A program made the position numbers and the translations under genes. Positions 1 to 64,000 of a DNA stretch of 64,000 nucleotides are shown here, one piece after another. Source of the stretch: Tatumella sp. JGM118 (lineage in GTDB: Bacteria; Pseudomonadota; Gammaproteobacteria; Enterobacterales; Enterobacteriaceae). The stretch is from positions 1 through 64,000 of the forward strand of contig NZ_JAERJR010000009.1 of the NCBI RefSeq assembly GCF_018257515.1, in the 5' to 3' direction. The notes beneath the pieces are model-generated. The model made no database searches, had not been told where the DNA came from, and worked only from the letters and a program-made list of their open reading frames with translations. How positions within the stretch are numbered: position 1 is the stretch's first letter; the number at the start of each line of letters is the position of its first letter.

Positions 1-2
1 AT

Positions 3-569
3 CGCTTTTACCGGCATCCTAATCTGCTGAAATCCGGCTCTGACCAGGTTACCGCCCTTGAGCCAGAGCAGGTCTGGGTCGCTGATATAACTTACCTTCC
101 ACTACGCAGCGGCACGGCTTATCTGAGCCTGGTCACCGATGCCTGCTCCAGAAAAATCGTGGGTTACCATGTCGGGGAAAACCTGCGGACAGAAAGCGTG
201 GTAAAAGCGTTCAGGCAGGCTCTGAGGCAGAGAAAAACCACAGGTCCGCTGGTACATCACTCTGACAGAGGGCTGCAATACTGTTCTGTACTTTATCAGT
301 CAGTTCATGAGCGAAATGGAATAACCTGTTCAATGACTGATGGTTACGACTGCTACCAGAATGCGCTGGCTGAGAGAATAAACGGGATACTGAAAAATGA
401 GTTTTTACTCTCGCGCCCGGTGGATCTTGCACAGGCCCGGATGATGGTAAAAGAGTCCGTGGAAATTTATAACCATGAACGGCCGCATCTGGCCCTGAAA
501 TACAAAACGCCCGATGATGTTCATCAGGCGTTTTACAGACAAAAAACTGTCAACCTATATCAGGACTAG
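3..569 (+). CDS. IS3-family transposase OrfB, C-terminal part (5' end outside window)
   Basis: The frame is open from the left window edge, so the first methionine at 159 is internal and the start lies outside. The visible 188 residues hold the DDE catalytic core of an IS3-family integrase: first Asp in WVADITYLP (residues ~31-39), second in HHSDRGLQY, and the Glu in YQNALAERINGILK. The C-terminal ERPHLALKYKTPDDVH segment is typical of OrfB proteins. It would be the catalytic part of the transposase, made as an OrfAB fusion by frameshifting in intact elements. Whether the element is intact cannot be judged here. It sits 64 bp from the 3' end of flhA, at the edge of the flagellar cluster. Confidence 0.9.
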   Translation, partial: RFYRHPNLLKSGSDQVTALEPEQVWVADITYLPLRSGTAYLSLVTDACSRKIVGYHVGENLRTESVVKAFRQALRQRKTTGPLVHHSDRGLQYCSVLYQSVHERNGITCSMTDGYDCYQNALAERINGILKNEFLLSRPVDLAQARMMVKESVEIYNHERPHLALKYKTPDDVHQAFYRQKTVNLYQD

Positions 570-572
570 TCA
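546..572. repeat. Probable right terminal inverted repeat of the IS3-family element
   Basis: IS3-family elements end in 5'-TG...CA-3', and the right end usually lies at or just past the orfB stop. The sequence from 546 ends in CA at 571-572, three bases after the TAG stop (567-569). The left end is outside the window, so the match and any target duplication cannot be checked. Confidence 0.45.
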
Positions 573-633
573 CCAAAAAAGCGGTTCTGTCCGTCCAGCC
601 TTTTGCCGGAGATACTGCGGTCACCCGCCGGGT

Positions 634-2715
634 TTAAGACAGATGCCCGCGGATCACCACTTCCAGGTCTTCAGGGACCTCGTTATAAGACAGCACAAAC
701 AGCTCACGTGAAAATGAACGGGCATAGCGTGCCAGCAGTGGCCGCAATGCCGGCGGGACGATCAGTACCGGAGGCAGATTTTCGGCTTTCATCTGTTCGG
801 TGATCAGCGGCATATTGGTTTGTAACTGCGTTAACAGATGCGGATCCAGCGGCACGTTATCCAGCTCTTTATTGCCTGCCGCCTGCTGGGCGCGTAGCAG
901 TAACTCTTCTAAGGCATCACTGAGGGTAAATACCGCAAACTGCCGGCGATCCTTATTGATCCCGTGGACTATCTGACGACGAAGGGCGTAGCGGACATCG
1001 GCGGATAACAGCAGCGGATCTTTGGTGATCTGGTGCCCGGCGAGCAGTGCCGTCGCAATGGTGACAATATCCTTCAGGCTGACATTGTCGGTCAGTAACT
1101 GACGATAAATACGTAACTGTTGGGTGTAATTCAGTGCTGCATTTAAGTCTTCACTTAACCGGGGCGCGGGCTGAGCTAACCGGCGATGCAGTGCCGTAAT
1201 ATCATCGTACTGAAAAAGCTCAGGCAGATACTGCTTCACCACTTTATTCACATGCGTTGCAATCACGCTGGCGCAATCGACTACCTGATATCCGAAGCGT
1301 AGTGCCTGGCTTTTCTGTGCCGGATCAATCCAGATAGCGGACATGCCATAGGCGGGATCGGTCCCGAGGATCCCATCCAGTTCGCCATAGACTTCACTGC
1401 TGGCGAGCGCCATCAGCTTATCGGCATGAACTTCTCCCAGCGCGGCACGGACACCATGGATCATAATACTGTACTGCGTAGGTTTCAGGCGGAAGTTTTC
1501 CCGCACCTGAATTTCCGGCAGCAGCATCCCGCTACTCTCGGAAAGGACCTGCCGGACGCCGGTGATGCGCTGAGACAGTAAGCCGCCCTGGTGTTTGTCG
1601 ATCAGGCTGACCAGCCGGTAGCCCAGGTTAAGCCCGACCGGCTCGGTCACGGAGAGGCTTTCCCAGTGCAGCCGAGGGACTTCCGGCTCCAGCGCCTTCT
1701 CCACCACATCCGTCGCGGACTGGCTGGCTGCCAGAACACGTTTTGACTGACGCCATCCGGCAAAACTCAGTAAAAGCGCAAAGCTCAGGAAGGCGATATG
1801 CGGCATGCCGGGAACGAGGGCCATGGCCAGCATAATGCCGGCGACGGTATACAGGATCGCGGGCTGGGCCAGCAGCTGTTGACGCACTTCGTGGCGGATA
1901 TCCTGACCATCACTGACCCGGGTCACGATGATCGCGGCCGCCGTTGACAGCAGTAACGAAGGCAATTGCGCGACCAGACCATCGCCGATCGTCAGCAGGG
2001 CATACTGCTGAAAGGCATGACCGGCATCCAGATGGTGTTTAAATATGCCGATCGCCACGCCGCCGACCATATTGATCACCAGAATCAACATACCGGCGAT
2101 CGCATCACCCCGCACAAACTTCGAGGCACCATCCATCGACCCATAGAAGTCAGCCTCGCGGGTCACTTCAGAACGTCGTTCGCGGGCCTGGGCCTGAGTA
2201 ATGATCCCGGCGTTAAGGTCGGCATCGATGGCCATTTGTTTGCCTGGCATGGCATCCAGCGTAAAGCGCGCGGAGACCTCGGAAATACGTTCCGCGCCTT
2301 TGGTGATCACCACGAAGTTAACGATCATCAGGATCACAAAAACGACAAATCCGACCAGGAAGTCTCCGCCAATCACGACCTGACCGAAGGCTTCTATCAC
2401 TTTCCCTGCCGCCCCTTCGCCTTCCTGTCCATGCAGCAGCACAACCCGCGTTGAGGCGACATTCATGGACAGTCTCAGCAGCGTGGTGATCAGCAGCAGT
2501 GTCGGAAAGATACTGAAATCGAGGGGCCGTTGCGCATTGACGGAGACCAGCAGGATCAATATTGCCAGCACAATATTAAAGGTGAACAGGCAGTCCAGTA
2601 TCAGCGGATCTAACGGCAAAATGATCATGGCCAGCACTGCCATTATCAGCAGTGGCAGGCCCAGCGGCAGCGCTTTGCCGCGCCGGAGCCAGTGAGTCAA
2701 TGGCAATTTATTCAC
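634..2715 (-). CDS. flhA: Flagellar export gate protein FlhA (lateral type, LfhA)
   Basis: FlhA forms the nonameric inner-membrane and cytoplasmic ring of the flagellar type III export gate. The 693-residue product has hydrophobic segments over its first ~300 residues, the family signature around residues 150-169 (LDAMPGKQMAIDADLNAG) and a soluble C-terminal domain. I chose the GTG at 2715: it overlaps the flhB stop (CGTGAATAA) and follows a GAAGGA ribosome site. An upstream ATG would add 31 residues lying entirely inside flhB. It is the last gene of the minus-strand run fliM-N-P-Q-R-flhB-flhA. Family assignment is firm; the lateral type comes from cluster context. Confidence 0.95.
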   Translation of the reverse strand: MNKLPLTHWLRRGKALPLGLPLLIMAVLAMIILPLDPLILDCLFTFNIVLAILILLVSVNAQRPLDFSIFPTLLLITTLLRLSMNVASTRVVLLHGQEGEGAAGKVIEAFGQVVIGGDFLVGFVVFVILMIVNFVVITKGAERISEVSARFTLDAMPGKQMAIDADLNAGIITQAQARERRSEVTREADFYGSMDGASKFVRGDAIAGMLILVINMVGGVAIGIFKHHLDAGHAFQQYALLTIGDGLVAQLPSLLLSTAAAIIVTRVSDGQDIRHEVRQQLLAQPAILYTVAGIMLAMALVPGMPHIAFLSFALLLSFAGWRQSKRVLAASQSATDVVEKALEPEVPRLHWESLSVTEPVGLNLGYRLVSLIDKHQGGLLSQRITGVRQVLSESSGMLLPEIQVRENFRLKPTQYSIMIHGVRAALGEVHADKLMALASSEVYGELDGILGTDPAYGMSAIWIDPAQKSQALRFGYQVVDCASVIATHVNKVVKQYLPELFQYDDITALHRRLAQPAPRLSEDLNAALNYTQQLRIYRQLLTDNVSLKDIVTIATALLAGHQITKDPLLLSADVRYALRRQIVHGINKDRRQFAVFTLSDALEELLLRAQQAAGNKELDNVPLDPHLLTQLQTNMPLITEQMKAENLPPVLIVPPALRPLLARYARSFSRELFVLSYNEVPEDLEVVIRGHLS

Positions 2716-3832
2716 GGAATTGTCCTTCTGAAGGCATCGGGATTTTTCGATTGATGGTCGGTTTTTGCTGAGATTTATCCTGCCGCCAGCGCCGTAATTG
2801 CATGACATAGGTCAGTACATGGGCAATGGCCTGATAAAGCTGATTCGGGATCTGCTGATTCACACGTGTCGAGGCATAGACAGCCCGGGCGAGCGGCGCG
2901 AACTCAACGATTTCTATCTGATGTTCTTCACCAATCTGCCGGATAAAAAGCGCCAGATCATCGGCTCCTTTCGCGACTACATACGGAGCGGCGGCCGCCT
3001 GCGGATCGTATTTCAGTGCCACTGCATAGTGGGTCGGGTTCGTGATAATGACATTGGCCTGAGGGACGGTTTTTCTGAGTTGTCCCTGAGCCAACTGGCG
3101 CTGTAACTGGCGTAAACGCCCCTTAATCTGCGGGTTCCCTTCGCTGTGTTTAAATTCATCTTTGACTTCCTGTCGCGTCATTCGCATTTTACGCCGGAAC
3201 TGATAACGACTCAGCGGCCATTCAAGCAGGGCAAACCCCAGCATCAGCAGTACAAAATAGCCAAACAGGCGGGCTACCAGGGCCAGCCCTTCACTCATCG
3301 CCACAGGCCAGCCCAGCTGTGATAACAGCATGATGTCCTGCAATGAATGGCGTAATAACAGGCTTAACATCAGTAAAATAAGCCCGGCTTTCAGTATCAC
3401 TTTCGCTAATTCGATAAAATTGTCGGCGGCAAACAAGCGGGTAAAACCGGTTAACGGATTCAGTCGCTTACCGTCCGGCATAATTTTTTTCAGGCTGAAT
3501 ATCCATCCACCGCTGAACAGCGTAGCAATACCGGCGGCCAGCGGAACCGTACAAAAGCTGAGCGTGATGGTTAATAACAACCCCAGCGCCTTACCTGTCA
3601 GCAGGACTAACCGTGCGCCCGGATCAGAGGTGTGTACCCCCTCTGACGCTTGCCGGAAAAAATCGCCAATCAGGTGCCAGTACCAGGGTAATAATCCGGT
3701 CAGCGTCATAAAGGCGACCGCCAGTGAAATCGCCGATGAAAACTCTTTGGCCCGGCCGGTATCGCCTTTTTCGCGGGCTTTTTTGAGCTTTGCCGGTGTC
3801 GCCTTCTCACTTTTATCACTGGCCTGAGACAT
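2708..3832 (-). CDS. flhB: Flagellar export switch protein FlhB (LfhB)
   Basis: This 374-residue inner-membrane protein switches export specificity from rod/hook to filament substrates when it cleaves itself. Four hydrophobic segments (about 35-210) are followed by a cytoplasmic domain carrying the autocleavage motif NPTH at residues 265-268, so cleavage should work. The N terminus (MSQASDKSEKATPAKLKKAREKG) is the usual FlhB opening. It overlaps fliR upstream by 17 bp and flhA downstream by 8 bp, indicating translational coupling. The partner for the switch would be FliK, encoded at 27581. Confidence 0.95.
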   Translation of the reverse strand: MSQASDKSEKATPAKLKKAREKGDTGRAKEFSSAISLAVAFMTLTGLLPWYWHLIGDFFRQASEGVHTSDPGARLVLLTGKALGLLLTITLSFCTVPLAAGIATLFSGGWIFSLKKIMPDGKRLNPLTGFTRLFAADNFIELAKVILKAGLILLMLSLLLRHSLQDIMLLSQLGWPVAMSEGLALVARLFGYFVLLMLGFALLEWPLSRYQFRRKMRMTRQEVKDEFKHSEGNPQIKGRLRQLQRQLAQGQLRKTVPQANVIITNPTHYAVALKYDPQAAAAPYVVAKGADDLALFIRQIGEEHQIEIVEFAPLARAVYASTRVNQQIPNQLYQAIAHVLTYVMQLRRWRQDKSQQKPTINRKIPMPSEGQFRE

Positions 3833-4598
3833 GGGGTGTCCTCAGCAGGTCAAACTGATGGATCACCTGATCCGTCAGTGAGAGATAGTGTCCGGATAGC
3901 GTCGGGATCAGTAAGGCAATACTGATAATTCCGGCCAGTGCCGCCAGCGGGAAACCCAGCGAAAATAAATTCAGTGTCGGTGATATCTTATTGAGTAAGC
4001 CAAATACCCCCTGAATCAATAACATGATCACCGTTGAGGGCAGGGCGATGATCACCGCCGCAGAAATTATCCAGCCAAAACTGATAATCAGGGTATTTAC
4101 CGATGGCCAGTTAAGTGCCGTGCCGACCGGCCAGTAGATAAATCCCTGATACAACACCGTCACCAGTAATAAGTGACCGTTGGCCGCAAAAAAGATCAGC
4201 ACCATGGTTAAATTAAACAACTGTGAGACCAGGGTATTACTGGTGCCATTGATCGGGTCGTTCTGTACCGCCATCGAGAGGCCCATATTCATGGCGATGA
4301 TCTGGCCCGCTGTCTGCAATGCCGAAAAGGCGAGTTGTAACAGCTGTCCGAAAATAAGCCCCCAGGCAATTTGTTCGGCGACCTGGGTAAGCAGGGTGAC
4401 CGATAAAAATGCCGGGGGAGAGGTCAGTGGCAGAAGGGGGGCAATTAACGCCGTCAGCACCAGAGAGAGGACTATCCTGACTTTTCGCGGAATTAATGTA
4501 CTGTCTGCCAGCGGACTGAATTGCAGAAACGACACTATCCTGACCCAGGGTAATAGCAGGGTTAACAGATGGCTGTAAAATCCTGAAAGATCGAGCAT
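3816..4598 (-). CDS. fliR: Flagellar export apparatus protein FliR (LfiR)
   Basis: FliR is part of the FliPQR core pore of the export apparatus. The 260-residue product is almost wholly hydrophobic with about six membrane segments and the GTSNTLVSQLFNLTMVLIFF stretch typical of the family. It starts 5 bp after fliQ and overlaps flhB, which fits the conserved fliP-Q-R-flhB order. The length is normal (E. coli about 261). Confidence 0.94.
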   Translation of the reverse strand: MLDLSGFYSHLLTLLLPWVRIVSFLQFSPLADSTLIPRKVRIVLSLVLTALIAPLLPLTSPPAFLSVTLLTQVAEQIAWGLIFGQLLQLAFSALQTAGQIIAMNMGLSMAVQNDPINGTSNTLVSQLFNLTMVLIFFAANGHLLLVTVLYQGFIYWPVGTALNWPSVNTLIISFGWIISAAVIIALPSTVIMLLIQGVFGLLNKISPTLNLFSLGFPLAALAGIISIALLIPTLSGHYLSLTDQVIHQFDLLRTPHVSGQ

Positions 4599-4603
4599 GC
4601 CGG

Positions 4604-4876
4604 TTAACCTGAAATATTTCCGGCCTGGTGAAACAGCAACTGAGTGAAGTCGATAAGTTTAATCAGTATCCATTTTCCGGCCACAATCAGTACCAGCAGG
4701 GTCACGACCAGCCGGGGCAGGAAGCTGAGGGTCTGTTCATTAATCTGGGTAGCCGCCTGGAAGATACTGACACAGAGACCGACCAGTAATCCGGGCAGAA
4801 TAATGACGGCAGAAATCAGCAGCACTAGCTGGATTGCGCCACCCATTTGGTCACTGATGCTATCTAACGTGAACAT
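4604..4876 (-). CDS. fliQ: Flagellar export apparatus protein FliQ (LfiQ)
   Basis: A 90-residue protein with two membrane helices separated by a short loop (ATQINEQTLSFLPR), the exact layout of FliQ in the FliP5Q4R1 pore. Its start lies 2 bp after the fliP stop and its stop 5 bp before the fliR start. Nothing is unusual; family assignment rests on size, hairpin topology and position. Confidence 0.94.
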   Translation of the reverse strand: MFTLDSISDQMGGAIQLVLLISAVIILPGLLVGLCVSIFQAATQINEQTLSFLPRLVVTLLVLIVAGKWILIKLIDFTQLLFHQAGNISG

Positions 4877-4878
4877 GA

Positions 4879-5628
4879 TTAAAAACCCTGAATACTTTGG
4901 GTCAGTGTTCCGGTGATCAGTGACCAGCCATCACATAAGACAAACAGCAGTAATTTGAACGGCAGAGACACCACCATCGGTGAAAGCATCATCATGCCCA
5001 TGGCCATCAATATGCTGGAGACAATTAAGTCGATGACCAGAAACGGCAGATAGATCATAAAACCAATCTGAAAGGCCGTCTTTAACTCACTGAGTAAATA
5101 CGCAGGCGTAATGATGGTCAGGTCCTGGTCTGCGGGGTCGCCGGTGACGTGCGCAATCGTCATGATCTGACTCATGGCTGTTTTACTGGTCTGCGCCAGC
5201 ATAAATTTTTTCAGTGGCTGGCTGGCCTGGATCAGGGCCTCATTCAGCGAGATTTTCCCTGACTGATAGGGGATCAGCGCCTCCTGATTCATCGTCATCC
5301 ATACCGGACGCATCACCAGCAGCGTCAGACAGAGCGCAATCCCGGTCAGCACTTTATTGGGTGGGGTTTGTTGTAACCCCAGCGCCTGACGCAATATGGC
5401 TAATACAATAATAAAGCGGGTGAAACTCGTCATCATCAGTACCATTACCGGCAGTAAACCGAGTAAGGTCATCAGGATCAGTATTTCAATATTGACGCTA
5501 TAGCTCTGCCCGCCCTGCTCAGTGCGGGTACTGAATAATGTCAGACCCGGCTCCGCCGCCGTCAGACAAGGCGTCACTATCATCAGTAAACCGGCGCAGA
5601 ATTGTCGCCAGTAACGGCAGATATTCAT
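4879..5628 (-). CDS. fliP: Flagellar export apparatus protein FliP (LfiP)
   Basis: FliP forms the core export pore with FliQ and FliR. The 249-residue product has a cleavable signal sequence (cut probably after LTAAEP region, ~residue 25), then the family signature MTSFTRFIIVLAILRQALG at about 66-84 and further hydrophobic segments. It overlaps fliN by 4 bp. No fliO gene lies between fliN and fliP, where enterobacterial primary flagellar operons carry one; FliO is a FliP assembly factor, so this system manages without it or borrows one. Confidence 0.94.
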   Translation of the reverse strand: MNICRYWRQFCAGLLMIVTPCLTAAEPGLTLFSTRTEQGGQSYSVNIEILILMTLLGLLPVMVLMMTSFTRFIIVLAILRQALGLQQTPPNKVLTGIALCLTLLVMRPVWMTMNQEALIPYQSGKISLNEALIQASQPLKKFMLAQTSKTAMSQIMTIAHVTGDPADQDLTIITPAYLLSELKTAFQIGFMIYLPFLVIDLIVSSILMAMGMMMLSPMVVSLPFKLLLFVLCDGWSLITGTLTQSIQGF

Positions 5629-6005
5629 GAGGTCAGGTCGCTTAACTGCTGGCCGGTAAATTCGATAATACGTAAACCATATTTATCATTCACCACGACA
5701 ACTTCTGCTTTTCCAAACAACACACCGTTAACTTTTAAATCCAGTGGCTCACCGGCCATTTTATTCAATTCAATGACCGTATTTTTATCCACCGCTAACA
5801 GGTCGGCCAGAGAGACGCTGACCGAAGCCACTTCCAGCGTCAGGGTCAACGGAATACGGTTAAATAACTGGCGCTTACGGTTTTCTTCCTGCCGCTGCTG
5901 CGGGTCTGCCGCGACGTTCTGCTCCGTCGCCGTGGCGGATAACTCATCGAAATTAAGATCATCCAGAGAAAAAGCCGACGGTGTTTTATTATCTTCGTAA
6001 TTCAT
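5625..6005 (-). CDS. fliN: Flagellar motor switch protein FliN (LfiN)
   Basis: FliN forms the lower C-ring and docks the export ATPase complex through FliH. The 126-residue protein has an acidic, variable N terminus (1-50) and a C-terminal SpoA domain (about 50-126) with the pattern VSLADLLAVDKNTVIELNK and GEPLDLKVNGVLFGKAEVVV. It starts 3 bp after the fliM stop and overlaps fliP by 4 bp. The length is close to the enterobacterial 137. Confidence 0.92.
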   Translation of the reverse strand: MNYEDNKTPSAFSLDDLNFDELSATATEQNVAADPQQRQEENRKRQLFNRIPLTLTLEVASVSVSLADLLAVDKNTVIELNKMAGEPLDLKVNGVLFGKAEVVVVNDKYGLRIIEFTGQQLSDLTS

Positions 6006-6008
6006 TAT

Positions 6009-6908
6009 TTATCCGGTGTAATGATCAATAAATTCTGACAGGACGAGTTGCCCCTGATGTTCAGAGACTTTGGCATGAAATAACACTTCATCGCCGAGTG
6101 TGACGGGAACGGAGTCATTAAGGAAAACGGGTAACACATCATCCACTTGCAGATGTAATAATTTTTCCAGGGTGGTTTCCATACACACTAACTGAGCGTT
6201 TAGCGTGAAAGGAAGACGACGTAACTGCTGCTCCAGGCGGGCTTCAGAAAAAGGATTCGCCTCCCCCGGCTCAGGTTCATTACGTAATGTGCTCAGTATC
6301 TGATCGATCAGGGAATGGTCAAAACGTAAGGTGATGGCACCCTGTTGATAACCCCGTAACCGGAACGAAAGACACCAGGCCCAATGACTGTGCTGCTGAT
6401 TATGTACGGGTTTGACCGACAGATCGTGACCGGTCACTTCCGGCGTCAGAAATATTTTGCAGATCTCATCACCGAGACGTTCCTGTAAGCGTTTCTCGGT
6501 CTGAGTGATTTCGGTGTCATTGTCTGTCGCGGGGGTGTCGCTGACCCCATAAAAGTCATGTAATAAATTCAGTAACAGGACACGATCAATTTCAAAGGCT
6601 ATTTTTCCCGCAGTACAGGAATATATTTGATGGCATTTTTTATTCTCTTCAATAGTGAAGTTAATATTAGCCAGCGAAGTATTTACCCTGAACTTATTCA
6701 GAAAATAACGGCTTAAGGCAGCATCGAAATTATCATAATTTTTATTAATGTGTTCAGCCAGCTTATGCCAGGGTTTTCCCAACTGACTCACCCCTAAAGG
6801 CAGAATAGTATCCTTCGGGTCGATGTTAAGTTTTTTTAAAATGTTTTTGCAAAGAACCATGGGTTGCCCAGTGTCTGCATGCAGTATTTGATTAATTATA
6901 CTTAGCAT
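6009..6908 (-). CDS. fliM: Divergent flagellar motor switch protein FliM (LfiM)
   Basis: The 299-residue product lies directly upstream of fliN and ends in a SpoA-type domain (about 225-299), so I call it FliM of the C-ring. It is shorter than E. coli FliM (334). Its N terminus (MLSIINQILHADTGQPM) lacks the LSQDEIDALL-type motif by which FliM binds phospho-CheY, and I do not see the conserved GG-R-P middle-domain signature. It is the first gene of the minus-strand export/switch operon, divergent from lafK. The call depends partly on position and is less certain than for its neighbours. Confidence 0.8.
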   Translation of the reverse strand: MLSIINQILHADTGQPMVLCKNILKKLNIDPKDTILPLGVSQLGKPWHKLAEHINKNYDNFDAALSRYFLNKFRVNTSLANINFTIEENKKCHQIYSCTAGKIAFEIDRVLLLNLLHDFYGVSDTPATDNDTEITQTEKRLQERLGDEICKIFLTPEVTGHDLSVKPVHNQQHSHWAWCLSFRLRGYQQGAITLRFDHSLIDQILSTLRNEPEPGEANPFSEARLEQQLRRLPFTLNAQLVCMETTLEKLLHLQVDDVLPVFLNDSVPVTLGDEVLFHAKVSEHQGQLVLSEFIDHYTG

Positions 6909-7212
6909 TAGGCCGGAAATTTTTGGAATCTTATGAGATATTGGTTGCCAGTTGCAAGGGATTTGTTTAGATTTAAATGAGAATTTTCCGTTTATTTCTC
7001 TGAGGGATGGGCGTCTCTGTTTTCTGAGTGACCTGTAACCAATAATCTATAGATATATCAGGGGTTTAAGAAATTCCACCGATAGGTTAGATTAAATAAA
7101 AACAAGAGTTATCTGAGCATTGCTTATTAGCGATGTTAATGGAACTGGTGTCATGACGCCGGTTTTTTAAAAAAATTTAAATAAAAATTCACATTACTTC
7201 CGGGAAATATCA
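6909..7212. promoter_or_regulatory. Divergent intergenic region between fliM and lafK
   Basis: This 304-bp AT-rich stretch separates two divergent operons and must hold the promoter of the fliM-flhA run and that of lafK. I found no convincing sigma-54 match: the best candidate near 6939-6955 (TTGG...TTGCA) has 9 rather than 10 bases between the GG and GC pairs. No gene is visible. A weak GGGA site lies before the lafK ATG. Confidence 0.5.
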
Positions 7213-8202
7213 ATGAGTACTTATTCTTCAGGGATAAATACTGCTGATGCTGATCTTATTTCATACTCTGCCAGGAGTATGGAAACTCTGCGCATGGCCG
7301 AAAAAATGGCCAGAGTCTCTGTACCCGTATTAATTTATGGTGAATCAGGCACAGGAAAAGAGTGTATTGCGCGTTATATTCATCGCCAGCAATTCGGAAC
7401 GCTTAACTCAGCGCCCTATATTGGTGTTAACTGCGCCGCTATTCCTGACAGCCTGCTGGAGGCGACCTTATTCGGCTATGAAAAAGGGGCATTCACCGGG
7501 GCAGTACAATCGATGCCCGGTAAATTTGAGCAGGCAAACGGCGGCATATTATTACTGGATGAAATTGGTGATATGCCTCTCTCATTACAGGCCAAATTAT
7601 TACGGGTATTGCAGGAACAGGAAGTTGAACGTCTGGGAAGTACCCGCCGTATTAAATTATCGGTCAGGATTATTGCGGCCACTCATCAGCATTTACCCAC
7701 CGCCGTGGCTGAAGGACGTTTCAGACAGGACCTGTTCTACCGGCTGGCGGTATTACCTCTGACCATTGCTCCGTTACGTGAGCGACGGGAAGATATCCTG
7801 CCCCTCGTCACCTGCTTTTTAAAAAAATATCGCGCTTTTTCAGCCGCTGAAGCCGAGTTGTCACCTCAGGTACGTCAGGCGTTACTGGACTACGACTGGC
7901 CCGGAAATGTCCGTGAGCTGGAAAATAAAATTCAATGCGGGTTAATTCTGTGTCAGCAGGGAAAATTAACGCTGGCTGATCTCGGCCTGCCGACTCCCGC
8001 GACCTCCCCGGTGAGGGGATTGCAGCCACAGAATACTCCCTCAATCCGCCAGATGGGTAAACAGGTAGAGCAGCAATATATCCTCGATCTGCTGGAGCAG
8101 TGTGAAGGAAATAAAACACTGACCGCCAAAAAACTGGGGATCACCCCGCGGGCATTACGTTATCGTCTGACGTCAATGCGTCAGGCCGGATTAAGTATAT
8201 AA
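7213..8202 (+). CDS. lafK: Sigma-54-dependent flagellar activator LafK
   Basis: A 329-residue bacterial enhancer-binding protein made only of an AAA+ domain and a C-terminal Fis-type helix-turn-helix. Visible are Walker A GESGTGKE (43-50), the sigma-54 contact loop GAFTGA (92-97), Walker B GGILLLDEIGD (110-120), DYDWPGNVRELEN near 225-237, and a DNA-binding end with TAKKLGITPRALRYRL. It has no receiver domain, as in LafK/FlaK of lateral systems, so activity is probably controlled by its own level. The three sigma-54 promoter matches in this cluster are its likely targets. It heads the run to fliJ, with fliE 20 bp downstream. Confidence 0.93.
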   Translation: MSTYSSGINTADADLISYSARSMETLRMAEKMARVSVPVLIYGESGTGKECIARYIHRQQFGTLNSAPYIGVNCAAIPDSLLEATLFGYEKGAFTGAVQSMPGKFEQANGGILLLDEIGDMPLSLQAKLLRVLQEQEVERLGSTRRIKLSVRIIAATHQHLPTAVAEGRFRQDLFYRLAVLPLTIAPLRERREDILPLVTCFLKKYRAFSAAEAELSPQVRQALLDYDWPGNVRELENKIQCGLILCQQGKLTLADLGLPTPATSPVRGLQPQNTPSIRQMGKQVEQQYILDLLEQCEGNKTLTAKKLGITPRALRYRLTSMRQAGLSI

Positions 8203-8222
8203 GTATCAGGAATGACGAGATC

Positions 8223-8558
8223 ATGGTTTTAGATCCTTTCGTATCGTTGTCGACAGCGGTACCGGCCTCAGGCCTTAGTGATGTTGCGCCGGTGATTGCT
8301 GCAGATGAGGGGGCGTTCCTTCCGGCAATGTCTCAGGAAAACAGTTTTCAGTCGGTATTGTCGCAATCAGTTTCACAGGTGAACCAACTGCAACTGGATG
8401 CCGCGTCCCGACAGCAGGCCTTAAATGCCGGGCAAAGTGATGATCTGGCCGGTGCGATGGTCGCCAGCCAGAAAGCGAATATCAGTTTTTCCGCCCTCCT
8501 GCAGGTACGGAACAAGCTGACGAGTGCGCTGGATGATCTGCTAAATACCCCTCTTTAA
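8223..8558 (+). CDS. fliE: Flagellar hook-basal body protein FliE (LfiE)
   Basis: FliE joins the MS ring to the proximal rod. The 111-residue product matches the family length (E. coli 104) and has the characteristic C-terminal half, with MVASQKANISFSALLQVRNKL around 81-101. It lies between lafK and fliF, where fliE sits in lateral clusters. A GAATGACGAG stretch before the ATG supplies a weak ribosome site. Confidence 0.9.
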   Translation: MVLDPFVSLSTAVPASGLSDVAPVIAADEGAFLPAMSQENSFQSVLSQSVSQVNQLQLDAASRQQALNAGQSDDLAGAMVASQKANISFSALLQVRNKLTSALDDLLNTPL

Positions 8559-8570
8559 TTCGGAGCCATC

Positions 8571-10145
8571 GTGCTTAATTCGTTACAAAGCTGGTTTTCC
8601 CGGCGTCAGTTTCCCATCGATACCATTAAAAAGCCCTGGGTACTCGCGACCCTGGGCGCAGTGCTCAGTCTACTGATTGTTGCTGTTCTCTGGCGTGGTC
8701 AGTCCCACTATGTCCCCTTATATGGCGTTCATCAGAAAGTCCCTGCGGATGCCGTCGCCAGCGCGCTGGCCAGCGAACATATTGATTTCCGTATTAACCC
8801 GGATAACGGACAGATTCTGGTGGCCGATGATCTGCTGGCCCGCGCCCGGATGGTACTGGCCGGTAAAAATATTCAGCCTGTGGTCGCCCCGGGGTTCGAA
8901 CTGATGGATAAGGATGAAATCCTTGGCGCCAGTCAGTATATCCAGAATATCCGTTATCAGCGGGGACTGGAGGGGGAGCTGGCCCGCAGTATCATGTCCA
9001 TTGAGGGGGTCGAAGAGGCCCGTGTGCATCTGGGGATCCAGGCGGAAAGCGGCTTTGTACTCTCCAGCCAACCTCCTAGCAGCGCCTCGGTGGTGCTCAC
9101 GCTGTCCGCAGGTATCCGCTTAACCGCGGCCCAGGTGCGTGCGATCACCCAGCTCGTGGCGGGAAGTGTTCCGGGGTTACTCGCAGCCAATGTCCATGTG
9201 GTCGATCAAACCGGTGCCTTGCTGAATGAGGCCGGTAATGATCAGGCGGTGTCGGATGACTTGCTGCAGGCGGTCGCCCGGCCCGTCACCCGAAACCTGA
9301 CGCAACTGCTCGACTCTGCGGTGGGTCATGATAATTATCGTGTCACCGTGATGCCGGCCCTCGATTTACGCAAATCGGAAGAGACGGATGAAGTATTACA
9401 GGGAGAGCCGAGGGTACTGGAAGAGCAGGTCAATAACGACAGCAGTGCCCTGAGCACCGCCTCCGGGGTGCCGGGAACCTTAAGTAACCGTCCGCCAGCA
9501 GAGAGTAAGCCTGACGATAATTCTAAAACGAATCAGATGCACAGCCAGACGCAACGTAAATATGCGTATGACCGGCAAATCAGACACATTAAATACCCTG
9601 ATCAGCAACTGGCGCGCTTACAGGTGGCGGTTGCACTGAATGCCGCCGCCGGGAATATTGCGGGCATGTCTGAGGCGCAGCTGGGTCAGTTAAAGAGCCT
9701 GTTAGAGAATGCTGCGGGTATTGATAGCGCACGTGGCGATACGTTATCACTGGATAAGCTCAGTTTTGTGGCTCCGCCTGCGGTTTCCGTCCCTGTGATT
9801 GCCTGGTGGCAGCAACCGGATATTCAGTTCTGGGTCACCCGGGGAGGCATAGGCCTGTTAGCCCTGTTGATGATAGTGCTGGTGATCCGGCCCCGCGTCA
9901 TCGCACGAAACCGGCAATTACAGGCCAGTTCTGACGGCACAGCACCTGCAGCGGGTGAAATCAATGACAGTGCATCTGCCAGCGGACATCAGTTTGAGAA
10001 TGAAGCTGAGCTGCCGCCACGCGCCTCGGGCATTGAAGATAAAGTGGCTTATTTACAGCAGCTTGCTGAGAATGAGACCGACCGGATCGCTGAAGTGATT
10101 AAACAATGGATAAATAGTAATGACCGATCCCGCGACAACGTCTAA
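8571..10145 (+). CDS. fliF: Flagellar MS-ring protein FliF (LfiF)
   Basis: FliF builds the MS ring in the inner membrane, the platform for C ring, rod and export gate. The 524-residue protein has an N-terminal membrane helix (about 25-43), periplasmic ring-building motifs (VPLYGVHQKVPADAVASAL, ARVHLG), a hydrophilic linker rich in Ser/Asn/Gln (about 290-330), a second membrane helix (about 425-443) and a short cytoplasmic tail for FliG. The start is GTG after GGAG. It overlaps fliG by 26 bp. Confidence 0.95.
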   Translation: MLNSLQSWFSRRQFPIDTIKKPWVLATLGAVLSLLIVAVLWRGQSHYVPLYGVHQKVPADAVASALASEHIDFRINPDNGQILVADDLLARARMVLAGKNIQPVVAPGFELMDKDEILGASQYIQNIRYQRGLEGELARSIMSIEGVEEARVHLGIQAESGFVLSSQPPSSASVVLTLSAGIRLTAAQVRAITQLVAGSVPGLLAANVHVVDQTGALLNEAGNDQAVSDDLLQAVARPVTRNLTQLLDSAVGHDNYRVTVMPALDLRKSEETDEVLQGEPRVLEEQVNNDSSALSTASGVPGTLSNRPPAESKPDDNSKTNQMHSQTQRKYAYDRQIRHIKYPDQQLARLQVAVALNAAAGNIAGMSEAQLGQLKSLLENAAGIDSARGDTLSLDKLSFVAPPAVSVPVIAWWQQPDIQFWVTRGGIGLLALLMIVLVIRPRVIARNRQLQASSDGTAPAAGEINDSASASGHQFENEAELPPRASGIEDKVAYLQQLAENETDRIAEVIKQWINSNDRSRDNV

Positions 10146-11151
10146 CGTCTCTTTGCTGACCCGGCAACGAAACAGTCTCGAGCAGGCGGCCATCCTTTTG
10201 CTGAGCATTGGTGAAAATGCGGCGTCAAAAGTGATGCAGAAGCTCTCCCGCGAAGAGGTGATCCTGCTGAGCGAAACCATGGCACGCTTACAGGGTGTTA
10301 AAGTTTCGCAGGCACATCAGGCATTTAATCACTTCTTTGATGATTATCGCCAGCAAAGCGGTATCCATGGCGGGTCCCGGATTTACCTGCAAAACATTCT
10401 GCAGAAGTCACTGGGGCCGGAAATTGCCATGAGCGTGATGAACCATATTTATGGTGATGCTATCCGTTACCGGATGGCGCGCCTGCAATGGGTGGATACG
10501 TCGCAACTCTCTGCGCTGATCTGCCAGGAACACGTTCAGCTGCAGGCCATCTTCCTGGCTTTTCTGCCGCCCGATGTGGCGGCCGGTGTGCTGGCGATGC
10601 AACCCGCGCCCCGTCAGGATGAAATCCTGCTAAGGATAGCCCGTCTGGATGACATTAACCGCGATGTGATTGATGAACTGGATAAGCTCATTGAGCGGGG
10701 CATTGCTATTATTTCTGAACATGGCTCCCGTATTACCGGGGCAAAACATGCTGCCAATATTATCAACCGCCTGCCTGAGCAGCAGAATCAGTTACTGGAG
10801 CAGCTGAAACAGCAGGATGCTTCACTGGTGAAAGCGCTGGAAGATCAGATGTATGAATTCTTCATCCTGAGCCGGCAGAGTGAAGAAACATTACAGCGTC
10901 TGTTTGATGAAATTCCGCTGGAAGAGTGGGCGATTGCCCTGAAAGGTGCCGAGCCGGTATTACGTGATGCCATCTTCAGCATTATGCCAAAACGGCAAAT
11001 CGGCCAGCTGGAACAGACCTCTGCGCGGCTGGGGCCGGTGCCGGTGAGCCGTATCGAGCAGGTTCGTCGTGACATTATGGGGACTCTCCGTCAGCTGGCC
11101 GAAGAGGGTGAAATCAGAATCCAGATGTACGCTGAACGTACCGTCGAATAA
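10120..11151 (+). CDS. fliG: Flagellar motor switch protein FliG (LfiG)
   Basis: FliG couples stator force to rotor rotation. The 343-residue protein has the three expected domains: an N-terminal FliF-binding part (LEQAAILLLSIGENAASKVMQKL), a middle part and the C-terminal torque domain. The charged helix RLFDEIPLEEWAIALKGAE and the ending RQLAEEGEIRIQ match the family closely, so electrostatic contact with MotA (30041) is expected. The start lies inside the end of fliF. Confidence 0.95.
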   Translation: MTDPATTSNVSLLTRQRNSLEQAAILLLSIGENAASKVMQKLSREEVILLSETMARLQGVKVSQAHQAFNHFFDDYRQQSGIHGGSRIYLQNILQKSLGPEIAMSVMNHIYGDAIRYRMARLQWVDTSQLSALICQEHVQLQAIFLAFLPPDVAAGVLAMQPAPRQDEILLRIARLDDINRDVIDELDKLIERGIAIISEHGSRITGAKHAANIINRLPEQQNQLLEQLKQQDASLVKALEDQMYEFFILSRQSEETLQRLFDEIPLEEWAIALKGAEPVLRDAIFSIMPKRQIGQLEQTSARLGPVPVSRIEQVRRDIMGTLRQLAEEGEIRIQMYAERTVE

Positions 11152-11163
11152 CAGGAGCACCGG

Positions 11164-11835
11164 ATGGATCACTCTTTCCGCCGTTATCGTTTTCCGGCGC
11201 TGTGCCCTGAAGAGGTCACTGCCGTCACCCCTGTGACCGAAACAGCCTCTCTGGCCGCCCGGGAAACCGCTTTTGAACAGGCGAAAGCCGACGGCTACCG
11301 TCAGGGGCTGGAGGAAGGCAAGGTACAGGGGATTTCTCTGGGGATGGCCGAAGGGAAAGCGCAGGGCCTTGCCGAAGGCAGGGCACAGGGACTGGCAGAA
11401 AGTCAGGCCCTTTTTCAGCAGGCCAGTGCCCCGCTGGATGCGGCCGCAGAGCAGCTGACGGCCTGGTATGCCCGCGTTGAAAAGCAACAAAATGAAGCCA
11501 CGCTCGCGCTGGTCACCCGGATTGCGGGTCTGGTGATCCGCCATGAAATTACCAGTCGTCCGGAACTGTTACTCTCACTGATCGAAGACAAACTGGCTTC
11601 TGAGCAACTCAGTGAACAATCCTTCGCGGTACGGGTGGCTGAAGCCGATTTTGACGCCATCGTAAAACTGGCCCCTGAAAAACAAGCGACCTGGAATTTA
11701 CAGGCGGTTGCGGATCTGGCCCGTGGCGAATGTCTTATCGATACGGCGGAACAGCAGATTGACCTCGGTTGCCAGCAACGTCTGAACACCTGCCTGGCGA
11801 CGCTGGAAAAAAGCCTGCAAGAGCCGAATTCGTGA
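11164..11835 (+). CDS. fliH: Flagellar export ATPase regulator FliH (LfiH)
   Basis: FliH binds the ATPase FliI and links it to FliN. The 223-residue product carries the hallmark repeated G-x-x-x-G segment (AEGKAQGLAEGRAQGLAES, about 58-80) and a C-terminal domain beginning near residue 100. It lies 12 bp after fliG behind an AGGAG site and overlaps fliI by 4 bp. Length is close to E. coli FliH (235). Confidence 0.93.
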   Translation: MDHSFRRYRFPALCPEEVTAVTPVTETASLAARETAFEQAKADGYRQGLEEGKVQGISLGMAEGKAQGLAEGRAQGLAESQALFQQASAPLDAAAEQLTAWYARVEKQQNEATLALVTRIAGLVIRHEITSRPELLLSLIEDKLASEQLSEQSFAVRVAEADFDAIVKLAPEKQATWNLQAVADLARGECLIDTAEQQIDLGCQQRLNTCLATLEKSLQEPNS

Positions 11836-13154
11836 AGGGGCTGGAACACGCGTTAGCCTCACTGGCGGCCGTTCCCCTGAGCCTGGATGCCGGCAAACTC
11901 TGCCGGGTCACGGGGCCGCTGATGGAAGTCAGTGGCTGCCCGTTAGCCATTGGTCAGCGCTGTGAAGTCGAAACCGCTCATCAGCAGAGAGTGATTGCGG
12001 AAGTGGTGGGTTTCAACCGTGAGCTGACCTATCTGATGCCGTTACAGAATCCTTCGGGGTTACGCAGTGGTGCCCGCGTCTTTCCTGCCGGAAATTCCGC
12101 CGGTCTGCCGATCGGTGAGGAGTGGTTAGGCCGGGTCTTCAACGGACTGGGCGAACCGGTCGATGAGTCCGGCCCTGCCGGCGGTGGCTTTATATTACCC
12201 CGTCAGCTTCCCGCCGTGCCGGCACTGAAGCGTGCCCCGGTCAGCGCCCCGCTGGATGTCGGGGTCCGGACGATCAATGGTTTCCTGACCCTGGGGCGTG
12301 GTCAGCGCGTCGGCCTGATGGCCGGGAGCGGGGTCGGGAAAAGTGTTTTGCTGGGCATGATGGCCCGGGCAACAGAAGCAGAAATCGTGGTGGTCGGCCT
12401 GATCGGTGAACGGGGTCGTGAAGTGAATGAATTCCTGACCCATACCCTGGGTGAACAGGGGCGGAAGAAAGCCATTGTCATTGTTGCGCCTGCCGACGAA
12501 AGCCCGTTAATGCGTTTGAAAGCGACAGAACTTTGTCACTCAGTGGCGGCTTTTTTCCGTGATCAGGGCTTTCATGTATTGCTGATGATTGACTCTTTAA
12601 CACGTTACGCCATGGCACAGCGTGAAATCGCCTTATCGCTGGGGGAAGCCCCGGCAACCAAAGGGTATCCGGCATCGGTCTTTTCGTTGATCCCGCGGCT
12701 GGTGGAGGCCGCCGGTAACGGTGAAGGGACCGGGAGCCTGACGGCCATTTATACCGTCCTTGCCGAAGGCGATGATCAGCAGGATCCGATCGTCGATGCG
12801 GCGCGCGCCGTACTCGACGGACATATTGTGTTATCACGTACGCTGGCAGAAGCCGGACATTTCCCTGCCATTGATATCAGTCAGTCCGTCAGTCGCTGTA
12901 TGAGTCTGGTGACATCTGAAGAGCACCGCCGTGCCGCCAGGCAACTTAAGCAGCAATATGCCCGCTTCAGAGAGATTAAGCCGATGATGGCTCTGGGGGG
13001 CTATGTGGCAGGGGCCGATCCTGAGGTGGATCTGGCGGTAGAGCTATCACCGGCTCTCCATCGGTTTTTACAACAGGAAGAGCAGCAACTGAGTTCATTC
13101 TCTGACAGCCGGCAGCAATTACTGACGCTGGCCCACAGGAAGGCAGGGGAATGA
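11832..13154 (+). CDS. fliI: Flagellum-specific export ATPase FliI (LfiI)
   Basis: FliI is the ATPase that helps load and unfold export substrates. The 440-residue protein shows Walker A AGSGVGKS (164-171), a GERGREVNEF segment, Walker B-like LLMIDSLTRYAMAQREI and the SLGEAPATKGYPASVF stretch typical of FliI/SctN. I chose the GTG at 11832, which overlaps the fliH stop (GTGA) and gives a normal length; an ATG at 11769 would add 21 residues inside fliH. fliJ overlaps its end by 4 bp. Confidence 0.94.
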   Translation: MKGLEHALASLAAVPLSLDAGKLCRVTGPLMEVSGCPLAIGQRCEVETAHQQRVIAEVVGFNRELTYLMPLQNPSGLRSGARVFPAGNSAGLPIGEEWLGRVFNGLGEPVDESGPAGGGFILPRQLPAVPALKRAPVSAPLDVGVRTINGFLTLGRGQRVGLMAGSGVGKSVLLGMMARATEAEIVVVGLIGERGREVNEFLTHTLGEQGRKKAIVIVAPADESPLMRLKATELCHSVAAFFRDQGFHVLLMIDSLTRYAMAQREIALSLGEAPATKGYPASVFSLIPRLVEAAGNGEGTGSLTAIYTVLAEGDDQQDPIVDAARAVLDGHIVLSRTLAEAGHFPAIDISQSVSRCMSLVTSEEHRRAARQLKQQYARFREIKPMMALGGYVAGADPEVDLAVELSPALHRFLQQEEQQLSSFSDSRQQLLTLAHRKAGE

Positions 13155-13570
13155 GCCTGACGGATCCGCTGAAGACGCTGGAACGCCTCCGCCGCCAGCA
13201 GTTACAACAGTGCCAGCAGCGGGTCAATGAACAGCAGGCCATGCTCCGGGGCATGCAGTCCAAAATCCATACCCTGCAGTCGTTTCTGCAGTCGCCTATG
13301 ACACCGGTGACGCAGGGCTTAGCCCTGCGGAATCAGGATAATTATGCCCGGGAACTGCGTCACCTGCTCCGCTGGCAGCAGCAGCAGCACCTTGCGGCAG
13401 AGCAGGAGTTAGCCCGGCGTCAAACGGCGTTACTGGAGAGTCATTTGCAGTATAAGCGGCTGGAAAGCTATGGCCATGAACTGGCCCGCAGCGAATTGCA
13501 GCAGCAACGCCGGCAGGAGCAAAAGAGTACGGATGCCTTAGCCGCCCTCCGCTTTGCCCGAAAATCCTAA
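13151..13570 (+). CDS. fliJ: Flagellar export chaperone/stalk protein FliJ (LfiJ)
   Basis: The 139-residue product is almost entirely charged, Gln-rich and predicted coiled coil (LERLRRQQLQQCQQRVNEQQ onward), as in FliJ, the central stalk of the FliI hexamer. Length (E. coli 147) and position after fliI agree. It is the last gene of the lafK-fliE-J run and converges on flgN, overlapping it by 4 bp, so the two transcripts must end in each other. Confidence 0.9.
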   Translation: MSLTDPLKTLERLRRQQLQQCQQRVNEQQAMLRGMQSKIHTLQSFLQSPMTPVTQGLALRNQDNYARELRHLLRWQQQQHLAAEQELARRQTALLESHLQYKRLESYGHELARSELQQQRRQEQKSTDALAALRFARKS

Positions 13571-14013
13571 GCGTGCTGGCCCGGCTGATAAAGCCAGGAC
13601 GGTCCCTCTCCGGAAACCGGGAGACTGTTTTGCAGAATATCATACTGCATTTCAATGAGTTGCTGATTGTGGTGGTTAGTCTGCTGACACTGCTGCAGTT
13701 GTTCTGTTATTTCCTGCCAGGCGGATTGCAACGGGTGCCGGGCAGCTTCCGGCAGTCCTGCCAGTAATTGCGTCATGCCCTGCGGGGCTGCCGGTAAACC
13801 CAGTTGCTGCAGACCGGCCATGCGCTGCCGGGCATGCTGGTGTAACTGCCGGTAGTGTTGCATCAGCTGCTGATTCAGTTGGTCAAGATCCGCTTGTGCA
13901 TAGGTCAGGATCGCCTGACGCTGGGCCGATAATATCGCGTTGATCGCGTGCAGATGTTGCCTGTCTGCCAGCAGCTCAGTGCACAGCGTGCGCACCAGGT
14001 CAGCCTTACTCAT
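13567..14013 (-). CDS. flgN: Flagellar chaperone FlgN (LfgN)
   Basis: A 148-residue, helix-rich, Gln-rich soluble protein, expected to be the export chaperone for the hook-filament junction proteins FlgK and FlgL. Sequence features are few (LVRTLCTELLADRQHLHAIN, then long amphipathic helices), so the call rests on size and on the order flgA-flgM-flgN. It overlaps flgM by 4 bp and converges on fliJ. Confidence 0.82.
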   Translation of the reverse strand: MSKADLVRTLCTELLADRQHLHAINAILSAQRQAILTYAQADLDQLNQQLMQHYRQLHQHARQRMAGLQQLGLPAAPQGMTQLLAGLPEAARHPLQSAWQEITEQLQQCQQTNHHNQQLIEMQYDILQNSLPVSGEGPSWLYQPGQHA

Positions 14014-14288
14014 TCAGACCTCTGGTAAAAACTCAGCATAGACCGGGCCAGTCCTTCACTGTCCGCAGTGAGTTCACCACGGCTTAAGGCGGCTTTCACT
14101 TCAGCGACCTTCGCGCTATCCACCTCCGGCATGGCTGCTAATGCCTGCCGTGCTTCCATCATTGTCTGCCCGGTCGAGGCGGACATGACTTTCGGGGCTG
14201 AGGTTTTAATCGCCTTTTCATTGTCTTGTGAAGCAACAACGGGGGTATTAATCCTGTCGTTATGCGTCACAGATGTCAGCTTTATCAT
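14010..14288 (-). CDS. flgM: Anti-sigma-28 factor FlgM (LfgM)
   Basis: The 92-residue product has the FlgM pattern: a disordered first half (INTPVVASQDNEKAIKTS) and a C-terminal helical half (VDSAKVAEVKAALSRGEL... ARSMLSFY) that binds sigma-28. It should hold the FliA-type sigma factor (29328) inactive until the hook is finished and FlgM is exported. GGAG lies before the ATG. It is followed by flgN with a 4-bp overlap and preceded by flgA. Confidence 0.9.
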   Translation of the reverse strand: MIKLTSVTHNDRINTPVVASQDNEKAIKTSAPKVMSASTGQTMMEARQALAAMPEVDSAKVAEVKAALSRGELTADSEGLARSMLSFYQRSE

Positions 14289-14353
14289 AAATAATCTCCG
14301 TTTCCTGCTTATAACGACGCGGACCGGCCGTAAATTAAGGGTAAATACGACAT

Positions 14354-15112
14354 TTATTCGGCCGCTCTGACGCTGACCTGTTGTTCATTGATCACCTTGC
14401 CGACAATCACTCTGCCGCTGCTGCTGTTTTTCACCTTAATAAGCGCCCCCCTGACACCATTTTGCAGGGCAATCCCCGGGGCGGAAAGTTCCAGATCGGG
14501 CTGGCGGATCAGTAATGTGATCGGCTGCTCGCGGCGGATCAGTAAAGGGGCTTTAAGCAGATTGAGCGTCACCGGTTGTCCCGCGGCCAGCGGACGTTTC
14601 AGCGCCATCTGCATCATATCCTCCGGGCGTGTCAGGATATCGGGCCGTTGCCCGGGCTGCAGCTGTATCTGCGTGGTTTGTGTATTGTCCGGGCTCAGCA
14701 CCGTTCCGGCCGGCAGGTTGTCTGAGGGGGTAATGGCCTGCAGGGTAATACTGGCGGTGGCTTCGGCCCTGACCTTCCAGTTGCCTGCCGGGTCGGAACA
14801 GCTAATCAGCAGCGGGAAACGGGTGACCGGAGCACTTTCCACCGGCGCACTAAAGCTGAGTCCGGAAAGACAGGGGCGTAACCGGTTCTCTGCGGTAAAA
14901 AAAGTGACCTTTGGCCGGACGGTGACCTGCTGCCAGCCTTGCTGCCGGGCATACGCCCGGACGTGCTGTCCGACCCACTGCGTCGCCTGTGTTTCCGGCA
15001 GGGTGGCACTGTAAGCCGTTTGCTGTAACAGCACCGTCAGTGTCGCCATCAACAGACAGGAAAATCCCCGGACGCCCGGGCGGAAGTTTCCTTTCCTCTG
15101 CAGCCTCTGCAT
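14354..15112 (-). CDS. flgA: P-ring assembly chaperone FlgA (LfgA)
   Basis: FlgA is the periplasmic chaperone that helps FlgI form the P ring. The 252-residue product has a signal peptide (basic start MQRLQRKGNFRPGVRG, hydrophobic core, cut after AYSA) and a C-terminal SAF-like domain ending GVRGALIKVKNSSSGRVIVGKV. I chose the ATG at 15112: an upstream ATG at 15202 would place 30 residues before the signal peptide and lies upstream of a sigma-54 promoter match at 15170-15185. It is divergent from flgB. Confidence 0.92.
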   Translation of the reverse strand: MQRLQRKGNFRPGVRGFSCLLMATLTVLLQQTAYSATLPETQATQWVGQHVRAYARQQGWQQVTVRPKVTFFTAENRLRPCLSGLSFSAPVESAPVTRFPLLISCSDPAGNWKVRAEATASITLQAITPSDNLPAGTVLSPDNTQTTQIQLQPGQRPDILTRPEDMMQMALKRPLAAGQPVTLNLLKAPLLIRREQPITLLIRQPDLELSAPGIALQNGVRGALIKVKNSSSGRVIVGKVINEQQVSVRAAE

Positions 15113-15157
15113 TCTTTTAACCTTATGAATTTTATGTTGAAAATATTTTTTACTGAC

Positions 15158-15173
15158 TGGCACGTAAATTGCA
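15158..15173 (+). promoter_or_regulatory. Sigma-54 promoter for the flgB operon
   Basis: TGGCACG (15158-15164), four bases, then TTGCA (15169-15173) is a full match to the sigma-54 -24/-12 consensus, with 10 bases between the GG and GC pairs. Transcription would start near 15184, about 32 bases before the flgB ATG. LafK (7213) is the obvious activator. Confidence 0.85.
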
Positions 15174-15185
15174 TTCAGACTGCCA
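15170..15185 (-). promoter_or_regulatory. Sigma-54 promoter for flgA-flgM-flgN, interleaved with the flgB promoter
   Basis: On the minus strand TGGCAG (15185-15180), five bases, then ATGCA (15174-15170) again gives GG and GC pairs 10 bases apart. Its -12 element shares bases with the -12 element of the opposite promoter. Transcription would start near 15160, about 48 bases before the flgA ATG at 15112. Weaker than the flgB match (G for C in the -24 element, A for T in the -12). Confidence 0.62.
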
Positions 15186-15215
15186 ACGTTTCTGAATAAC
15201 ACAGGCGGGATTCTG

Positions 15216-15563
15216 ATGAGTATCTCTTTCGAACGGGCGTTGGGTAATAGCCCCCGGGCTATCGATCTACGGTTACAACGCGCCGAAATCTTAAGTGCAA
15301 ACTTAGCGAATGCTGATACGCCCGATTTCCAGGCTAAAGATATTGATTTTGCCGCAGAGATGCAACGTCAGCAAAGCAGTACCTTTCCACAGGTTGCTGA
15401 GACCCTGTACCGGATCCCGCAGCAAGCGAGTGCAGACGGGAATACGGTCGAATTACATAACGAGCAAACGGCCTTTGCCAGCAATAGCCAAAGCTTCCAG
15501 ATGAGTCTCACCTTTTTAAACATGCAATTCGGCAACCTGAAGAGTGCAATTGAAGGTAAGTAA
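15216..15563 (+). CDS. flgB: Proximal rod protein FlgB (LfgB)
   Basis: A 115-residue proximal rod subunit. It has the rod-family N-terminal motif (LQRAEILSANLANADTPDFQAKDIDF, residues ~21-46) and a C-terminal helix. First gene of the long plus-strand operon flgB to flgL, 32 bases after the predicted sigma-54 start. Length is normal (E. coli 138, lateral forms shorter). Confidence 0.94.
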   Translation: MSISFERALGNSPRAIDLRLQRAEILSANLANADTPDFQAKDIDFAAEMQRQQSSTFPQVAETLYRIPQQASADGNTVELHNEQTAFASNSQSFQMSLTFLNMQFGNLKSAIEGK

Positions 15564-15581
15564 CGGCCAGGAGAGCAGGTC

Positions 15582-16004
15582 ATGGGATTTAATGCCATCT
15601 ATCAGATAGCGGGCTCTGCAATGAATGCGCAGATGATCCGTCTGAACACGGTAGCCAGCAATCTGGCCAATGCCGATACTGCGGCGGGGTCCGCAGAGAG
15701 TGCTTATAAAGCACGCCAGCCGGTCTTCAGCGCGGTGCTTGACCAGTCAATGACGTCAGACGGGGCCTCTGCCAGTGTGGCTGTGACGGCCATCACCGAA
15801 CGGCCGGGGGCCATTGCCCGCTATGAACCTCATCATCCGCTGGCGGATGCGAAGGGCTATGTCTATTACCCCGACGTCAATACGGTGGATGAGATGGCCG
15901 ATATGATGTCGGCAAGCCGGAGTTTTGAAACCAACGTGGATGTGCTGAGTAACATTAAAAGTATGCAGCAAAGCCTGCTCAGACTGGGAGAAGGTAACTC
16001 ATGA
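15582..16004 (+). CDS. flgC: Proximal rod protein FlgC (LfgC)
   Basis: The 140-residue product has the flagellar rod motif near the N terminus (LNTVASNLANADT) and the FlgC-specific C terminus (YVYYPDVNTVDEMADMMSASRSFETNVDVL). AGGAG lies before the ATG. It overlaps flgD by 4 bp. Confidence 0.95.
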   Translation: MGFNAIYQIAGSAMNAQMIRLNTVASNLANADTAAGSAESAYKARQPVFSAVLDQSMTSDGASASVAVTAITERPGAIARYEPHHPLADAKGYVYYPDVNTVDEMADMMSASRSFETNVDVLSNIKSMQQSLLRLGEGNS

Positions 16005-16657
16005 ATATTAATACCAGCACGACGACGGCCAGCACCACCGGCAGCACAACGGCTTCGACGTCCGGGGCCGGGAGTCAGATCAGCGATATGTTTTTACAGC
16101 TGCTGGTGGCTCAGATTCAGAACCAGGATCCGACCAATCCTACGGATGGTAAAGAATATGTCAGTCAGCTGGCGCAACTGAGCCAGGTGCAATCCATGGA
16201 CAGCATGACCAGCCTGATGACCAGCACGTCCCGGCAGGTCAGTTCTCTGCAAAAACAAAGCATCGGGGCGCTGACCGGACAATCCGTGATGGTTCAGGCT
16301 GCCACGCTGACGACGGACGGGAAAACGGCCATCAGCGGCCGGACCACGCTCAGCCATGCCGCTTCGCAGGTCACACTGACCCTGACAGACAGCAACGGTA
16401 AGACGTATCCCGTCTCTCTGGGATCTGCGGCGGCCGGTGATGTCAGTTTTACCCTCGATCCCGCGGCGGCCGGCTTACCTGCGGGGAACTATAGCCTGAG
16501 TGTCACCACGGATAACGACCAGAGCGGATTAACCACTGAACTGGCGGGGACGGTCAAATCCGTGCGTTTCCCGTTATCCGGCAGTGATCCCATCCTGACG
16601 CTTCAGGGGCTGGGGGATGTCAGTTACAGCGCAATCACACAATTCAGCATGGCTTAA
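16001..16657 (+). CDS. flgD: Hook-capping scaffold protein FlgD (LfgD)
   Basis: FlgD caps the growing hook so FlgE can polymerise. The 218-residue protein has a Thr/Ser-rich start, the FlgD signature FLQLLVAQIQNQDPTNPTDGKEYVSQLAQ (about 30-58) and a C-terminal Ig/Tudor-like region. Length matches E. coli FlgD (231). It must act on the unusually short FlgE encoded next. Confidence 0.94.
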   Translation: MNINTSTTTASTTGSTTASTSGAGSQISDMFLQLLVAQIQNQDPTNPTDGKEYVSQLAQLSQVQSMDSMTSLMTSTSRQVSSLQKQSIGALTGQSVMVQAATLTTDGKTAISGRTTLSHAASQVTLTLTDSNGKTYPVSLGSAAAGDVSFTLDPAAAGLPAGNYSLSVTTDNDQSGLTTELAGTVKSVRFPLSGSDPILTLQGLGDVSYSAITQFSMA

Positions 16658-16690
16658 CGCAGTTTATCGACGATCAGAGGAAAACAGATC

Positions 16691-17461
16691 ATGAGTTTTA
16701 ATATCGCTATTCGTGGATTAAATGCGGTCAGTGCCCAGTTAAACACGATTTCTAACAATATCGCCAATGCCGATACCGTCGGTTTTAAATCCGGACGGGA
16801 GAACTTTTCTGCACTCTATGTGAATGGCACCGGTAACGGTGTACTGGATCAGGGCGCCCAGCAAAGTGTTGATGCGAACGGGTCATTAGTGAGCAGTTCC
16901 AGCAGCCTGGATATGGCGATCAGCGGTAAGGGCTTCTTTGTATTGCATGATTCCAATGGCAGCCAGAAATTCAGCCGCGCGGGTTACGTCCAGGTCGATA
17001 AAGACGGTTATCTGGTCAATAACACCGGCTTACAGTATGAGGGGTACCAGGGCGGAGCGACAACGGGCAACGTCACCCCCCTACAGGTGGCACAGACGAA
17101 TAATGGCAGTGAACTGAGTGGCGTCAGTCTGGATGAGCAGGGAAATGTTCAGGCGACCTATACGGATGGTTCAAAACTCACCGCAGGTCAGGTGGCACTG
17201 GCGAGTTTTCCGAATGAAGATCAACTGCAGGCGGAAGACGGCACCACCTGGAGCGCCACCGGGGGGTCCGGCGCAGCACGGTTTGGTATCGCACAAAGCG
17301 GTGTGCTGGGCAGCCTGCATAACGGTTCATTAGAATCCTCCAACGTGGATCTGACCGGTGAACTGGTCAACCTGATGAGTGCTCAGCGTAACTATCAGGC
17401 CAATACCAAAGTGATCAGCACCGATAGCAGCATGTTCACCGCTTTATTCCAGGCCATCTGA
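16691..17461 (+). CDS. flgE: Short flagellar hook protein FlgE lacking the central outer domain
   Basis: The N terminus (LNTISNNIANADTVGFKSGRENF) and C terminus (ESSNVDLTGELVNLMSAQRNYQANTKVISTDSSMF) are typical FlgE, and the gene lies between flgD and flgF. At 256 residues it is far shorter than E. coli or Salmonella FlgE (about 402). The missing part is central, corresponding to the surface-exposed D2 domain; D0 and D1 remain. FlgE of Bacillus subtilis (about 264) is similarly small. No frameshift or stop is visible, so the short form looks genuine. FlgF and FlgG are encoded separately downstream, which argues against a rod gene. Confidence 0.88.
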   Translation: MSFNIAIRGLNAVSAQLNTISNNIANADTVGFKSGRENFSALYVNGTGNGVLDQGAQQSVDANGSLVSSSSSLDMAISGKGFFVLHDSNGSQKFSRAGYVQVDKDGYLVNNTGLQYEGYQGGATTGNVTPLQVAQTNNGSELSGVSLDEQGNVQATYTDGSKLTAGQVALASFPNEDQLQAEDGTTWSATGGSGAARFGIAQSGVLGSLHNGSLESSNVDLTGELVNLMSAQRNYQANTKVISTDSSMFTALFQAI

Positions 17462-18192
17462 TGGACCGGTTATTGTACACCGCGCTCAGCGGGGCCAGTG
17501 TGGCTCAGCAACAGCAGCAGATCCATGCCAATAACCTGGCGAATGCTAACACCGAAGGTTTTCGCGCTGATCTGGCGTTAGCACAGCAGCAGGCCTTATC
17601 GGCCAGTCCCGGCGAAACACGGGTGATGAACAGCGAAAGGCCGTCCGGGGTCGATCTGTCTGCCGGTGCCATTCAGGCCACCGGCCGGAACCTGGATGTG
17701 GCTATTCAGGGACAGGGCTATCTGACGGTGCTGACGGAAAAAGGCGAGGCCTATACCCGCGACGGACAACTGACGATTGATGCTCAGGGGCAGATGTATG
17801 CTCACGGGTATCCTGTCGCCGGGGATAACGGGCCGGTGATCCTGCCGCCGTTTTCGTCGGTCAGTATCGGTCAGGACGGTATTATCTCCATTGTCCCGCA
17901 GGAAAGCGGTAACACCACCCCCGTCGATGTCGATCGTCTCAAACTGGTGGATCCCCCGGCCCCGTCGTTATCTAAAAATGAACAAGGGCTGCTGGTCAGC
18001 ACTCAGCGTAATAATCCTGCAGATGAAGGTGTCCGTGTTGTCTCCGGACACCTCGAAGGTTCTAACGTTTCGGCCATCGGTGAAATGCTCGCCAGTATGT
18101 CGGTGAACCGGCAGTTTGAGGCGCAAATTAAAATGATGAAAACCGCCGATGACTTAGCGTCGGCGGGCAATCAGCTGTTGAGAAACAGCTAA
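17461..18192 (+). CDS. flgF: Proximal rod protein FlgF (LfgF)
   Basis: A 243-residue rod protein with N-terminal QIHANNLANANTEGFRADL and C-terminal GSNVSAIGEMLASMSVNRQFEAQIKMMKTAD, the FlgF version of the rod/hook termini. Its ATG overlaps the last base of the flgE stop (TGATGG). Length fits E. coli FlgF (251). Confidence 0.95.
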   Translation: MDRLLYTALSGASVAQQQQQIHANNLANANTEGFRADLALAQQQALSASPGETRVMNSERPSGVDLSAGAIQATGRNLDVAIQGQGYLTVLTEKGEAYTRDGQLTIDAQGQMYAHGYPVAGDNGPVILPPFSSVSIGQDGIISIVPQESGNTTPVDVDRLKLVDPPAPSLSKNEQGLLVSTQRNNPADEGVRVVSGHLEGSNVSAIGEMLASMSVNRQFEAQIKMMKTADDLASAGNQLLRNS

Positions 18193-18219
18193 TCTGCAGC
18201 GTTAACATGAGAAGCGATA

Positions 18220-19005
18220 ATGAATCCTGCATTGTGGATCAGTAAAACCGGATTAAGTGCACAGGATGCACGTCTGACGACCATTTCCAATAACCTGGCC
18301 AACGTCAATACCACGGCGTTTAAAAAGGATCGCACCCTGTTTGCCGATCTTTTCTATCAGAACCAGCGTTCTGCCGGCAGTCCGCTGGATCAGCAGAACA
18401 CGACACCGACCGGCACACAGTACGGTACCGGGGTAAAGATAGTCGGCACGCAGAAAGAGTTCAGTGTCGGCAATATCCAGAACACGGGACAGAAATTAGA
18501 TGTGGCGATCACCGGGGACGGGTTCTTCCAGGTGCAGTTAGCCAATGGCGACATCGGGTATACCCGCGCGGGGAACTTCCAGCGTAATCAGGACGGCGTC
18601 CTGACCACGGCGGAAGGCTTACCGTTACAGCCACAAATTGAGATCCCCGCGAATACAACAGATATCCAGATCGGTAAAGACGGCACCGTCAGGGCAACCG
18701 TCGCCGGTGAAACGGATCCGCAGGAGCTGGGGCAACTGACACTGGTGAATTTTATGAACCCGGCCGGGCTGGAAGCCGAGGGCGATAACCTGTATCAGGC
18801 AACGGCGGCCAGTGGTGAAGCGACGGAAGGCACCCCGGGAGAAGATGGCCTGGGTCAGCTTGAGCAGGGGGCGCTGGAAGGCTCGAACGTACAGGTCGTT
18901 GAGGAGATGGTGGACATGATCACTGTGCAACGGGCGTATGAGATGAATGCCAAGATGGTCTCTGCGGCGGATGACATGCTGAAATTTGTGACCCAGACGC
19001 TATAG
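18220..19005 (+). CDS. flgG: Distal rod protein FlgG (LfgG)
   Basis: FlgG makes the distal rod that crosses the P and L rings. The 261-residue product equals the usual length (260) and has LTTISNNLANVNTTAFKKDRTLF near the N terminus and GSNVQVVEEMVDMITVQRAYEMNAK near the C terminus. A weak GAAGCGAT site precedes the ATG. Confidence 0.97.
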   Translation: MNPALWISKTGLSAQDARLTTISNNLANVNTTAFKKDRTLFADLFYQNQRSAGSPLDQQNTTPTGTQYGTGVKIVGTQKEFSVGNIQNTGQKLDVAITGDGFFQVQLANGDIGYTRAGNFQRNQDGVLTTAEGLPLQPQIEIPANTTDIQIGKDGTVRATVAGETDPQELGQLTLVNFMNPAGLEAEGDNLYQATAASGEATEGTPGEDGLGQLEQGALEGSNVQVVEEMVDMITVQRAYEMNAKMVSAADDMLKFVTQTL

Positions 19006-19014
19006 GAACGACGG

Positions 19015-19683
19015 ATGCGCTATTCATTACTTATTTTCTGGGGGCTCTGTTGCTTACTGACGGGTTGTGAAAGCTCACCCTATTTAGTGAAAAAAGATGA
19101 TGCAGCCTATGCTCCGCCGGATGAAATTATGGCCCCGGAGCCGGCGGTTCATGGGGGTGGGTTATATAGCTCAGGGTTTAACTGGTCGCTGACCCAGGAT
19201 CGCCGGGCCTATCGTGTCGGGGATATTCTGACGGTTAAGCTGGATGAGGCGACACAGGCGAGTAAACAGGCGAAAACCGGATTTGATAAGAAGAATGATA
19301 CGACATTCGGGATCCCGAATGTGTTCGGACATTCGGTAAACAGCCTGTCGGCCTCTGTCGACGGAGACCGGACGTTTAACGGTAACGGCAGTTCTCAACA
19401 GCAGAACAGCCTGAAAGGCTATATTACGGTCGCGGTCTATCGTGTGCTGCCGAATGGCGTATTAGTGATCCGTGGCGAGAAATGGCTGACCCTGAACCAG
19501 GGGGATGAATATATCCGCGTCACCGGCCTGGTCCGGGCGGATGATATCGATCGCGATAATTCGGTGAATTCACAACGTATTGCCAATGCCCGTATTTCTT
19601 ATGCGGGACGGGGTGCGCTGAGTGATGCGAACAGCGCCGGCTGGTTAACCCGTTTCTTTAACCATCCCCTCTTCCCGATGTAA
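19015..19683 (+). CDS. flgH: Flagellar L-ring lipoprotein FlgH (LfgH)
   Basis: FlgH forms the outer-membrane L ring. The 222-residue protein has a lipoprotein signal with lipobox LTGC (Cys at residue 18), a FlgH core ([22 protein letters not shown]) and the C-terminal [11 protein letters not shown]. Length is close to the E. coli 232. It starts 9 bp after flgG and is followed by flgI. Confidence 0.96.
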
Positions 19684-19693
19684 GGAGTCAGCG

Positions 19694-20788
19694 ATGCGTA
19701 TCCTGCTGAGTATGATGCTGTTTTTTACCGGACTGAATGCCGCCTGTGCGGCACGGTTAGGCGATTTAGTGGATGTTGAAGGTATCCGCGGAAATCAGCT
19801 GATCGGCTATAGCTTAGTCGTCGGTCTGGACGGCACCGGCGATAAAAACCAGGTGCGATTTACCAGCCAGTCAGTAACGAATATGTTGCGCCAGTTCGGT
19901 GTGCAGCTGCCGGCGAAGGTCGATCCTAAAGTCAAAAATGTGGCAGCGGTAGCGGTGAGCGCTGTATTACCTCCCGGATATAGCCGGGGGCAGGCGATTG
20001 ATGTCACCGTCTCTTCCATCGGGGATGCTAAAAGCCTGCGGGGCGGCACGCTGCTTCTGGCGCAGTTACGGGGGGCTGATGGCGAAATTTACGCGCTGGC
20101 TCAGGGAAATGTCGTTGTTGGCGGCACCCAGGCACAGGGGAATAGCGGTTCGAGTATTACGGTCAATACCCCCACGGCGGGGCTGATCCCTAACGGAGCC
20201 ACGGTGGAACGTGAGATACCGACTGACTTCCAGAGTAATGACAAGGTGTATCTGAGCCTTCATCTTCCGGAATTTAAGACGGCTAATAATATTGTGAATG
20301 CGCTGAACGGGACCTTTGGTGAGGGAACCGCCACGGCGGAAAGTGCGACCCGCATCGCGGTGAATGCCCCCCGAAGTCCCGGTGCCCGCGTGGCGTTTAT
20401 GTCTGCGCTTGAAGATGTTTCGGTCACCCCGGGGCGGATGTCACCGCGGGTGGTCTTTAATTCACGTACCGGCACGGTAGTGATCGGCGAAAATGTGGTG
20501 GTACACGCCGCGGCGGTCTCTCACGGTAACCTGACGGTGACTATCCGTGAGTCGGCGAATGTCAGCCAGCCGTCGGCCCTCAGTGGCGGCCGGACGGCGG
20601 TGACCCCGCAAAGCGAATTACGGGTCAGCCAGGGCAGCGGCCACAGTGTGGTGATCCCGACCGCGACCACACTGAGAAGTATTGTGAATGCCTTAAATGG
20701 ACTAGGAGCCTCCCCGGACGACATTATGTCAATACTGCAGGCGCTTCACGAAGCAGGGGCTCTCGATGCCGAGCTGGTGGTGATATGA
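19694..20788 (+). CDS. flgI: Flagellar P-ring protein FlgI (LfgI)
   Basis: FlgI forms the periplasmic P ring around the rod. The 364-residue protein has a signal peptide (cut after the CAA region, ~residue 19) followed at once by the highly conserved [20 protein letters not shown] and [12 protein letters not shown]-like segments, and ends with the family [15 protein letters not shown]. Length is equal to the E. coli 365. flgJ overlaps its stop by 4 bp. Confidence 0.97.
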
Positions 20789-21159
20789 AGTTAATGCCGG
20801 CTTCCGGTCCGGGGCTGACTGAGGCGCTGTTACCCGGCGATATCGGGACACAGCGTAAGCCTCAGAACCTGTCTCAGGCCGCAGAGCAATTTGAGAATCA
20901 GTTTCTGCGGCAGATGATTAAAGAGATGCGGCAAGCGACGCAGGCACTGGTCCCTGACTCCCCGCTGGACAGTAAGCAGCAAGGGATGTGGCGGGATTTT
21001 TATGATGATCAGCTCAGTGCTGAATTAGCGGCAACGCATTCGACCGGGCTGGCTGAAATGATCGTAAAACAGCTATCACCTGCCGTCGCCCCTTCAGATA
21101 AGGTAGCGCCGGGTCGTTCTGTCATTACAGAGACGACTACGGCGGATAAAGACGCATGA
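20785..21159 (+). CDS. flgJ: FlgJ rod-capping domain only (no muramidase domain)
   Basis: The 124-residue product aligns to the N-terminal rod-cap part of FlgJ ([24 protein letters not shown]... [30 protein letters not shown]). Salmonella and E. coli FlgJ (about 313-316) carry an additional C-terminal glucosaminidase that opens the peptidoglycan for the rod; it is absent and the next gene begins at once (ATG overlapping the stop). A peptidoglycan hydrolase gene of a different family stands at the end of this cluster (31839). Confidence 0.92.
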
Positions 21160-22508
21160 TGAACCTATTCACTATTGCTTCCCAGGGAGCACAGGCAGCA
21201 CAGAATCAACTGTCGGTCGCGGCAGGGAATATTGCCAACCAGCAGACGGCAGGGTATTCACGTCAGCAGGTAAGCCAGAGTGCAACGGTGGTTTCTCAGA
21301 CCGGCAGCGGGGTGAAAACCAGTGATGCCGCGCGGGTCACGGACCAGCACATCAATCAGGCACTGTGGCAGAGCCAGACGGCGGCAGGATATTATCAGTC
21401 GATGAATAGCTGGGGGACCTCCCTGGAGCAGGTGATATCGACGGACAGTACACAACCCGGCACGCTGCTGACGACCTTTTTTAACTCATTGAGTGCGCTG
21501 ACCAGTCAGCCCGACTCCACGGCGTATCGCCAGCAGTTACTGAGCAGTGCCGCCGGTGTAGCCTCCGGGTTGTCACAGACGGCAGAAACCCTGGCCGGGC
21601 AGCAAACCAGCCTCACTGACCAGCAGAGTGCGGCAACGCAACAAATTACACAGATTTCTGCAGAGATAGCCGCGCTTAATAAGCAAATTCAGCGGGCTGG
21701 CTCCGGTGCGGAGAGTAATACTCTGCAGGACCAGCGGGATCAGCAAGTCAAATCACTCAGTAGCCTGATGTCAGTTTCTGTTGAGAAGACAGCGGAAGGA
21801 AGTTATCGCCTGACGGCGGCCAATGGTGCCACGCTGGTGGACGGGGACCAGGCGGCGACCGCGACTTCTGTGCAGAATGACCAGGGCGTCCGGCAACTCC
21901 GGCTCACTATCGGCCAGCAGACCTCCACCGTGACGGAGAATGTCGGCGGGCAACTGGGCGCGCTCTATGACTATCAACAGCAGGTCCTTTCACCGTTGCA
22001 AACCCGGGTCTCGGGATTAATGCAGTCAGTCAGCGACCAGGTGAACAGTACCCTGGCCAAAGGGTATGACCTGAACGGCCAATCCGGGGGCGCACTGTTC
22101 TCGGTGGAAACCAGTGACAGCGGTGTGATGAGTTTAAAAACAACGGCGTTACAGGCCAGCGAACTCGGGCTGTCGGCGGGCAAAGACAGCCCGGCAAATG
22201 GCGATAATCTGCAGGCGTTACTGGCTCTGCAGACAGCGACCGGGCAGGCACAGAGCAGCAGCTTAGCGGATCAGGCCAGCGGCATCACCAGTAGCCTGGC
22301 ACTGGCCAACAGTCAGAGCAGCAGTCAGCTGACCGCCGCCACCGCCGTGAATGACCAGTGGCAGCAGCAACGGGACAATCTGAGCGGGGTGAATAAGGAC
22401 GAAGAGGCGGTTAATCTGCAAACGTACTTACAATCTTACCAGGCCAATATGAAAGTGATGACGGTGGGTAATCAATTGTTTGCTGATTTACTGAACGCCT
22501 TCAGTTAA
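21156..22508 (+). CDS. flgK: Hook-filament junction protein FlgK (HAP1, LfgK)
   Basis: FlgK is the first junction protein between hook and filament. The 450-residue protein has an N-terminal LSVAAGNIANQQTAGYSRQQV motif, long helical and Ser/Thr/Gln-rich middle parts and the FlgK C terminus (SGVNKDEEAVNLQTYLQSYQANMKVM). It is shorter than E. coli FlgK (547), mainly in the exposed middle. The ATG overlaps the flgJ stop. Confidence 0.95.
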   Translation: MMNLFTIASQGAQAAQNQLSVAAGNIANQQTAGYSRQQVSQSATVVSQTGSGVKTSDAARVTDQHINQALWQSQTAAGYYQSMNSWGTSLEQVISTDSTQPGTLLTTFFNSLSALTSQPDSTAYRQQLLSSAAGVASGLSQTAETLAGQQTSLTDQQSAATQQITQISAEIAALNKQIQRAGSGAESNTLQDQRDQQVKSLSSLMSVSVEKTAEGSYRLTAANGATLVDGDQAATATSVQNDQGVRQLRLTIGQQTSTVTENVGGQLGALYDYQQQVLSPLQTRVSGLMQSVSDQVNSTLAKGYDLNGQSGGALFSVETSDSGVMSLKTTALQASELGLSAGKDSPANGDNLQALLALQTATGQAQSSSLADQASGITSSLALANSQSSSQLTAATAVNDQWQQQRDNLSGVNKDEEAVNLQTYLQSYQANMKVMTVGNQLFADLLNAFS

Positions 22509-22522
22509 CGGAGACCTATCGT

Positions 22523-23434
22523 ATGAGAATCAGTAGCCTCAGTCAGCCACAGTGGATGTTATCTGCCCTGGAGAACGGGAACAGCCAGATCCAGAAACTC
22601 TCAGATCAGTTATCTACCCAGCAGAAGCAGTCACTCCCTTCAGAGGACCCGCTGAATGCATCGCGTACCGCGGCATTAACACAGCAGCAAGCGGTGACCG
22701 CCCAGTATCAGCAGAATATTACCGCCGTCACGGGCTCACTGAGCAGTCAGGAAACCTTGCTGACCAGCATCAATAACCAGGTTCTGGCACTGCAGGATCA
22801 GTTCCGCAGCATGAATAATGCCTCGCATACCGGTGCCGAAAATCCGGGATATGCGGCACAGATTAGCAGTCTGACGGACGGCATTGTCAGCCTGTTAAAC
22901 AGCCAGGATGCCAACGGGCATTATCTGTTCGCCGGGAGCAATAATACGCAGCCGCCGGTGGTGAAGGTGGATGGTCAGTATCAGTGGCAGGGCAATGATC
23001 AGGCTCAGTCTGTTCAGGTAGGTCAGCAACAATGGATCGCCGGTAATACCACGGCCGGCACACTGTTTTCTTCCGGGGAGGATGGGATGGGTTTCCTTAA
23101 TCAGCTTTCCGCCTTACAAAACTCGCTCACTCAGACCGGCAGTGACGCGTCGCCGGACAGCGAAACACTCGGCGATTTGATCCAGCAAAGCAGTGATATC
23201 TCGGACAGGGTCAGCAGTGCGGTGGCCTCCATTGGTTCCCGGCAGAATCAGCTCACCCGGCTGACGAATGTCTATACCGATCTGACTACGGCCAATAGCG
23301 GAGTATTAAGTAGCTTACAGAGTACCGATACGGCACAGACGACTTTACAGCTGCAATCCTGGTTACAGACCGTGGAATACAGCAGTAAAGCGTACAGTCT
23401 GATGAATCAGTTCTCTTTATTTGACGAAATGTAA
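22523..23434 (+). CDS. flgL: Hook-filament junction protein FlgL (HAP3, LfgL)
   Basis: FlgL completes the junction to the filament. The 303-residue product starts MRISSLSQPQWML and is flagellin-like in its N and C helical parts, with NGHYLFAGSNNTQPP (about 132-146) characteristic of FlgL and a C-terminal LQTVEYSSKAYSLMNQFSLFD. Length fits E. coli FlgL (317). A GGAGAC site precedes the ATG. Confidence 0.93.
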   Translation: MRISSLSQPQWMLSALENGNSQIQKLSDQLSTQQKQSLPSEDPLNASRTAALTQQQAVTAQYQQNITAVTGSLSSQETLLTSINNQVLALQDQFRSMNNASHTGAENPGYAAQISSLTDGIVSLLNSQDANGHYLFAGSNNTQPPVVKVDGQYQWQGNDQAQSVQVGQQQWIAGNTTAGTLFSSGEDGMGFLNQLSALQNSLTQTGSDASPDSETLGDLIQQSSDISDRVSSAVASIGSRQNQLTRLTNVYTDLTTANSGVLSSLQSTDTAQTTLQLQSWLQTVEYSSKAYSLMNQFSLFDEM

Positions 23435-23436
23435 TC

Positions 23437-24459
23437 ATGTTATCCCCCATTATCTCCGGCGCCCCGGGGCGTCTTCGTAGCGGTGATATCGGTACCCGTC
23501 CGGGCAGCGTCCCGGCGACACCGACGACAAATGTTATCGACGAACTCCCGCCGTCACACCCGGGGCGCCGTTTCCCGGATGAACTGCTGATCAGCCGGGA
23601 TCCGCAACGCTTCAATACCTTACTGAACCAGCAAATTACGGCAGTACAGCGCGCCAGTGATTATCTCGGGGAAACGGAGGTGGCGCTGCGCCAGCTGGCC
23701 AGACCGCTGGACAGTGAAAAACGATACCGGCAATTACAGCGGGCAAGGCAGTGGGTGGCCCGACGTACTCTGCTGACGGGAGGCACGATTGACCGGAATT
23801 TCCAGCCGTGCCTCGACAGGCCGGCGCGGGTGATTTTCCAGTGCCCGCCATTACAGGCGTTACTGTTTACGGAGCAACGGGAAATCATTACGTTCGCGCT
23901 GGGCGAAGGGACTTTCCGGCACTGGTCCTCGCTGGTGATTGAGCCAGAGATGCCGCTGACACAACGTATTTTCGCACTCAACAGAGTGCTGGGTCAGTCG
24001 CACATCTGGTGCCACTATGAGCTTGCTGAGCAACGCCTGCTGTTTACGGTCCCGGAAGACCGCTGGGCGTTGTTAAGCCATTGGGCGGTCAGGGGAGGTG
24101 GTGTCTGTTTTCCTGCAGACAGTTTAACCCTGCTGCAACCGCAACCGCTGCTCAGTTTTGAACAGCAGCTACAGGCATTACTGACCGGCGAACCCGGTGC
24201 GATCACGCTGACGGCAGAACAGGCCGTGCGGCACCTGCAGTATGAACGACAGAAACTGTATGCTTCACGCCAGCAGGTGGACAATCAGCTGGAACAGCGC
24301 CCGGCGCGACTGGATGCGGCAAAAGCACAATCACTGGCTGAACATTTACGTGTGCAGCTTGCAGGTTACCGTGGAGAGTATCGTGGCTTAAATCAGGCAC
24401 TGGCCTGTCAGGCAAATCTGCCGCTGGCACTGGTCTGTCAGCTGGTGGACAGCCGGTAA
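23437..24459 (+). CDS. LafW-like protein of unknown role between flgL and flagellin gene
   Basis: I do not recognise the 340-residue sequence with certainty. It begins 2 bp after flgL and is the last gene before the flagellin, where lateral clusters often carry lafW, described as a putative hook-associated protein. The product has no signal peptide or membrane helix. The first ~60 residues are Pro/Gly/Arg-rich, the middle is globular (VIFQCPPLQALLFTEQREIITFALGEGTF), and the last ~100 are predicted coiled coil (YERQKLYASRQQVDNQLEQR). A flagellin-handling, modification or assembly role is possible but not shown. No lafZ (transmembrane regulator) gene is seen nearby. Confidence 0.5.
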   Translation: MLSPIISGAPGRLRSGDIGTRPGSVPATPTTNVIDELPPSHPGRRFPDELLISRDPQRFNTLLNQQITAVQRASDYLGETEVALRQLARPLDSEKRYRQLQRARQWVARRTLLTGGTIDRNFQPCLDRPARVIFQCPPLQALLFTEQREIITFALGEGTFRHWSSLVIEPEMPLTQRIFALNRVLGQSHIWCHYELAEQRLLFTVPEDRWALLSHWAVRGGGVCFPADSLTLLQPQPLLSFEQQLQALLTGEPGAITLTAEQAVRHLQYERQKLYASRQQVDNQLEQRPARLDAAKAQSLAEHLRVQLAGYRGEYRGLNQALACQANLPLALVCQLVDSR

Positions 24460-24554
24460 AATAATTTTTTTTCATTCCCCCTTTATTTCCGGGATCATGC
24501 GGTCGTTTTTACTCAGTGTTATCAGGTTACTACTACTTTTAAAGGAGCCATCAG

Positions 24555-25418
24555 ATGGCCATTACACTGTTTACAAACTCATCCGCGATGTCAGCCAGTA
24601 ATGCATTGCAAAAAGCCAACTCCACGCTGTCCAGTGCCATGGAGCGTTTAGGCACCGGTAAGCGTATCAACTCGGCATCTGATGATGCGGCAGGCCTGCA
24701 GGTAGCGACCCGTTTACAGGGTCAGACCAACGGAATGGCGGTGGCTCAGCGTAATATCTCTGATGCGTCCACCATGCTGCAAACCGGTGAAGGTGCGATG
24801 GATGAAGTCAGCAACATCATGTATCGCATGAAAGACCTGGCGACTCAGGGCGCGAGTGATACCAACACCGCAGAAAGCCGTAAAGCCATCGATGCCGAGA
24901 TGACCAGTCTGAATACCGAGCTGGGCAGCATTATGGGCAACACCTCGTATGCGGGTGACAATTTGTTTACCGCTAAGGCCGATGGTACCAAGGCGAAAAT
25001 GACTCAGGCGATGACCTTCCAGACCGGTTCTGAGCAAGGGGAAACCACCAGTGTCGATGTCAGCAGCCAGCTGAGTGCGGTCCAGACCAGCATCACCGGC
25101 TTATCGACCGCGTCGGTTTCCGGCGACGATGGTACCAAGAATGCAAATGCCCTGATCGATACCCTGAACACCGCGCTGGATAACGTTTCCAGCTTACGCT
25201 CTGCGTTCGGTGCTTCTATTAACGGGTTAAGCCATGCCTCGGCGAACCTGACCAACATGAAAGATAATACCGACCAGGCGTTAGGTAACATCCAGGATGC
25301 GGACTTTGCTTCTGAAGCTTCAACCATGACCCGCAGCCAGATGCTGGCACAGACCAGTACTTCCATGCTGAAACAATCCAACAGCATGTCCAGCCTGGTG
25401 ATGAGTATCCTGGGCTAA
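24555..25418 (+). CDS. lafA: Lateral flagellin LafA
   Basis: The 287-residue protein has the conserved flagellin ends: N-terminal helices with MERLGTGKRINSASDDAAGLQVATRL (about 31-56) and a C-terminal half ending SMLKQSNSMSSLVMSILG. The surface-exposed D2/D3 region is nearly absent, so the filament should be thin, as in other lateral flagellins. AAAGGAG precedes the ATG with good spacing. It is the only flagellin gene here, stands alone between a 95-bp upstream gap and a strong terminator, and is probably transcribed by the sigma-28 encoded at 29328, although I could not pick out a clear -35/-10 pair. Confidence 0.96.
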   Translation: MAITLFTNSSAMSASNALQKANSTLSSAMERLGTGKRINSASDDAAGLQVATRLQGQTNGMAVAQRNISDASTMLQTGEGAMDEVSNIMYRMKDLATQGASDTNTAESRKAIDAEMTSLNTELGSIMGNTSYAGDNLFTAKADGTKAKMTQAMTFQTGSEQGETTSVDVSSQLSAVQTSITGLSTASVSGDDGTKNANALIDTLNTALDNVSSLRSAFGASINGLSHASANLTNMKDNTDQALGNIQDADFASEASTMTRSQMLAQTSTSMLKQSNSMSSLVMSILG

Positions 25419-25472
25419 GTGATCGCCGGTGGATCCCCGCGGGATTGACCGGAATCCTTCCTCCTGACAGGT

Positions 25473-25500
25473 AAAGCGGAAAGTTTCTTTCCGCTTTGTT
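25473..25500 (+). terminator. Rho-independent terminator after lafA
   Basis: AAAGCGGAAAG (25473-25483), a TTT loop, and CTTTCCGCTTT (25487-25497) form a perfect 11-bp hairpin running into a short T-rich tail. It would separate the lafA transcript from the fliD operon. Confidence 0.85.
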
Positions 25501-25535
25501 GTTCTCTCATCGACCGGTAGCGCGGTGTTAATTGT

Positions 25536-25551
25536 TGGCATGTTTATTGCT
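25536..25551 (+). promoter_or_regulatory. Sigma-54 promoter for the fliD operon
   Basis: TGGCATG (25536-25542), four bases, TTGCT (25547-25551): GG and GC are 10 bases apart and only one position departs from the consensus. Transcription would begin near 25562, which supports the fliD start at 25599. Confidence 0.78.
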
Positions 25552-25598
25552 TAGCTGGTTGCCCTGCGTTGATGAGTCTCTTAGCGGATGTAGCCACA

Positions 25599-26873
25599 AT
25601 GACCGATATCAGTTCCCTTGACCCGACAACACTGGCTACTCAGATGGCTGGTTACGATATCCAGGCGGCGAAGAATGCGGCGACAGCCCAACAGACGACG
25701 CTGACGACGCAGACCACGAATCTGAGTAAATTAAAGACAGCCTTAACGACGTTTCGCAGCAGCCTTGCCAGTCTGAACACTTCGACGCAGGGGATGCTGA
25801 ACAATAGCGCGACCCTCAGCCAGTCGTCGGTGGCTACCGTGACCACCACCTCACAGGCCAACCGGGGAACCTATAACCTGACCGTGAGCCAGCTGGCCTC
25901 GGCTCAGCAAACGGCTTATACCGGGCTGACCGATGACATGATGAAGCAGGCCACAGGGACACTGTCTCTGTCCGTTCAGGGGAAAAGTATGTCAGTCGAT
26001 ATGAGCAGTGTCTCATCGCTGGCCGACTTTGCCGATGCCGTGAATCAGTCTTCCGATAATCCGGGCGTGACGGCATCCCTGATAAAAACTGACGGCAAAG
26101 TGCAGCTGATGTTAAGCAGCGATGAAAGCGGTACCGCCAACGAAATCCAGCTGGATACTCAGCAACTGGATAGCCAGAGTGCCGGGGCATTCGGTCAGGG
26201 GACGCAAATCTCGGCGGCGCAGGATGCCAAAGTGAGCATCGGATCGCTGGCGCTGACCAGCAGCTCCAATAAACTGGACTCTTTGATTCAGGGAGTGACC
26301 ATTAATCTGCAGTCGGTCACCGCGGCAGATACTCCGCTGACCCTCACCGTCGGCACAGATACCAGCGGTACACAAAGTAACCTGCAAAGTTTTGTGGATG
26401 CCTATAACACGCTGCGCAGCGTGCTGGATACCCAGGGATCGGCCAGTGGCGGTAATGACGGCTTAGTGTCGTCACTGACCACCACGCTGAACAGCCAGAT
26501 CCGTACTCAGGTCAACGGACTCGATATGACCAGCTTCGGGATCACGTCGGACAAAGATGGCAAGCTGACCTTAAACAGTGACACCCTGAAAACACAACTG
26601 GCGAAGAACCCGCAATCGATCAACACCTTTTTTAATAGCCAGGGGTTACTGAATACCCTCGATAAAACGATGAACAGCTACCTGAGCACCAGCCAGGGCG
26701 TATTACAGAGCCGGCAGGCGGTACTGGATCGTCAGCAATCGGAGTTAACCGATCGGCAGGACAAAATTACCACACGTTATAACGATGCTTACAATCGCTA
26801 TTTATCACAGTTCACCCGGCTGAAAAGTTCGATGCAGGAGATGAACAGTACGTTAAGCAGCCTTTTAAGCTGA
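25599..26873 (+). CDS. fliD: Filament cap protein FliD (LafB)
   Basis: FliD (HAP2) caps the filament and folds incoming flagellin. The 424-residue product begins MTDISSLDPTTLATQMAGYD, has Ser/Thr-rich middle domains (LQSFVDAYNTLRSVLDTQ) and a C-terminal coiled coil (RQQSELTDRQDKITTRYNDAYNRYLSQFTRL). Earlier TTG/ATG codons at 25569 and 25572 have no ribosome site, whereas GGATG lies about 10 bases before 25599. It heads the run fliD-fliS-lafD-fliK-fliL-fliA-motA-motB. Confidence 0.92.
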   Translation: MTDISSLDPTTLATQMAGYDIQAAKNAATAQQTTLTTQTTNLSKLKTALTTFRSSLASLNTSTQGMLNNSATLSQSSVATVTTTSQANRGTYNLTVSQLASAQQTAYTGLTDDMMKQATGTLSLSVQGKSMSVDMSSVSSLADFADAVNQSSDNPGVTASLIKTDGKVQLMLSSDESGTANEIQLDTQQLDSQSAGAFGQGTQISAAQDAKVSIGSLALTSSSNKLDSLIQGVTINLQSVTAADTPLTLTVGTDTSGTQSNLQSFVDAYNTLRSVLDTQGSASGGNDGLVSSLTTTLNSQIRTQVNGLDMTSFGITSDKDGKLTLNSDTLKTQLAKNPQSINTFFNSQGLLNTLDKTMNSYLSTSQGVLQSRQAVLDRQQSELTDRQDKITTRYNDAYNRYLSQFTRLKSSMQEMNSTLSSLLS

Positions 26874-26885
26874 TGAGAATTCACT

Positions 26886-27272
26886 ATGTATGATAACGAC
26901 ACTCACGGCAGTTACGATTACCAGTCTGCGGATTTAGAAAGGCAGGTTGCCACCGCGACGCCGCATCAGCTGGTACTCATTATGTTTAACGGGCTGATGG
27001 ATGAGTTAATCAGGGCTAAGAGCCATATCCAGGCAAAACGTTATGCGCAAAAGGCGCAGAGTATCAATCGTTGCATCGATATTCTTAATGCGTTAAGCAG
27101 CGCGCTGAATTATGAACAGGGCGGAGAGCTGGCCAAAACACTCGCCGGGTTATATGACTACTGCGTGCGTTGCTTATACGAAGCCAGCCACCAGTTGTCC
27201 GTGGATAAGATCACTGAAGCTGAACGTTTATTAGCTGAGATTGAAGCCGGATGGCGGGAAATGGCGCAGTAA
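26886..27272 (+). CDS. fliS: Flagellin chaperone FliS (LafC)
   Basis: The 128-residue all-helical protein matches FliS in length and motifs (TATPHQLVLIMFNGLMDELIRAK; LNYEQGGELAKTLAGLYDYCVRCLYEAS). It should bind the C-terminal end of LafA in the cytoplasm and prevent early polymerisation. It lies 12 bp after fliD; the next gene follows after 1 bp. Confidence 0.94.
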   Translation: MYDNDTHGSYDYQSADLERQVATATPHQLVLIMFNGLMDELIRAKSHIQAKRYAQKAQSINRCIDILNALSSALNYEQGGELAKTLAGLYDYCVRCLYEASHQLSVDKITEAERLLAEIEAGWREMAQ

Positions 27273-27273
27273 G

Positions 27274-27576
27274 ATGGATAATCAGTCCCCGTCAGACACC
27301 GCGCTGGACACACTGTTAAAAACATTGTCTGCGGCTATCCGCCGCCAGGACTGGCAGGCGTTGTCGCGCATTAATCGCCAGATTGCGGACAGCTTCCCGC
27401 GGGGCAGCCTTTCTGTCACTCAGCAGCAGCAGTTGCAGACGGCCTATCAGGCCGGGCTGGCCCAATGTCAGCGTGACGCCGACGACCTGTGGCACAAAAT
27501 ACAACAAACGCTGGCAGAGCGTGAAGCGATGGCAGCCTATGCCTGCTTTGCGGATCAGGACAGTTTTGCAGGATGA
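27274..27576 (+). CDS. Small FliT-like / LafD protein
   Basis: A 100-residue hydrophilic, helix-rich protein (MDNQSPSDTALDTLLKTLSAAIRRQDW...) between fliS and fliK. In enterobacteria fliT follows fliS, and lateral clusters have lafD there, so a FliD chaperone role is likely, but I see no diagnostic motif. I chose the ATG at 27274, one base after the fliS stop, over one at 27241 that lies inside fliS. Confidence 0.65.
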   Translation: MDNQSPSDTALDTLLKTLSAAIRRQDWQALSRINRQIADSFPRGSLSVTQQQQLQTAYQAGLAQCQRDADDLWHKIQQTLAEREAMAAYACFADQDSFAG

Positions 27577-27580
27577 ACCC

Positions 27581-28852
27581 ATGATGCCATTTCCTGTCAG
27601 CCGTCAGAGTGTTACTGCAACACAGAGCACAGGATCGGATATTTCCGTTCCTGCCGATCCCCGTACCGGAAACATGGCATTTTCTGCGGTGATGACACCG
27701 TCGTCCGGGCAGACAAAGCGCGGGGAGAAGGCCGCCGCCGTCAGTGATACCCCGGCCGGATCGGCACCGGTAACGCCGTCAGTCAGCCCGTCCGATCAGC
27801 AGTCCTTATTTAACAGTTTACAGGCGCAGGCTGACTATCCGGCACGCGGGCTACCTGTGACAACCGCGGCCTGCGGCAAGACCGTGGAAACCGCGGCTGA
27901 AGAAGGGCAAGCGCAGAATATATCGCCGGCGACCGCTCTGCCGGTGTGGCTGCCGGTCAATGGCGGGAGTCGCGGGGAGAAAACCGGAAAGGCTCTCCCG
28001 GCAGAAAAACAATCGCAGGACACGTCACAGGATCCTTCCGGTGTGGTGCCGATCTTTCTGCAACCTGTCCTGCCCTCCGGGATCCCGCGCTCCCGCGAGC
28101 CATCACCGGCAGCGTCTTCATCGTTATTAACCGGCGGCGCAGTCCCGTTGCCTGCTTCAGGCGTAACAATGGATCGCCCGCATCACACTGATCCGGCGGT
28201 CACGGCTTCTGTTGCCAGCCCCTTAGCGGCGCTGATGCCTTCCACCGTTTCAGATACCACAGAGCCTGCGCCGGTAAAAGGCGCAGAAGCGGCTATCGCA
28301 TCACCGACGGACAGCAGTCTGTTACCGGTGTTTCACAGACTTGATGAACATGCCGCCGGGCCGGAGCCTGCGGTCCCGGTCGCGGCGGAAAAGCCGGCAC
28401 AGGCGACGACATCGGCGGCCACTCAACTGTTTAGTCTGTCGGTCGGTCATGAAGATCCGCGTCAGCAACAACTGACCCGCGCATTAGGTGAGCATTTACA
28501 GTGGCAGGTCAGTCAGCAGATACAGAGCGCGGAAGTGCGTCTGCACCCGGCTGAACTGGGTTCCATTGCGATCACTTTACATCTGGAGCCTGGAAAAACC
28601 GCCGTGCATCTCAGTGCCGAAATACCGGAAACTCAGCAACTTTTGCAGCAAACCGCCAGTGATCTGAAAGAAAAACTGGTCGTGACGCAGGGCGGGCAGG
28701 TACAGGTTGATGTCTCCGCTCAGGGAGATCAGCAACGCCGGCAGGCTCGACGGGAACAGCAGGAAAAACGGGGCATCAGTGTGGCAGGAAATTATTCGTT
28801 TTCTGCGGCGGCGGAAGCCCCGACCGATCAGTCCATTTTAATGACGTTATAA
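27581..28852 (+). CDS. fliK: Hook-length control protein FliK (LafE)
   Basis: FliK measures the hook and flips FlhB to filament export. The 423-residue product has a long low-complexity Pro/Ala/Ser/Thr-rich N-terminal ruler (to about residue 275) and the conserved C-terminal domain (SAEVRLHPAELGSIAITLHLE, about 308-328). I chose the ATG at 27581 (GGATGA site), as the open frame begins inside the preceding gene. The ruler has a normal size although the hook protein here is small. A Gln/Arg-rich tail follows. Confidence 0.88.
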   Translation: MMPFPVSRQSVTATQSTGSDISVPADPRTGNMAFSAVMTPSSGQTKRGEKAAAVSDTPAGSAPVTPSVSPSDQQSLFNSLQAQADYPARGLPVTTAACGKTVETAAEEGQAQNISPATALPVWLPVNGGSRGEKTGKALPAEKQSQDTSQDPSGVVPIFLQPVLPSGIPRSREPSPAASSSLLTGGAVPLPASGVTMDRPHHTDPAVTASVASPLAALMPSTVSDTTEPAPVKGAEAAIASPTDSSLLPVFHRLDEHAAGPEPAVPVAAEKPAQATTSAATQLFSLSVGHEDPRQQQLTRALGEHLQWQVSQQIQSAEVRLHPAELGSIAITLHLEPGKTAVHLSAEIPETQQLLQQTASDLKEKLVVTQGGQVQVDVSAQGDQQRRQARREQQEKRGISVAGNYSFSAAAEAPTDQSILMTL

Positions 28853-28862
28853 GAGCACCTTA

Positions 28863-29318
28863 ATGAAAAAGTCCGTGGTTATTGTATCCCTTGTATTGCT
28901 ACTGGTCCTGGCAGGGCTCGGTGGCGGGTGGTGGTTAACCGCCAGGCAGAGTCCGGAGGGCGCAGGCGGGTTAAGCAAGTTATTTGAGAGTGCCCCACCG
29001 GAGGCCAGCTTTATTGATGTCAAAGATCTGATCATTACCCTGCAGGGAGAAAACGGCCGCGAACGTTATCTGTTACTCGATCTGGTGCTGGTGGTGAGAG
29101 GGGAGGCACAATCTGCGCGGGCCATGGCCTTCGAACCTGCTGTCCGCAGTGCCACGGTCGGTCTGCTCAACAATCAGCCGTATGCTGCGCTTCGCGCACG
29201 CCAGATCCCCGAATTACATGACCAACTGCTTAAAAAATACCGGGAAGATGCGGCGCGGCTGGGGGTGACCCCGCTGCCGTTTGAGGATGTGATGATCAGT
29301 AAGATGGTTTTTCAGTGA
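28863..29318 (+). CDS. fliL: Flagellar basal body-associated protein FliL (LafF)
   Basis: FliL rings the stator and helps swarming motility. The 151-residue protein has one N-terminal membrane helix (about 5-27), a linker, and a periplasmic domain with FIDVKDLIITLQGENGRERYLLLDLVL. Length matches E. coli FliL (154). It lies 10 bp after fliK and 9 bp before the sigma-28 gene. Confidence 0.9.
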   Translation: MKKSVVIVSLVLLLVLAGLGGGWWLTARQSPEGAGGLSKLFESAPPEASFIDVKDLIITLQGENGRERYLLLDLVLVVRGEAQSARAMAFEPAVRSATVGLLNNQPYAALRARQIPELHDQLLKKYREDAARLGVTPLPFEDVMISKMVFQ

Positions 29319-29327
29319 AGTGCTGCG

Positions 29328-30047
29328 ATGTCAGTTACTGAATATTCTCTCGACGAGACCTTCAGTGCGGAACAGGAAGCGGCCTGTATTCGTCAGTATT
29401 TACCGTTGGTCCATAAAATCCTGCGCCAAATCGCTCATCACGCCAGTGTGGTGATGGATTATCAGGATTTACAACAGATTGCGCTGATGGGGTTGCTGAC
29501 CGCACTGAGACGCTATGGCGTTCCGGATGAGGCTTTTCCGGGCTATGCAAAGTACCGGATCCGTGGGGCGATTCTGGATGAATTACGCCAGGCGGACTGG
29601 CGGCCGCGTACGGTCAGACAACAAACCCATGATATTGCCAGACAAATCCGCCAGCTGGCAAAACAGATCGGTCGTGAGCCGGAGTGGCCGGAGATCCGGC
29701 AGGCACTGCAGATAGATGCTCAGACCTATCATGATTATCTGCAAAGTGAGTATCTGGCCAGCATCGAAAGCCTGGATGCGGTGATGGAAAGTGAGGGCGA
29801 AGGCCGTTTCGGGTCCGAACGGGATAATCCGGAACGTTACTACGCGCGTCAGCAACAGCTTTCACAGGCCATCGCCGTACTGGATAAGCGGGAACAGCTG
29901 ATCCTGACCCTCTATTATCAGCATGATATGAACCTGAAAGAGATAGCGCTGGTACTGGAAATCAGTGAAGCCCGGGTCTGTCAGCTGAATAAACGGTTGA
30001 ACGATAAATTAGTCGCGTATTTAAAGCAAAGTGAGTCAGTATGTTGA
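29328..30047 (+). CDS. fliA: Flagellar sigma-28 factor FliA (LafS)
   Basis: A 239-residue sigma factor of the FliA class (E. coli 239). Region 2 is visible in MDYQDLQQIALMGLLTALRRYG (about 43-64) and region 4 in LNLKEIALVLEISEARVCQLNKRLNDKL near the end. It should direct late genes such as lafA and be held by FlgM (14010). Its coding end overlaps motA by 7 bp, so the stator genes are co-transcribed with it. Confidence 0.95.
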   Translation: MSVTEYSLDETFSAEQEAACIRQYLPLVHKILRQIAHHASVVMDYQDLQQIALMGLLTALRRYGVPDEAFPGYAKYRIRGAILDELRQADWRPRTVRQQTHDIARQIRQLAKQIGREPEWPEIRQALQIDAQTYHDYLQSEYLASIESLDAVMESEGEGRFGSERDNPERYYARQQQLSQAIAVLDKREQLILTLYYQHDMNLKEIALVLEISEARVCQLNKRLNDKLVAYLKQSESVC

Positions 30048-30910
30048 AGATTGGTGGGATCCTGATTGTATTTATCTGTCTGATTTGGGGATATATGCAT
30101 TCAGGCGGACGTTTAGCGGCTTTCTGGCAGCCCGGAGAGATTGTCATTATTCTTGGGTGTGGCCTGGGGACATTGATCCTGGCTAACTCCGCCACGGTAC
30201 TGAAGCAGATCCTTGCCCAGTTAAAAGGCGTCATGCGTAAAAACAGTTACTCCGCTGATTACTCACAGCAGCTATTACTGCTGATGTATGAATTGCTGGA
30301 CAGTGTACAGAATGGCGGACTCCGCAGCCTGGATAATCATATTGAGAACCCTACCGACAGTGAGGTGTTTCAGCGCTATCCGTTGATCGCCAGCGATTCA
30401 GAGCTGTGTACCTTTATTGCCGATAATTTTCGTATGATGGCGATGGGCAAGATCAATGAACATGAACTGGAAGGGCTGCTGGAACAGGAGCTTCATTCGG
30501 TTGAAGAGAATCTGTTGCAGGCCTCCCGTTCGTTACAGCGTACCGGGGAGGCGATGCCTGGCTTCGGGATCTGTGCCGCCGTGCTGGGTATTGTGATTAC
30601 CATGCAGTCTATCGATGGCTCTATTGCCGTGATCGGTGTCAAAGTGGCAGCCGCACTGATCGGCACTTTTCTGGGGGTGTTCATCTGTTATTGCCTGATT
30701 GACCCGCTGGCGAATGCGATGGAACAGCTGGTGAAGAAAAAAATGACCGCTTTTGAATGCCTGCGGACCATCATGGTCAATCAGGTCGCAGGCAAACCGC
30801 CTCTGCTGGCAGTGGATGCCGGCAGGAAAATGTTACCCGTGGAAATTAAGCCCTCGTTTTCTCAGTTAGAGGCCTGGGTAGATAACCGCCAGGAGCCTGA
30901 TTCGCGATGA
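30041..30910 (+). CDS. motA: Flagellar stator protein MotA (LafT)
   Basis: MotA surrounds the proton- or sodium-conducting stator channel. The 289-residue protein has four membrane helices in two pairs (about 2-20, 28-48, 165-190, 197-220), a cytoplasmic loop between, and the conserved AMPGFGICAAVLGIVITM segment that begins the third helix. It starts inside the end of the sigma factor gene and overlaps motB by 4 bp. The coupling ion cannot be told from the sequence; lateral stators are usually proton driven. Confidence 0.94.
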   Translation: MLKIGGILIVFICLIWGYMHSGGRLAAFWQPGEIVIILGCGLGTLILANSATVLKQILAQLKGVMRKNSYSADYSQQLLLLMYELLDSVQNGGLRSLDNHIENPTDSEVFQRYPLIASDSELCTFIADNFRMMAMGKINEHELEGLLEQELHSVEENLLQASRSLQRTGEAMPGFGICAAVLGIVITMQSIDGSIAVIGVKVAAALIGTFLGVFICYCLIDPLANAMEQLVKKKMTAFECLRTIMVNQVAGKPPLLAVDAGRKMLPVEIKPSFSQLEAWVDNRQEPDSR

Positions 30911-31839
30911 GCGGGCGCCAGAAGAATTCGACGACAATTATTAAACGTAATATCCGCCGGGCCCATGCCGGCGGGCATGGCGGTGCCTGGAAGGTGGCCT
31001 TTGCCGATTTTATGCTGGCGCTGATGTCACTTTTTATGGTGATGTGGATCATGGGGCAGGTCTCTGAAAAAGACCGGAAAGCGATCATGTATACCTTAAA
31101 TAATCAGTCGGTGTTTGAGAGCCACTCCTTCAGCCCTATCTCTTTTTCAGGACAGGATCCGGCACCTTCGGTTTCACCCGATATTTCACCTCAGGCAGCG
31201 TCACATGACGCCAGGCCGCAGAGCGCTCAGCCCTCACAGGCCACGCAGACCGCACAGGAAGCAATGTCAGAAACCGCACCTGTTGCTGCTCAGGATAAAA
31301 ATGCCGCGTCGCAGGATAGCCTGCAAACCGCCCTGCAGACCTTTGTGGCAGGTCAGAAGGCGCAGAACAATATGCGGATTGAGAAGCTGGCAACGGGGCT
31401 GCGGGTGGTGGTAAATGATGATCCCCATCGGGCCATGTTTGAACGCGGCAGCGCCCGGGTCACGCCTTATTTTCAGCAATTGCTTACCGGGCTGGTACCG
31501 GTACTGGATAAAAGCCGCGATCATATGATCATTATTGGTCATACGGATGCGACCCCTTATCCGCAGAATCCTTACTACGATAACTGGAGTTTGTCGGTGG
31601 ATCGGGCACAGTCTGCCCGCCAGGTGATGATCCATGCCGGTTTCTCCGCAGATAAAATCGTTCAGCTCTCCGGCGTTGCAGATCAGAAGCCCCTGGATCG
31701 TCATCAGCCGACCAATCCGATTAACCGGCGGATTGAGTTTATTATCCTATCTGAGCAGGGACTGGCGCAATGGGAAGAAACATTTTCGTCTCAGGCCCGT
31801 TCGCTGTCGCCGCATGATCAAATGACCGATGTCCGTTGA
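30907..31839 (+). CDS. motB: Flagellar stator protein MotB (LafU)
   Basis: MotB anchors the stator to peptidoglycan. The 310-residue product has the single membrane helix with the essential Asp (WKVAFADFMLALMSLF, Asp34), a Ser/Gln/Ala-rich linker, and a C-terminal OmpA-like domain (IIIGHTDATPY... NRRIEFIIL, about 190-280). It is complete, unlike the remnant lafU of E. coli K-12. The NlpC/P60 gene downstream overlaps its stop by one base. Confidence 0.95.
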   Translation: MSGRQKNSTTIIKRNIRRAHAGGHGGAWKVAFADFMLALMSLFMVMWIMGQVSEKDRKAIMYTLNNQSVFESHSFSPISFSGQDPAPSVSPDISPQAASHDARPQSAQPSQATQTAQEAMSETAPVAAQDKNAASQDSLQTALQTFVAGQKAQNNMRIEKLATGLRVVVNDDPHRAMFERGSARVTPYFQQLLTGLVPVLDKSRDHMIIIGHTDATPYPQNPYYDNWSLSVDRAQSARQVMIHAGFSADKIVQLSGVADQKPLDRHQPTNPINRRIEFIILSEQGLAQWEETFSSQARSLSPHDQMTDVR

Positions 31840-32585
31840 TGAGCAGGCTGTGTACCCGGACATGCCTGTGGGGAGTGTTGCTCAGCGCTCTGTTACTGCC
31901 CCTGCACGGAGAGGCAGCGAAGCCTGCTGACCACCAGGCGCGGATGGCGAAAATTGAACGGGAGCGTAACCGTCAACGCCTGTGGCATCAGTCCGTACTA
32001 TCGGCAGGTATCGCGGCGACAGCGGCGTCCACGCATTCGCGGGCGTTGCGTCAGAAAAAACAGCGACAAGCCACGCTGGCCTTACTGCGGCGGGGCATTA
32101 TTCCGGGCGATAGCGGCCTTGGGTGGGCACCGTTAGCCACCGATGAATTACTGAGAGAAACCGGGTCTCCGCAATTACTTTCTGCGCTGGCAAAGGTACT
32201 GGATACGCTGGACGCTCAGATTGGCCGCCCCTATCGCTGGGGCGGTCAGACACCGGGGCAGGGGTTCGATTGCAGCGGACTCGTCTGGTTTGCGTTCCGT
32301 GACGCAATTAACTGGCCCATTCCGCGGACGGCGCGGGCGCTGTTCACGGAACCCCGCATGGCGACGGTCTTTACGACTGAACTCCGGCGGGGTGATCTCG
32401 TCTTCTTCTACATTCACCGGCGGGATGTGCCTGACCATGTGGGGGTTTACCTGGGAAATCATCAGTTTATCGAAGCTCCCCGCACAGGACTGTCCATCCG
32501 TATCAGCCAGCTGGACCAGCCCTTCTGGCAACAGCATTATGCCGGCGCGCGTCGTGTACTCACAGAACATAACCTGCGCCACTGA
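31839..32585 (+). CDS. Secreted NlpC/P60-family peptidoglycan endopeptidase at end of flagellar cluster
   Basis: The 248-residue product has a signal peptide (MSRLCTRTCLWGVLLSALLLP, cut near GEA), a basic helical linker and a C-terminal NlpC/P60 domain with YRWGGQTPGQGFDCSGLVW (nucleophile Cys145) and DHVGVYLG (His200). The third polar catalytic position, usually His in FIHAP-type motifs, is Glu (FIEAPRTG, Glu212). NlpC/P60 enzymes cut stem peptides in the periplasm. The start overlaps the motB stop (TGATG), so it belongs to the flagellar operon. It could replace the muramidase domain missing from FlgJ; that is inference. Confidence 0.88.
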   Translation: MSRLCTRTCLWGVLLSALLLPLHGEAAKPADHQARMAKIERERNRQRLWHQSVLSAGIAATAASTHSRALRQKKQRQATLALLRRGIIPGDSGLGWAPLATDELLRETGSPQLLSALAKVLDTLDAQIGRPYRWGGQTPGQGFDCSGLVWFAFRDAINWPIPRTARALFTEPRMATVFTTELRRGDLVFFYIHRRDVPDHVGVYLGNHQFIEAPRTGLSIRISQLDQPFWQQHYAGARRVLTEHNLRH

Positions 32586-33163
32586 GAGGGCCGCGCATTC
32601 CGGGAATATCGGCAGATCGCCACTGTCGCGACAGATGTTCCCGGGCAGGTACTCCGGAGAGAGACACTATCCGGACATTTCCACCGACAGGGGAGGCGTT
32701 TTACTGCTCAGAAAAGAGATTTTTTTATACCGGCACACCCGCCAGGAACGCCATGGGTGCCACAGGCTGGCACGCGGCTCAGGAGGGAACGCCACCGATC
32801 TGTCGGCAGAAATTCCGGCGGATAAAAAGATGTAACCGATACCATTCATTTCAGTATATTTTTTAAACAATTTCGGTCGGTTTTTTTTATTCCTATTTTT
32901 CATCTAAGCTTTGTTTTATTTAACTTTTTGCTATATATGGCAGATAAGTAAAATTCCTAATTTTGCAGCTAACATATAGTTTTTTTTCAGGAAATTGTTC
33001 AGATAAATGAGAAAAATTGTTGGTGCATTGTCATGAGAAATATTAACAAATGTTATTGTCAATGTGCTCCGGTCACAAAAAACGATACTAATAGACAGAA
33101 AAAAGGAATACCCTATTGCAACTTTTACTTATGTATACAGTTGTTAACTTAAAGGTTAATTAA
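32586..33163. promoter_or_regulatory. Intergenic region upstream of gcd
   Basis: 578 bp without a convincing gene. The first ~250 bp are GC-rich and include the palindrome CTGTCGCGACAG (32623-32634) flanked by CCGGGAA/TTCCCGG arms (32600-32606, 32638-32644), a possible structured end for the flagellar operon but with no T tract. From about 32840 the sequence becomes strongly AT-rich and must carry the gcd promoter; I could not pick a single -35/-10 pair. There is no strong ribosome site before the gcd ATG (AAAGG about 13 bases upstream). Confidence 0.5.
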
Positions 33164-35545
33164 ATGTCACGGCAATCCCGAGGTTTACGCCTCATCACTC
33201 TACTTATATCGGTATTCTGTACCCTTTGGTTGATCATCGGCGGTGGCTGGTTGCTCTCCCTGGGCGGCAGTGCTTACTATCTGATCAGCGGCATCGCGAT
33301 GGCGGTGTTTACTGTCATGCTGTTAAAGAAAAGAAGCTGTGCTTTTTATCTTTACGCACTCATCCTGTTAGCGACCGCTATCTGGTCCTACTACGAAGCC
33401 GGTCTTGACTTCTGGGCATTGGCACCACGTCTGGATATCTGGGTACTGTTTGGTATCTGGATGATTCTGCCGTTTGTCTACCGCCAGCTGGCAGCGCCTA
33501 ACAAGAAATCAACCGCTCTGATGGTGATCGCGATTGTGATTAACCTGGCGATGGTGGTGACGGCGTTCTTCGGTAAGGATCCTCAGTCAGTCTACGGGAC
33601 GCTGAACCTTCAGAACTCCGGTGTTGAGCAGCCAGGCGCGAATATGCCGGCAGCAAACTGGGAAGCTTACGGGCGTACTCAGGCCGGTGACCGTTATTCT
33701 CCGCTGAGCCAGATCAACGACACTAACGTTAAAAACCTGCAGGTTGCCTGGGAGTATCAGTCGGGCGACCTGAAGCGTGCGGATGATCCGGGTGAAATCA
33801 CCAACGAAGCGACGCCACTGAAAGTCGGTAACCTGCTGTATACCTGTACTGCGCACCAGATCCTGGTGGCTATTGATGCAGCGACCGGTAAAGAAAAATG
33901 GCGTTTTGATCCGAAGATCAAATATAACCCGACCTTCCAGCACATGACCTGTCGTGGTGTTGCTTACCATGAAATTCAGCCAGCCGTTGCTCCGGGTAAT
34001 GCCCCTGCAACTCCGGCAATGTGTTCACGTCGTATCTATCTGCCAGTCAACGATGGTCGTCTGATTGCTGTTGATGCAGAAAGCGGACAGCTGTGTAAGG
34101 ATTTCGGTGATAACGGTACGCTGGACCTGCAGCATCAGCAGCCGAACGCTTATCCGGGTGGCTATGAGCCGACTTCACCGCCGGTTATCACGAATAACGT
34201 GATTGTTATTGCCGGTGCAGTGACAGATAACTACTCAACCCGTGAGCCTTCCGGTGTTATCCGTGGTTTCGATGTGAATACCGGTAAACTGGTATGGGCA
34301 TTTGACCCGGGTGCGAAAGATCCTAATGCTATTCCGGCAGACGGTCAGCACTATACGCCTAACTCACCTAACTCCTGGGCACCTGCAGCTTATGATGCCA
34401 AACTGGATTTAGTCTACCTGCCTATGGGTGTGACCACACCGGATATCTGGGGTGGCGATCGTACTCCTGAGCAGGAACGTTATGCGAGTGGTATTCTGGC
34501 GTTACACGCCTCGACCGGTAAAGAAGCCTGGTTCTACCAGACGGTCCACCACGACCTGTGGGATATGGATATTCCGGCACAGCCTTCACTGGCGAATATC
34601 ACCGATAAAGACGGTAAAACCATTCCGGTCATCTATGTACCGACCAAAGTGGGTAACATCTTTGTCCTGAACCGTGAAACGGGTGAACTGGTGGTTCCTG
34701 CCACCGAACGTCCGGTACCACAAGGACCTGCAAAAGGCGACCACCTGTCTCCGACTCAGCCATTCTCGGACCTGACTTTCCGTCCTGAGGCCAAGCTGAC
34801 CGGTAAGCAGATGTGGGGCGGCACCATGTTCGACCAGATGGTATGTCGTATCATGTTCCATCGCCTGCGTTACGAAGGTACCTTTACTCCGCCTTCAGAG
34901 CAGGGAACCCTGGTATTCCCGGGTAACCTGGGCATGTTCGAGTGGGGCGGTATTTCAGTGAACGGTAACGACCAGTTCGCGATTGCTAACCCGATGCAGC
35001 TGCCATTCGTTTCTAAACTGATCCCTCGTGGTCCGAACAACCCGGAAGAACCTGGTGAAGGTGCCGCAGGAGGTTCAGGTTCAGAAGCCGGTCTGCAGCA
35101 TATGTACGGTGTTCCTTATGGTGTTGAGCTGAGTGCATTCCTGTCACCATTAGGTCTGCCTTGTATGGAACCATCATGGGGCTTCGTTTCAGCGATTGAC
35201 CTGAAAACCAACAAAATTGTGTGGAAAAAACGTATCGGTACTATCCGTGACAGCGGCGGTCCGATCCCATTACCACCAATGACTGTCGGTACCCCGATGC
35301 TGGGTGCACCAATCACGACGGCCGGTAACGTGTTCTTCATCGGTGCAACGCTTGATAACTACATCCGTGCGTACAGCGTACGTGACGGTAAACTGCTGTG
35401 GCAGGCTCGTCTGCCAGCAGGTGGTCAGGCAACACCGATGACCTATGAAGTAGACGGTAAGCAGTATCTGGTAATTGTTGCTGGCGGCCACGGCTCGTTC
35501 GGTACCAAACTGGGTGACTACATCGTTGCTTATAAATTACCTTAA
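33164..35545 (+). CDS. gcd: Membrane-bound PQQ-dependent glucose dehydrogenase
   Basis: Gcd oxidises glucose to gluconolactone at the periplasmic face and passes electrons to ubiquinone. The 793-residue protein has five membrane helices in the first ~140 residues and then a PQQ eight-bladed propeller (WEAYGRTQAGDRYSPLSQINDTNVKNL; W-x-G repeats such as TGKLVWAFDPG and DGKLLWQARLPAGGQATP). Length equals E. coli Gcd (796). Codon choice is biased toward a few codons, suggesting high expression. No PQQ synthesis genes are in the window. Its product is the substrate of the gluconate dehydrogenase at 52993-56852. Confidence 0.97.
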   Translation: MSRQSRGLRLITLLISVFCTLWLIIGGGWLLSLGGSAYYLISGIAMAVFTVMLLKKRSCAFYLYALILLATAIWSYYEAGLDFWALAPRLDIWVLFGIWMILPFVYRQLAAPNKKSTALMVIAIVINLAMVVTAFFGKDPQSVYGTLNLQNSGVEQPGANMPAANWEAYGRTQAGDRYSPLSQINDTNVKNLQVAWEYQSGDLKRADDPGEITNEATPLKVGNLLYTCTAHQILVAIDAATGKEKWRFDPKIKYNPTFQHMTCRGVAYHEIQPAVAPGNAPATPAMCSRRIYLPVNDGRLIAVDAESGQLCKDFGDNGTLDLQHQQPNAYPGGYEPTSPPVITNNVIVIAGAVTDNYSTREPSGVIRGFDVNTGKLVWAFDPGAKDPNAIPADGQHYTPNSPNSWAPAAYDAKLDLVYLPMGVTTPDIWGGDRTPEQERYASGILALHASTGKEAWFYQTVHHDLWDMDIPAQPSLANITDKDGKTIPVIYVPTKVGNIFVLNRETGELVVPATERPVPQGPAKGDHLSPTQPFSDLTFRPEAKLTGKQMWGGTMFDQMVCRIMFHRLRYEGTFTPPSEQGTLVFPGNLGMFEWGGISVNGNDQFAIANPMQLPFVSKLIPRGPNNPEEPGEGAAGGSGSEAGLQHMYGVPYGVELSAFLSPLGLPCMEPSWGFVSAIDLKTNKIVWKKRIGTIRDSGGPIPLPPMTVGTPMLGAPITTAGNVFFIGATLDNYIRAYSVRDGKLLWQARLPAGGQATPMTYEVDGKQYLVIVAGGHGSFGTKLGDYIVAYKLP

Positions 35546-35598
35546 GTGTTAATGAGGCGGACCCCACAGGGTGTCCGCTGTCAGAGACCAGGTAAGCC

Positions 35599-35637
35599 AT
35601 CCCCGCCGGCATGCAAATGTCAGCGGGGATTTTTTTT
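35599..35637 (+). terminator. Rho-independent terminator after gcd
   Basis: ATCCCCGC (35599-35606) pairs with GCGGGGAT (35623-35630), followed by seven T (35631-35637), 54 bp after the gcd stop. Confidence 0.88.
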
Positions 35638-35640
35638 ACC

Positions 35641-35981
35641 CTTTTCAGCGTGGCAGGCCCGGCAGCCCGGTCAGTCACTGTACGGCAGCGCATTCTGGCA
35701 GGAACGGGTGCATATTTCAGGACACGGGTGGAGATTTTTAGCATGTCTGCGCTTTTCAGCGTGGCGGGCCCGGCGGCCCGGTAAGTACCGCACCTGTACG
35801 GCAGTGCCCTCTGGTATGTGCGGGTTGAGATTTCAGGATACGGGCAGAGGTTTTTTGCATGTCTGTGCTTTCCAGCGCGGCAGGCCCGGCGGCCCGACGA
35901 TCAGTCACTGTACGGCAGCGCATTCTGGCAGGAACGGGTGCATATTTCAGGACACAGGCGGAGGTTTTTTGCATGTCTGCA
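35641..35981. repeat. Three tandem ~114-bp direct repeats
   Basis: Units start at 35641, 35752 and 35868 (each CTTTTCAGCG or CTTTCCAGCG) and measure 111, 116 and 114 bp; a few bases of a fourth follow at 35982. Each contains a G/C-rich GGC-GGCCCGG core, a TACGGCAG block, a TTTCAGGA-AC block and a GCATGTCTG end. Units 1 and 3 are nearly identical over about 55 bp; unit 2 has diverged. Unit lengths are not all multiples of three and open frames across them look incidental, so I regard the array as noncoding. Confidence 0.85.
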
Positions 35982-36737
35982 CTTTCCCCGCGAGTGATCG
36001 CCCGTGGTTATAAGGCCGGGACGTTATTCTGTTGTCATTACTACTCAGATAAAACGAGGCGTCTCTTCTGCGTCCTTAATGCCCCCCTAATCCTTCACTT
36101 TTCAGGCTGTGGCTGACACGTTCTGCATTCGGGATATTCCGGCCGTTTGCTGTTTGGCTCAACCTCTGCATCATTCGTATTGCCGCTTCGTTTGCTGATC
36201 TGCGGGGCTGTGGTATTGCGTCTCCGGATTGCGGGTGGAAACACTACCCGACTGATCCACGCCATTTCCGGCGCCTTTTACGTCATTCCGCTGTCTGCTT
36301 GTTGTGGTTTAACAGATTCTGACCGGCGACAGGTGGTCTTATTAATGCGGTCCGTCTTTCCTGACCCTGCATATATTCTTAGCGTCATCGCTCGCCAGGG
36401 GCCTCCAGCCTGAGGCAGAGAGGCTCGTCGTGCGGCAGACGCCGGGGAAGCCATCACGTTATCACAGGTCGGTATCGGGAAAATGCAGTGGCAGTGGCCG
36501 TAACAGGAGTGTGGCGTGTGACGGAGGGCCGCATAAACCGTCAGGACACCAGAGTACCGGTAGCCCATCTTTCGCAGTAGTGCGCGGTGGACCAGCGAAA
36601 CAACCCGCCGACCACTGACCTGCCGGATGTGCCTGAGCAGGCCGGGGAAGAGAAGTTAAGAGGATAACCCGCAGATACCCCGGGGGAGAGAGTATCCCGG
36701 CGTCTGCATTGCCGCAGTACGGCTAAGACAGGGGCAG
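35982..36737. other. Gene-poor region between repeat array and soxS
   Basis: About 750 bp in which I see no gene I can support. A plus-strand frame at 36147-36413 (88 codons) encodes a partly hydrophobic sequence with no ribosome site and no family resemblance. A perfect 11-bp hairpin (CTCCGGGATCA / TGATCCCGGAG, 36738-36761) follows at the 3' end of soxS. Confidence 0.5.
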
Positions 36738-36761
36738 CTCCGGGATCACATGATCCCGGAG
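36738..36761 (-). terminator. Hairpin at the 3' end of soxS (possible terminator)
   Basis: An 11-bp perfect inverted repeat with a 2-base loop spans the soxS stop codon (36746-36748). No T tract follows on the minus strand, so termination is uncertain. Confidence 0.4.
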
Positions 36762-37156
36762 GCTGACGGGGAATGCCGCTCGCTACGTGAGGTGTCATGG
36801 CGGGCAGAAGAGGCTCCTCTCAGGGCCTGACAACGCATGGCCTGGCGGTAGGCGGTCGGAGTCTGATCAAACTGCCGGCGAAACACGCGTGAAAAGGTTT
36901 GCTGCGAATCGTAGCCAAACTGTAAGGCGATATCGAACACCGGCCGCCGTGTTTTACACAGGGCGTCTGCCGCCATTTCCAGACGCCTTTCACGGATATA
37001 GTCCCCGAGTGTCTGCTGTGTCACTGCACGGAACATACGTTGCAGGTGCCATTTCGAATACCCTGATTTGGCGGCGACTTCATCGATCGATAACTGTTTA
37101 CCCAGATTCTGGTTAATCCACTGGGTGAGCGAATGAATGATCTCTTCTTGCATCAT
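36746..37156 (-). CDS. soxS: Superoxide-response activator SoxS
   Basis: SoxS is a single-domain AraC-type activator of oxidative and drug defence genes. The first ~107 residues match the SoxS/MarA/RamA family (AAKSGYSKWHLQRMFRAVT and FGYDSQQTFSRVFRRQFDQTPTAYR, the two helix-turn-helix motifs). Divergent soxR and a SoxR operator identify it as soxS rather than marA or ramA. At 136 residues it has a ~29-residue polar C-terminal extension not found in E. coli SoxS (107). The start at 37156 follows AAGGA at good spacing; upstream codons would lie around the predicted transcript start. Confidence 0.92.
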   Translation of the reverse strand: MMQEEIIHSLTQWINQNLGKQLSIDEVAAKSGYSKWHLQRMFRAVTQQTLGDYIRERRLEMAADALCKTRRPVFDIALQFGYDSQQTFSRVFRRQFDQTPTAYRQAMRCQALRGASSARHDTSRSERHSPSASGIM

Positions 37157-37218
37157 AGTCCTGTCCTTACGGCGATATCTGTACCCGGGTCGGGGGTTCG
37201 AAATATTCAACGGTCTGA

Positions 37219-37249
37219 AGTATAATTCCTCAAGTTAACTTGAGGTAAA
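37219..37249 (-). promoter_or_regulatory. SoxR-controlled soxS promoter with SoxR operator
   Basis: The 18-bp palindrome CCTCAAGTTAACTTGAGG (37228-37245) is the SoxR box. On the minus strand it lies between a -35 TTTACC (37249-37244) and a -10 TATACT (37224-37219) separated by 19 bp, the overlong spacer that makes the promoter depend on oxidised SoxR. It also overlaps the soxR promoter region, 11 bp from the soxR ATG. Confidence 0.96.
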
Positions 37250-37256
37250 GCATCAA

Positions 37257-37787
37257 ATGAAAAAAGAGAGAAATTATCCTAAGCCGGTACTGACCCCCGG
37301 CGATGTGGCCAGGCGAAGCGGGGTGGCCGTCTCTGCGCTGCATTTCTATGAAAGCAAAGGGCTGATTTCCAGTACCCGAAACAGCGGAAATCAGCGCCGT
37401 TACAGCCGCGATGTACTGCGCCGGGTGGCGATTATTAAGGTGGCACAGCGCATCGGCCTGCCGTTATCCGAGGTCAGCGATAACCTGGCACTGCTGCCGG
37501 CAGATAAACGTATGTCCGCCAGTGAGTGGGAAACGCTGACAGGTTACTGGCGCGAGGAACTGGACAAACGGATAGAGTCACTGACGCGCCTGCGCGATGA
37601 TTTGAATGGCTGTATCGGTTGTGGCTGTTTATCGATGCGGGATTGTCCGTTACGTAACCCGGGGGATCATTTAGCTGACAGTGGGCAGGGGGCGGTCCTG
37701 CTGGAACGCGGGCAGGAAGCGCACGCCGGGGGCCATTCCGCACCGCTGCCAGGCCGGCAAAAGAAGCAATTCCAAAACAAAGGTTGA
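37257..37787 (+). CDS. soxR: Redox-sensing transcription factor SoxR
   Basis: SoxR is a MerR-family regulator whose [2Fe-2S] cluster is oxidised by redox-cycling agents, switching on soxS. The N-terminal winged helix-turn-helix ([25 protein letters not shown]) is followed by a dimerisation helix and the cluster cysteines at 119, 122, 124 and 130 ([13 protein letters not shown]), the same positions as in E. coli. The product is 176 residues, about 22 longer than E. coli SoxR, with a Gly/Arg/Lys-rich C-terminal tail. Confidence 0.96.
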
Positions 37788-37942
37788 AAGTCGCTCTTAT
37801 AACCGGATAATCACCGACCTTTCAGGGCCGGTGACGAGTATTGCTCCTGCTCCGGCGACATCCGTCGCCATCCCAATAACACGCTGCTCTGACGACAGAC
37901 GCATCACTAATAAATAATAATACATATACCAGAGGACTTTTT

Positions 37943-39292
37943 ATGTCTTACGACCCGCGGCTATCTTCAGGACGGCTGGACAGGTGGTTTAAAATTTCTC
38001 AGCGAGGCAGCAGCCTGCGTCAGGAAGTGATTGCCGGGCTCACCACATTTCTGGCCATGGTCTATTCAGTGATTGTTGTTCCGGAGATGCTGGGGGCCGC
38101 CGGATTCCCGCCATCGGCGACCTTTGTGGCGACCTGCCTGGTGGCCTGTTTTGGCTCTTTACTGATGGGATTGTGGGCAAACCTGCCACTGGCGATAGGT
38201 TGTGCTATCTCGCTGACGGCGTTTACGGCATTCAGTCTGGTGATTGGTAAGCATATCTCTGTCCCTGTGGCGACCGGGGCGGTGTTTCTGATGGGGGTAC
38301 TGTTTACCCTGGTCTCTGTCACCGGCATTCGTGGGTGGATCTTACGTAATCTCCCCGCAGGCATCGCTCACGGGACCGGCGTCGGGATCGGGTTATTTCT
38401 GCTATTGATCGCCGCCAATGGGGTCGGGCTGGTGGTGAAAAATCCGGAAGCGGGTTTACCGGTCGCGCTGGGCCACTTTACCTCGCTTCAGGCCCTGATG
38501 GCACTTGGCGGACTCGCCGCCATTATCGGTCTCGAAAAACGTCGCGTCCCGGGCAGCATTGTCTGGGTGATCATTGCCATTTCGCTGGCGGGATTGTGGC
38601 TCGATCCCTCCCTCCACTATCAGGGCATTTTTGCGTTCCCTCACCTGCAGGATGCTCAGGGGCATTCGCAGTGGTTTAGCCTGGACATTGCCGGGGCATT
38701 ACACCCGGCCGTTTTACCGGTGGTACTGGCACTGGTGATGACCGCGGTCTTTGATGCCAGCGGAACCATCCGTGCTGTGGCGGGTCAGGCCGATCTGCTG
38801 GATGACGATGGACAAATCATCAATGGCGGAAAAGCACTGACCAGTGATTCGGTAACCAGCCTGTTTGCTGCGGTGGTCGGGGCTTCTCCGGCCGCGGTCT
38901 ATATCGAGTCAGCGGCCGGGACGGCGGCGGGCGGAAAAACCGGGCTGACGGCGGTGGTGGTCGGGTTACTGTTTTTAATGGTGCTGTTTATGTCGCCGCT
39001 GGCCGGGCTGGTTCCGGCGTATGCCACGGCTCCGGCGCTGATGTATGTCGGCCTGCTGATGTTAAAAAATGTCGCCAGGGTCGTTTCCGGTGACACTGTG
39101 GATACGATGTCGGGGCTGGTTACCGCGGTCTTTATTGTACTGACCTGTAACATCGTGACCGGCATTATGCTGGGCTTTGTCACCCTGGTCATCGGACGAC
39201 TGTTTGCAGGAGAGTGGCGGAAGCTGAACTCTGCCATCGTCATTATTGCTGCCGCGCTGGCGATATTTTATGCCGGGGGCTGGGCGCTATAG
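37943..39292 (+). CDS. ghxP: Purine permease GhxP (AzgA-type NCS2 transporter)
   Basis: An inner-membrane proton symporter for guanine and hypoxanthine. The 449-residue length equals E. coli GhxP (YjcD), and the sequence is AzgA-like: [28 protein letters not shown] at the start, GLTAVVVG and about 13 membrane segments. GhxP also follows soxR in E. coli, which supports the name. A 155-bp gap separates it from soxR; AGAGGA precedes the ATG. Confidence 0.92.
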
Positions 39293-39448
39293 CGCCCGTA
39301 CTGACCGGGGATTAATCTGTAAACCGCTGGCAACGATGAGATTTCGCACATCAGGATGCGGGGTTTGTGGCTATTTTGTTTTACACTACCGGCATCCCGG
39401 AGATGTGATTTCAACATTTATCGCCGCAGAAGAGGCTAGAAAGCAAGC

Positions 39449-41098
39449 ATGGAAATCTTCTTTACTATACTGATTATGACCCTGGTGGTCTCCCTGTCCG
39501 GGGTAGCCAGCCGGTTACTCCCTTTCCATATTCCTCTGCCACTGATGCAGATTATTGCCGGGGCCTTCCTTGCATGGCCCTCTATCGGCTTGCATGTAAA
39601 TTTTGACCCGGATCTCTTCCTGGTGCTGTTTATCCCGCCATTGTTATTTGCCGATGGCTGGAAAACCCCGACCAGCGAATTCCTGCATCATGGCCGCGAA
39701 ATTATCGGGCTGGCGCTGGTGCTGGTATTGATCACGGTGGTGGGGATCGGTTATCTGATTTACTGGACCGTCCCGGGGATCCCGCTGATCCCGGCTTTTG
39801 CACTGGCCGCCGTGCTTTCCCCGACGGATGCGGTTGCACTGTCCGGTATTGTCGGTGAGGGCAGGATCCCTAAGAAAATTATGTCGATAGTCCAGGGGGA
39901 GGCATTGATGAACGATGCTTCCGGTCTGGTGTCACTGAAATTTGCGGTGGCGGTTGCGATGGGAACGATGGTGTTTACCTGGTCCGGTGCCACCCTCGAA
40001 TTTCTGAAAGTGGCGGCGGGCGGACTGCTGGCCGGTGTCGCGATTTGCTGGCTGTACGGTAAGTCCTTACGCTTACTGAGCCGCTGGAGCGGGGATGACC
40101 CGGCGACCCAGACCGTCCTGTTACTGTTACTGCCTTTCGCCTCTTATCTGATTGCCGAACACTTTGGCTTTTCGGGGATCCTGGCGGCTGTTGCGGCGGG
40201 GATGACCATTGCCCGTTCCGGAATTATCCGTCAGGCACCGCTGGCGATGCGCTTACGTGCCAACAGTGTCTGGCAGATGCTCGAGTTTGTCTTCAACGGT
40301 ATGGTCTTCCTGATGCTCGGACTGCAATTGCCGAGTATTCTGGAGACCTCTATCGTACAGGCCAATGCTGACCAGAATGTCAGTATCTGGATCCTGTTTA
40401 TGGATGTCGGCATGATTTACATCGCGTTACTGGCCGTGCGGTTTGGCTGGCTGTATATCATGCAACGTTTCAGCCTGCGTCTGCTGAAGAAGAGCCCGCT
40501 GGAATTCAGCAACTATTCCCTCCGTGAATTATTAATTGCCACCTTTGCCGGTGTCCGCGGGGCGGTGACCCTGGCCGGTGTGCTTTCCATTCCGCTGTAT
40601 ATGGTGAATGGCGATGCTTTCCCTGCCCGTTATGAACTGGTGTTCCTGGCCACCGGAGTGATTATGTTCTCACTGCTGGCCGGGGTGGTTATTTTGCCCA
40701 TGTTGCTGCGGGGGATCCCGGGCATGGATAAAAGTGAGAATGCCCGCGAACTCAGGACGGCCAGAGCGGTGATGGCAAAAGTGGCTATCGACAGTTTGTA
40801 TAAAATGGAAGAACGGCTGGCAAAAGACAGTGAAGAAAATATCGATCCGGATCTTCTGAAGGAAGTCAGTTCACGGGTGACCGGTAACCTGCGACGCAGG
40901 ATCGACGGAAAGGAAGATCCTGAACGGGTACTGTTTGCGGAGAATCTGGAACGGCGTTTCCGCCTTACCGCGTTACGTTCTGAAAGGGCGGAGGTGTATC
41001 ATATGCGCGCCACCCAGCAGATCAGCAATGAGTCGATGCAAAAACTGTTGCGTGATCTGGACCTGCTCGAAGCCTTGCTGATAGAGAAAGAAGAGTAA
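39449..41098 (+). CDS. yjcE: CPA1-family sodium/proton antiporter YjcE
   Basis: A 549-residue inner-membrane antiporter, the same length as E. coli YjcE and in the same place after ghxP. It has about 12 membrane helices, the ALAAVLSPTDAVALSGIVGEG motif (ion-binding Asp in the unwound helix), a GEALMNDASGLV segment and a cytoplasmic C-terminal helical domain (about 425-549). Exact ion specificity in vivo is not known from sequence. A hairpin follows the stop. Confidence 0.93.
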   Translation: MEIFFTILIMTLVVSLSGVASRLLPFHIPLPLMQIIAGAFLAWPSIGLHVNFDPDLFLVLFIPPLLFADGWKTPTSEFLHHGREIIGLALVLVLITVVGIGYLIYWTVPGIPLIPAFALAAVLSPTDAVALSGIVGEGRIPKKIMSIVQGEALMNDASGLVSLKFAVAVAMGTMVFTWSGATLEFLKVAAGGLLAGVAICWLYGKSLRLLSRWSGDDPATQTVLLLLLPFASYLIAEHFGFSGILAAVAAGMTIARSGIIRQAPLAMRLRANSVWQMLEFVFNGMVFLMLGLQLPSILETSIVQANADQNVSIWILFMDVGMIYIALLAVRFGWLYIMQRFSLRLLKKSPLEFSNYSLRELLIATFAGVRGAVTLAGVLSIPLYMVNGDAFPARYELVFLATGVIMFSLLAGVVILPMLLRGIPGMDKSENARELRTARAVMAKVAIDSLYKMEERLAKDSEENIDPDLLKEVSSRVTGNLRRRIDGKEDPERVLFAENLERRFRLTALRSERAEVYHMRATQQISNESMQKLLRDLDLLEALLIEKEE

Positions 41099-41105
41099 GA
41101 CAGAT

Positions 41106-41130
41106 GGCCGGGGAACGGTGTTCCCCGGCC
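41106..41130. terminator. Convergent hairpin between yjcE and LysR gene
   Basis: GGCCGGGGAAC (41106-41116) and GTTCCCCGGCC (41120-41130) form a perfect 11-bp stem with a 3-base loop, between convergent genes. It lacks a clear T tract on either strand but is well placed as a shared terminator. Confidence 0.65.
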
Positions 41131-41135
41131 GGAGA

Positions 41136-42038
41136 TCAGAGCCTTAACAGCGCAGAGCTGTCCGGCCAGTAGTCACGACAGCACTGGATCCATGCCCGGG
41201 TGCTGCTTGAAATGTAGTTACCTTCCCGCCAGACCAGGCCCAGTGTCCAGGTCAGTTCCGACTCCAGAGGCAGCCAGAGCAACGATGCCGGGTCGAGTCG
41301 ATCACAAATAGGTTCCGGCAGGATGGCTACGCCCATCCCGGCCTGCACCATCGTCGCCAGAAAATCCCATTGCCCGCTCTGGATGGCAATATCCGGCGTC
41401 AGCCCCTGACGCTGGAACGATTTACTGATTTGACGGTTAAGCGAAAACTCTTCGTTGAATACCAGCAGCGGGTAGCGGGCCACCTCTTCCAGCGTCAGTC
41501 GCTCGCGCGCCAGCCACTCCTCGGTGCGCGGAACCAGTACACATAACCGGTGTTCTAACAGAGGCAGAACCTGCAGAGGGAATTCATTTTCTGCCGGCAG
41601 CGCGGTCATGGCAATATCCAGCCGTCCCTGCAGTACGGCTTGTTGTGCCGCCAGCCCGCCGAATTCGGAAATTTTAAGTTCCACCCCCGGGTAACGCTTA
41701 TGGAAGGCAGAAATAGAGCCGACAATCTGCATACCGACCATCGGCGGAATACCCAGCCTGAGCTCACCGGTTTTTAACTGATTGATATCGCCAATTTCGG
41801 CTTCCAGCTGGCGGAACTCCTGCAGTATGGTTAGCCCGCGCTGGTAAACCGCTTTACCGCTATCGGTCAGGTAGAGTTTACGTCCCTCCCTTAAAAGCAG
41901 GGTGCATCCCAGTTCTTCTTCCAGCTGACGCAGCATCTTACTGATGGTCGGCTGAGTGACATATAACTTCTCTGCCGCACGGGTAAAACTCTGCTGACGG
42001 ACCACTTCAGTAAAGTAGCGAATCGCCTTTACATCCAT
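41136..42038 (-). CDS. LysR-type regulator, probable CidR-like controller of the cidAB pair
   Basis: The 300-residue protein has an N-terminal winged helix-turn-helix (FTRAAEKLYVTQPTISKMLRQLEEELGC, about 18-45) and an inducer-binding domain. It is divergent from the CidA/CidB genes with a 102-bp gap, the arrangement of cidR with cidABC in Gram-positive bacteria, where CidR responds to acetate. That acs is encoded nearby is consistent, but inducer and target are inferred from context only. Confidence 0.82.
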   Translation of the reverse strand: MDVKAIRYFTEVVRQQSFTRAAEKLYVTQPTISKMLRQLEEELGCTLLLREGRKLYLTDSGKAVYQRGLTILQEFRQLEAEIGDINQLKTGELRLGIPPMVGMQIVGSISAFHKRYPGVELKISEFGGLAAQQAVLQGRLDIAMTALPAENEFPLQVLPLLEHRLCVLVPRTEEWLARERLTLEEVARYPLLVFNEEFSLNRQISKSFQRQGLTPDIAIQSGQWDFLATMVQAGMGVAILPEPICDRLDPASLLWLPLESELTWTLGLVWREGNYISSSTRAWIQCCRDYWPDSSALLRL

Positions 42039-42140
42039 AAGTATTCCTAAATGGCATGGTTAAGATAATTTTAGTTCATTTTATTCACCCGGTGACCAGG
42101 TTGTATACTTCCTGTATCAATTATTCATGAGGAGTTCACC

Positions 42141-42569
42141 ATGCTTGCAGCCCTTCGTTCACAGCGGCTGACAAAATTACCCCATTTGTTGCAGTTGCCT
42201 GTGCAGGTACTGATTTATATTGGTCTGTTCTTATTTTCTGAACAATTGGTGGTCTGGCTACATATTCCCCTGCCGGCGAATATCGTAGGCATGGTACTTC
42301 TGCTGTTTCTTATTGTGAGCCGCATCCTGCCGCTGAAATGGGTAAAAGCAGGGTCAAACTGGCTACTGGCCGAAATGTTACTGTTTTTTATCCCTGCCGT
42401 GGTGGCCGTGATTAACTACGGTCCGTTGTTACGTCAGGACGGTGTGCGTATCTGCCTGGTGATCGCTATCAGTACCATGCTGGTACTGGCGGCGACTTCG
42501 CTGGTGGTACAACGTATCTACCAGTATGAAATCGCCCGTGCAGAGCGTAAGCTGGCTCGTCATGAGTGA
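42141..42569 (+). CDS. CidA/LrgA-family holin-like membrane protein
   Basis: A 142-residue protein with four membrane helices and the LrgA/CidA-family segment HIPLPANIVGMVLLLFLIVSRILPLKWV (about 43-70). The family was described as holin/antiholin-like proteins affecting autolysis; in other bacteria CidA/LrgA-CidB/LrgB pairs move small organic acids. E. coli YohJ (132) is the nearest analogue in type. GAGG precedes the ATG, and the next gene overlaps it by 8 bp. Confidence 0.88.
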   Translation: MLAALRSQRLTKLPHLLQLPVQVLIYIGLFLFSEQLVVWLHIPLPANIVGMVLLLFLIVSRILPLKWVKAGSNWLLAEMLLFFIPAVVAVINYGPLLRQDGVRICLVIAISTMLVLAATSLVVQRIYQYEIARAERKLARHE

Positions 42570-43263
42570 TTTTATCGTAAGCGTTCTCTGTTTTGTGCTG
42601 ACGTTACTGGTCTATTACGTGAACAAGCGGCTCTATACCCGCTGGCGTACTCTGATCCTGATGCCGCTGGTGATGACTCCGATGGTACTGGTGGTGATGT
42701 TGCTCATTACACATATTACCTGGAAAGATTATATCGCCGACAGCCACTGGCTGATCTGGTTACTGGGTCCCGCCACACTGGCGTTTGCGGTGCCGGTGTA
42801 TGAGAACATGGCGATTATCAAACGTCACTGGATGTCACTGACCGCGGGGGTGATCACGGCAACCCTGGTCGCCGTCTGTACTTCTGTCTGGCTGGCACGG
42901 TTATTTACCCTGCCGGTGGAAATCCAGCGGAGCCTGGCGGTACGCTCAATTACCACGCCTTTCGCGTTGGCGGCCGCCAAGCCGGTGGGAGGACAGCCGG
43001 ATCTGGTCGCACTGTTTGTGGTGCTGACCGGGGTGTTTGGTATGGCAATGGGGGATTTTCTGTTTCTGCGTATTGCGATCAAACAGGGGATGGCGAAAGG
43101 TGCCGGCCTGGGGGCCGCATCACACGGTGCCGGTACGGCCAGAGCTTATCAGATAGGCCCTCAGGAAGGCGTGGTCTCCAGTCTGGTGATGATGCTGGCG
43201 GGGGTGGTTACGGTACTGGCTGCACCGATCATTGGTCATGTGATGTGGACGTTAAAAAGCTAA
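42562..43263 (+). CDS. CidB/LrgB-family membrane protein
   Basis: The 233-residue protein has about six or seven membrane helices and the family segment RSITTPFALAAAKPVGGQPDLVALFVVLTG (about 130-160), followed by LGAASHGAGTARAYQ. It is the obligate partner of the preceding CidA-like gene. I chose the ATG at 42562 (8-bp overlap); it gives the length of E. coli YohK (231). An ATG at 42526 would add 12 residues within the upstream gene. Confidence 0.9.
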   Translation: MSDFIVSVLCFVLTLLVYYVNKRLYTRWRTLILMPLVMTPMVLVVMLLITHITWKDYIADSHWLIWLLGPATLAFAVPVYENMAIIKRHWMSLTAGVITATLVAVCTSVWLARLFTLPVEIQRSLAVRSITTPFALAAAKPVGGQPDLVALFVVLTGVFGMAMGDFLFLRIAIKQGMAKGAGLGAASHGAGTARAYQIGPQEGVVSSLVMMLAGVVTVLAAPIIGHVMWTLKS

Positions 43264-43380
43264 GGCATTTCAGAATATGACGAAAGTTACTTCCGTTAAC
43301 TTATAAACCTGTTGCCGGTAGTTTTCCTTGCTGTTCAAATACTCGCGTAGCACGTCTTTTAATTTTTCGGGAGTAATATA

Positions 43381-43923
43381 ATGAAAAAAACAATCCTGGC
43401 CCTCGGGCTGGCCGGTCTGGTGACCAGTGGTATGGCACAAGCCGTCGAAGGAAGTGTGGATGTCGGAGAGCACAGTACTAACCTGAGTGTGGGGCTTGGC
43501 AGCCAGTCTCCGGGACTGTTCCTGAAAGGAAACTGGTTACGCAGTAATGATGATGGCAGCGTCAGTGGTGCCACATTAGGTTATAACCTGTCTGTGGGTC
43601 CGTTTAACGTCTCTCCGGCCGCGAAAGCACTGTATACCCATCCGTCAGATGGTAAAGATGGCTTCACCGTTGCTGTCGGCTCCGGTGTCAGCTATCAGCT
43701 GAACAGCATGTGGGGCGTGTACGGTGAATATTACTACGCACCAAAATCATTCTCTGACCACCTGGAACGTTACCAGCAAGCCGGTGGCGGAATCAGCTTC
43801 AGCCCGATTTCTCTGGTGAGCTTACGTGCCGGGTATCAGTATGTGGGTCTGAAGAACACCAACAATAATAAGGATAACGTACTGGTCGACGGTCCTTATA
43901 TCAGCGCTTCCGTCAGCTTCTGA
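43381..43923 (+). CDS. YfaZ-family outer-membrane beta-barrel protein
   Basis: The 180-residue product has a signal peptide (MKKTILALGLAGLVTSGMAQA, cut after AQA) and then alternating amphipathic strands ending in a C-terminal aromatic (ISASVSF), as for an outer-membrane barrel. ATLGYNLSVGPFNVSPAAKALY and YGEYYYAPKSFSDHL are typical of the YfaZ family. Function of the family is not established. It ends convergent to acs with two hairpins between. Confidence 0.86.
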   Translation: MKKTILALGLAGLVTSGMAQAVEGSVDVGEHSTNLSVGLGSQSPGLFLKGNWLRSNDDGSVSGATLGYNLSVGPFNVSPAAKALYTHPSDGKDGFTVAVGSGVSYQLNSMWGVYGEYYYAPKSFSDHLERYQQAGGGISFSPISLVSLRAGYQYVGLKNTNNNKDNVLVDGPYISASVSF

Positions 43924-43929
43924 TGAATG

Positions 43930-43981
43930 TCCCGCGGAAAGCTATTCCGCGGGATGTGCGCAGGGACGCCACTGGCGTCCC
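43930..43981. terminator. Two hairpins between convergent yfaZ-like gene and acs
   Basis: TCCCGCGGAA (43930-43939) pairs with TTCCGCGGGA (43945-43954), and GGGACGCC (43963-43970) pairs with GGCGTCCC (43974-43981). They fill the 60-bp gap between the converging genes. T tracts are weak on both strands. Confidence 0.6.
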
Positions 43982-43986
43982 CGCAG

Positions 43987-45951
43987 TCAGCCCTTTCTGG
44001 GCATGTTAATCGTCTGTTGTTCTTCCAGTAATCTCTCAACGACCCCCGGGTCTGCCAGTGTCGAGGTATCGCCCAGTCCTGAGGTTTCTCCGGCCGCAAT
44101 CTTACGCAGGATCCTGCGCATAATTTTCCCTGACCGGGTTTTCGGTAACATCTCTGCCCAATGTAAAACGTCCGGAGTCGCTATCGGGCCGATTTCTTTA
44201 CGCACCCAATGGCGGACTTCGGTATAGAGTTCCGGTGTCGGTTCCTCGCCGGCATTGAGCGTTACATACGCATAGATGGCCTGGCCCTTAATGGCATGAG
44301 GAATGCCGACGACCGCGGCTTCGGCAATTTTAGGATGTGACACCAGGGCGGACTCGATCTCAGCAGTGCCCAGACGGTGCCCGGAAACATTTAAGACATC
44401 ATCCACCCGGCCGGTGATCCAGTAGTCTCCGTCGGCATCACGGCGTGCACCGTCGCCACTGAAGTAACAGTTTCTGAACGTCGAGAAATAGGTTTGTTCA
44501 AAGCGTGCGTGGTCCCCGAACAGGGTCCGGGCCTGACCCGGCCAGGAATCGGTGATCACCAGGTTCCCTTCACAGGCCCCTTCCAGCGTTATACCGTCGT
44601 TGTCCAGTAAGGCGGGCTGCACCCCAAAAAACGGACGTGTCGCCGACCCGGCTTTCAGTTCGGTAGCCCCCGGCAGCGGGGTAATCATTAAGCCGCCGGT
44701 TTCTGTCTGCCACCAGGTGTCGACAATCGGGCAATGGCTGTTGCCGATGGTGCGGTAATACCATTCCCAGGCTTCCGGGTTAATCGGTTCACCGACGGAG
44801 CCCAGAATGCGCAGACTGTCACGCCGGGTACCGGCAATGGCGCTGTCCCCTTCAGCCATCAGCGCACGGATTGCCGTGGGGGCCGTGTAGAGGATGGACA
44901 CCTGGTGTTTGTCGACCACCTGTGCCATCCGGGCCGGTGTCGGCCAGTTAGGGACACCTTCAAAAATAAGGGTGGTCGCGCCACAGGCCAGCGGGCCATA
45001 GACCAGATAGCTGTGTCCGGTGATCCAGCCGACATCTGCGGTACACCAGTAGATATCTTCAGGATGATAATCAAAGACATATTTGAAGGTGGTTGCGGCG
45101 TAGACCAGGTATCCGCCGGTCGTATGCAGTACGCCTTTAGGCTTACCTGTGGACCCCGAGGTGTAGAGGATGAAGAGCGGGTCTTCCGCATTGACCGGCA
45201 CCGGTGTGTGTTCTGTACCTGCAGAGGCCATCAGCTCATGCCACCAGAGGTCACGGCCGTCCTGCCATTCGCCAGGTGTTCCGGTGCGTCTGAAGACAAC
45301 GACCTTTTCGGCGCTGGTGACCGTCGGGTTCTTCAGGGCTTCGTCGACATTTTTCTTCAGCGGAATAGGGCGTCCGGCCCGGAGACCTTCGTCGGCAGTG
45401 ATGACGATTTTGGCGGCGCAGTCTGTAATACGACCGGCCACGGCATCCGGCGAAAAACCGCCAAAAATAACAGTATGAACGGCACCGATACGGGCGCAGG
45501 CCAGCATCGCGATGGCGGCTTCCGGGACCATCGGCATATAAATGGCGACCACATCGCCTTTTTTCACGTTCAGCGCCGTCAGCATATTTGCTGCGCGGCA
45601 GACCTGCTCATGCAGCTGACGGTAAGTCAGTTGCTGGCTCTGGCTGGCATCGTCGCCTTCCCAGAGGATAGCGATTTTGTCGGGATGAGTGGCCAGATGA
45701 CGGTCAATGCAGTTAGCCGCAAGATTGAGTGTCCCGTCTTCGTACCAACGGATGCGTATATCACCGGGGACAAACGAAGTATTTTTTACTGTCTGATAAG
45801 GCGTGATCCAGTCGAGGATTTTTCCCTGCTGGCCCCAAAAAATATCCGGTTGTTCCACGGACTGCTGATACATCTCAGTATATTGCCCGGCGTTAATCAG
45901 CGCATTTTCAGCAATTCCCGGCGGGATGGGGTGTTTATAATTGTGGCTCAT
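43987..45951 (-). CDS. acs: Acetyl-CoA synthetase
   Basis: Acs activates acetate to acetyl-CoA through acetyl-AMP, scavenging low acetate in the cytoplasm. The 654-residue protein has the AMP-forming core motif [11 protein letters not shown], the WWQTETGG segment and the C-terminal [13 protein letters not shown] with the catalytic lysine that is acetylated in E. coli. Length equals E. coli Acs (652). In E. coli acs is followed by yjcH-actP; here it is alone and a yfaZ-like gene converges on it. It is divergent from gltP. Confidence 0.97.
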
Positions 45952-46461
45952 AGCAGGTTTCCACGTTTATTTGTTGGTTTTATGTTTATACAATGTTATT
46001 TAAAAGATGTTAAAAGAATGTATTGCATTTGAGTGACTGATCACGCAGAGGAGAAAAGTCATATTATCAGGCGGTAAATCCCTAAACTGTAAATTAACGA
46101 TTGAAAGTAACAGTTATTAGCCGTTCCCGGGAATCACTCTGTAAATCTATAAGATTTATGAATTTTATTGTTAAGATGTCTGGCCGCTGAGACGGGAATA
46201 CGTAGTCTGTTATCCCTTTTCATAACAGATACTTATATCAATCCGCGGGATCCTGAATGGCCTGTCCGTGTTAAGTTATCTTTTTACAGACTTCGGAATA
46301 AGGTTGCCAGAACCGGGGTGAAAATGGTACTTATCTCAATCTTATGCAGGGTGTTATGAGTTTTTTTCCTCGGAGAAGATCTGTTTTACCCGGTGTTTGT
46401 TCACTTCCCTGAGTAGTTTTTTGCTGAAAAGCGAAAAGGAAGTCTGACTAAGGAATTAAAA
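45952..46461. promoter_or_regulatory. Divergent control region between acs and gltP
   Basis: 510 bp without a supportable gene; a 63-codon frame at 46168 has no ribosome site. It must carry promoters for acs (minus) and gltP (plus). I see no good CRP site: the closest, GTGACTGATCAC (46032-46043), has half-sites 4 rather than 6 bases apart. A 17-bp palindrome, TAAATCTATAAGATTTA (46142-46158), could be an operator. Confidence 0.5.
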
Positions 46462-47772
46462 ATGAAAAAAGGCAAAAAGGTTAGTCTTGCCTGGCAAATA
46501 CTGATTGCGCTGATTTTAGGTATTGTAGCGGGTACCGTTTTGCATAATCAGCCTGAACACCGTGACTGGTTAATCCTCAATATCCTGAAACCGGCCGGTG
46601 ATATATTTATTCATCTGATTAAGATGATTGTTGTGCCGATCGTGATCTCTTCGCTGATTATTGGTATTGCCGGGGTCGGTGATGCTAAAAAGCTGGGCCG
46701 GATCGGCGTCAAAACTATCCTCTATTTTGAGATAATCACCACGATCGCCATTATCCTGGGGATTACGCTGGCGAATGTGTTCCATCCGGGAGCGGGCATT
46801 GATATGTCCACGCTGACCACTACGGATATCTCTAAATACGAGGCGACCACGCAACAGGTAGAGAGTGGCCCGCACAGTCTGGTCAGTACTATCTTATCCA
46901 TTATCCCGCAGAACATTTTTGTATCGCTGGTGAATGGCGATATGCTGGCCATTATTTTCTTCTCTGTACTGTTTGGTATGGGGCTGTCTGCGCTGCCTGC
47001 GGAACAACGTGATCCGCTGGTCTCCGTGTTCCGTGGTGTCTCAGAAACCATGTTCAAAGTGACGCATATGATCATGCGTTATGCACCGATCGGTGTGTTT
47101 GCCCTGATCACCGTCACGCTGGCGAACTTTGGTTTTGCCTCTCTGCTTCCGCTGGCGAAACTGGTCGGTCTGGTGTATGCGGCGATTTTACTGTTCGCCT
47201 TCGTGGTACTGGGGATTGTCGCCAGAATTTGCGGGCTGCGTATTATCACCATTATGCGCATCCTGAAAGATGAACTGATCCTCGCCTACTCAACCTCCAG
47301 TTCAGAGACCGTCTTGCCACGGATCATGGAAAAGATGGAGGCCTATGGTGCGCCGAAGTCAATTACCAGCTTTGTGGTACCGACAGGGTATTCCTTTAAC
47401 CTCGATGGTTCGACGCTGTATCAGAGTATTGCCGCCATCTTTATCGCGCAGTTGTACGGTATCGACTTATCGCTGACCAGCGAAATTGTCCTGGTCCTGA
47501 CATTGATGGTGACCTCGAAAGGGATTGCCGGTGTGCCAGGCGTCTCCTTTGTGGTGCTGCTGGCGACTCTGGGCAGTGTCGGTATCCCGCTCGAGGGGCT
47601 GGCCTTTATTGCCGGGGTTGACCGTATTATGGATATGGCTCGTACCGCACTCAATGTCGTGGGGAATGCGCTGGCCGTCTTAGTCATTTCCCGCTGGGAA
47701 GGGCAGTTCGATACGGCGAAAGCCTTAGCCTATGAGCAAAAAATGAAGACGCATCAGCTGGCTAACGACTAA
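46462..47772 (+). CDS. gltP: Glutamate/aspartate:proton symporter GltP
   Basis: A dicarboxylate/amino acid:cation symporter of the inner membrane, 436 residues against 437 in E. coli GltP. Typical features are eight membrane helices with two re-entrant loops, the serine-rich AYSTSSSETVLPRIME (first hairpin) and SFNLDGSTLYQSIAAIFIAQ, then GIAGVPGVSFVVL. In E. coli gltP also lies downstream of acs, separated by nrf genes that are absent here. Confidence 0.94.
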   Translation: MKKGKKVSLAWQILIALILGIVAGTVLHNQPEHRDWLILNILKPAGDIFIHLIKMIVVPIVISSLIIGIAGVGDAKKLGRIGVKTILYFEIITTIAIILGITLANVFHPGAGIDMSTLTTTDISKYEATTQQVESGPHSLVSTILSIIPQNIFVSLVNGDMLAIIFFSVLFGMGLSALPAEQRDPLVSVFRGVSETMFKVTHMIMRYAPIGVFALITVTLANFGFASLLPLAKLVGLVYAAILLFAFVVLGIVARICGLRIITIMRILKDELILAYSTSSSETVLPRIMEKMEAYGAPKSITSFVVPTGYSFNLDGSTLYQSIAAIFIAQLYGIDLSLTSEIVLVLTLMVTSKGIAGVPGVSFVVLLATLGSVGIPLEGLAFIAGVDRIMDMARTALNVVGNALAVLVISRWEGQFDTAKALAYEQKMKTHQLAND

Positions 47773-47790
47773 GTACGATGTGTTGACCCT

Positions 47791-47829
47791 GCTCTCTGCC
47801 CGGCGCTGCCGGTGCAGAGAGCCGCTTTT
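47791..47829 (+). terminator. Rho-independent terminator after gltP
   Basis: GCTCTCTGC-CCGG and CCGG-T-GCAGAGAGC (47791-47822) form a long hairpin with one bulged base, followed by CGCTTTTC. Confidence 0.75.
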
Positions 47830-47929
47830 CTGAATTTCCCCCGCGTTGATCTCCCTGCTGAACGGCACTTTTCCCTCTGCGATGCATGTTTTATGATGCG
47901 GGCTGTCCTGATCTCATTCCGGAGTCATT

Positions 47930-48844
47930 ATGACCCTCAACCTGAACGCCCTGATTACGGAAGGTCGTAATCCTGCCAGTGAAAATATTGACCAGCTATC
48001 GACCGAAGAGATGCTGGCCGTGATCAACCGGGAAGATAAAAAAGTCGCACTGGCCGTGGAGGCCATATTGCCGCAGATTGCCCGGGCCGTTGATGCCATT
48101 ACACAGGCATTCTCCCGTGGGGGACGGTTAATTTACTGCGGTGCCGGGACGTCAGGCCGGTTAGGTATTCTTGATGCAAGTGAGTGCCCGCCAACTTTCG
48201 GGACCCCGCACGAACAGGTGGTGGGACTGATTGCGGGCGGGAAAACCGCTATCCTGAAAGCGGTAGAGAATGCGGAAGATAACGACGGGCAGGGTCGCGC
48301 AGATTTAGAAGCTATCCGTTTTACTGCCAGTGATATTCTGGTGGGTATCGCCGCCAGCGGCAGAACACCTTATGTTCTCGGGGCCATGGCGTATGCGACC
48401 GGCTGCGGCGCGACAACCGTGGCATTGAGCTGTAATCCTGACAGCGAGATGGCAGCGCGGGCAGATATCGCTCTGACGCCGGTGGTGGGGCCGGAAGTCG
48501 TTACCGGCTCGTCACGAATGAAAGCCGGCACGGCACAGAAGCTGGTCCTGAATATGCTGACCACCGGCGCGATGATCCGCAGGGGAAAGGTATTCGGTAA
48601 CCTGATGGTGGATGTCGAGGCGACAAATGCCAAACTGGTCAGACGGCAGGTCAACATTGTCATGCAGGCCACTGATTGCAGCGAATCAGAAGCGAAGCAG
48701 GCACTCACTGACTGTCATGGTCATTGCAAAACCGCCATCCTGATGATCCTCGCCGGTCTGACAGCAGCGCAGGCGGCAGAGCTGCTGGTAACTCATCAGG
48801 GATTTATACGCCCCGCACTGATGGCGGCGACAGGAAAACAGTGA
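47930..48844 (+). CDS. murQ: N-acetylmuramic acid 6-phosphate etherase MurQ
   Basis: MurQ removes lactate from MurNAc-6-phosphate to give GlcNAc-6-phosphate in cell-wall recycling. The 304-residue protein has a SIS fold with [25 protein letters not shown] (about 64-88) and [25 protein letters not shown]. coli MurQ is 298. The usual partner murP (PTS permease) is not adjacent. Its last 11 codons (from [11 protein letters not shown]) coincide with the first unit of a 41-bp tandem repeat that continues past the stop. Confidence 0.95.
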
Positions 48845-49020
48845 GATTCCCCGCCACACTGAAGGCGGCGGCCGGAAAATAGTGAGATTCCCCGCCGCAC
48901 TGATGGCGGCGACAGGAAAACACTGAGATTCCCCGCCACACTGAAGGCGGCGGCCGGAAAATAGTGAGATTCCCCGCCGCACTGATGGCGACGGCAGGAA
49001 AACACAGAGATTTACCCCCA
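48816..49020. repeat. Five tandem 41-bp repeats beginning inside the murQ 3' end
   Basis: CACTGATGG or CACTGAAGG recurs at 48816, 48857, 48898, 48939 and 48980, an exact 41-bp period. Units alternate: 1, 3 and 5 are one type (GATGGCGGCGACAGG), 2 and 4 are identical to each other (GAAGGCGGCGGCCGG), giving an 82-bp higher-order unit. Unit 1 encodes the murQ C terminus and stop; the rest are downstream. Minus-strand frames across it change phase with each unit and are not credible genes. Confidence 0.92.
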
Positions 49021-49052
49021 CACTTACCGGCAAAAGGAACTGACGGTAAGTG
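49021..49052. other. Hairpin downstream of the 41-bp repeats
   Basis: CACTTACCG (49021-49029) and CGGTAAGTG (49044-49052) form a 9-bp perfect stem with a 14-base loop. No T tract follows, so I do not call it a terminator. Confidence 0.45.
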
Positions 49053-49131
49053 ACTATTCACTTTCACCTCTTATTACTTGTCATATCCTGAGGGTCTCCG
49101 GCTGCCGGATAAAAAGCTGTTCATTTTAAAT

Positions 49132-49150
49132 GTAAATGATTATTCTTATC
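49132..49150. promoter_or_regulatory. Fur-box match upstream of yncE
   Basis: GTAAATGATTATTCTTATC, read on the minus strand, matches the 19-bp Fur consensus GATAATGATAATCATTATC at 15 of 19 positions. It lies about 95 bp before the yncE start. YncE of E. coli is reported to be iron/Fur controlled, which supports it. Confidence 0.7.
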
Positions 49151-49243
49151 ATAAAGAAAATCATTTATTCTATCGGCCGCGCAAAGGGCAGTATCCGCAT
49201 AAGCCGGGAATACGCCGTTCATTACTCTGGAGATACTTACAAC

Positions 49244-50287
49244 ATGATGACTCATCAGACGTTTTTCCGTCCTCTGGTGCTGGTGGCAGCACTGTTTTCA
49301 GCGGGCAGCTTTGCTTCTCAACCGGCATCAACCCTGCATCAGCCGGTCGGAAAAGGACTCTATGAACTGGTCTATAACCAGACAGGTAATTCGCTCTACG
49401 TTTCAGGTGCTCAGGGACGTGACGAACAGGGCGGCGTAGTCTACCGGCTTGACCCGCAGGATTTAAAAACGACCCAAACTCTGAAAAGCCCGTATAAACC
49501 TTTTGGTATGGCACTGGATGCACGCACCGGCATCCTCTACCTCGGTAACAGCCGCGAAAGCTCTCTGACCTCCATCGATACCCGAAGTGGCGAGCAACTG
49601 AAACACCTGGTGCTGGATAGCCGTCAGCGCAGCGAAACGGTCAGACCGCTGCAGATCCGTGAAATCGCGATTGATCCGGAGAATGACCGTCTTTATATCC
49701 CGGGCGTGGGGGCGGACAGTGTGGTCTGGGTGGTTGATGCGAAGAACCTGACACTGCTGAATACCATTGAACATACCGGAAAACTGGGGGCAGGTGTGGC
49801 TCTGGACAGTGCCCATCATACGCTCTACATCTCTAATGGTGACGGGGAACTGGTCGTGATTAACACGACGACTCAGCGTATTGAAAAGAAAGTGAAGCTC
49901 GTGGAAAAGGGCGACAGTGCGCTGCTGAACATTGCGTCAGATCCGGTGGGACATCGTCTGTTTATTTCTGATTATAAGCAACCCGGGGTGCTGGTGGTGG
50001 ATACCCGTACCGATAAAGTGATCAATAAAATTAATGTCCCGGAATCACTGTCTGTTCTGTATAACCCGCAGCGTCATCAGCTGTATGTGACTCACCGTCA
50101 GGCCGGGACGGTCAGTATTATCAATACCCAAAATTACCAGTTGGAACAGACCGTGAAAGCCCCGGGACTGCCTAACAGTCTGGCGCTGTCCGCCGACGGC
50201 AAGAGCGTTTTTGTCACCGTGAAACAGCCGGCTTCCCGTGAGAAACCGGCAACGGCCCCGGATGAAGTGATGCGCATTACGCTGTAA
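49244..50287 (+). CDS. yncE: Periplasmic beta-propeller protein YncE
   Basis: The 347-residue protein has a signal peptide (MMTHQTFFRPLVLVAALFSAGSFA, cut after FAS) and seven propeller-like repeats of the type GVALDSAHHTLYISN, NSLALSADGKSVFVTV. This is YncE (E. coli 353), a seven-bladed YVTN-type propeller reported to bind single-stranded DNA; its physiological role is unclear. I chose the ATG at 49244 after GGAG, since the upstream codon at 49136 would put 36 residues before the signal and lie in the Fur-box region. A terminator follows. Confidence 0.9.
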   Translation: MMTHQTFFRPLVLVAALFSAGSFASQPASTLHQPVGKGLYELVYNQTGNSLYVSGAQGRDEQGGVVYRLDPQDLKTTQTLKSPYKPFGMALDARTGILYLGNSRESSLTSIDTRSGEQLKHLVLDSRQRSETVRPLQIREIAIDPENDRLYIPGVGADSVVWVVDAKNLTLLNTIEHTGKLGAGVALDSAHHTLYISNGDGELVVINTTTQRIEKKVKLVEKGDSALLNIASDPVGHRLFISDYKQPGVLVVDTRTDKVINKINVPESLSVLYNPQRHQLYVTHRQAGTVSIINTQNYQLEQTVKAPGLPNSLALSADGKSVFVTVKQPASREKPATAPDEVMRITL

Positions 50288-50294
50288 TCGCCTG

Positions 50295-50320
50295 AACAGG
50301 GGGCGGGTCCCCCTGTTTTT
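50295..50320 (+). terminator. Rho-independent terminator after yncE
   Basis: AACAGGGGG (50295-50303) and CCCCCTGTT (50309-50317) with a 5-base loop, followed by T residues, 8 bp after the yncE stop. Confidence 0.88.
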
Positions 50321-50324
50321 CCTC

Positions 50325-51236
50325 TCAGGATGCCGCCCCCTCCCCGAACAACACCGACAGTTTCCCGCCTTTCTCACTCAGCTTATCGAGTTTTTTCACA
50401 TTAACTTTATCCAGCTTACCCAACTGACCGAGCGTCGGTGAGTCCGGGGAGGCTGTCGTGTGTTCCGATCCGCTGGCATTCACCAATGCATTGGCGGCCC
50501 GGGCAAGGGAGGCGGCATAACCGGCTTTGGTTTTCAGCGCACCTAAGGTCACCGGCTGATGATGGCGTAGCCAGTCACCTAAGTAAAATTCCAGGAACGG
50601 CGGGGCATTCTCCGGTTTCTTATACGCGACAGCACGGAGAAAATAGACCACGGAGCGGTAAGTATCGTCCGCCATAAATTTCATGCCAACCTGTGCCGGT
50701 AAATCCGCGGGCTTAACAGGCTTTCCTGCCGGATCGTTCAGCCAGGCCTGGTTATGCTGTTCCATCCATTGCCAGAAGGCCGCCATATCCGGTAGCTGAC
50801 TGAGATCGTTGGTGATTCGGACACTGAAGGTAAAGTTCTGATCACCTGCAATATCACGGAAAATACTGATCGTATGATGCCCGTCGGTCAGATAGATCTG
50901 ATGATCCGGGGCAATAACCGCACTCTTCACCGCATCCGGGTGAGTGCCATACGGCGACTGGCAGGTGAAACTGTCGGGGCGGATGATCGCCGAGTGAGCG
51001 TTGTATTGACTGACGCGGCCTGCCCCATTGTTCTCACAAAACTCAGTAAATAATCTGCCAGGGTCGGCTTTATCAACGGCAATTTTATAATGTATTTCAT
51101 CATAACCGACGGCGGGCTGGGTAGGATGGATCTCATTAACCGGAAGTTGTTTTATCGTGTTCCCGGCCGCCATGCTTTGTACGGACAGGACGCTGGTCAG
51201 CAGTCCTGACAGACAGACGAAGATGACTCGATTCAT
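50325..51236 (-). CDS. Secreted ParB-like (ParBc_2-type) protein of unknown function
   Basis: The 303-residue product has a signal peptide (MNRVIFVCLSGLLTSVLSVQSMAA, cut after MAA). The mature part has a ParB/Srx-like N-terminal domain (PVNEIHPTQPAVGYDEIHYKI) and YLTDGHHTISIF, resembling the putative ParB-like nuclease family. The C-terminal ~50 residues are Lys/Ser/Gly-rich (LGKLDKVNVKKLDKLSEKGGK). Being exported, it is unlikely to act in chromosome partitioning; substrate is unknown. It converges on yncE. Confidence 0.75.
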   Translation of the reverse strand: MNRVIFVCLSGLLTSVLSVQSMAAGNTIKQLPVNEIHPTQPAVGYDEIHYKIAVDKADPGRLFTEFCENNGAGRVSQYNAHSAIIRPDSFTCQSPYGTHPDAVKSAVIAPDHQIYLTDGHHTISIFRDIAGDQNFTFSVRITNDLSQLPDMAAFWQWMEQHNQAWLNDPAGKPVKPADLPAQVGMKFMADDTYRSVVYFLRAVAYKKPENAPPFLEFYLGDWLRHHQPVTLGALKTKAGYAASLARAANALVNASGSEHTTASPDSPTLGQLGKLDKVNVKKLDKLSEKGGKLSVLFGEGAAS

Positions 51237-51412
51237 TCGGAGGTCCTCAGTAAAAACGCAGGATGATAAACGGGTAACCGCCGGGGAATATCAGCGGTAT
51301 GAAAGCATTACTCTTTCCACTCTCTCGTGGCCTGGCCGGCCGCCGGGATTATGACACTTTACTGAGCAGGTTTTTATGATGATATGGCGAAATGTGCGCG
51401 ATACGACGTTAA

Positions 51413-51448
51413 CCGCGTCTCCGTCCCCCGGGGGTAACGGAGACGCGG
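51413..51448 (-). terminator. Hairpin downstream of sbmA
   Basis: CCGCGTCTCCGT (51413-51424) and ACGGAGACGCGG (51437-51448) form a perfect 12-bp stem just after the sbmA stop. Only short T runs follow on the minus strand. Confidence 0.65.
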
Positions 51449-51455
51449 CCTGCCG

Positions 51456-52691
51456 TTATTCTGCGGCGTCCTGCATCATTTCATCATGCGGTTTGTTCTG
51501 CAGGATCTGTTCAAAACTCCGCAGACGTTTATAGATAGACATCAGCTCTACCAGCGTTGACCAGGAATTGATCAGATACTGGAATGAAGATCGCACCTGG
51601 TCAAAGACATTAGAAACCTGGTTCATGATCCCGAGCGTTATGGTCCCGGCAACAATGGACGGGAACAGCACAAACAGCCCGAATACATTATCGACCTGCA
51701 GATACAGAATACGGGTGATATTAAAATACAGGTAATGGAAGTAGAGCCGGAAGTAATTGTAGCGGACCTGGCTGAACAGCTCATGGACGGTTGGCGGCGT
51801 CGCCCGGTCGGCATGGTCTTCCCCGTAGACCAGTTCTTTACGATAGGCCGCTTCCACCCGCTGGTTACGGAATTCCAGCCCCGGTAATTTAATCCCCACC
51901 ACAGCCAGTAAACCGGTGCCGAACAGCGACCACAGCAGGGCAATGATGACCAGTGCATACGGGATATTGCCAAGGAACGGGATATCTTTGACGTAGTGTG
52001 ACAGACCCACCAGCACCGGCAGGAAGGCGATAAGCGTCATAATGGCCTGGATAAAGCTGACGCCCCAGCTTTCAAGTGTGCTTGCAAAACGCATGGTATC
52101 TTCCTGCACACGCTGAGCGGCACCTTCGACCTGGCGCAGATGCTGCCAGTTAGCAATGTAATAGTTGTTCATTGCGGTACGCCAGCGAAACACCCAGTGA
52201 CTGATAAAGAAGGAGTTCATCACGCCGATCACCACCGCCACCAGGGCGATCCCCAGGAAGGCAATCACCTGATCATAAAACACGGTAATCGGCACCGAGC
52301 CTGCCTTGGTCAGTGCTTTCTGGATCAAATCACCGAAAGGGCCATACCAGGCATTGATAGCCACACCGACCTGAACGCCAAACCAGGTTGAAAAGATGAT
52401 CAGTGCCGAGCCCCAGACTGACCAGAGCTGCCAGGGGTGGTTATCAATAGCGCGCCAGACCAGGGCAAAGAGTGCAGTGGCTATCCAGAAATAGAGATAG
52501 AACCAGACCTGGCTGAGATGCACGAAGCGAAAAACGGTATTCGGGAGCGGGCTGGCCGCTACCTTCGCCAGCGCGGGGAAATGCATTAGCGCAGTTTCAC
52601 CGAACAGGAACCAGCAGACGATGGTGATCAGACTCCAGATAGCTGCACTGGTGAAAAAGGGACCCGGTCGGGGAAAGAAACATTTAAACAT
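51456..52691 (-). CDS. sbmA: Peptide/antibiotic transporter SbmA
   Basis: SbmA is a proton-driven inner-membrane importer of microcins, bleomycin and proline-rich peptides (SbmA/BacA family). The 411-residue protein starts [13 protein letters not shown], like E. coli SbmA, and has about seven helices plus the family segments [23 protein letters not shown] and [17 protein letters not shown] chose the ATG at 52691 with GGAG 5 bases upstream; a GTG two codons earlier is possible. E. coli SbmA has 406 residues. Confidence 0.94.
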
Positions 52692-52861
52692 AACCACTCC
52701 ATTATTAGTCTCATCCTGTTATAGCGCGAAACCCTGTTAACTGTCTGTTGGGGGATGTTTCTGACAGTGACAAACAGGATGGCCTGTCACCGCTGATGTA
52801 AAACATACCCGCCCGTTATGTTAAAAAAATAGAAAATTAATGTTTTTATCTACTGGAGCTT

Positions 52862-52912
52862 ATGAATAACGAGTGTAGAATGTCTAAACTTGTTACCGGT
52901 AACACTAATTAG
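52862..52912 (+). CDS. Possible 16-codon leader ORF upstream of the gluconate dehydrogenase operon
   Basis: ATG at 52862 follows GGAG (52855-52858) by 3 bases; the frame runs 16 codons to TAG. It overlaps the GTTACCGGTAAC palindrome. No attenuator hairpin is evident, so this may be chance. Confidence 0.2.
   Translation: MNNECRMSKLVTGNTN
52892..52903. promoter_or_regulatory. GntR-like operator palindrome upstream of gluconate dehydrogenase
   Basis: GTTACCGGTAAC, within TGTTACCGGTAACAC, is a perfect 12-bp palindrome resembling the ATGTTA-N4-TAACAT type of site used by the gluconate repressor GntR and its paralogue IdnR in E. coli. It lies 90 bp before the first operon gene. The promoter itself I could not place with confidence. 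Confidence 0.62.
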
Positions 52913-52992
52913 TAACCGTTATTGATAATTTCAAAACATCACTAAAATTTTAACATTTCATGCTGCATTATATGCGGTACTGAGGCAATGTC

Positions 52993-53730
52993 ATGTCAGA
53001 ACATAAGAATGGTCAATCACGCAGGGATTTTTTGTTAAGAACAATTACTCTTGCGCCGGCGATGGCAGTGGGAAGCACAGCCATTGGTTCACTTGCATTA
53101 AGTCCTGCCGCGCAGGCGGCTGAGAGTGCCGCAAACGGGCAGCACTCTCCCCGCGACTATCAACCCGGCTGGTTTACCGCGGAAGAATATGCATTTATCA
53201 AAGCGGCGGTCGCTCACCTGATTCCGGCGGATGATCGTGGCCCGGGCGCCCTGGAAGCCGGCGTCCCGGAATACATCGACCGTCAGATGAATACCCCGTA
53301 TGCCACCGGGGCTAACTGGTATATGCAGGGACCGTTTGCGCCGGACGCGCCGAAAGAACTGGGGTATCAGTTACCGCTGGTACCGCGCCAGATCTATCGT
53401 CTGGGTCTGGCGGATGCGGACGCCTACAGTCAGCAACAGCACCAGAAAGTCTTTGCCGACTTACCGGCAGACCAGCAGATCAGCCTGCTGAAAGCCTTTG
53501 AAAGCGGGCAGGCAGAATTCAGCCACCTGCCAAGTAAGCTCTTTTTCTCCTACCTGTTACAAAACACCCGTGAAGGATTCTTCAGTGACCCTATCCATGG
53601 CGGTAATCAGGGAATGACGGGCTGGAAACTGATTGGTTTCCCGGGCGCCCGTGCTGATTTTATGGACTGGGTAGAACGCGGAGAACATTATCCCTTCCCG
53701 CCGGTATCAATTCGTGGAGAAAGAGCGTAA
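52993..53730 (+). CDS. Gluconate 2-dehydrogenase subunit 3 (small/gamma subunit)
   Basis: The 245-residue protein has a Tat signal ([20 protein letters not shown], cut near AQAAE) and a gluconate 2-dehydrogenase subunit 3 domain with [32 protein letters not shown]. The subunit is needed for export and assembly of the flavoprotein, which has no signal of its own. It is first in the operon; the flavoprotein gene follows after 2 bp. Confidence 0.93.
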
Positions 53731-53732
53731 TC

Positions 53733-55517
53733 ATGGCGAACGAAATGAAAAAAACAGATGTCGTTATTGTCGGTTTCGGCTGGGCCGGGGCGATTATGGC
53801 GAAAGAACTGACCGAAGCCGGACTGAATGTGGTCGCGCTGGAACGTGGCCCGCAGCGAGATACCTATCCGGACGGTGCGTATCCGCAGTCCATCGATGAA
53901 CTGACGTATAATGTGCGTAAGAAACTGTTCCAGGATCTCTCGAAGAGCACCGTTACCGTCCGGCATAACGCCTCGCAGACCGCCTTGCCTTACCGTCAGT
54001 TAAATGCGTTCCTGCCTGGAACCGGTACCGGAGGCGCAGGGCTGCACTGGTCGGGGGTTCATTTCCGTGTCGATCCGGCGGAATTACGTCTGCGCAGCCA
54101 TTATGAAGAGCGTTACGGTAAAAACTTTATTCCGGACGGGATGACGATTCAGGATTTCGGTGTCAGCTACGATGAACTGGAACCGTTTTTCGATAAAGCC
54201 GAGAAAGTGTTCGGTACTTCGGGTAACGCCTGGACCATCAAAGGCCAGGTGGTGGGGAAAGGAAAAGGGGGAAACCCGTTTGCCCCGGATCGTTCAGATG
54301 ACTTCCCGCTGAAAGCACAGAAACGGACCTATTCCGCCCAGCTGTTTGCGGCCGCCGCCGAGTCGGTGGGGTATCATCCTTATGATATGCCGTCGGCCAA
54401 TACCTCAGGCCCGTATACCAACACCTATGGCGCGCAGATGGGCCCATGTAACTTCTGCGGTTATTGCAGTGGCTACGCCTGTTATATGTATTCAAAAGCC
54501 TCGCCTAACGTCAACATTCTACCGGCCCTGCGTCAGGAACCTAAGTTTGAGTTACGTAATGACTCTTATGTCTTACGCGTCAATCTGACCGACGATAAGA
54601 AAAAAGCGACCGGGGTGACTTATCTGGATGCCAGCGGCCGTGAACAAATCCAGCCGGCGGATCTGGTGATCCTGTCAGCGTTCCAGTTCCATAACGTTCA
54701 CCTGATGCTCCTGTCAGGGATCGGCAAGCCGTATAACCCGATCACTAATGAAGGGGTCGTGGGTCGTAACTTTGCCTATCAGAATATTTCTACGCTGAAA
54801 GCGCTGTTTGATAAAAACACCACCACTAACCCGTTTATCGGCGCGGGCGGTGCGGGTGTGGCGGTAGATGATTTTAATGCAGATAACTTTGACCATGCGC
54901 CTTATGGTTTTGTCGGTGGTTCCCCGCTATGGGTAAACCAGGCGGGCACTAAGCCGATTTCCGGGTTACCGACCCCGACGGGAACGCCGGCCTGGGGCAG
55001 CGAATGGAAAGCGGCGGTTGCGGATACTTACACGCATCACGTTTCGATGGATGCTCATGGCGCGCACCAGTCGTACCGGGTGAACTATCTGGATCTTGAT
55101 CCGAATTATAAAGATGCCTACGGACAACCTTTGCTGCGCATGACGTTCGACTGGCAGGAGAATGACATCAAAATGTCACAGTTTATGGTTGCTAAAATGC
55201 ACAACATCGCCAGCGCCATGAACCCTAAACTGATCATGGGTGGCCCGAAAACGCCAGGTACGCATTTTGATACCACGGTGTATCAGACGACCCATATGAA
55301 TGGTGGAGCGATTATGGGTGAAGACCCGAAAACCAGCGCCATTAACCGTTATCTGCAGAGCTGGGATGTGCCGAATGTCTTTGTCCCGGGCGCGTCAGCC
55401 TTTCCTCAGGGGCTGGGTTATAACCCGACAGGAATGGTTGCTGCACTGACTTACTGGTCGGCGAAAGCGATCCGCGAAGTCTATCTGAAAAATCCGGGTC
55501 CGTTGGTACAGGCATAA
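53733..55517 (+). CDS. Gluconate 2-dehydrogenase flavoprotein subunit (GMC oxidoreductase)
   Basis: This 594-residue flavoprotein oxidises gluconate to 2-ketogluconate in the periplasm. The FAD-binding Rossmann motif is at the N terminus (VVIVGFGWAGAIMAKELTEAGLNVVALERG, about 7-36), followed by GMC-type segments (PGTGTGGAGLHWSGVHFR) and a C-terminal TTVYQTTHMNGGAIMG with the active-site region. No signal peptide is present; it probably rides with the Tat-exported subunit 3. The cytochrome gene follows after 12 bp. A related 2-ketogluconate dehydrogenase is possible, but subunit lengths and order fit gluconate 2-dehydrogenase. Confidence 0.92.
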   Translation: MANEMKKTDVVIVGFGWAGAIMAKELTEAGLNVVALERGPQRDTYPDGAYPQSIDELTYNVRKKLFQDLSKSTVTVRHNASQTALPYRQLNAFLPGTGTGGAGLHWSGVHFRVDPAELRLRSHYEERYGKNFIPDGMTIQDFGVSYDELEPFFDKAEKVFGTSGNAWTIKGQVVGKGKGGNPFAPDRSDDFPLKAQKRTYSAQLFAAAAESVGYHPYDMPSANTSGPYTNTYGAQMGPCNFCGYCSGYACYMYSKASPNVNILPALRQEPKFELRNDSYVLRVNLTDDKKKATGVTYLDASGREQIQPADLVILSAFQFHNVHLMLLSGIGKPYNPITNEGVVGRNFAYQNISTLKALFDKNTTTNPFIGAGGAGVAVDDFNADNFDHAPYGFVGGSPLWVNQAGTKPISGLPTPTGTPAWGSEWKAAVADTYTHHVSMDAHGAHQSYRVNYLDLDPNYKDAYGQPLLRMTFDWQENDIKMSQFMVAKMHNIASAMNPKLIMGGPKTPGTHFDTTVYQTTHMNGGAIMGEDPKTSAINRYLQSWDVPNVFVPGASAFPQGLGYNPTGMVAALTYWSAKAIREVYLKNPGPLVQA

Positions 55518-55529
55518 GAGGCACAGACG

Positions 55530-56852
55530 ATGAAAAAAAGACTATTAGCGCTGGTGCTGAGTTCGCTGGCCTTTTCTGCCATGGCTGCCGGGGAAAGCGG
55601 ACAGGACCTGGTGAAACGCGGTGAGTATCTGGCACGGGCCGGGGACTGTACGGCATGCCATACGAGCGAAGGCGGTCAGCCTTTTGCCGGCGGTTTGCCG
55701 ATGAAGACACCGATCGGCACGATTTATTCCAGCAATATTACGCCGGATAAGACGTACGGTATCGGTAACTACACCTATGATGATTTCCAGAAAGCTGTGC
55801 GTCAGGGGATTGCGAAAAACGGTGAAACGCTCTATCCCGCGATGCCTTACCCGTCCTATGCGGTGGTGAGCGATGATGATATGCATGCTCTGTACGCCTA
55901 TTTTATGCAGGGTGTCCAGCCGGTGAGTGAACCGGACAAGGCGAGTGATATCCCCTGGCCACTCTCTATGCGCTGGCCACTGGCCATCTGGCGGCATATG
56001 TTTGCACCTGACGTCAAACCTGCCGTCGCAGCAGCGGGTGAAGACCCGGAGCTAGCCCGCGGGCGTTATCTGGTGGAAGGACTGGGGCACTGTGGTGCCT
56101 GCCATACCCCACGGGCCATCACCATGCAGGAAAAAGCGCTGAATAACAGTGACGGTAATCTCTTCCTGTCGGGCAGTAGTTCCCCGATTGATGGCTGGGA
56201 TGCCAGTGATTTACGCGGAGATAACCGTGAAGGCCTGGGCCGCTGGAGTACCGACGATATTGCTCAGTTCCTGCGTTATGGCCGCAATGATCATACCGCG
56301 GCCTTCGGCGGGATGACCGACGTGGTACAGCACAGTCTGCAATATATGAGTAATGACGATATTCAGGCGATAGCCCGTTATCTGAAGTCTCTCAGCCCGC
56401 AGGATCCTAAGCAGCCGGCATTCACTGCGGATGATTCGGTCTCCCGGGCGCTCCTGAAGGGCGATGACTCCATGACCGGGGCCGCTTCCTATGTGGACAG
56501 CTGTGCCGCCTGCCATAAAACAGACGGGACCGGCTATCAGCGTTTCTACCCGGCCCTGAAAGGGAACCCGGTGGTATTAGCGAAGGATCCGACATCGCTT
56601 ATTCATATCATTCTTACCGGAGATACGCTGCCGGGTGTACAGGGTGCCCCTTCGGCCATCACTATGCCAGCGTTCGGCTGGCGTCTGAATGATCAGAAAG
56701 TCGCGGATGTGGTTAACTTTATCCGTAGCAGCTGGGGAAATAATGCCTCTTCCGGCGTGACGGCAAGCCAGGTGGCGGATATCAGGAACTCGGAGTTTGT
56801 CCGCGGCCATCAGGGCGGGGCGACGATCAAAGACCTGGAAAAACAACAGTAA
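55530..56852 (+). CDS. Gluconate 2-dehydrogenase triheme cytochrome c subunit
   Basis: The 440-residue protein has a signal peptide (MKKRLLALVLSSLAFSAMAA) and three CxxCH haem sites at 40-44 (CTACH), 188-192 (CGACH) and 325-329 (CAACH). It takes electrons from the flavoprotein and passes them to ubiquinone at the membrane. Family members are about 440-470 residues. It ends the operon; a strong bidirectional terminator follows. Confidence 0.95.
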   Translation: MKKRLLALVLSSLAFSAMAAGESGQDLVKRGEYLARAGDCTACHTSEGGQPFAGGLPMKTPIGTIYSSNITPDKTYGIGNYTYDDFQKAVRQGIAKNGETLYPAMPYPSYAVVSDDDMHALYAYFMQGVQPVSEPDKASDIPWPLSMRWPLAIWRHMFAPDVKPAVAAAGEDPELARGRYLVEGLGHCGACHTPRAITMQEKALNNSDGNLFLSGSSSPIDGWDASDLRGDNREGLGRWSTDDIAQFLRYGRNDHTAAFGGMTDVVQHSLQYMSNDDIQAIARYLKSLSPQDPKQPAFTADDSVSRALLKGDDSMTGAASYVDSCAACHKTDGTGYQRFYPALKGNPVVLAKDPTSLIHIILTGDTLPGVQGAPSAITMPAFGWRLNDQKVADVVNFIRSSWGNNASSGVTASQVADIRNSEFVRGHQGGATIKDLEKQQ

Positions 56853-56873
56853 CTTCGCGGTAAGAGAGTGAGG

Positions 56874-56907
56874 AAAAAACGGGTGGCAGCGATGCCGCCC
56901 GTTTTTT
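56874..56907. terminator. Bidirectional terminator between cytochrome gene and MFS gene
   Basis: AAAAAACGGGTGGC (56874-56887) pairs with GCCGCCCGTTTTTT (56894-56907), one G-T wobble, T run on both strands. It serves both convergent genes. Confidence 0.9.
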
Positions 56908-56931
56908 ATGGGGAATGTTATGCCATCCCTG

Positions 56932-58341
56932 TCAGATATTTTCCAGGTCCAGCCCGCGGGTTTTCGGTCCGAACAGACCCACAGAGAGCATTACCATCAG
57001 CATGCTGAGGATAATAAAGAGGATGACGCCCTGGCTGCCGGCGTAGGCCAGAATAGAACCTATCATGACACTACTGAAAACGGTCGATAAGCGGCTGAAG
57101 GAGTAGCAGAATCCGACCGCACGTGCGCGGATATGGGTAGGGAAAATCTCGGTCTGGTAAGAGTGGTAGCTGAAAGTCAGCCAGGCATTGGAATAGGTGA
57201 TCATAAATCCGCAAAGGATCAGCAGTACCGGCTGAGTTACCAGCGCAAACAGTGTGCCGAAGACAACCGTCATCAGTGAAGAGATAACGATCTGCCACTT
57301 ATTTTCTATTTTGTCGGCATAGCGACTGCACAGCAACGACCCCAGCGGGTAAGCCAGAGTAATAAAGAAAGAGTAAAGCAGGCTATGGGTCAGCGTAGTG
57401 CCTTTGCCGGAAAGCAGGGCCGGTAGCCAGTTGCCGAAACCGAAGAAGCCAATCGACTGGAAGAAGTTCATCACCACCAGCATCAGGGTCCTTTTACGCC
57501 ATTGCGGGGCCCAGATCTCGCGGAATTTCCCCTGAACCGGGGCTTTTACGCCGGAAGTGTCCACCCGGAAGTCGGTGACCGGAGTCATTCCGCAACGTTT
57601 TTCCATGTCACTGAGTACCTGATGAGCCTCCTGATAGCGTCCCTGCTGTGCCAGCCAGCGGGCCGATTCCGGCAGGTTACGCCGGATGCTCCAGATAATC
57701 AGCGAACAGACGGCCCCGGCAATGATGACCCACCGCCAGCCTTCCAGTGTCAGAAGAGTTTGCGGAATAAGCCACCAGGACATGATGGCCACGACAGGGA
57801 CAGAAAGAAACTGGATAAAGAAAGAGAAAGCAAAAGCCCGGCTGCGTAAATGTGCCGGCATCCATTCCGAGAGATAGGTATCAATCGTGACCAGTTCGAC
57901 CCCCAGACCCACCCCGACCAGAAAACGGCAAAGAATGATGCCTTCTGCACTGTTCTGAAAGGCCATCAGCAGAGAAAACACCCCGTACCAGGCAAGTGCA
58001 CACATAAAGGTCAGCCGGCGGCCAAATCTGTCTGCATATTTGGCCAGTAAACTGGCACCGAAAAATAAACCGAGGAAGGTGACCGAAGCGAAAGCTGCCT
58101 GATCAGAAATGCCAAAAACACCTTTATTCCCCGTATGAAATATCTTAGCTGCCAGTAAACCTGAACTAATATATCCTGTTTCAAAGAGATCGTAGAGTTC
58201 AAAAAATCCGCCGAGGGCTAACAGAGAAATAAAACACCAGAGGCTTTTACTTGCCGGTAATGCATCAATGCGTCCGGCGATTGTCGTATTATTTCGATTG
58301 GGAGTAGCAGATATCTCTGCTGTAATACAAGACGATGACAT
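56932..58341 (-). CDS. MFS transporter (metabolite:proton symporter type)
   Basis: A 12-helix major facilitator of 469 residues. The RYADRFGRRLTF loop motif (after helix 2), GVGLGVELVTIDTYLSEWMPAHLRSRAFAF and the long helix 6-7 loop are visible. Substrate is not evident; the position next to the gluconate dehydrogenase operon makes a sugar acid such as 2-ketogluconate possible, by inference. The ATG at 58341 is preferred over a GTG at 58389, which lacks a ribosome site, but neither is strong. Confidence 0.85.
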   Translation of the reverse strand: MSSSCITAEISATPNRNNTTIAGRIDALPASKSLWCFISLLALGGFFELYDLFETGYISSGLLAAKIFHTGNKGVFGISDQAAFASVTFLGLFFGASLLAKYADRFGRRLTFMCALAWYGVFSLLMAFQNSAEGIILCRFLVGVGLGVELVTIDTYLSEWMPAHLRSRAFAFSFFIQFLSVPVVAIMSWWLIPQTLLTLEGWRWVIIAGAVCSLIIWSIRRNLPESARWLAQQGRYQEAHQVLSDMEKRCGMTPVTDFRVDTSGVKAPVQGKFREIWAPQWRKRTLMLVVMNFFQSIGFFGFGNWLPALLSGKGTTLTHSLLYSFFITLAYPLGSLLCSRYADKIENKWQIVISSLMTVVFGTLFALVTQPVLLILCGFMITYSNAWLTFSYHSYQTEIFPTHIRARAVGFCYSFSRLSTVFSSVMIGSILAYAGSQGVILFIILSMLMVMLSVGLFGPKTRGLDLENI

Positions 58342-58565
58342 AAATAACTTAACCCCGGGCTTACTGTATTTGCAATTCTGCTGATCCACAATTTTTATTG
58401 GAAAGGTAAGATAAGCAGTGAACGAGAATGCAGAATAGTCGAAGGAAATAAAAAAGACGAGGGTAAATTTTTAGTCATTAACCGTAATAATAGCGGGGGG
58501 ATGTTCCGCGAAATATTTTCCCGCGGAACAATACCGTTAATAATAATAACGGAGAGCGGAATTAA
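58342..58565. other. Intergenic region with hairpin downstream of tsx
   Basis: 224 bp between the MFS start and tsx stop. GTTCCGCG (58503-58510) pairs with CGCGGAAC (58522-58529), and CCGTTA (58533-58538) with TAACGG (58547-58552); either could end the tsx transcript. The MFS promoter must lie in the left part. Confidence 0.5.
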
Positions 58566-59438
58566 TCAGAAACTATATCCGACCACCGCATAGTAGCCCC
58601 ATCCGGTATTTCGGGTAGAAAAATCACCCTGACCAAAGTTAAGGGTTGATCCATCGGCCCACTGTCCGCCGTTATGGAAGTAACGGGCGACCAGAGAGTA
58701 ATGCCAGTGATCATAGGACAGAGACAGGATATGGCTGGAGGCGATAGAGTTACCGGTACGCACAGGGCCAGCTTTCTCACCCAGATCAGAATCCCAGTCT
58801 ACGTTAGTAAAACCAATATAGGCGAGGTTACCGCCCCACAGGGTGGTCAGTGGTAACATATATTTAATTTTAAAACGGTAACCGTCCCAGCTATTTTCAT
58901 TGGCGGCACCGTAGTTCTGCCATTGATATTTAGCGTAAACGTTCATGGATAATGCCAGTTTTGTGCCGGTATCAATATCGGTCCCCAGCCCCATATACCA
59001 GGTGTTCTGGCGGTTAGCATTATTCGGGCCCATATCGTAAATATAGTTATTGGCAAAATACCATTCTTTAAAAGGACCAAAGCCCAGGTCAGTGCCGGTC
59101 AGCTTATCAATCGAGAAGCGGGGTTCAATTTCCATAAACATGGGTGAACCTTTGTGTCTGTCCCAGATCCCGTTGTCATTCCCGTTGCCGGTCCCGAAGA
59201 ATTTCGGTAAATCGAGGTACCCATAAAAATCAAACCAGTCTTTATGAGCAAAGGCTTCATATTCCAGGTAGAGATCATTATTTAACTGAGGTCCGAAACG
59301 GGTGTGATAACTGCCAACGACATTCACACTCTGATGCCACCAGTCAGAGACATACTCCGGGGAGGAGTCTGCCGCATAGGTATGGCCCGCCACAGAGCCT
59401 GCCAGAAGTGTTGCTGCCATCATTATTTTATATTTCAT
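58566..59438 (-). CDS. tsx: Nucleoside-specific outer-membrane channel Tsx
   Basis: Tsx is the outer-membrane nucleoside channel, also a phage and colicin receptor. The 290-residue precursor has a signal peptide ([22 protein letters not shown]) and a 12-strand barrel with [22 protein letters not shown] and [11 protein letters not shown] ending in Phe. E. coli Tsx has 294. I chose the ATG at 59438 after GGTGGC; the open frame extends upstream through the promoter region. A CRP site lies about 198 bp upstream. Confidence 0.93.
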
Positions 59439-59879
59439 TTTATAGCCACCATTTGCTGAAAACTGAAAGAGCGCATCTGAAGACAGACGCAAAGAAAATG
59501 GAGTCAAACCAGATGCATAAGACAGATAAACCGTTGGGTATCCGGAATGATCATGCCGGATATCATACGACAGGAAAGGGAGAATCCTCACAATTGTTAT
59601 AATCTGTTTCATTTTTTAGCAAAACTAATGTGATCCAGATCACATTAGTATCATTTTTCTTAAGTCTGATGAGGTGGCCTGCGGGAATAGTTTGCCAGAA
59701 AACGCTATTTGCCGCGGGCGGGAGCCGGAGACGGAGCGGCGGGAAAGCCTCCCGGGAATGCCTTAAAAGTGAACACGGAGAAATGACTACCCGGAAAAAT
59801 ACATAACAAAGTATGATGATTTACTCCTGGCAGCGTCGATCAGAGGTTGTCGCCGGAAATAAAACCTACGGGGAAGATT
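59439..59879. promoter_or_regulatory. Divergent control region between tsx and the OsmC-like gene
   Basis: 441 bp without a gene. It holds a CRP site (59629-59644) and, on the minus strand, a possible -10 TATAAC (59601-59596) for tsx at a plausible distance from it. The promoter for the plus-strand gene is not obvious. Confidence 0.55.
59629..59644. promoter_or_regulatory. CRP-binding site upstream of tsx
   Basis: TGTGATCCAGATCACA matches the CRP consensus TGTGA-N6-TCACA in both half-sites. E. coli tsx is CRP activated and CytR repressed, which supports this as the tsx activator site. Confidence 0.9.
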
Positions 59880-60353
59880 ATGGCCGCAAGACAGCATCAT
59901 TATCGTGTGACAGTTCGCTGGACGGGAAACCGTGGCGAAGGAACATCGTCTTATCAGGCCTATGGGCGTGAAGGGGAGTTGCAGGCTGAAGGGCGACAGC
60001 CGATTGCACTGAGTGCAGACCCCGCTTTCCGGGGCGACAATACCCGCTGGAATCCTGAACAGCTCCTGCTGGCATCGGTCTCTGCCTGCCATAAATTATG
60101 GTATCTGCATTTATGTGCAGATGCCGGTATCGTGGTGGAAGAGTATCAGGATGAGGCCGAAGGGACGATGGTGGAAGGGGTGAAAGGCTATTTTACCGGC
60201 ATCATACTTAAGCCGCGTATCCGCCTGCAGAATGATCATGACAGGGATCGGGCCACGGCCCTCCATCACAACGCGCATGATGCCTGTTTTATCGCAAATT
60301 CGGTTAATTTCCCGGTGGAATGCCGGCCGGAATTTGTGACCAGCGGCGGATAA
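59880..60353 (+). CDS. OsmC-family protein
   Basis: A 157-residue OsmC-type thiol peroxidase or related protein: RWNPEQLLLASVSACHKLWYLHLC (first reactive Cys) and AHDACFIANSV (second Cys) have the expected spacing. The family reduces organic hydroperoxides, but this branch has no assigned substrate. I chose the ATG at 59880 with GGGAAG upstream. A LysR gene follows 38 bp later on the same strand. Confidence 0.84.
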   Translation: MAARQHHYRVTVRWTGNRGEGTSSYQAYGREGELQAEGRQPIALSADPAFRGDNTRWNPEQLLLASVSACHKLWYLHLCADAGIVVEEYQDEAEGTMVEGVKGYFTGIILKPRIRLQNDHDRDRATALHHNAHDACFIANSVNFPVECRPEFVTSGG

Positions 60354-60391
60354 TTTCTTATAGCTCCGGACGACCGGTAACAGGATAACGA

Positions 60392-61288
60392 ATGCAACAG
60401 GGTGAAAACCTGCAGGCGATGTATATTTTTGCCCGGGTGGTGGAACAACAAAGTTTCAGTCTGGCCGCAGGGTTACTGGGCGTATCCACCGCTACCGTCA
60501 GCCGTGAAATCGCCGCACTGGAAAACCGCCTGGCGATGAAATTATTACACCGCACCACCCGCAAGGTAACCGTCACCGAATGCGGCCTGCTTTATTACCG
60601 CTATTGTGAAAGCCTTAGCCGGCAGGTGTCAGCGGCGGACGATTTTATTCACCGCATGCACAGTCAGCCGGCGGGGCAGGTCAGGCTGGTGGCTCCGGTC
60701 ACTTACGGGTGTCAATGCATCGTCCCGCTACTGCAACCCTTTATGCAGCAAAATATTCATGTGCGTGTCGATCTTGATCTGAGCGACAGAGAACCGGACA
60801 TGATGCATGATGATATTGATGTGGCGATCGTGGTTCGTCAGCGGCCCCCGGATCAGGGGATATCGCAGCCGCTCTCGGTGATCCATTGGGGACTGTATGC
60901 CGCGGAGAGTTATCTGGACAGGCACCCCGGGCTGACGTCACCGGAACAGCTTGGTCGTCACCAGCTACTCACCTTCCACGGACCGGCCCATCAGGCGGCC
61001 CTCAGTTTCCGGAAAGAAAAAAAACGCATAGAAGTGAATGCGGTCAGCCGGTTTCGTGCCAATAACAGCATGGCCTTACTTACCGCGGCCTGCGCCGGGG
61101 CGGGCATTGCCTGTCTGCCTTCCTATATGGTCCATCAGGCCCTGGCAGAGGGCACCTTACGTCCGGTATTACCTGACTGGCAGCTACCCGGCTATCGCAG
61201 CTATCTGCTGCGTAAGATGCAGGATACGCTCTCTTCGCCGGTTACACGGTTATGTGATTTACTGACAGAAAAACTCAGAGACGCCTGA
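60392..61288 (+). CDS. LysR-type transcriptional regulator
   Basis: The 298-residue protein has an N-terminal winged helix-turn-helix (FSLAAGLLGVSTATVSREIAALENRL) and a LysR effector domain with GLYAAESYLDRHPGL and AGIACLPSYMV. It belongs to the broad CrgA/AaeR-like group; target unknown. AGGA precedes the ATG. It follows the OsmC-like gene and may be in one transcript with it. Confidence 0.88.
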   Translation: MQQGENLQAMYIFARVVEQQSFSLAAGLLGVSTATVSREIAALENRLAMKLLHRTTRKVTVTECGLLYYRYCESLSRQVSAADDFIHRMHSQPAGQVRLVAPVTYGCQCIVPLLQPFMQQNIHVRVDLDLSDREPDMMHDDIDVAIVVRQRPPDQGISQPLSVIHWGLYAAESYLDRHPGLTSPEQLGRHQLLTFHGPAHQAALSFRKEKKRIEVNAVSRFRANNSMALLTAACAGAGIACLPSYMVHQALAEGTLRPVLPDWQLPGYRSYLLRKMQDTLSSPVTRLCDLLTEKLRDA

Positions 61289-61402
61289 TTATTACACCTG
61301 CGTAATAATCAGGGAGCAGCCGGTAAATATCTTCCGGCTGCTATGTTTTCCCGCGGCCAGGCATTACGCTTTCTTTTTCTCTTAGCAAAGCAGGTGATTG
61401 AA

Positions 61403-62608
61403 ATGGCAGACAACTCCGGGAATATTTCAGAAGAAAACCCCCACTGGCAACGTAATCTCTGGGTTTGTACCCTGGGGTCATTCAGCACATTGATTGCCAT
61501 GAGTCTGCTGCTGCCTTTTCTTCCCCTTTATCTGCAGTCCTTAGGTGTTAAAGGCACGAGCAGTATTGCCCACTGGTCTGCCGTGGCCTACGGGGCAACC
61601 TTTCTGACGGCGGCCCTGACGGCACCGTTATGGGGACGGCTGGCAGATACCTATGGCCGTAAACTGATGCTGATCAGGGCCAGTCTGGGGATGGCTATTG
61701 CCATGTCACTGATGGGGATGGCAACAGCGCCGTGGCAGCTGGTCGCTTTACGCTTACTGGCCGGCTTACTGGGGGGTTATGCTTCCGGTTCAATGATTCT
61801 GGTGGCAGCACAAACCCCGAAAAAGAAAACAGGGTATGCCATCGGTATCCTGTCCGGCGGGATCATGGCCGGCAATATTGTCGGTCCGCTGGCCGGAGGC
61901 GTGCTTCCCGGTCTTATCGGGATCCGCGAAACCTTCCTGCTGACCGGGGGGATTATTTTTCTGGCTTTTCTGGGCACGCTGTTCTTTCTTAAAGAGGAAC
62001 GCCAGCCGGCCAGACATTCCCCGTCGTCGTCTGCGGTACGACAACCGGCCCCTGTCGCGGTGAAGGTGATGTGGGTCTCTGCGATGTTACTGATTTTCGC
62101 CACGATGTCTGTGGAACCGATTATTACCCTGTATGTTGCCAGCCTGATGTCTGATCTGACGCAGGCGACGTTGTTTACCGGCGTTATCATGGCATCCACA
62201 GCCTTAGGCAGCATTATCTCCGCTCCGCGTATCGGCGCACTGGCTGACCGGACAGGCCACTGGCGTGTGCTGTGCGTCGGTTTACTGGTCTGTGGTGTTT
62301 TACTGATCCCGCAGGCCTTTGTAACCGCGGTCTGGCAGTTGCTGGTATTACGTTTCCTGATGGGGCTGGCGTTAGGCGGGATGTTACCCTGTATCACGGC
62401 GATTATCCGGCATCATGCACCGGCCGGACACACCGGTCACTTACTCGGGTATTCCACCTCGGCACAATATATCGGGCAGGTTTGCGGACCGCTGTTTGGC
62501 GGAGTGGTGGCTGGTCAGGCCGGGATGCCGGCAGTTTTCCTTGGCACGGCGATAATCATGCTGTCAGCCGCAGGGATCAACCGGGTCTGGTACAGGAAAA
62601 TGGCATAA
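61403..62608 (+). CDS. MdtG-like MFS multidrug efflux protein
   Basis: A 12-helix MFS transporter of 401 residues. The N terminus resembles MdtG (WQRNLWVCTLGSFSTLIAMSLLLPFLPLYLQSLGV), with loop motif GRLADTYGRKLML and the antiporter-type GILSGGIMAGNIVGPLAGG in helix 5. E. coli MdtG has 408. Substrate not known. The ATG at 61403 follows AGGTGA; an earlier ATG at 61343 would add a basic leader. Preceded by the LysR gene with a 114-bp gap. Confidence 0.83.
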   Translation: MADNSGNISEENPHWQRNLWVCTLGSFSTLIAMSLLLPFLPLYLQSLGVKGTSSIAHWSAVAYGATFLTAALTAPLWGRLADTYGRKLMLIRASLGMAIAMSLMGMATAPWQLVALRLLAGLLGGYASGSMILVAAQTPKKKTGYAIGILSGGIMAGNIVGPLAGGVLPGLIGIRETFLLTGGIIFLAFLGTLFFLKEERQPARHSPSSSAVRQPAPVAVKVMWVSAMLLIFATMSVEPIITLYVASLMSDLTQATLFTGVIMASTALGSIISAPRIGALADRTGHWRVLCVGLLVCGVLLIPQAFVTAVWQLLVLRFLMGLALGGMLPCITAIIRHHAPAGHTGHLLGYSTSAQYIGQVCGPLFGGVVAGQAGMPAVFLGTAIIMLSAAGINRVWYRKMA

Positions 62609-62615
62609 AAGAAGA

Positions 62616-62633
62616 CCCCGGCGGACGCCGGGG
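62616..62633. terminator. Hairpin between convergent mdtG-like gene and POT permease
   Basis: CCCCGGCG and CGCCGGGG form an 8-bp stem with a 2-base loop; on the minus strand TCTTCTTTTA follows, so it mainly suits the permease. Confidence 0.7.
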
Positions 62634-62643
62634 CCGGAAACAC

Positions 62644-64000
62644 TCAGGCCTCAGCACGGACCTGCGGGGTGATCATGCGGCGCAATAACGGGATAAGCAC
62701 GGCGATCACGACAGCGGTAATCACCGAACCCCAGCCCAGCAGATTAAAGATATGGCTGTAGCCCGGGTTGGTGGCGACAGGCGTTGTGTTACTGTTATCC
62801 GGCATCATGCCAGAGAAATAGTCTGCCAGTACCGAGGCCACTCCGGTCACCATCATCCAGCTACCCATCATCAATCCCTGATGCTGTTTCGGCGCCAGTT
62901 TCCCGATCATGGCATAGCCAATCGGCGAGATCAGCAGTTCACCGATACTCTGCAGAATATAACTGATGACTATCCATTTGAAGGCCATCAGACCATTACT
63001 GCCCGCCAGTGAGATCCCTACCGGTAAGACCAGCATGCCGAGACCGATAAACACCAGTGAAGAGGCGAACTGCATCGGAATATCAATCCGGTAACCTTTT
63101 TTACGCAGGTGGTTAAAGTACATCGCCATTAACGGACCACCGATCACAATGACGATGGTATTAATATTCTGGATCCACTGCGGGGCAACCTGCCAGCCAT
63201 ACACATTCAGGTCGATATTATGTTCGGAGAACAGCATCAGACCCATAGGTGCCAGCTGATAGAGTGACCAGAAGACCAGAGAACCCAGCATCAGGATCAG
63301 GTAGGCACCCATACGTGAACGTTCATCTGCCACCGGGTGTTTCAGTGTCATCAGGCACAGCAGGATAAAGATCAGGCTACCGATAGCGATAACAAAATAG
63401 CTACTGATGGCGGCATAGGTCAGCATCACACGAATGATCGGTAGCAACACAAGCAGGATTGCAATCCCGGCCACCAGACGCTGACGGTAGGTCGAGGGGC
63501 TGACCTGAGTCAGCGGCGTGTTTTTATCTTTCAGGTGACCCCAGAACATGAACGCTGCGATGATAGCGATGATGTTGCCCAGAGAAGCAAACATAAACAG
63601 AGCTTTATAATTTTCGCTAAGCTGGTAATAGCCCGCGACAGTAAACCCGATAAAAAAGCCCAGGTTCATCCCGGCATAATTCCACAGGAAAGCGCTTTCA
63701 CGGCGGTCATCTTCCGGTGCGAAACGCTGAGTCAGCATCATATTGAGGCAGGTAACATTCAGCCCGCTTCCGGTCAGGAACATGGCGAGTCCCCAATAGA
63801 GCCCGGTGACTCCGGCGCTGGCAATCAGGTAACAACCGATAACCTGCAACACCATCCCGAGCACAAACAGGTTACGGTTACTCAGATAGCGCCCGCCCAG
63901 GTATCCGCCAAACAGGTGGAGCCCATAGTTAAACGCGCCAAATACGCCCATGATGGCATTCGCTGAATCTTCGCTGAAGCCCAGTTTTTTGGTGGCGTAC
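62644..64000 (-). CDS. POT-family peptide:proton symporter, 5' end outside window
   Basis: The frame is open to the right window edge, so the N terminus (about 40-50 residues) is missing. Visible are YLGGRYLSNRNLFVLGMVLQVIGCYLIAS and EDDRRESAFLWNYAGMNLGFFIGFTVAGYY, a variant of the POT/PTR2 motif, and at least 11 membrane segments. The family imports di- and tripeptides. The assignment to DtpA-D type cannot be made from this part. Confidence 0.86.
   Translation of the reverse strand, partial: YATKKLGFSEDSANAIMGVFGAFNYGLHLFGGYLGGRYLSNRNLFVLGMVLQVIGCYLIASAGVTGLYWGLAMFLTGSGLNVTCLNMMLTQRFAPEDDRRESAFLWNYAGMNLGFFIGFTVAGYYQLSENYKALFMFASLGNIIAIIAAFMFWGHLKDKNTPLTQVSPSTYRQRLVAGIAILLVLLPIIRVMLTYAAISSYFVIAIGSLIFILLCLMTLKHPVADERSRMGAYLILMLGSLVFWSLYQLAPMGLMLFSEHNIDLNVYGWQVAPQWIQNINTIVIVIGGPLMAMYFNHLRKKGYRIDIPMQFASSLVFIGLGMLVLPVGISLAGSNGLMAFKWIVISYILQSIGELLISPIGYAMIGKLAPKQHQGLMMGSWMMVTGVASVLADYFSGMMPDNSNTTPVATNPGYSHIFNLLGWGSVITAVVIAVLIPLLRRMITPQVRAEA

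Follow-up and report, generated by a model that had tools for sequence, protein, structure and literature searches.

It is already known that a single-domain FlgJ can be combined with a separate glycan-cutting enzyme, as set out in the relevant sections of two reports (PMC7277832; PMC8517470). In Rhodobacter sphaeroides, where FlgJ lacks a hydrolase, the secreted wall enzyme SltF is encoded with the flagellar genes; SltF is a glycan-cutting lytic transglycosylase and binds FlgJ (PMC7277832). Borrelia burgdorferi likewise has a separate wall enzyme alongside its single-domain FlgJ, namely BB0259, a lytic transglycosylase with a glycan-cutting SLT domain whose mutants have been studied (PMC8517470). 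Among peptide-cutting enzymes, the murein DD-endopeptidases MepH (YdhO) and MepS (Spr) share their catalytic domain with YafL, MepS being the nearest in fold. YafL of Escherichia coli K-12 (b0227) has been named among the D,D-endopeptidases in a paper whose relevant section describes no flagellar role for it (PMC9238320), and among the Spr homologues (PMC4475382). The lateral flagellar (Flag-2) loci of Enterobacterales have been surveyed (De Maayer et al., 2020; PMC6993521). The main text of that survey uses none of the words yafL, peptidase, peptidoglycan, FlgJ and LfgJ, and yafL, FlgJ and peptidase go unmentioned in the main texts of two Flag-2 surveys. Among the titles and abstract openings of the open-licence papers listed, we found no paper linking YafL or any endopeptidase to Flag-2.

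Here, we analyzed a 64,000-nucleotide stretch (the window; contig NZ_JAERJR010000009.1, positions 1 to 64,000) of Tatumella sp. JGM118, the genome of which comprises 3.68 Mb in 44 contigs. A Flag-2 locus runs from lfhA to lafU at 634–31839 of the window. It holds the same lfhA-to-lafU gene set as the surveyed loci, which bears out the Flag-2 label given to it in a preliminary description. However, the clusters presented in the main text of the survey end at LafU (PMC6993521), whereas the window adds one further gene, by its phylogenetic position an orthologue of yafL. Unlike SltF and BB0259, its product belongs to a peptide-cutting family, as predicted from its sequence, and it has no SLT domain.

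The window locus and its predicted endopeptidase

The locus opens with lfhA (634..2808, − strand), the gene that adjoins yafL in loci of the E. coli type and of the lafU-yafL-lfhA type. On the forward strand, lfgJ (20785..21159, +) encodes a FlgJ of 124 aa with the Rod-binding (rod-cap) domain alone and without a muramidase domain. Rod-binding PF10135 is its sole Pfam family (residues 46–96, E = 6.6e-14), in agreement with the earlier reading of this FlgJ as rod-cap only, and LfgJ is a single-domain FlgJ as defined by Rod-binding without glucosaminidase. Its NCBIfam matches, all of them below the cut-offs, are to short FlgJ models and to positions 21–95 of a 294-position FlgJ model. The sole glucosaminidase domain detected in the genome lies not in the window but on contig C11, in a second FlgJ with a frame of 330 aa.

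Four forward-strand genes overlap serially at the other end of the locus. The chain is opened by lafS (29328..30047, +), which encodes a FliA/WhiG-type sigma factor, and continues with lafT (30041..30910, +), a motA-type stator gene named by its position and because the E. coli stretch that matches it is annotated as MotA, and lafU (30907..31839, +), whose motB-type stator product combines MotB_plug and OmpA. The fourth gene is the yafL orthologue (31839..32585, +), which encodes a predicted secreted NlpC/P60 (C40) peptidoglycan endopeptidase of 248 aa. The lafU stop codon TGA occupies 31837–31839 and the yafL ATG starts at 31839, confirming a previously noted overlap of one base between the hydrolase gene and the motB-type stop; an alternative yafL start is TTG at 31836. 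The serial overlap suggests that lafS-lafT-lafU-yafL are carried on one transcript. A search for a sigma-28-type promoter in front of yafL was uninformative, since even in front of lafA the consensus did not outscore random window stretches. The locus is flanked by an integrase-core fragment (159–569) upstream of lfhA and by a PQQ-dependent dehydrogenase-type gene (33164–35545) downstream of the Flag-2 cluster.

The N-terminus of window YafL resembles a signal peptide by eye, with a predicted helix at residues 7–18. Its only Pfam family is NLPC_P60 (residues 129–239; 32223..32555, +), matched at E = 3.4e-28 and 98.1 bits against a Pfam cut-off of 23, and by this domain content it is not a lytic transglycosylase of the SltF type. 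Alignment locates Cys145 (FDCSG; 32271..32273, +) and His200 (DHVGVY; 32436..32438, +), both invariant across 15 aligned sequences and presumably catalytic, as in this enzyme family. Glu212 (32472..32474, +; also by alignment) occupies the presumed third active-site position of the family. Of the 47 YafL-clade sequences described below, 45 have E and two have Q at this position, whereas all 23 MepH proteins have Q and three Spr/NlpC-like paralogues encoded elsewhere in the genome have H. A structural model (mean pLDDT 75.7) has a long N-terminal helix (residues 29–84) followed by the catalytic domain, the N-terminal part being mostly below pLDDT 70 except for residues 31–50. Foldseek returned MepS chains as the nearest to the model (E about 1e-11), and a profile search matched window YafL to solved NlpC/P60 enzymes. 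Window YafL shares 39% identity with E. coli YafL over 243 aa; with the MepH-like protein of its own genome (contig C11), it shares 52% over 133 aa of the catalytic domain. Fold and catalytic residues thus point to a peptidoglycan endopeptidase of the MepH/MepS type, for which cleavage is predicted. The preliminary assignment to the NlpC/P60 endopeptidase class holds, with a MepS/MepH-type fold and both catalytic residues, Cys and His, in place.

In a maximum-likelihood tree of 73 proteins, 29 lafU-adjacent copies, 17 lfhA-side copies and K-12 YafL (47 rows) form one clade (bootstrap 100, SH-aLRT 99), apart from 23 MepH proteins; the 46 Flag-2-locus copies in the clade include that of a locus remnant in genome G351. 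This placement makes the window gene orthologous to yafL of E. coli. The alternative of an ordinary MepH copy was rejected, since the tree puts MepH outside the YafL clade. Two genomes of genus g205 have a second MepH-like protein, which also falls outside it. Window YafL and K-12 YafL have in common the clade, an N-terminal motif and the E at the third active-site position. However, window YafL follows lafU, whereas the K-12 gene adjoins lfhA-lafU stumps on the lfhA side, K-12 having lost Flag-2.

The shared motif, RxxNRxxL (RERNRQRL, residues 41–48; 31959..31982, +), lies on the predicted long helix 29–84. In the form RxxNRxx[LVFIM], it is found upstream of the catalytic domain in 47/47 clade rows (46 Flag-2-locus copies and K-12 YafL) and in 10 of 11 copies from the locus stumps described below, the eleventh being without its N-terminus. 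It is absent from MepH (0/23), which differs from YafL also by its place outside the clade and its Q at the third position, as well as from the MepH of Flag-2-absent genomes (0/18), five clade members from Flag-2-free genomes (0/5) and the g205 proteins (0/2). The strict form occurs in 45/47 clade rows, against an expectation of about 0.5% for shuffled N-termini. The motif was defined post hoc, after viewing the sequences, and the clade rows are related to one another; even so, it tracks Flag-2 linkage and not the enzyme family as such.

Association of yafL with Flag-2

Flag-2 was called in a family sample of 392 genomes by a lafU match of at least 190 bits, which yielded 64 genomes. YafL is present in 46 of these and absent from 18, with 23 genera having it, 13 lacking it and no genus mixed. 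G570 and three genomes of genus g194 were excluded because their LafU matches reached only 164–183 bits (32–36%) and, as a second ground, because FlgJ lies on the opposite strand 4–5 kb off or on another contig (G472). Each of these four has one P0002 match, and the tree places those of G570 and G576 as MepH.

In 12 of the genera that hold both genomes with Flag-2 and genomes without it, YafL occurs in the former and is missing from the latter, and no genus is reversed (sign test p = 0.0005, ties dropped and stump genomes set aside). The ties include at least seven genera in which neither kind of genome has YafL (g2, g6, g7, g15, g148, g169 and g214). When 18 Flag-2-absent genomes from 11 of the 12 genera were placed by the tree, none fell in the YafL clade. 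Fisher's test on the YafL versus Flag-2 counts ignores relatedness. Among genomes with an NlpC match and neither Flag-2 nor a stump, a clade member was found in 5/163 among the matches listed (at most six candidates scored per genome), the individually checked negatives being few, namely the same 18 plus G578 and G708 by tree and G648 by match only. In G749, yafL is the single match, a kind of case that two-match counting misses. The five are G477, G579, G633, G697 and G752, two from genus g198 and three from genus g173, and no lfhA or lafU genes or stumps were found in the 10–11 kb fetched around their yafL. In the three g173 genomes (L113 4830–7425, L115 and L117), the YafL-clade gene sits beside a LafS-like sigma factor (45–51%), and in L113 (G633), the one inspected for it, a Trans_reg_C regulator adjoins it as well. 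No other searched Flag-2 gene was matched within about 10 kb at these three loci, and the pair is possibly a leftover regulatory unit.

Of the 64 genomes with a lafU match of at least 190 bits, 29, the window included, have yafL immediately behind lafU and in the same orientation, a recurrence beyond chance. In 23 of them, the window type, no lfhA lies behind yafL in the fetched stretch; among these, lfgJ precedes lafU on its strand in 18 and sits on another contig in five. The other six, from genera g177 and g236, have lfgJ 25–30 kb downstream, and in five of their stretches (L037, L041, L043, L051 and L054, not L014) an FlhA-like gene pointing to yafL was recognized by eye. A comparable FlhA-like gene by yafL of Pseudescherichia vulneris (L172) was confirmed by BLAST. 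A further 17 genomes carry yafL on the lfhA side, with lfhA convergent in 15 and not seen in the stretches of G518 and G676. In 11 of the 17, yafL, lfgJ and lafU follow one another on a single contig and strand, which is the E. coli order; of the other six, three genomes of genus g12 and G351 are described below, and in G725 and G676 the locus is split over contigs. Annotated E. coli records agree, with the order yafL, rayT, flhA in a Flag-2 strain; in K-12 and O157:H7, yafL adjoins the lfhA-lafU stumps. Loci of this E. coli type have yafL next to lfhA, outside the lafU operon and far from lafU.

The three main gene orders are consistent with circular permutation of a single cycle and may have come about through a circular intermediate or by recombination of tandem copies. 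L037, L041, L043, L051, L054 and the window (634–32585) can be drawn as such a permuted cycle with yafL at the lafU/lfhA junction. In three genomes of genus g12 (G623, G208 and G688; L083–L085), the yafL-lfhA part looks inverted relative to lafU with the convergent junction retained, and two further g12 genomes have the window order. G351 (L015, L073) retains near-full-length lafU and lfhA separated by only about 3 kb, has yafL next to lfhA and lacks a short FlgJ; this remnant is larger than the usual stumps and of a different kind.

Among named loci, several of which are the same genomes as those of the sample, 80 were found with lafU and 14 of these have yafL: Kluyvera, Dryocola, two Enterobacter, Pantoea allii, Citrobacter sedlakii, Lelliottia, Cedecea neteri, Pseudescherichia vulneris, three Mangrovibacter, strain RIT693 and Citrobacter sp. 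18056. The last of these has yafL in an inverted order (L164). No yafL was found in the other 66 within at most 10 kb on each side, a span too short for the E. coli type; these stretches include Hafnia, Buttiauxella, Pragia, Yersinia, Vibrio, Photobacterium, Aeromonas, Pseudomonas and Shewanella. In YafL-less Flag-2 loci, no wall hydrolase was found among selected non-core ORFs (ten proteins, seven from such loci and three from a g173 genome).

The overlap of lafT, lafU and yafL in the window and the 29 loci with yafL right after lafU would suit an enzyme of the stator side, which remodels the wall so that the OmpA-type domain of LafU can bind and the stator can seat, and which does not act for the rod. 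However, the E. coli-type gene adjoins lfhA, far from lafU, and no precedent was found among the titles and abstract openings of the open-licence papers listed. We regard a purely stator-side role as doubtful.

Flag-2 has been lost in several genera by deletion with similar ends, leaving head-to-head stumps of lfhA and lafU. Of 13 stumps examined, 11 have yafL alongside and two (G408 and G716) do not. Twelve were chosen by truncated lafU matches, a truncated match in G687 being left out, and 10 of the 12 keep yafL; the thirteenth (G450) was found via its yafL and is therefore not an independent case. The stump ends (L109, L119–L123 and L230–L234) are alike in 11 of the 13, lfhA being kept from about codon 150–163 and lafU from about codon 45–47, and differ in G749 and G450. 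Stump-like lfhA-lafU loci were also seen in Pantoea wallisii and P. endophytica (L168, L174), with yafL not in the available stretch. E. coli has kept yafL on a larger scale, in 5360 of 5426 complete genomes, with lafS-lafT-lafU matched in at most 1522. Among three Flag-2-less E. coli strains, yafL has a dN/dS of 0.03–0.06, indicative of purifying selection; between the Flag-2-less strains and one Flag-2 strain, dN/dS is 0.12–0.15 and dS is well above that of the neighbor dpaA, which may reflect recombination. Because of these counts and ratios, yafL must work without Flag-2 in E. coli, and its link to Flag-2 is not one of strict dependence.

This persistence, at E. coli and at the 11 stumps, together with the low dN/dS and the five clade members without Flag-2 genes or stumps in the fetched 10–11 kb, is what would be expected of a general wall-growth endopeptidase, a MepH paralogue riding beside Flag-2 for its own sake and linked to it by joint horizontal transfer. 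Such an enzyme would not, however, be expected to keep contact with lafU and/or lfhA through several gene orders, to be as rare without Flag-2 or a stump as the 5/163 among the matches listed, or to lack the N-terminal motif precisely in the five Flag-2-free clade members. We therefore consider a general wall enzyme rather unlikely. That YafL goes with Flag-2 in most sampled lineages and is not an accidental neighbor is well supported, since the copies form one clade, the neighborhood recurs, the contrasts in 12 genera agree and the motif follows the linkage. The proposal that the hydrolase belongs to the flagellar cluster thus stands on the clade, the neighborhood and the 12 genera; its second part, an exchange for the FlgJ muramidase, is not supported, given the LfgJ counts presented next.

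Short LfgJ and a proposed exchange of chemistry

The preliminary description proposed that a stem-peptide endopeptidase replaces the glycan-cutting domain of FlgJ. In the full form of this idea, LfgJ would recruit YafL as a specific substitute for the FlgJ glucosaminidase, and YafL would make the opening through which the Flag-2 rod passes. A short Flag-2 LfgJ was found in 59 of the 64 lafU genomes, and LfgJ is short in all 59 genomes with a Flag-2 FlgJ. The five without a short FlgJ are G351 and G676 (84% complete), both of which have yafL, and G238, G448 and G560, which have no YafL. A survey of short FlgJ and the enzyme, which had been suggested as a check, gave both genes in 44 of 59 Flag-2 genomes, but the short LfgJ without the enzyme in 15, so the replacement does not hold across Flag-2. 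YafL is accordingly not a core gene of Flag-2, taken as a gene present in all Flag-2 loci with FlgJ (44/59). In other families, 24 of 24 genomes with a short FlgJ (frame of at most 190 aa, among the matches listed) have no match above 70 bits in a comparison in which YafL and MepH score at least 128 bits. Because these 15 Flag-2 genomes and 24 genomes of other families have short FlgJ without YafL, the shortness of FlgJ came about without a swap. A common origin of short LfgJ and the enzyme was rejected, short FlgJ being more widespread than the enzyme.

The exchange could apply more narrowly, to species in which a short FlgJ is the only Rod-binding protein. There are nine such genomes, four with YafL (G476, G518, G718 and G725) and five without (G440, G493, G519, G520 and G549). 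A glucosaminidase domain is lacking altogether in G476, G493, G519 and G520, and of these only G476 has YafL. G476, from the same genus as the window, thus combines Flag-2, YafL and short FlgJ alone, with no glucosaminidase domain found. According to passages of the Flag-2 survey, Tatumella ptyseos has no primary system and is motile, Pragia fontium (G440, without YafL) is motile without a primary system, and Leminorella grimontii (G518, with YafL) is called non-motile (PMC6993521). The lateral FlgJ of Plesiomonas has 328 aa in a published report, and therefore lateral systems differ.

The exchange draws further on YafL being the sole wall hydrolase among 19 scanned ORFs of the window cluster, and on the precedent of SltF and the Borrelia enzyme for a single-domain FlgJ with a separate wall enzyme (relevant sections of PMC7277832 and PMC8517470). 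Against it, besides the counts above, YafL is absent from five of the nine short-FlgJ-only genomes and three of the four without a glucosaminidase domain, yafL sits among stator genes and not rod genes, and E. coli retains yafL without Flag-2. We judge an exchange of this kind improbable overall. It may apply in those Flag-2-only species that have YafL, yet it is not general and leaves the short LfgJ unexplained. Whether a flagellum can cross the wall by means of a peptide-cutting instead of a glycan-cutting enzyme is a testable question, for which short-FlgJ-only genomes with YafL (G476) and without it (Pragia fontium) provide a ready-made comparison.

A proposed role for YafL

The reading that we favor, and hold to be probable with some reserve, is that YafL is a Flag-2-linked but dispensable crosslink-cutting endopeptidase that aids Flag-2 insertion, with rod passage as one of several possible roles. 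YafL would be exported by Sec to the periplasm as a cysteine endopeptidase of the MepH/MepS type and, by analogy with its family, would cut the stem-peptide crosslinks of peptidoglycan and not the glycan. Given the gene overlap, it would be made together with lafS-lafT-lafU. It may then loosen the wall at the insertion sites of Flag-2 basal bodies or stators, which would help the rod to pass, the peptidoglycan-binding domain of LafU to be seated, or both. The N-terminal RxxNRxxL helix is the best candidate for a tether to a Flag-2 partner, and the motif provides the residues to probe first in YafL. Other endopeptidases and lytic transglycosylases may substitute for YafL. Some Flag-2 lineages are without YafL, and therefore it would be helpful and not obligatory; because E. 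coli keeps yafL after the loss of Flag-2, the enzyme can presumably also serve the general wall.

A stronger version, in which YafL is a dedicated Flag-2 wall-opener in most enterobacterial lineages, its helix docked on LfgJ or LafU and crosslink cutting taking the place of glycan cutting, seems unlikely to us. If it were true, E. coli yafL would be a flagellar enzyme that has outlived its flagellum and been turned to another use. Under the favored reading of a linked, dispensable endopeptidase, this little-studied E. coli gene gains a likely origin and partner system. In K-12, SrsR binds between dinJ and yafL, as reported in the relevant section of PMC9181523, which suggests that yafL is under stationary-phase control there.
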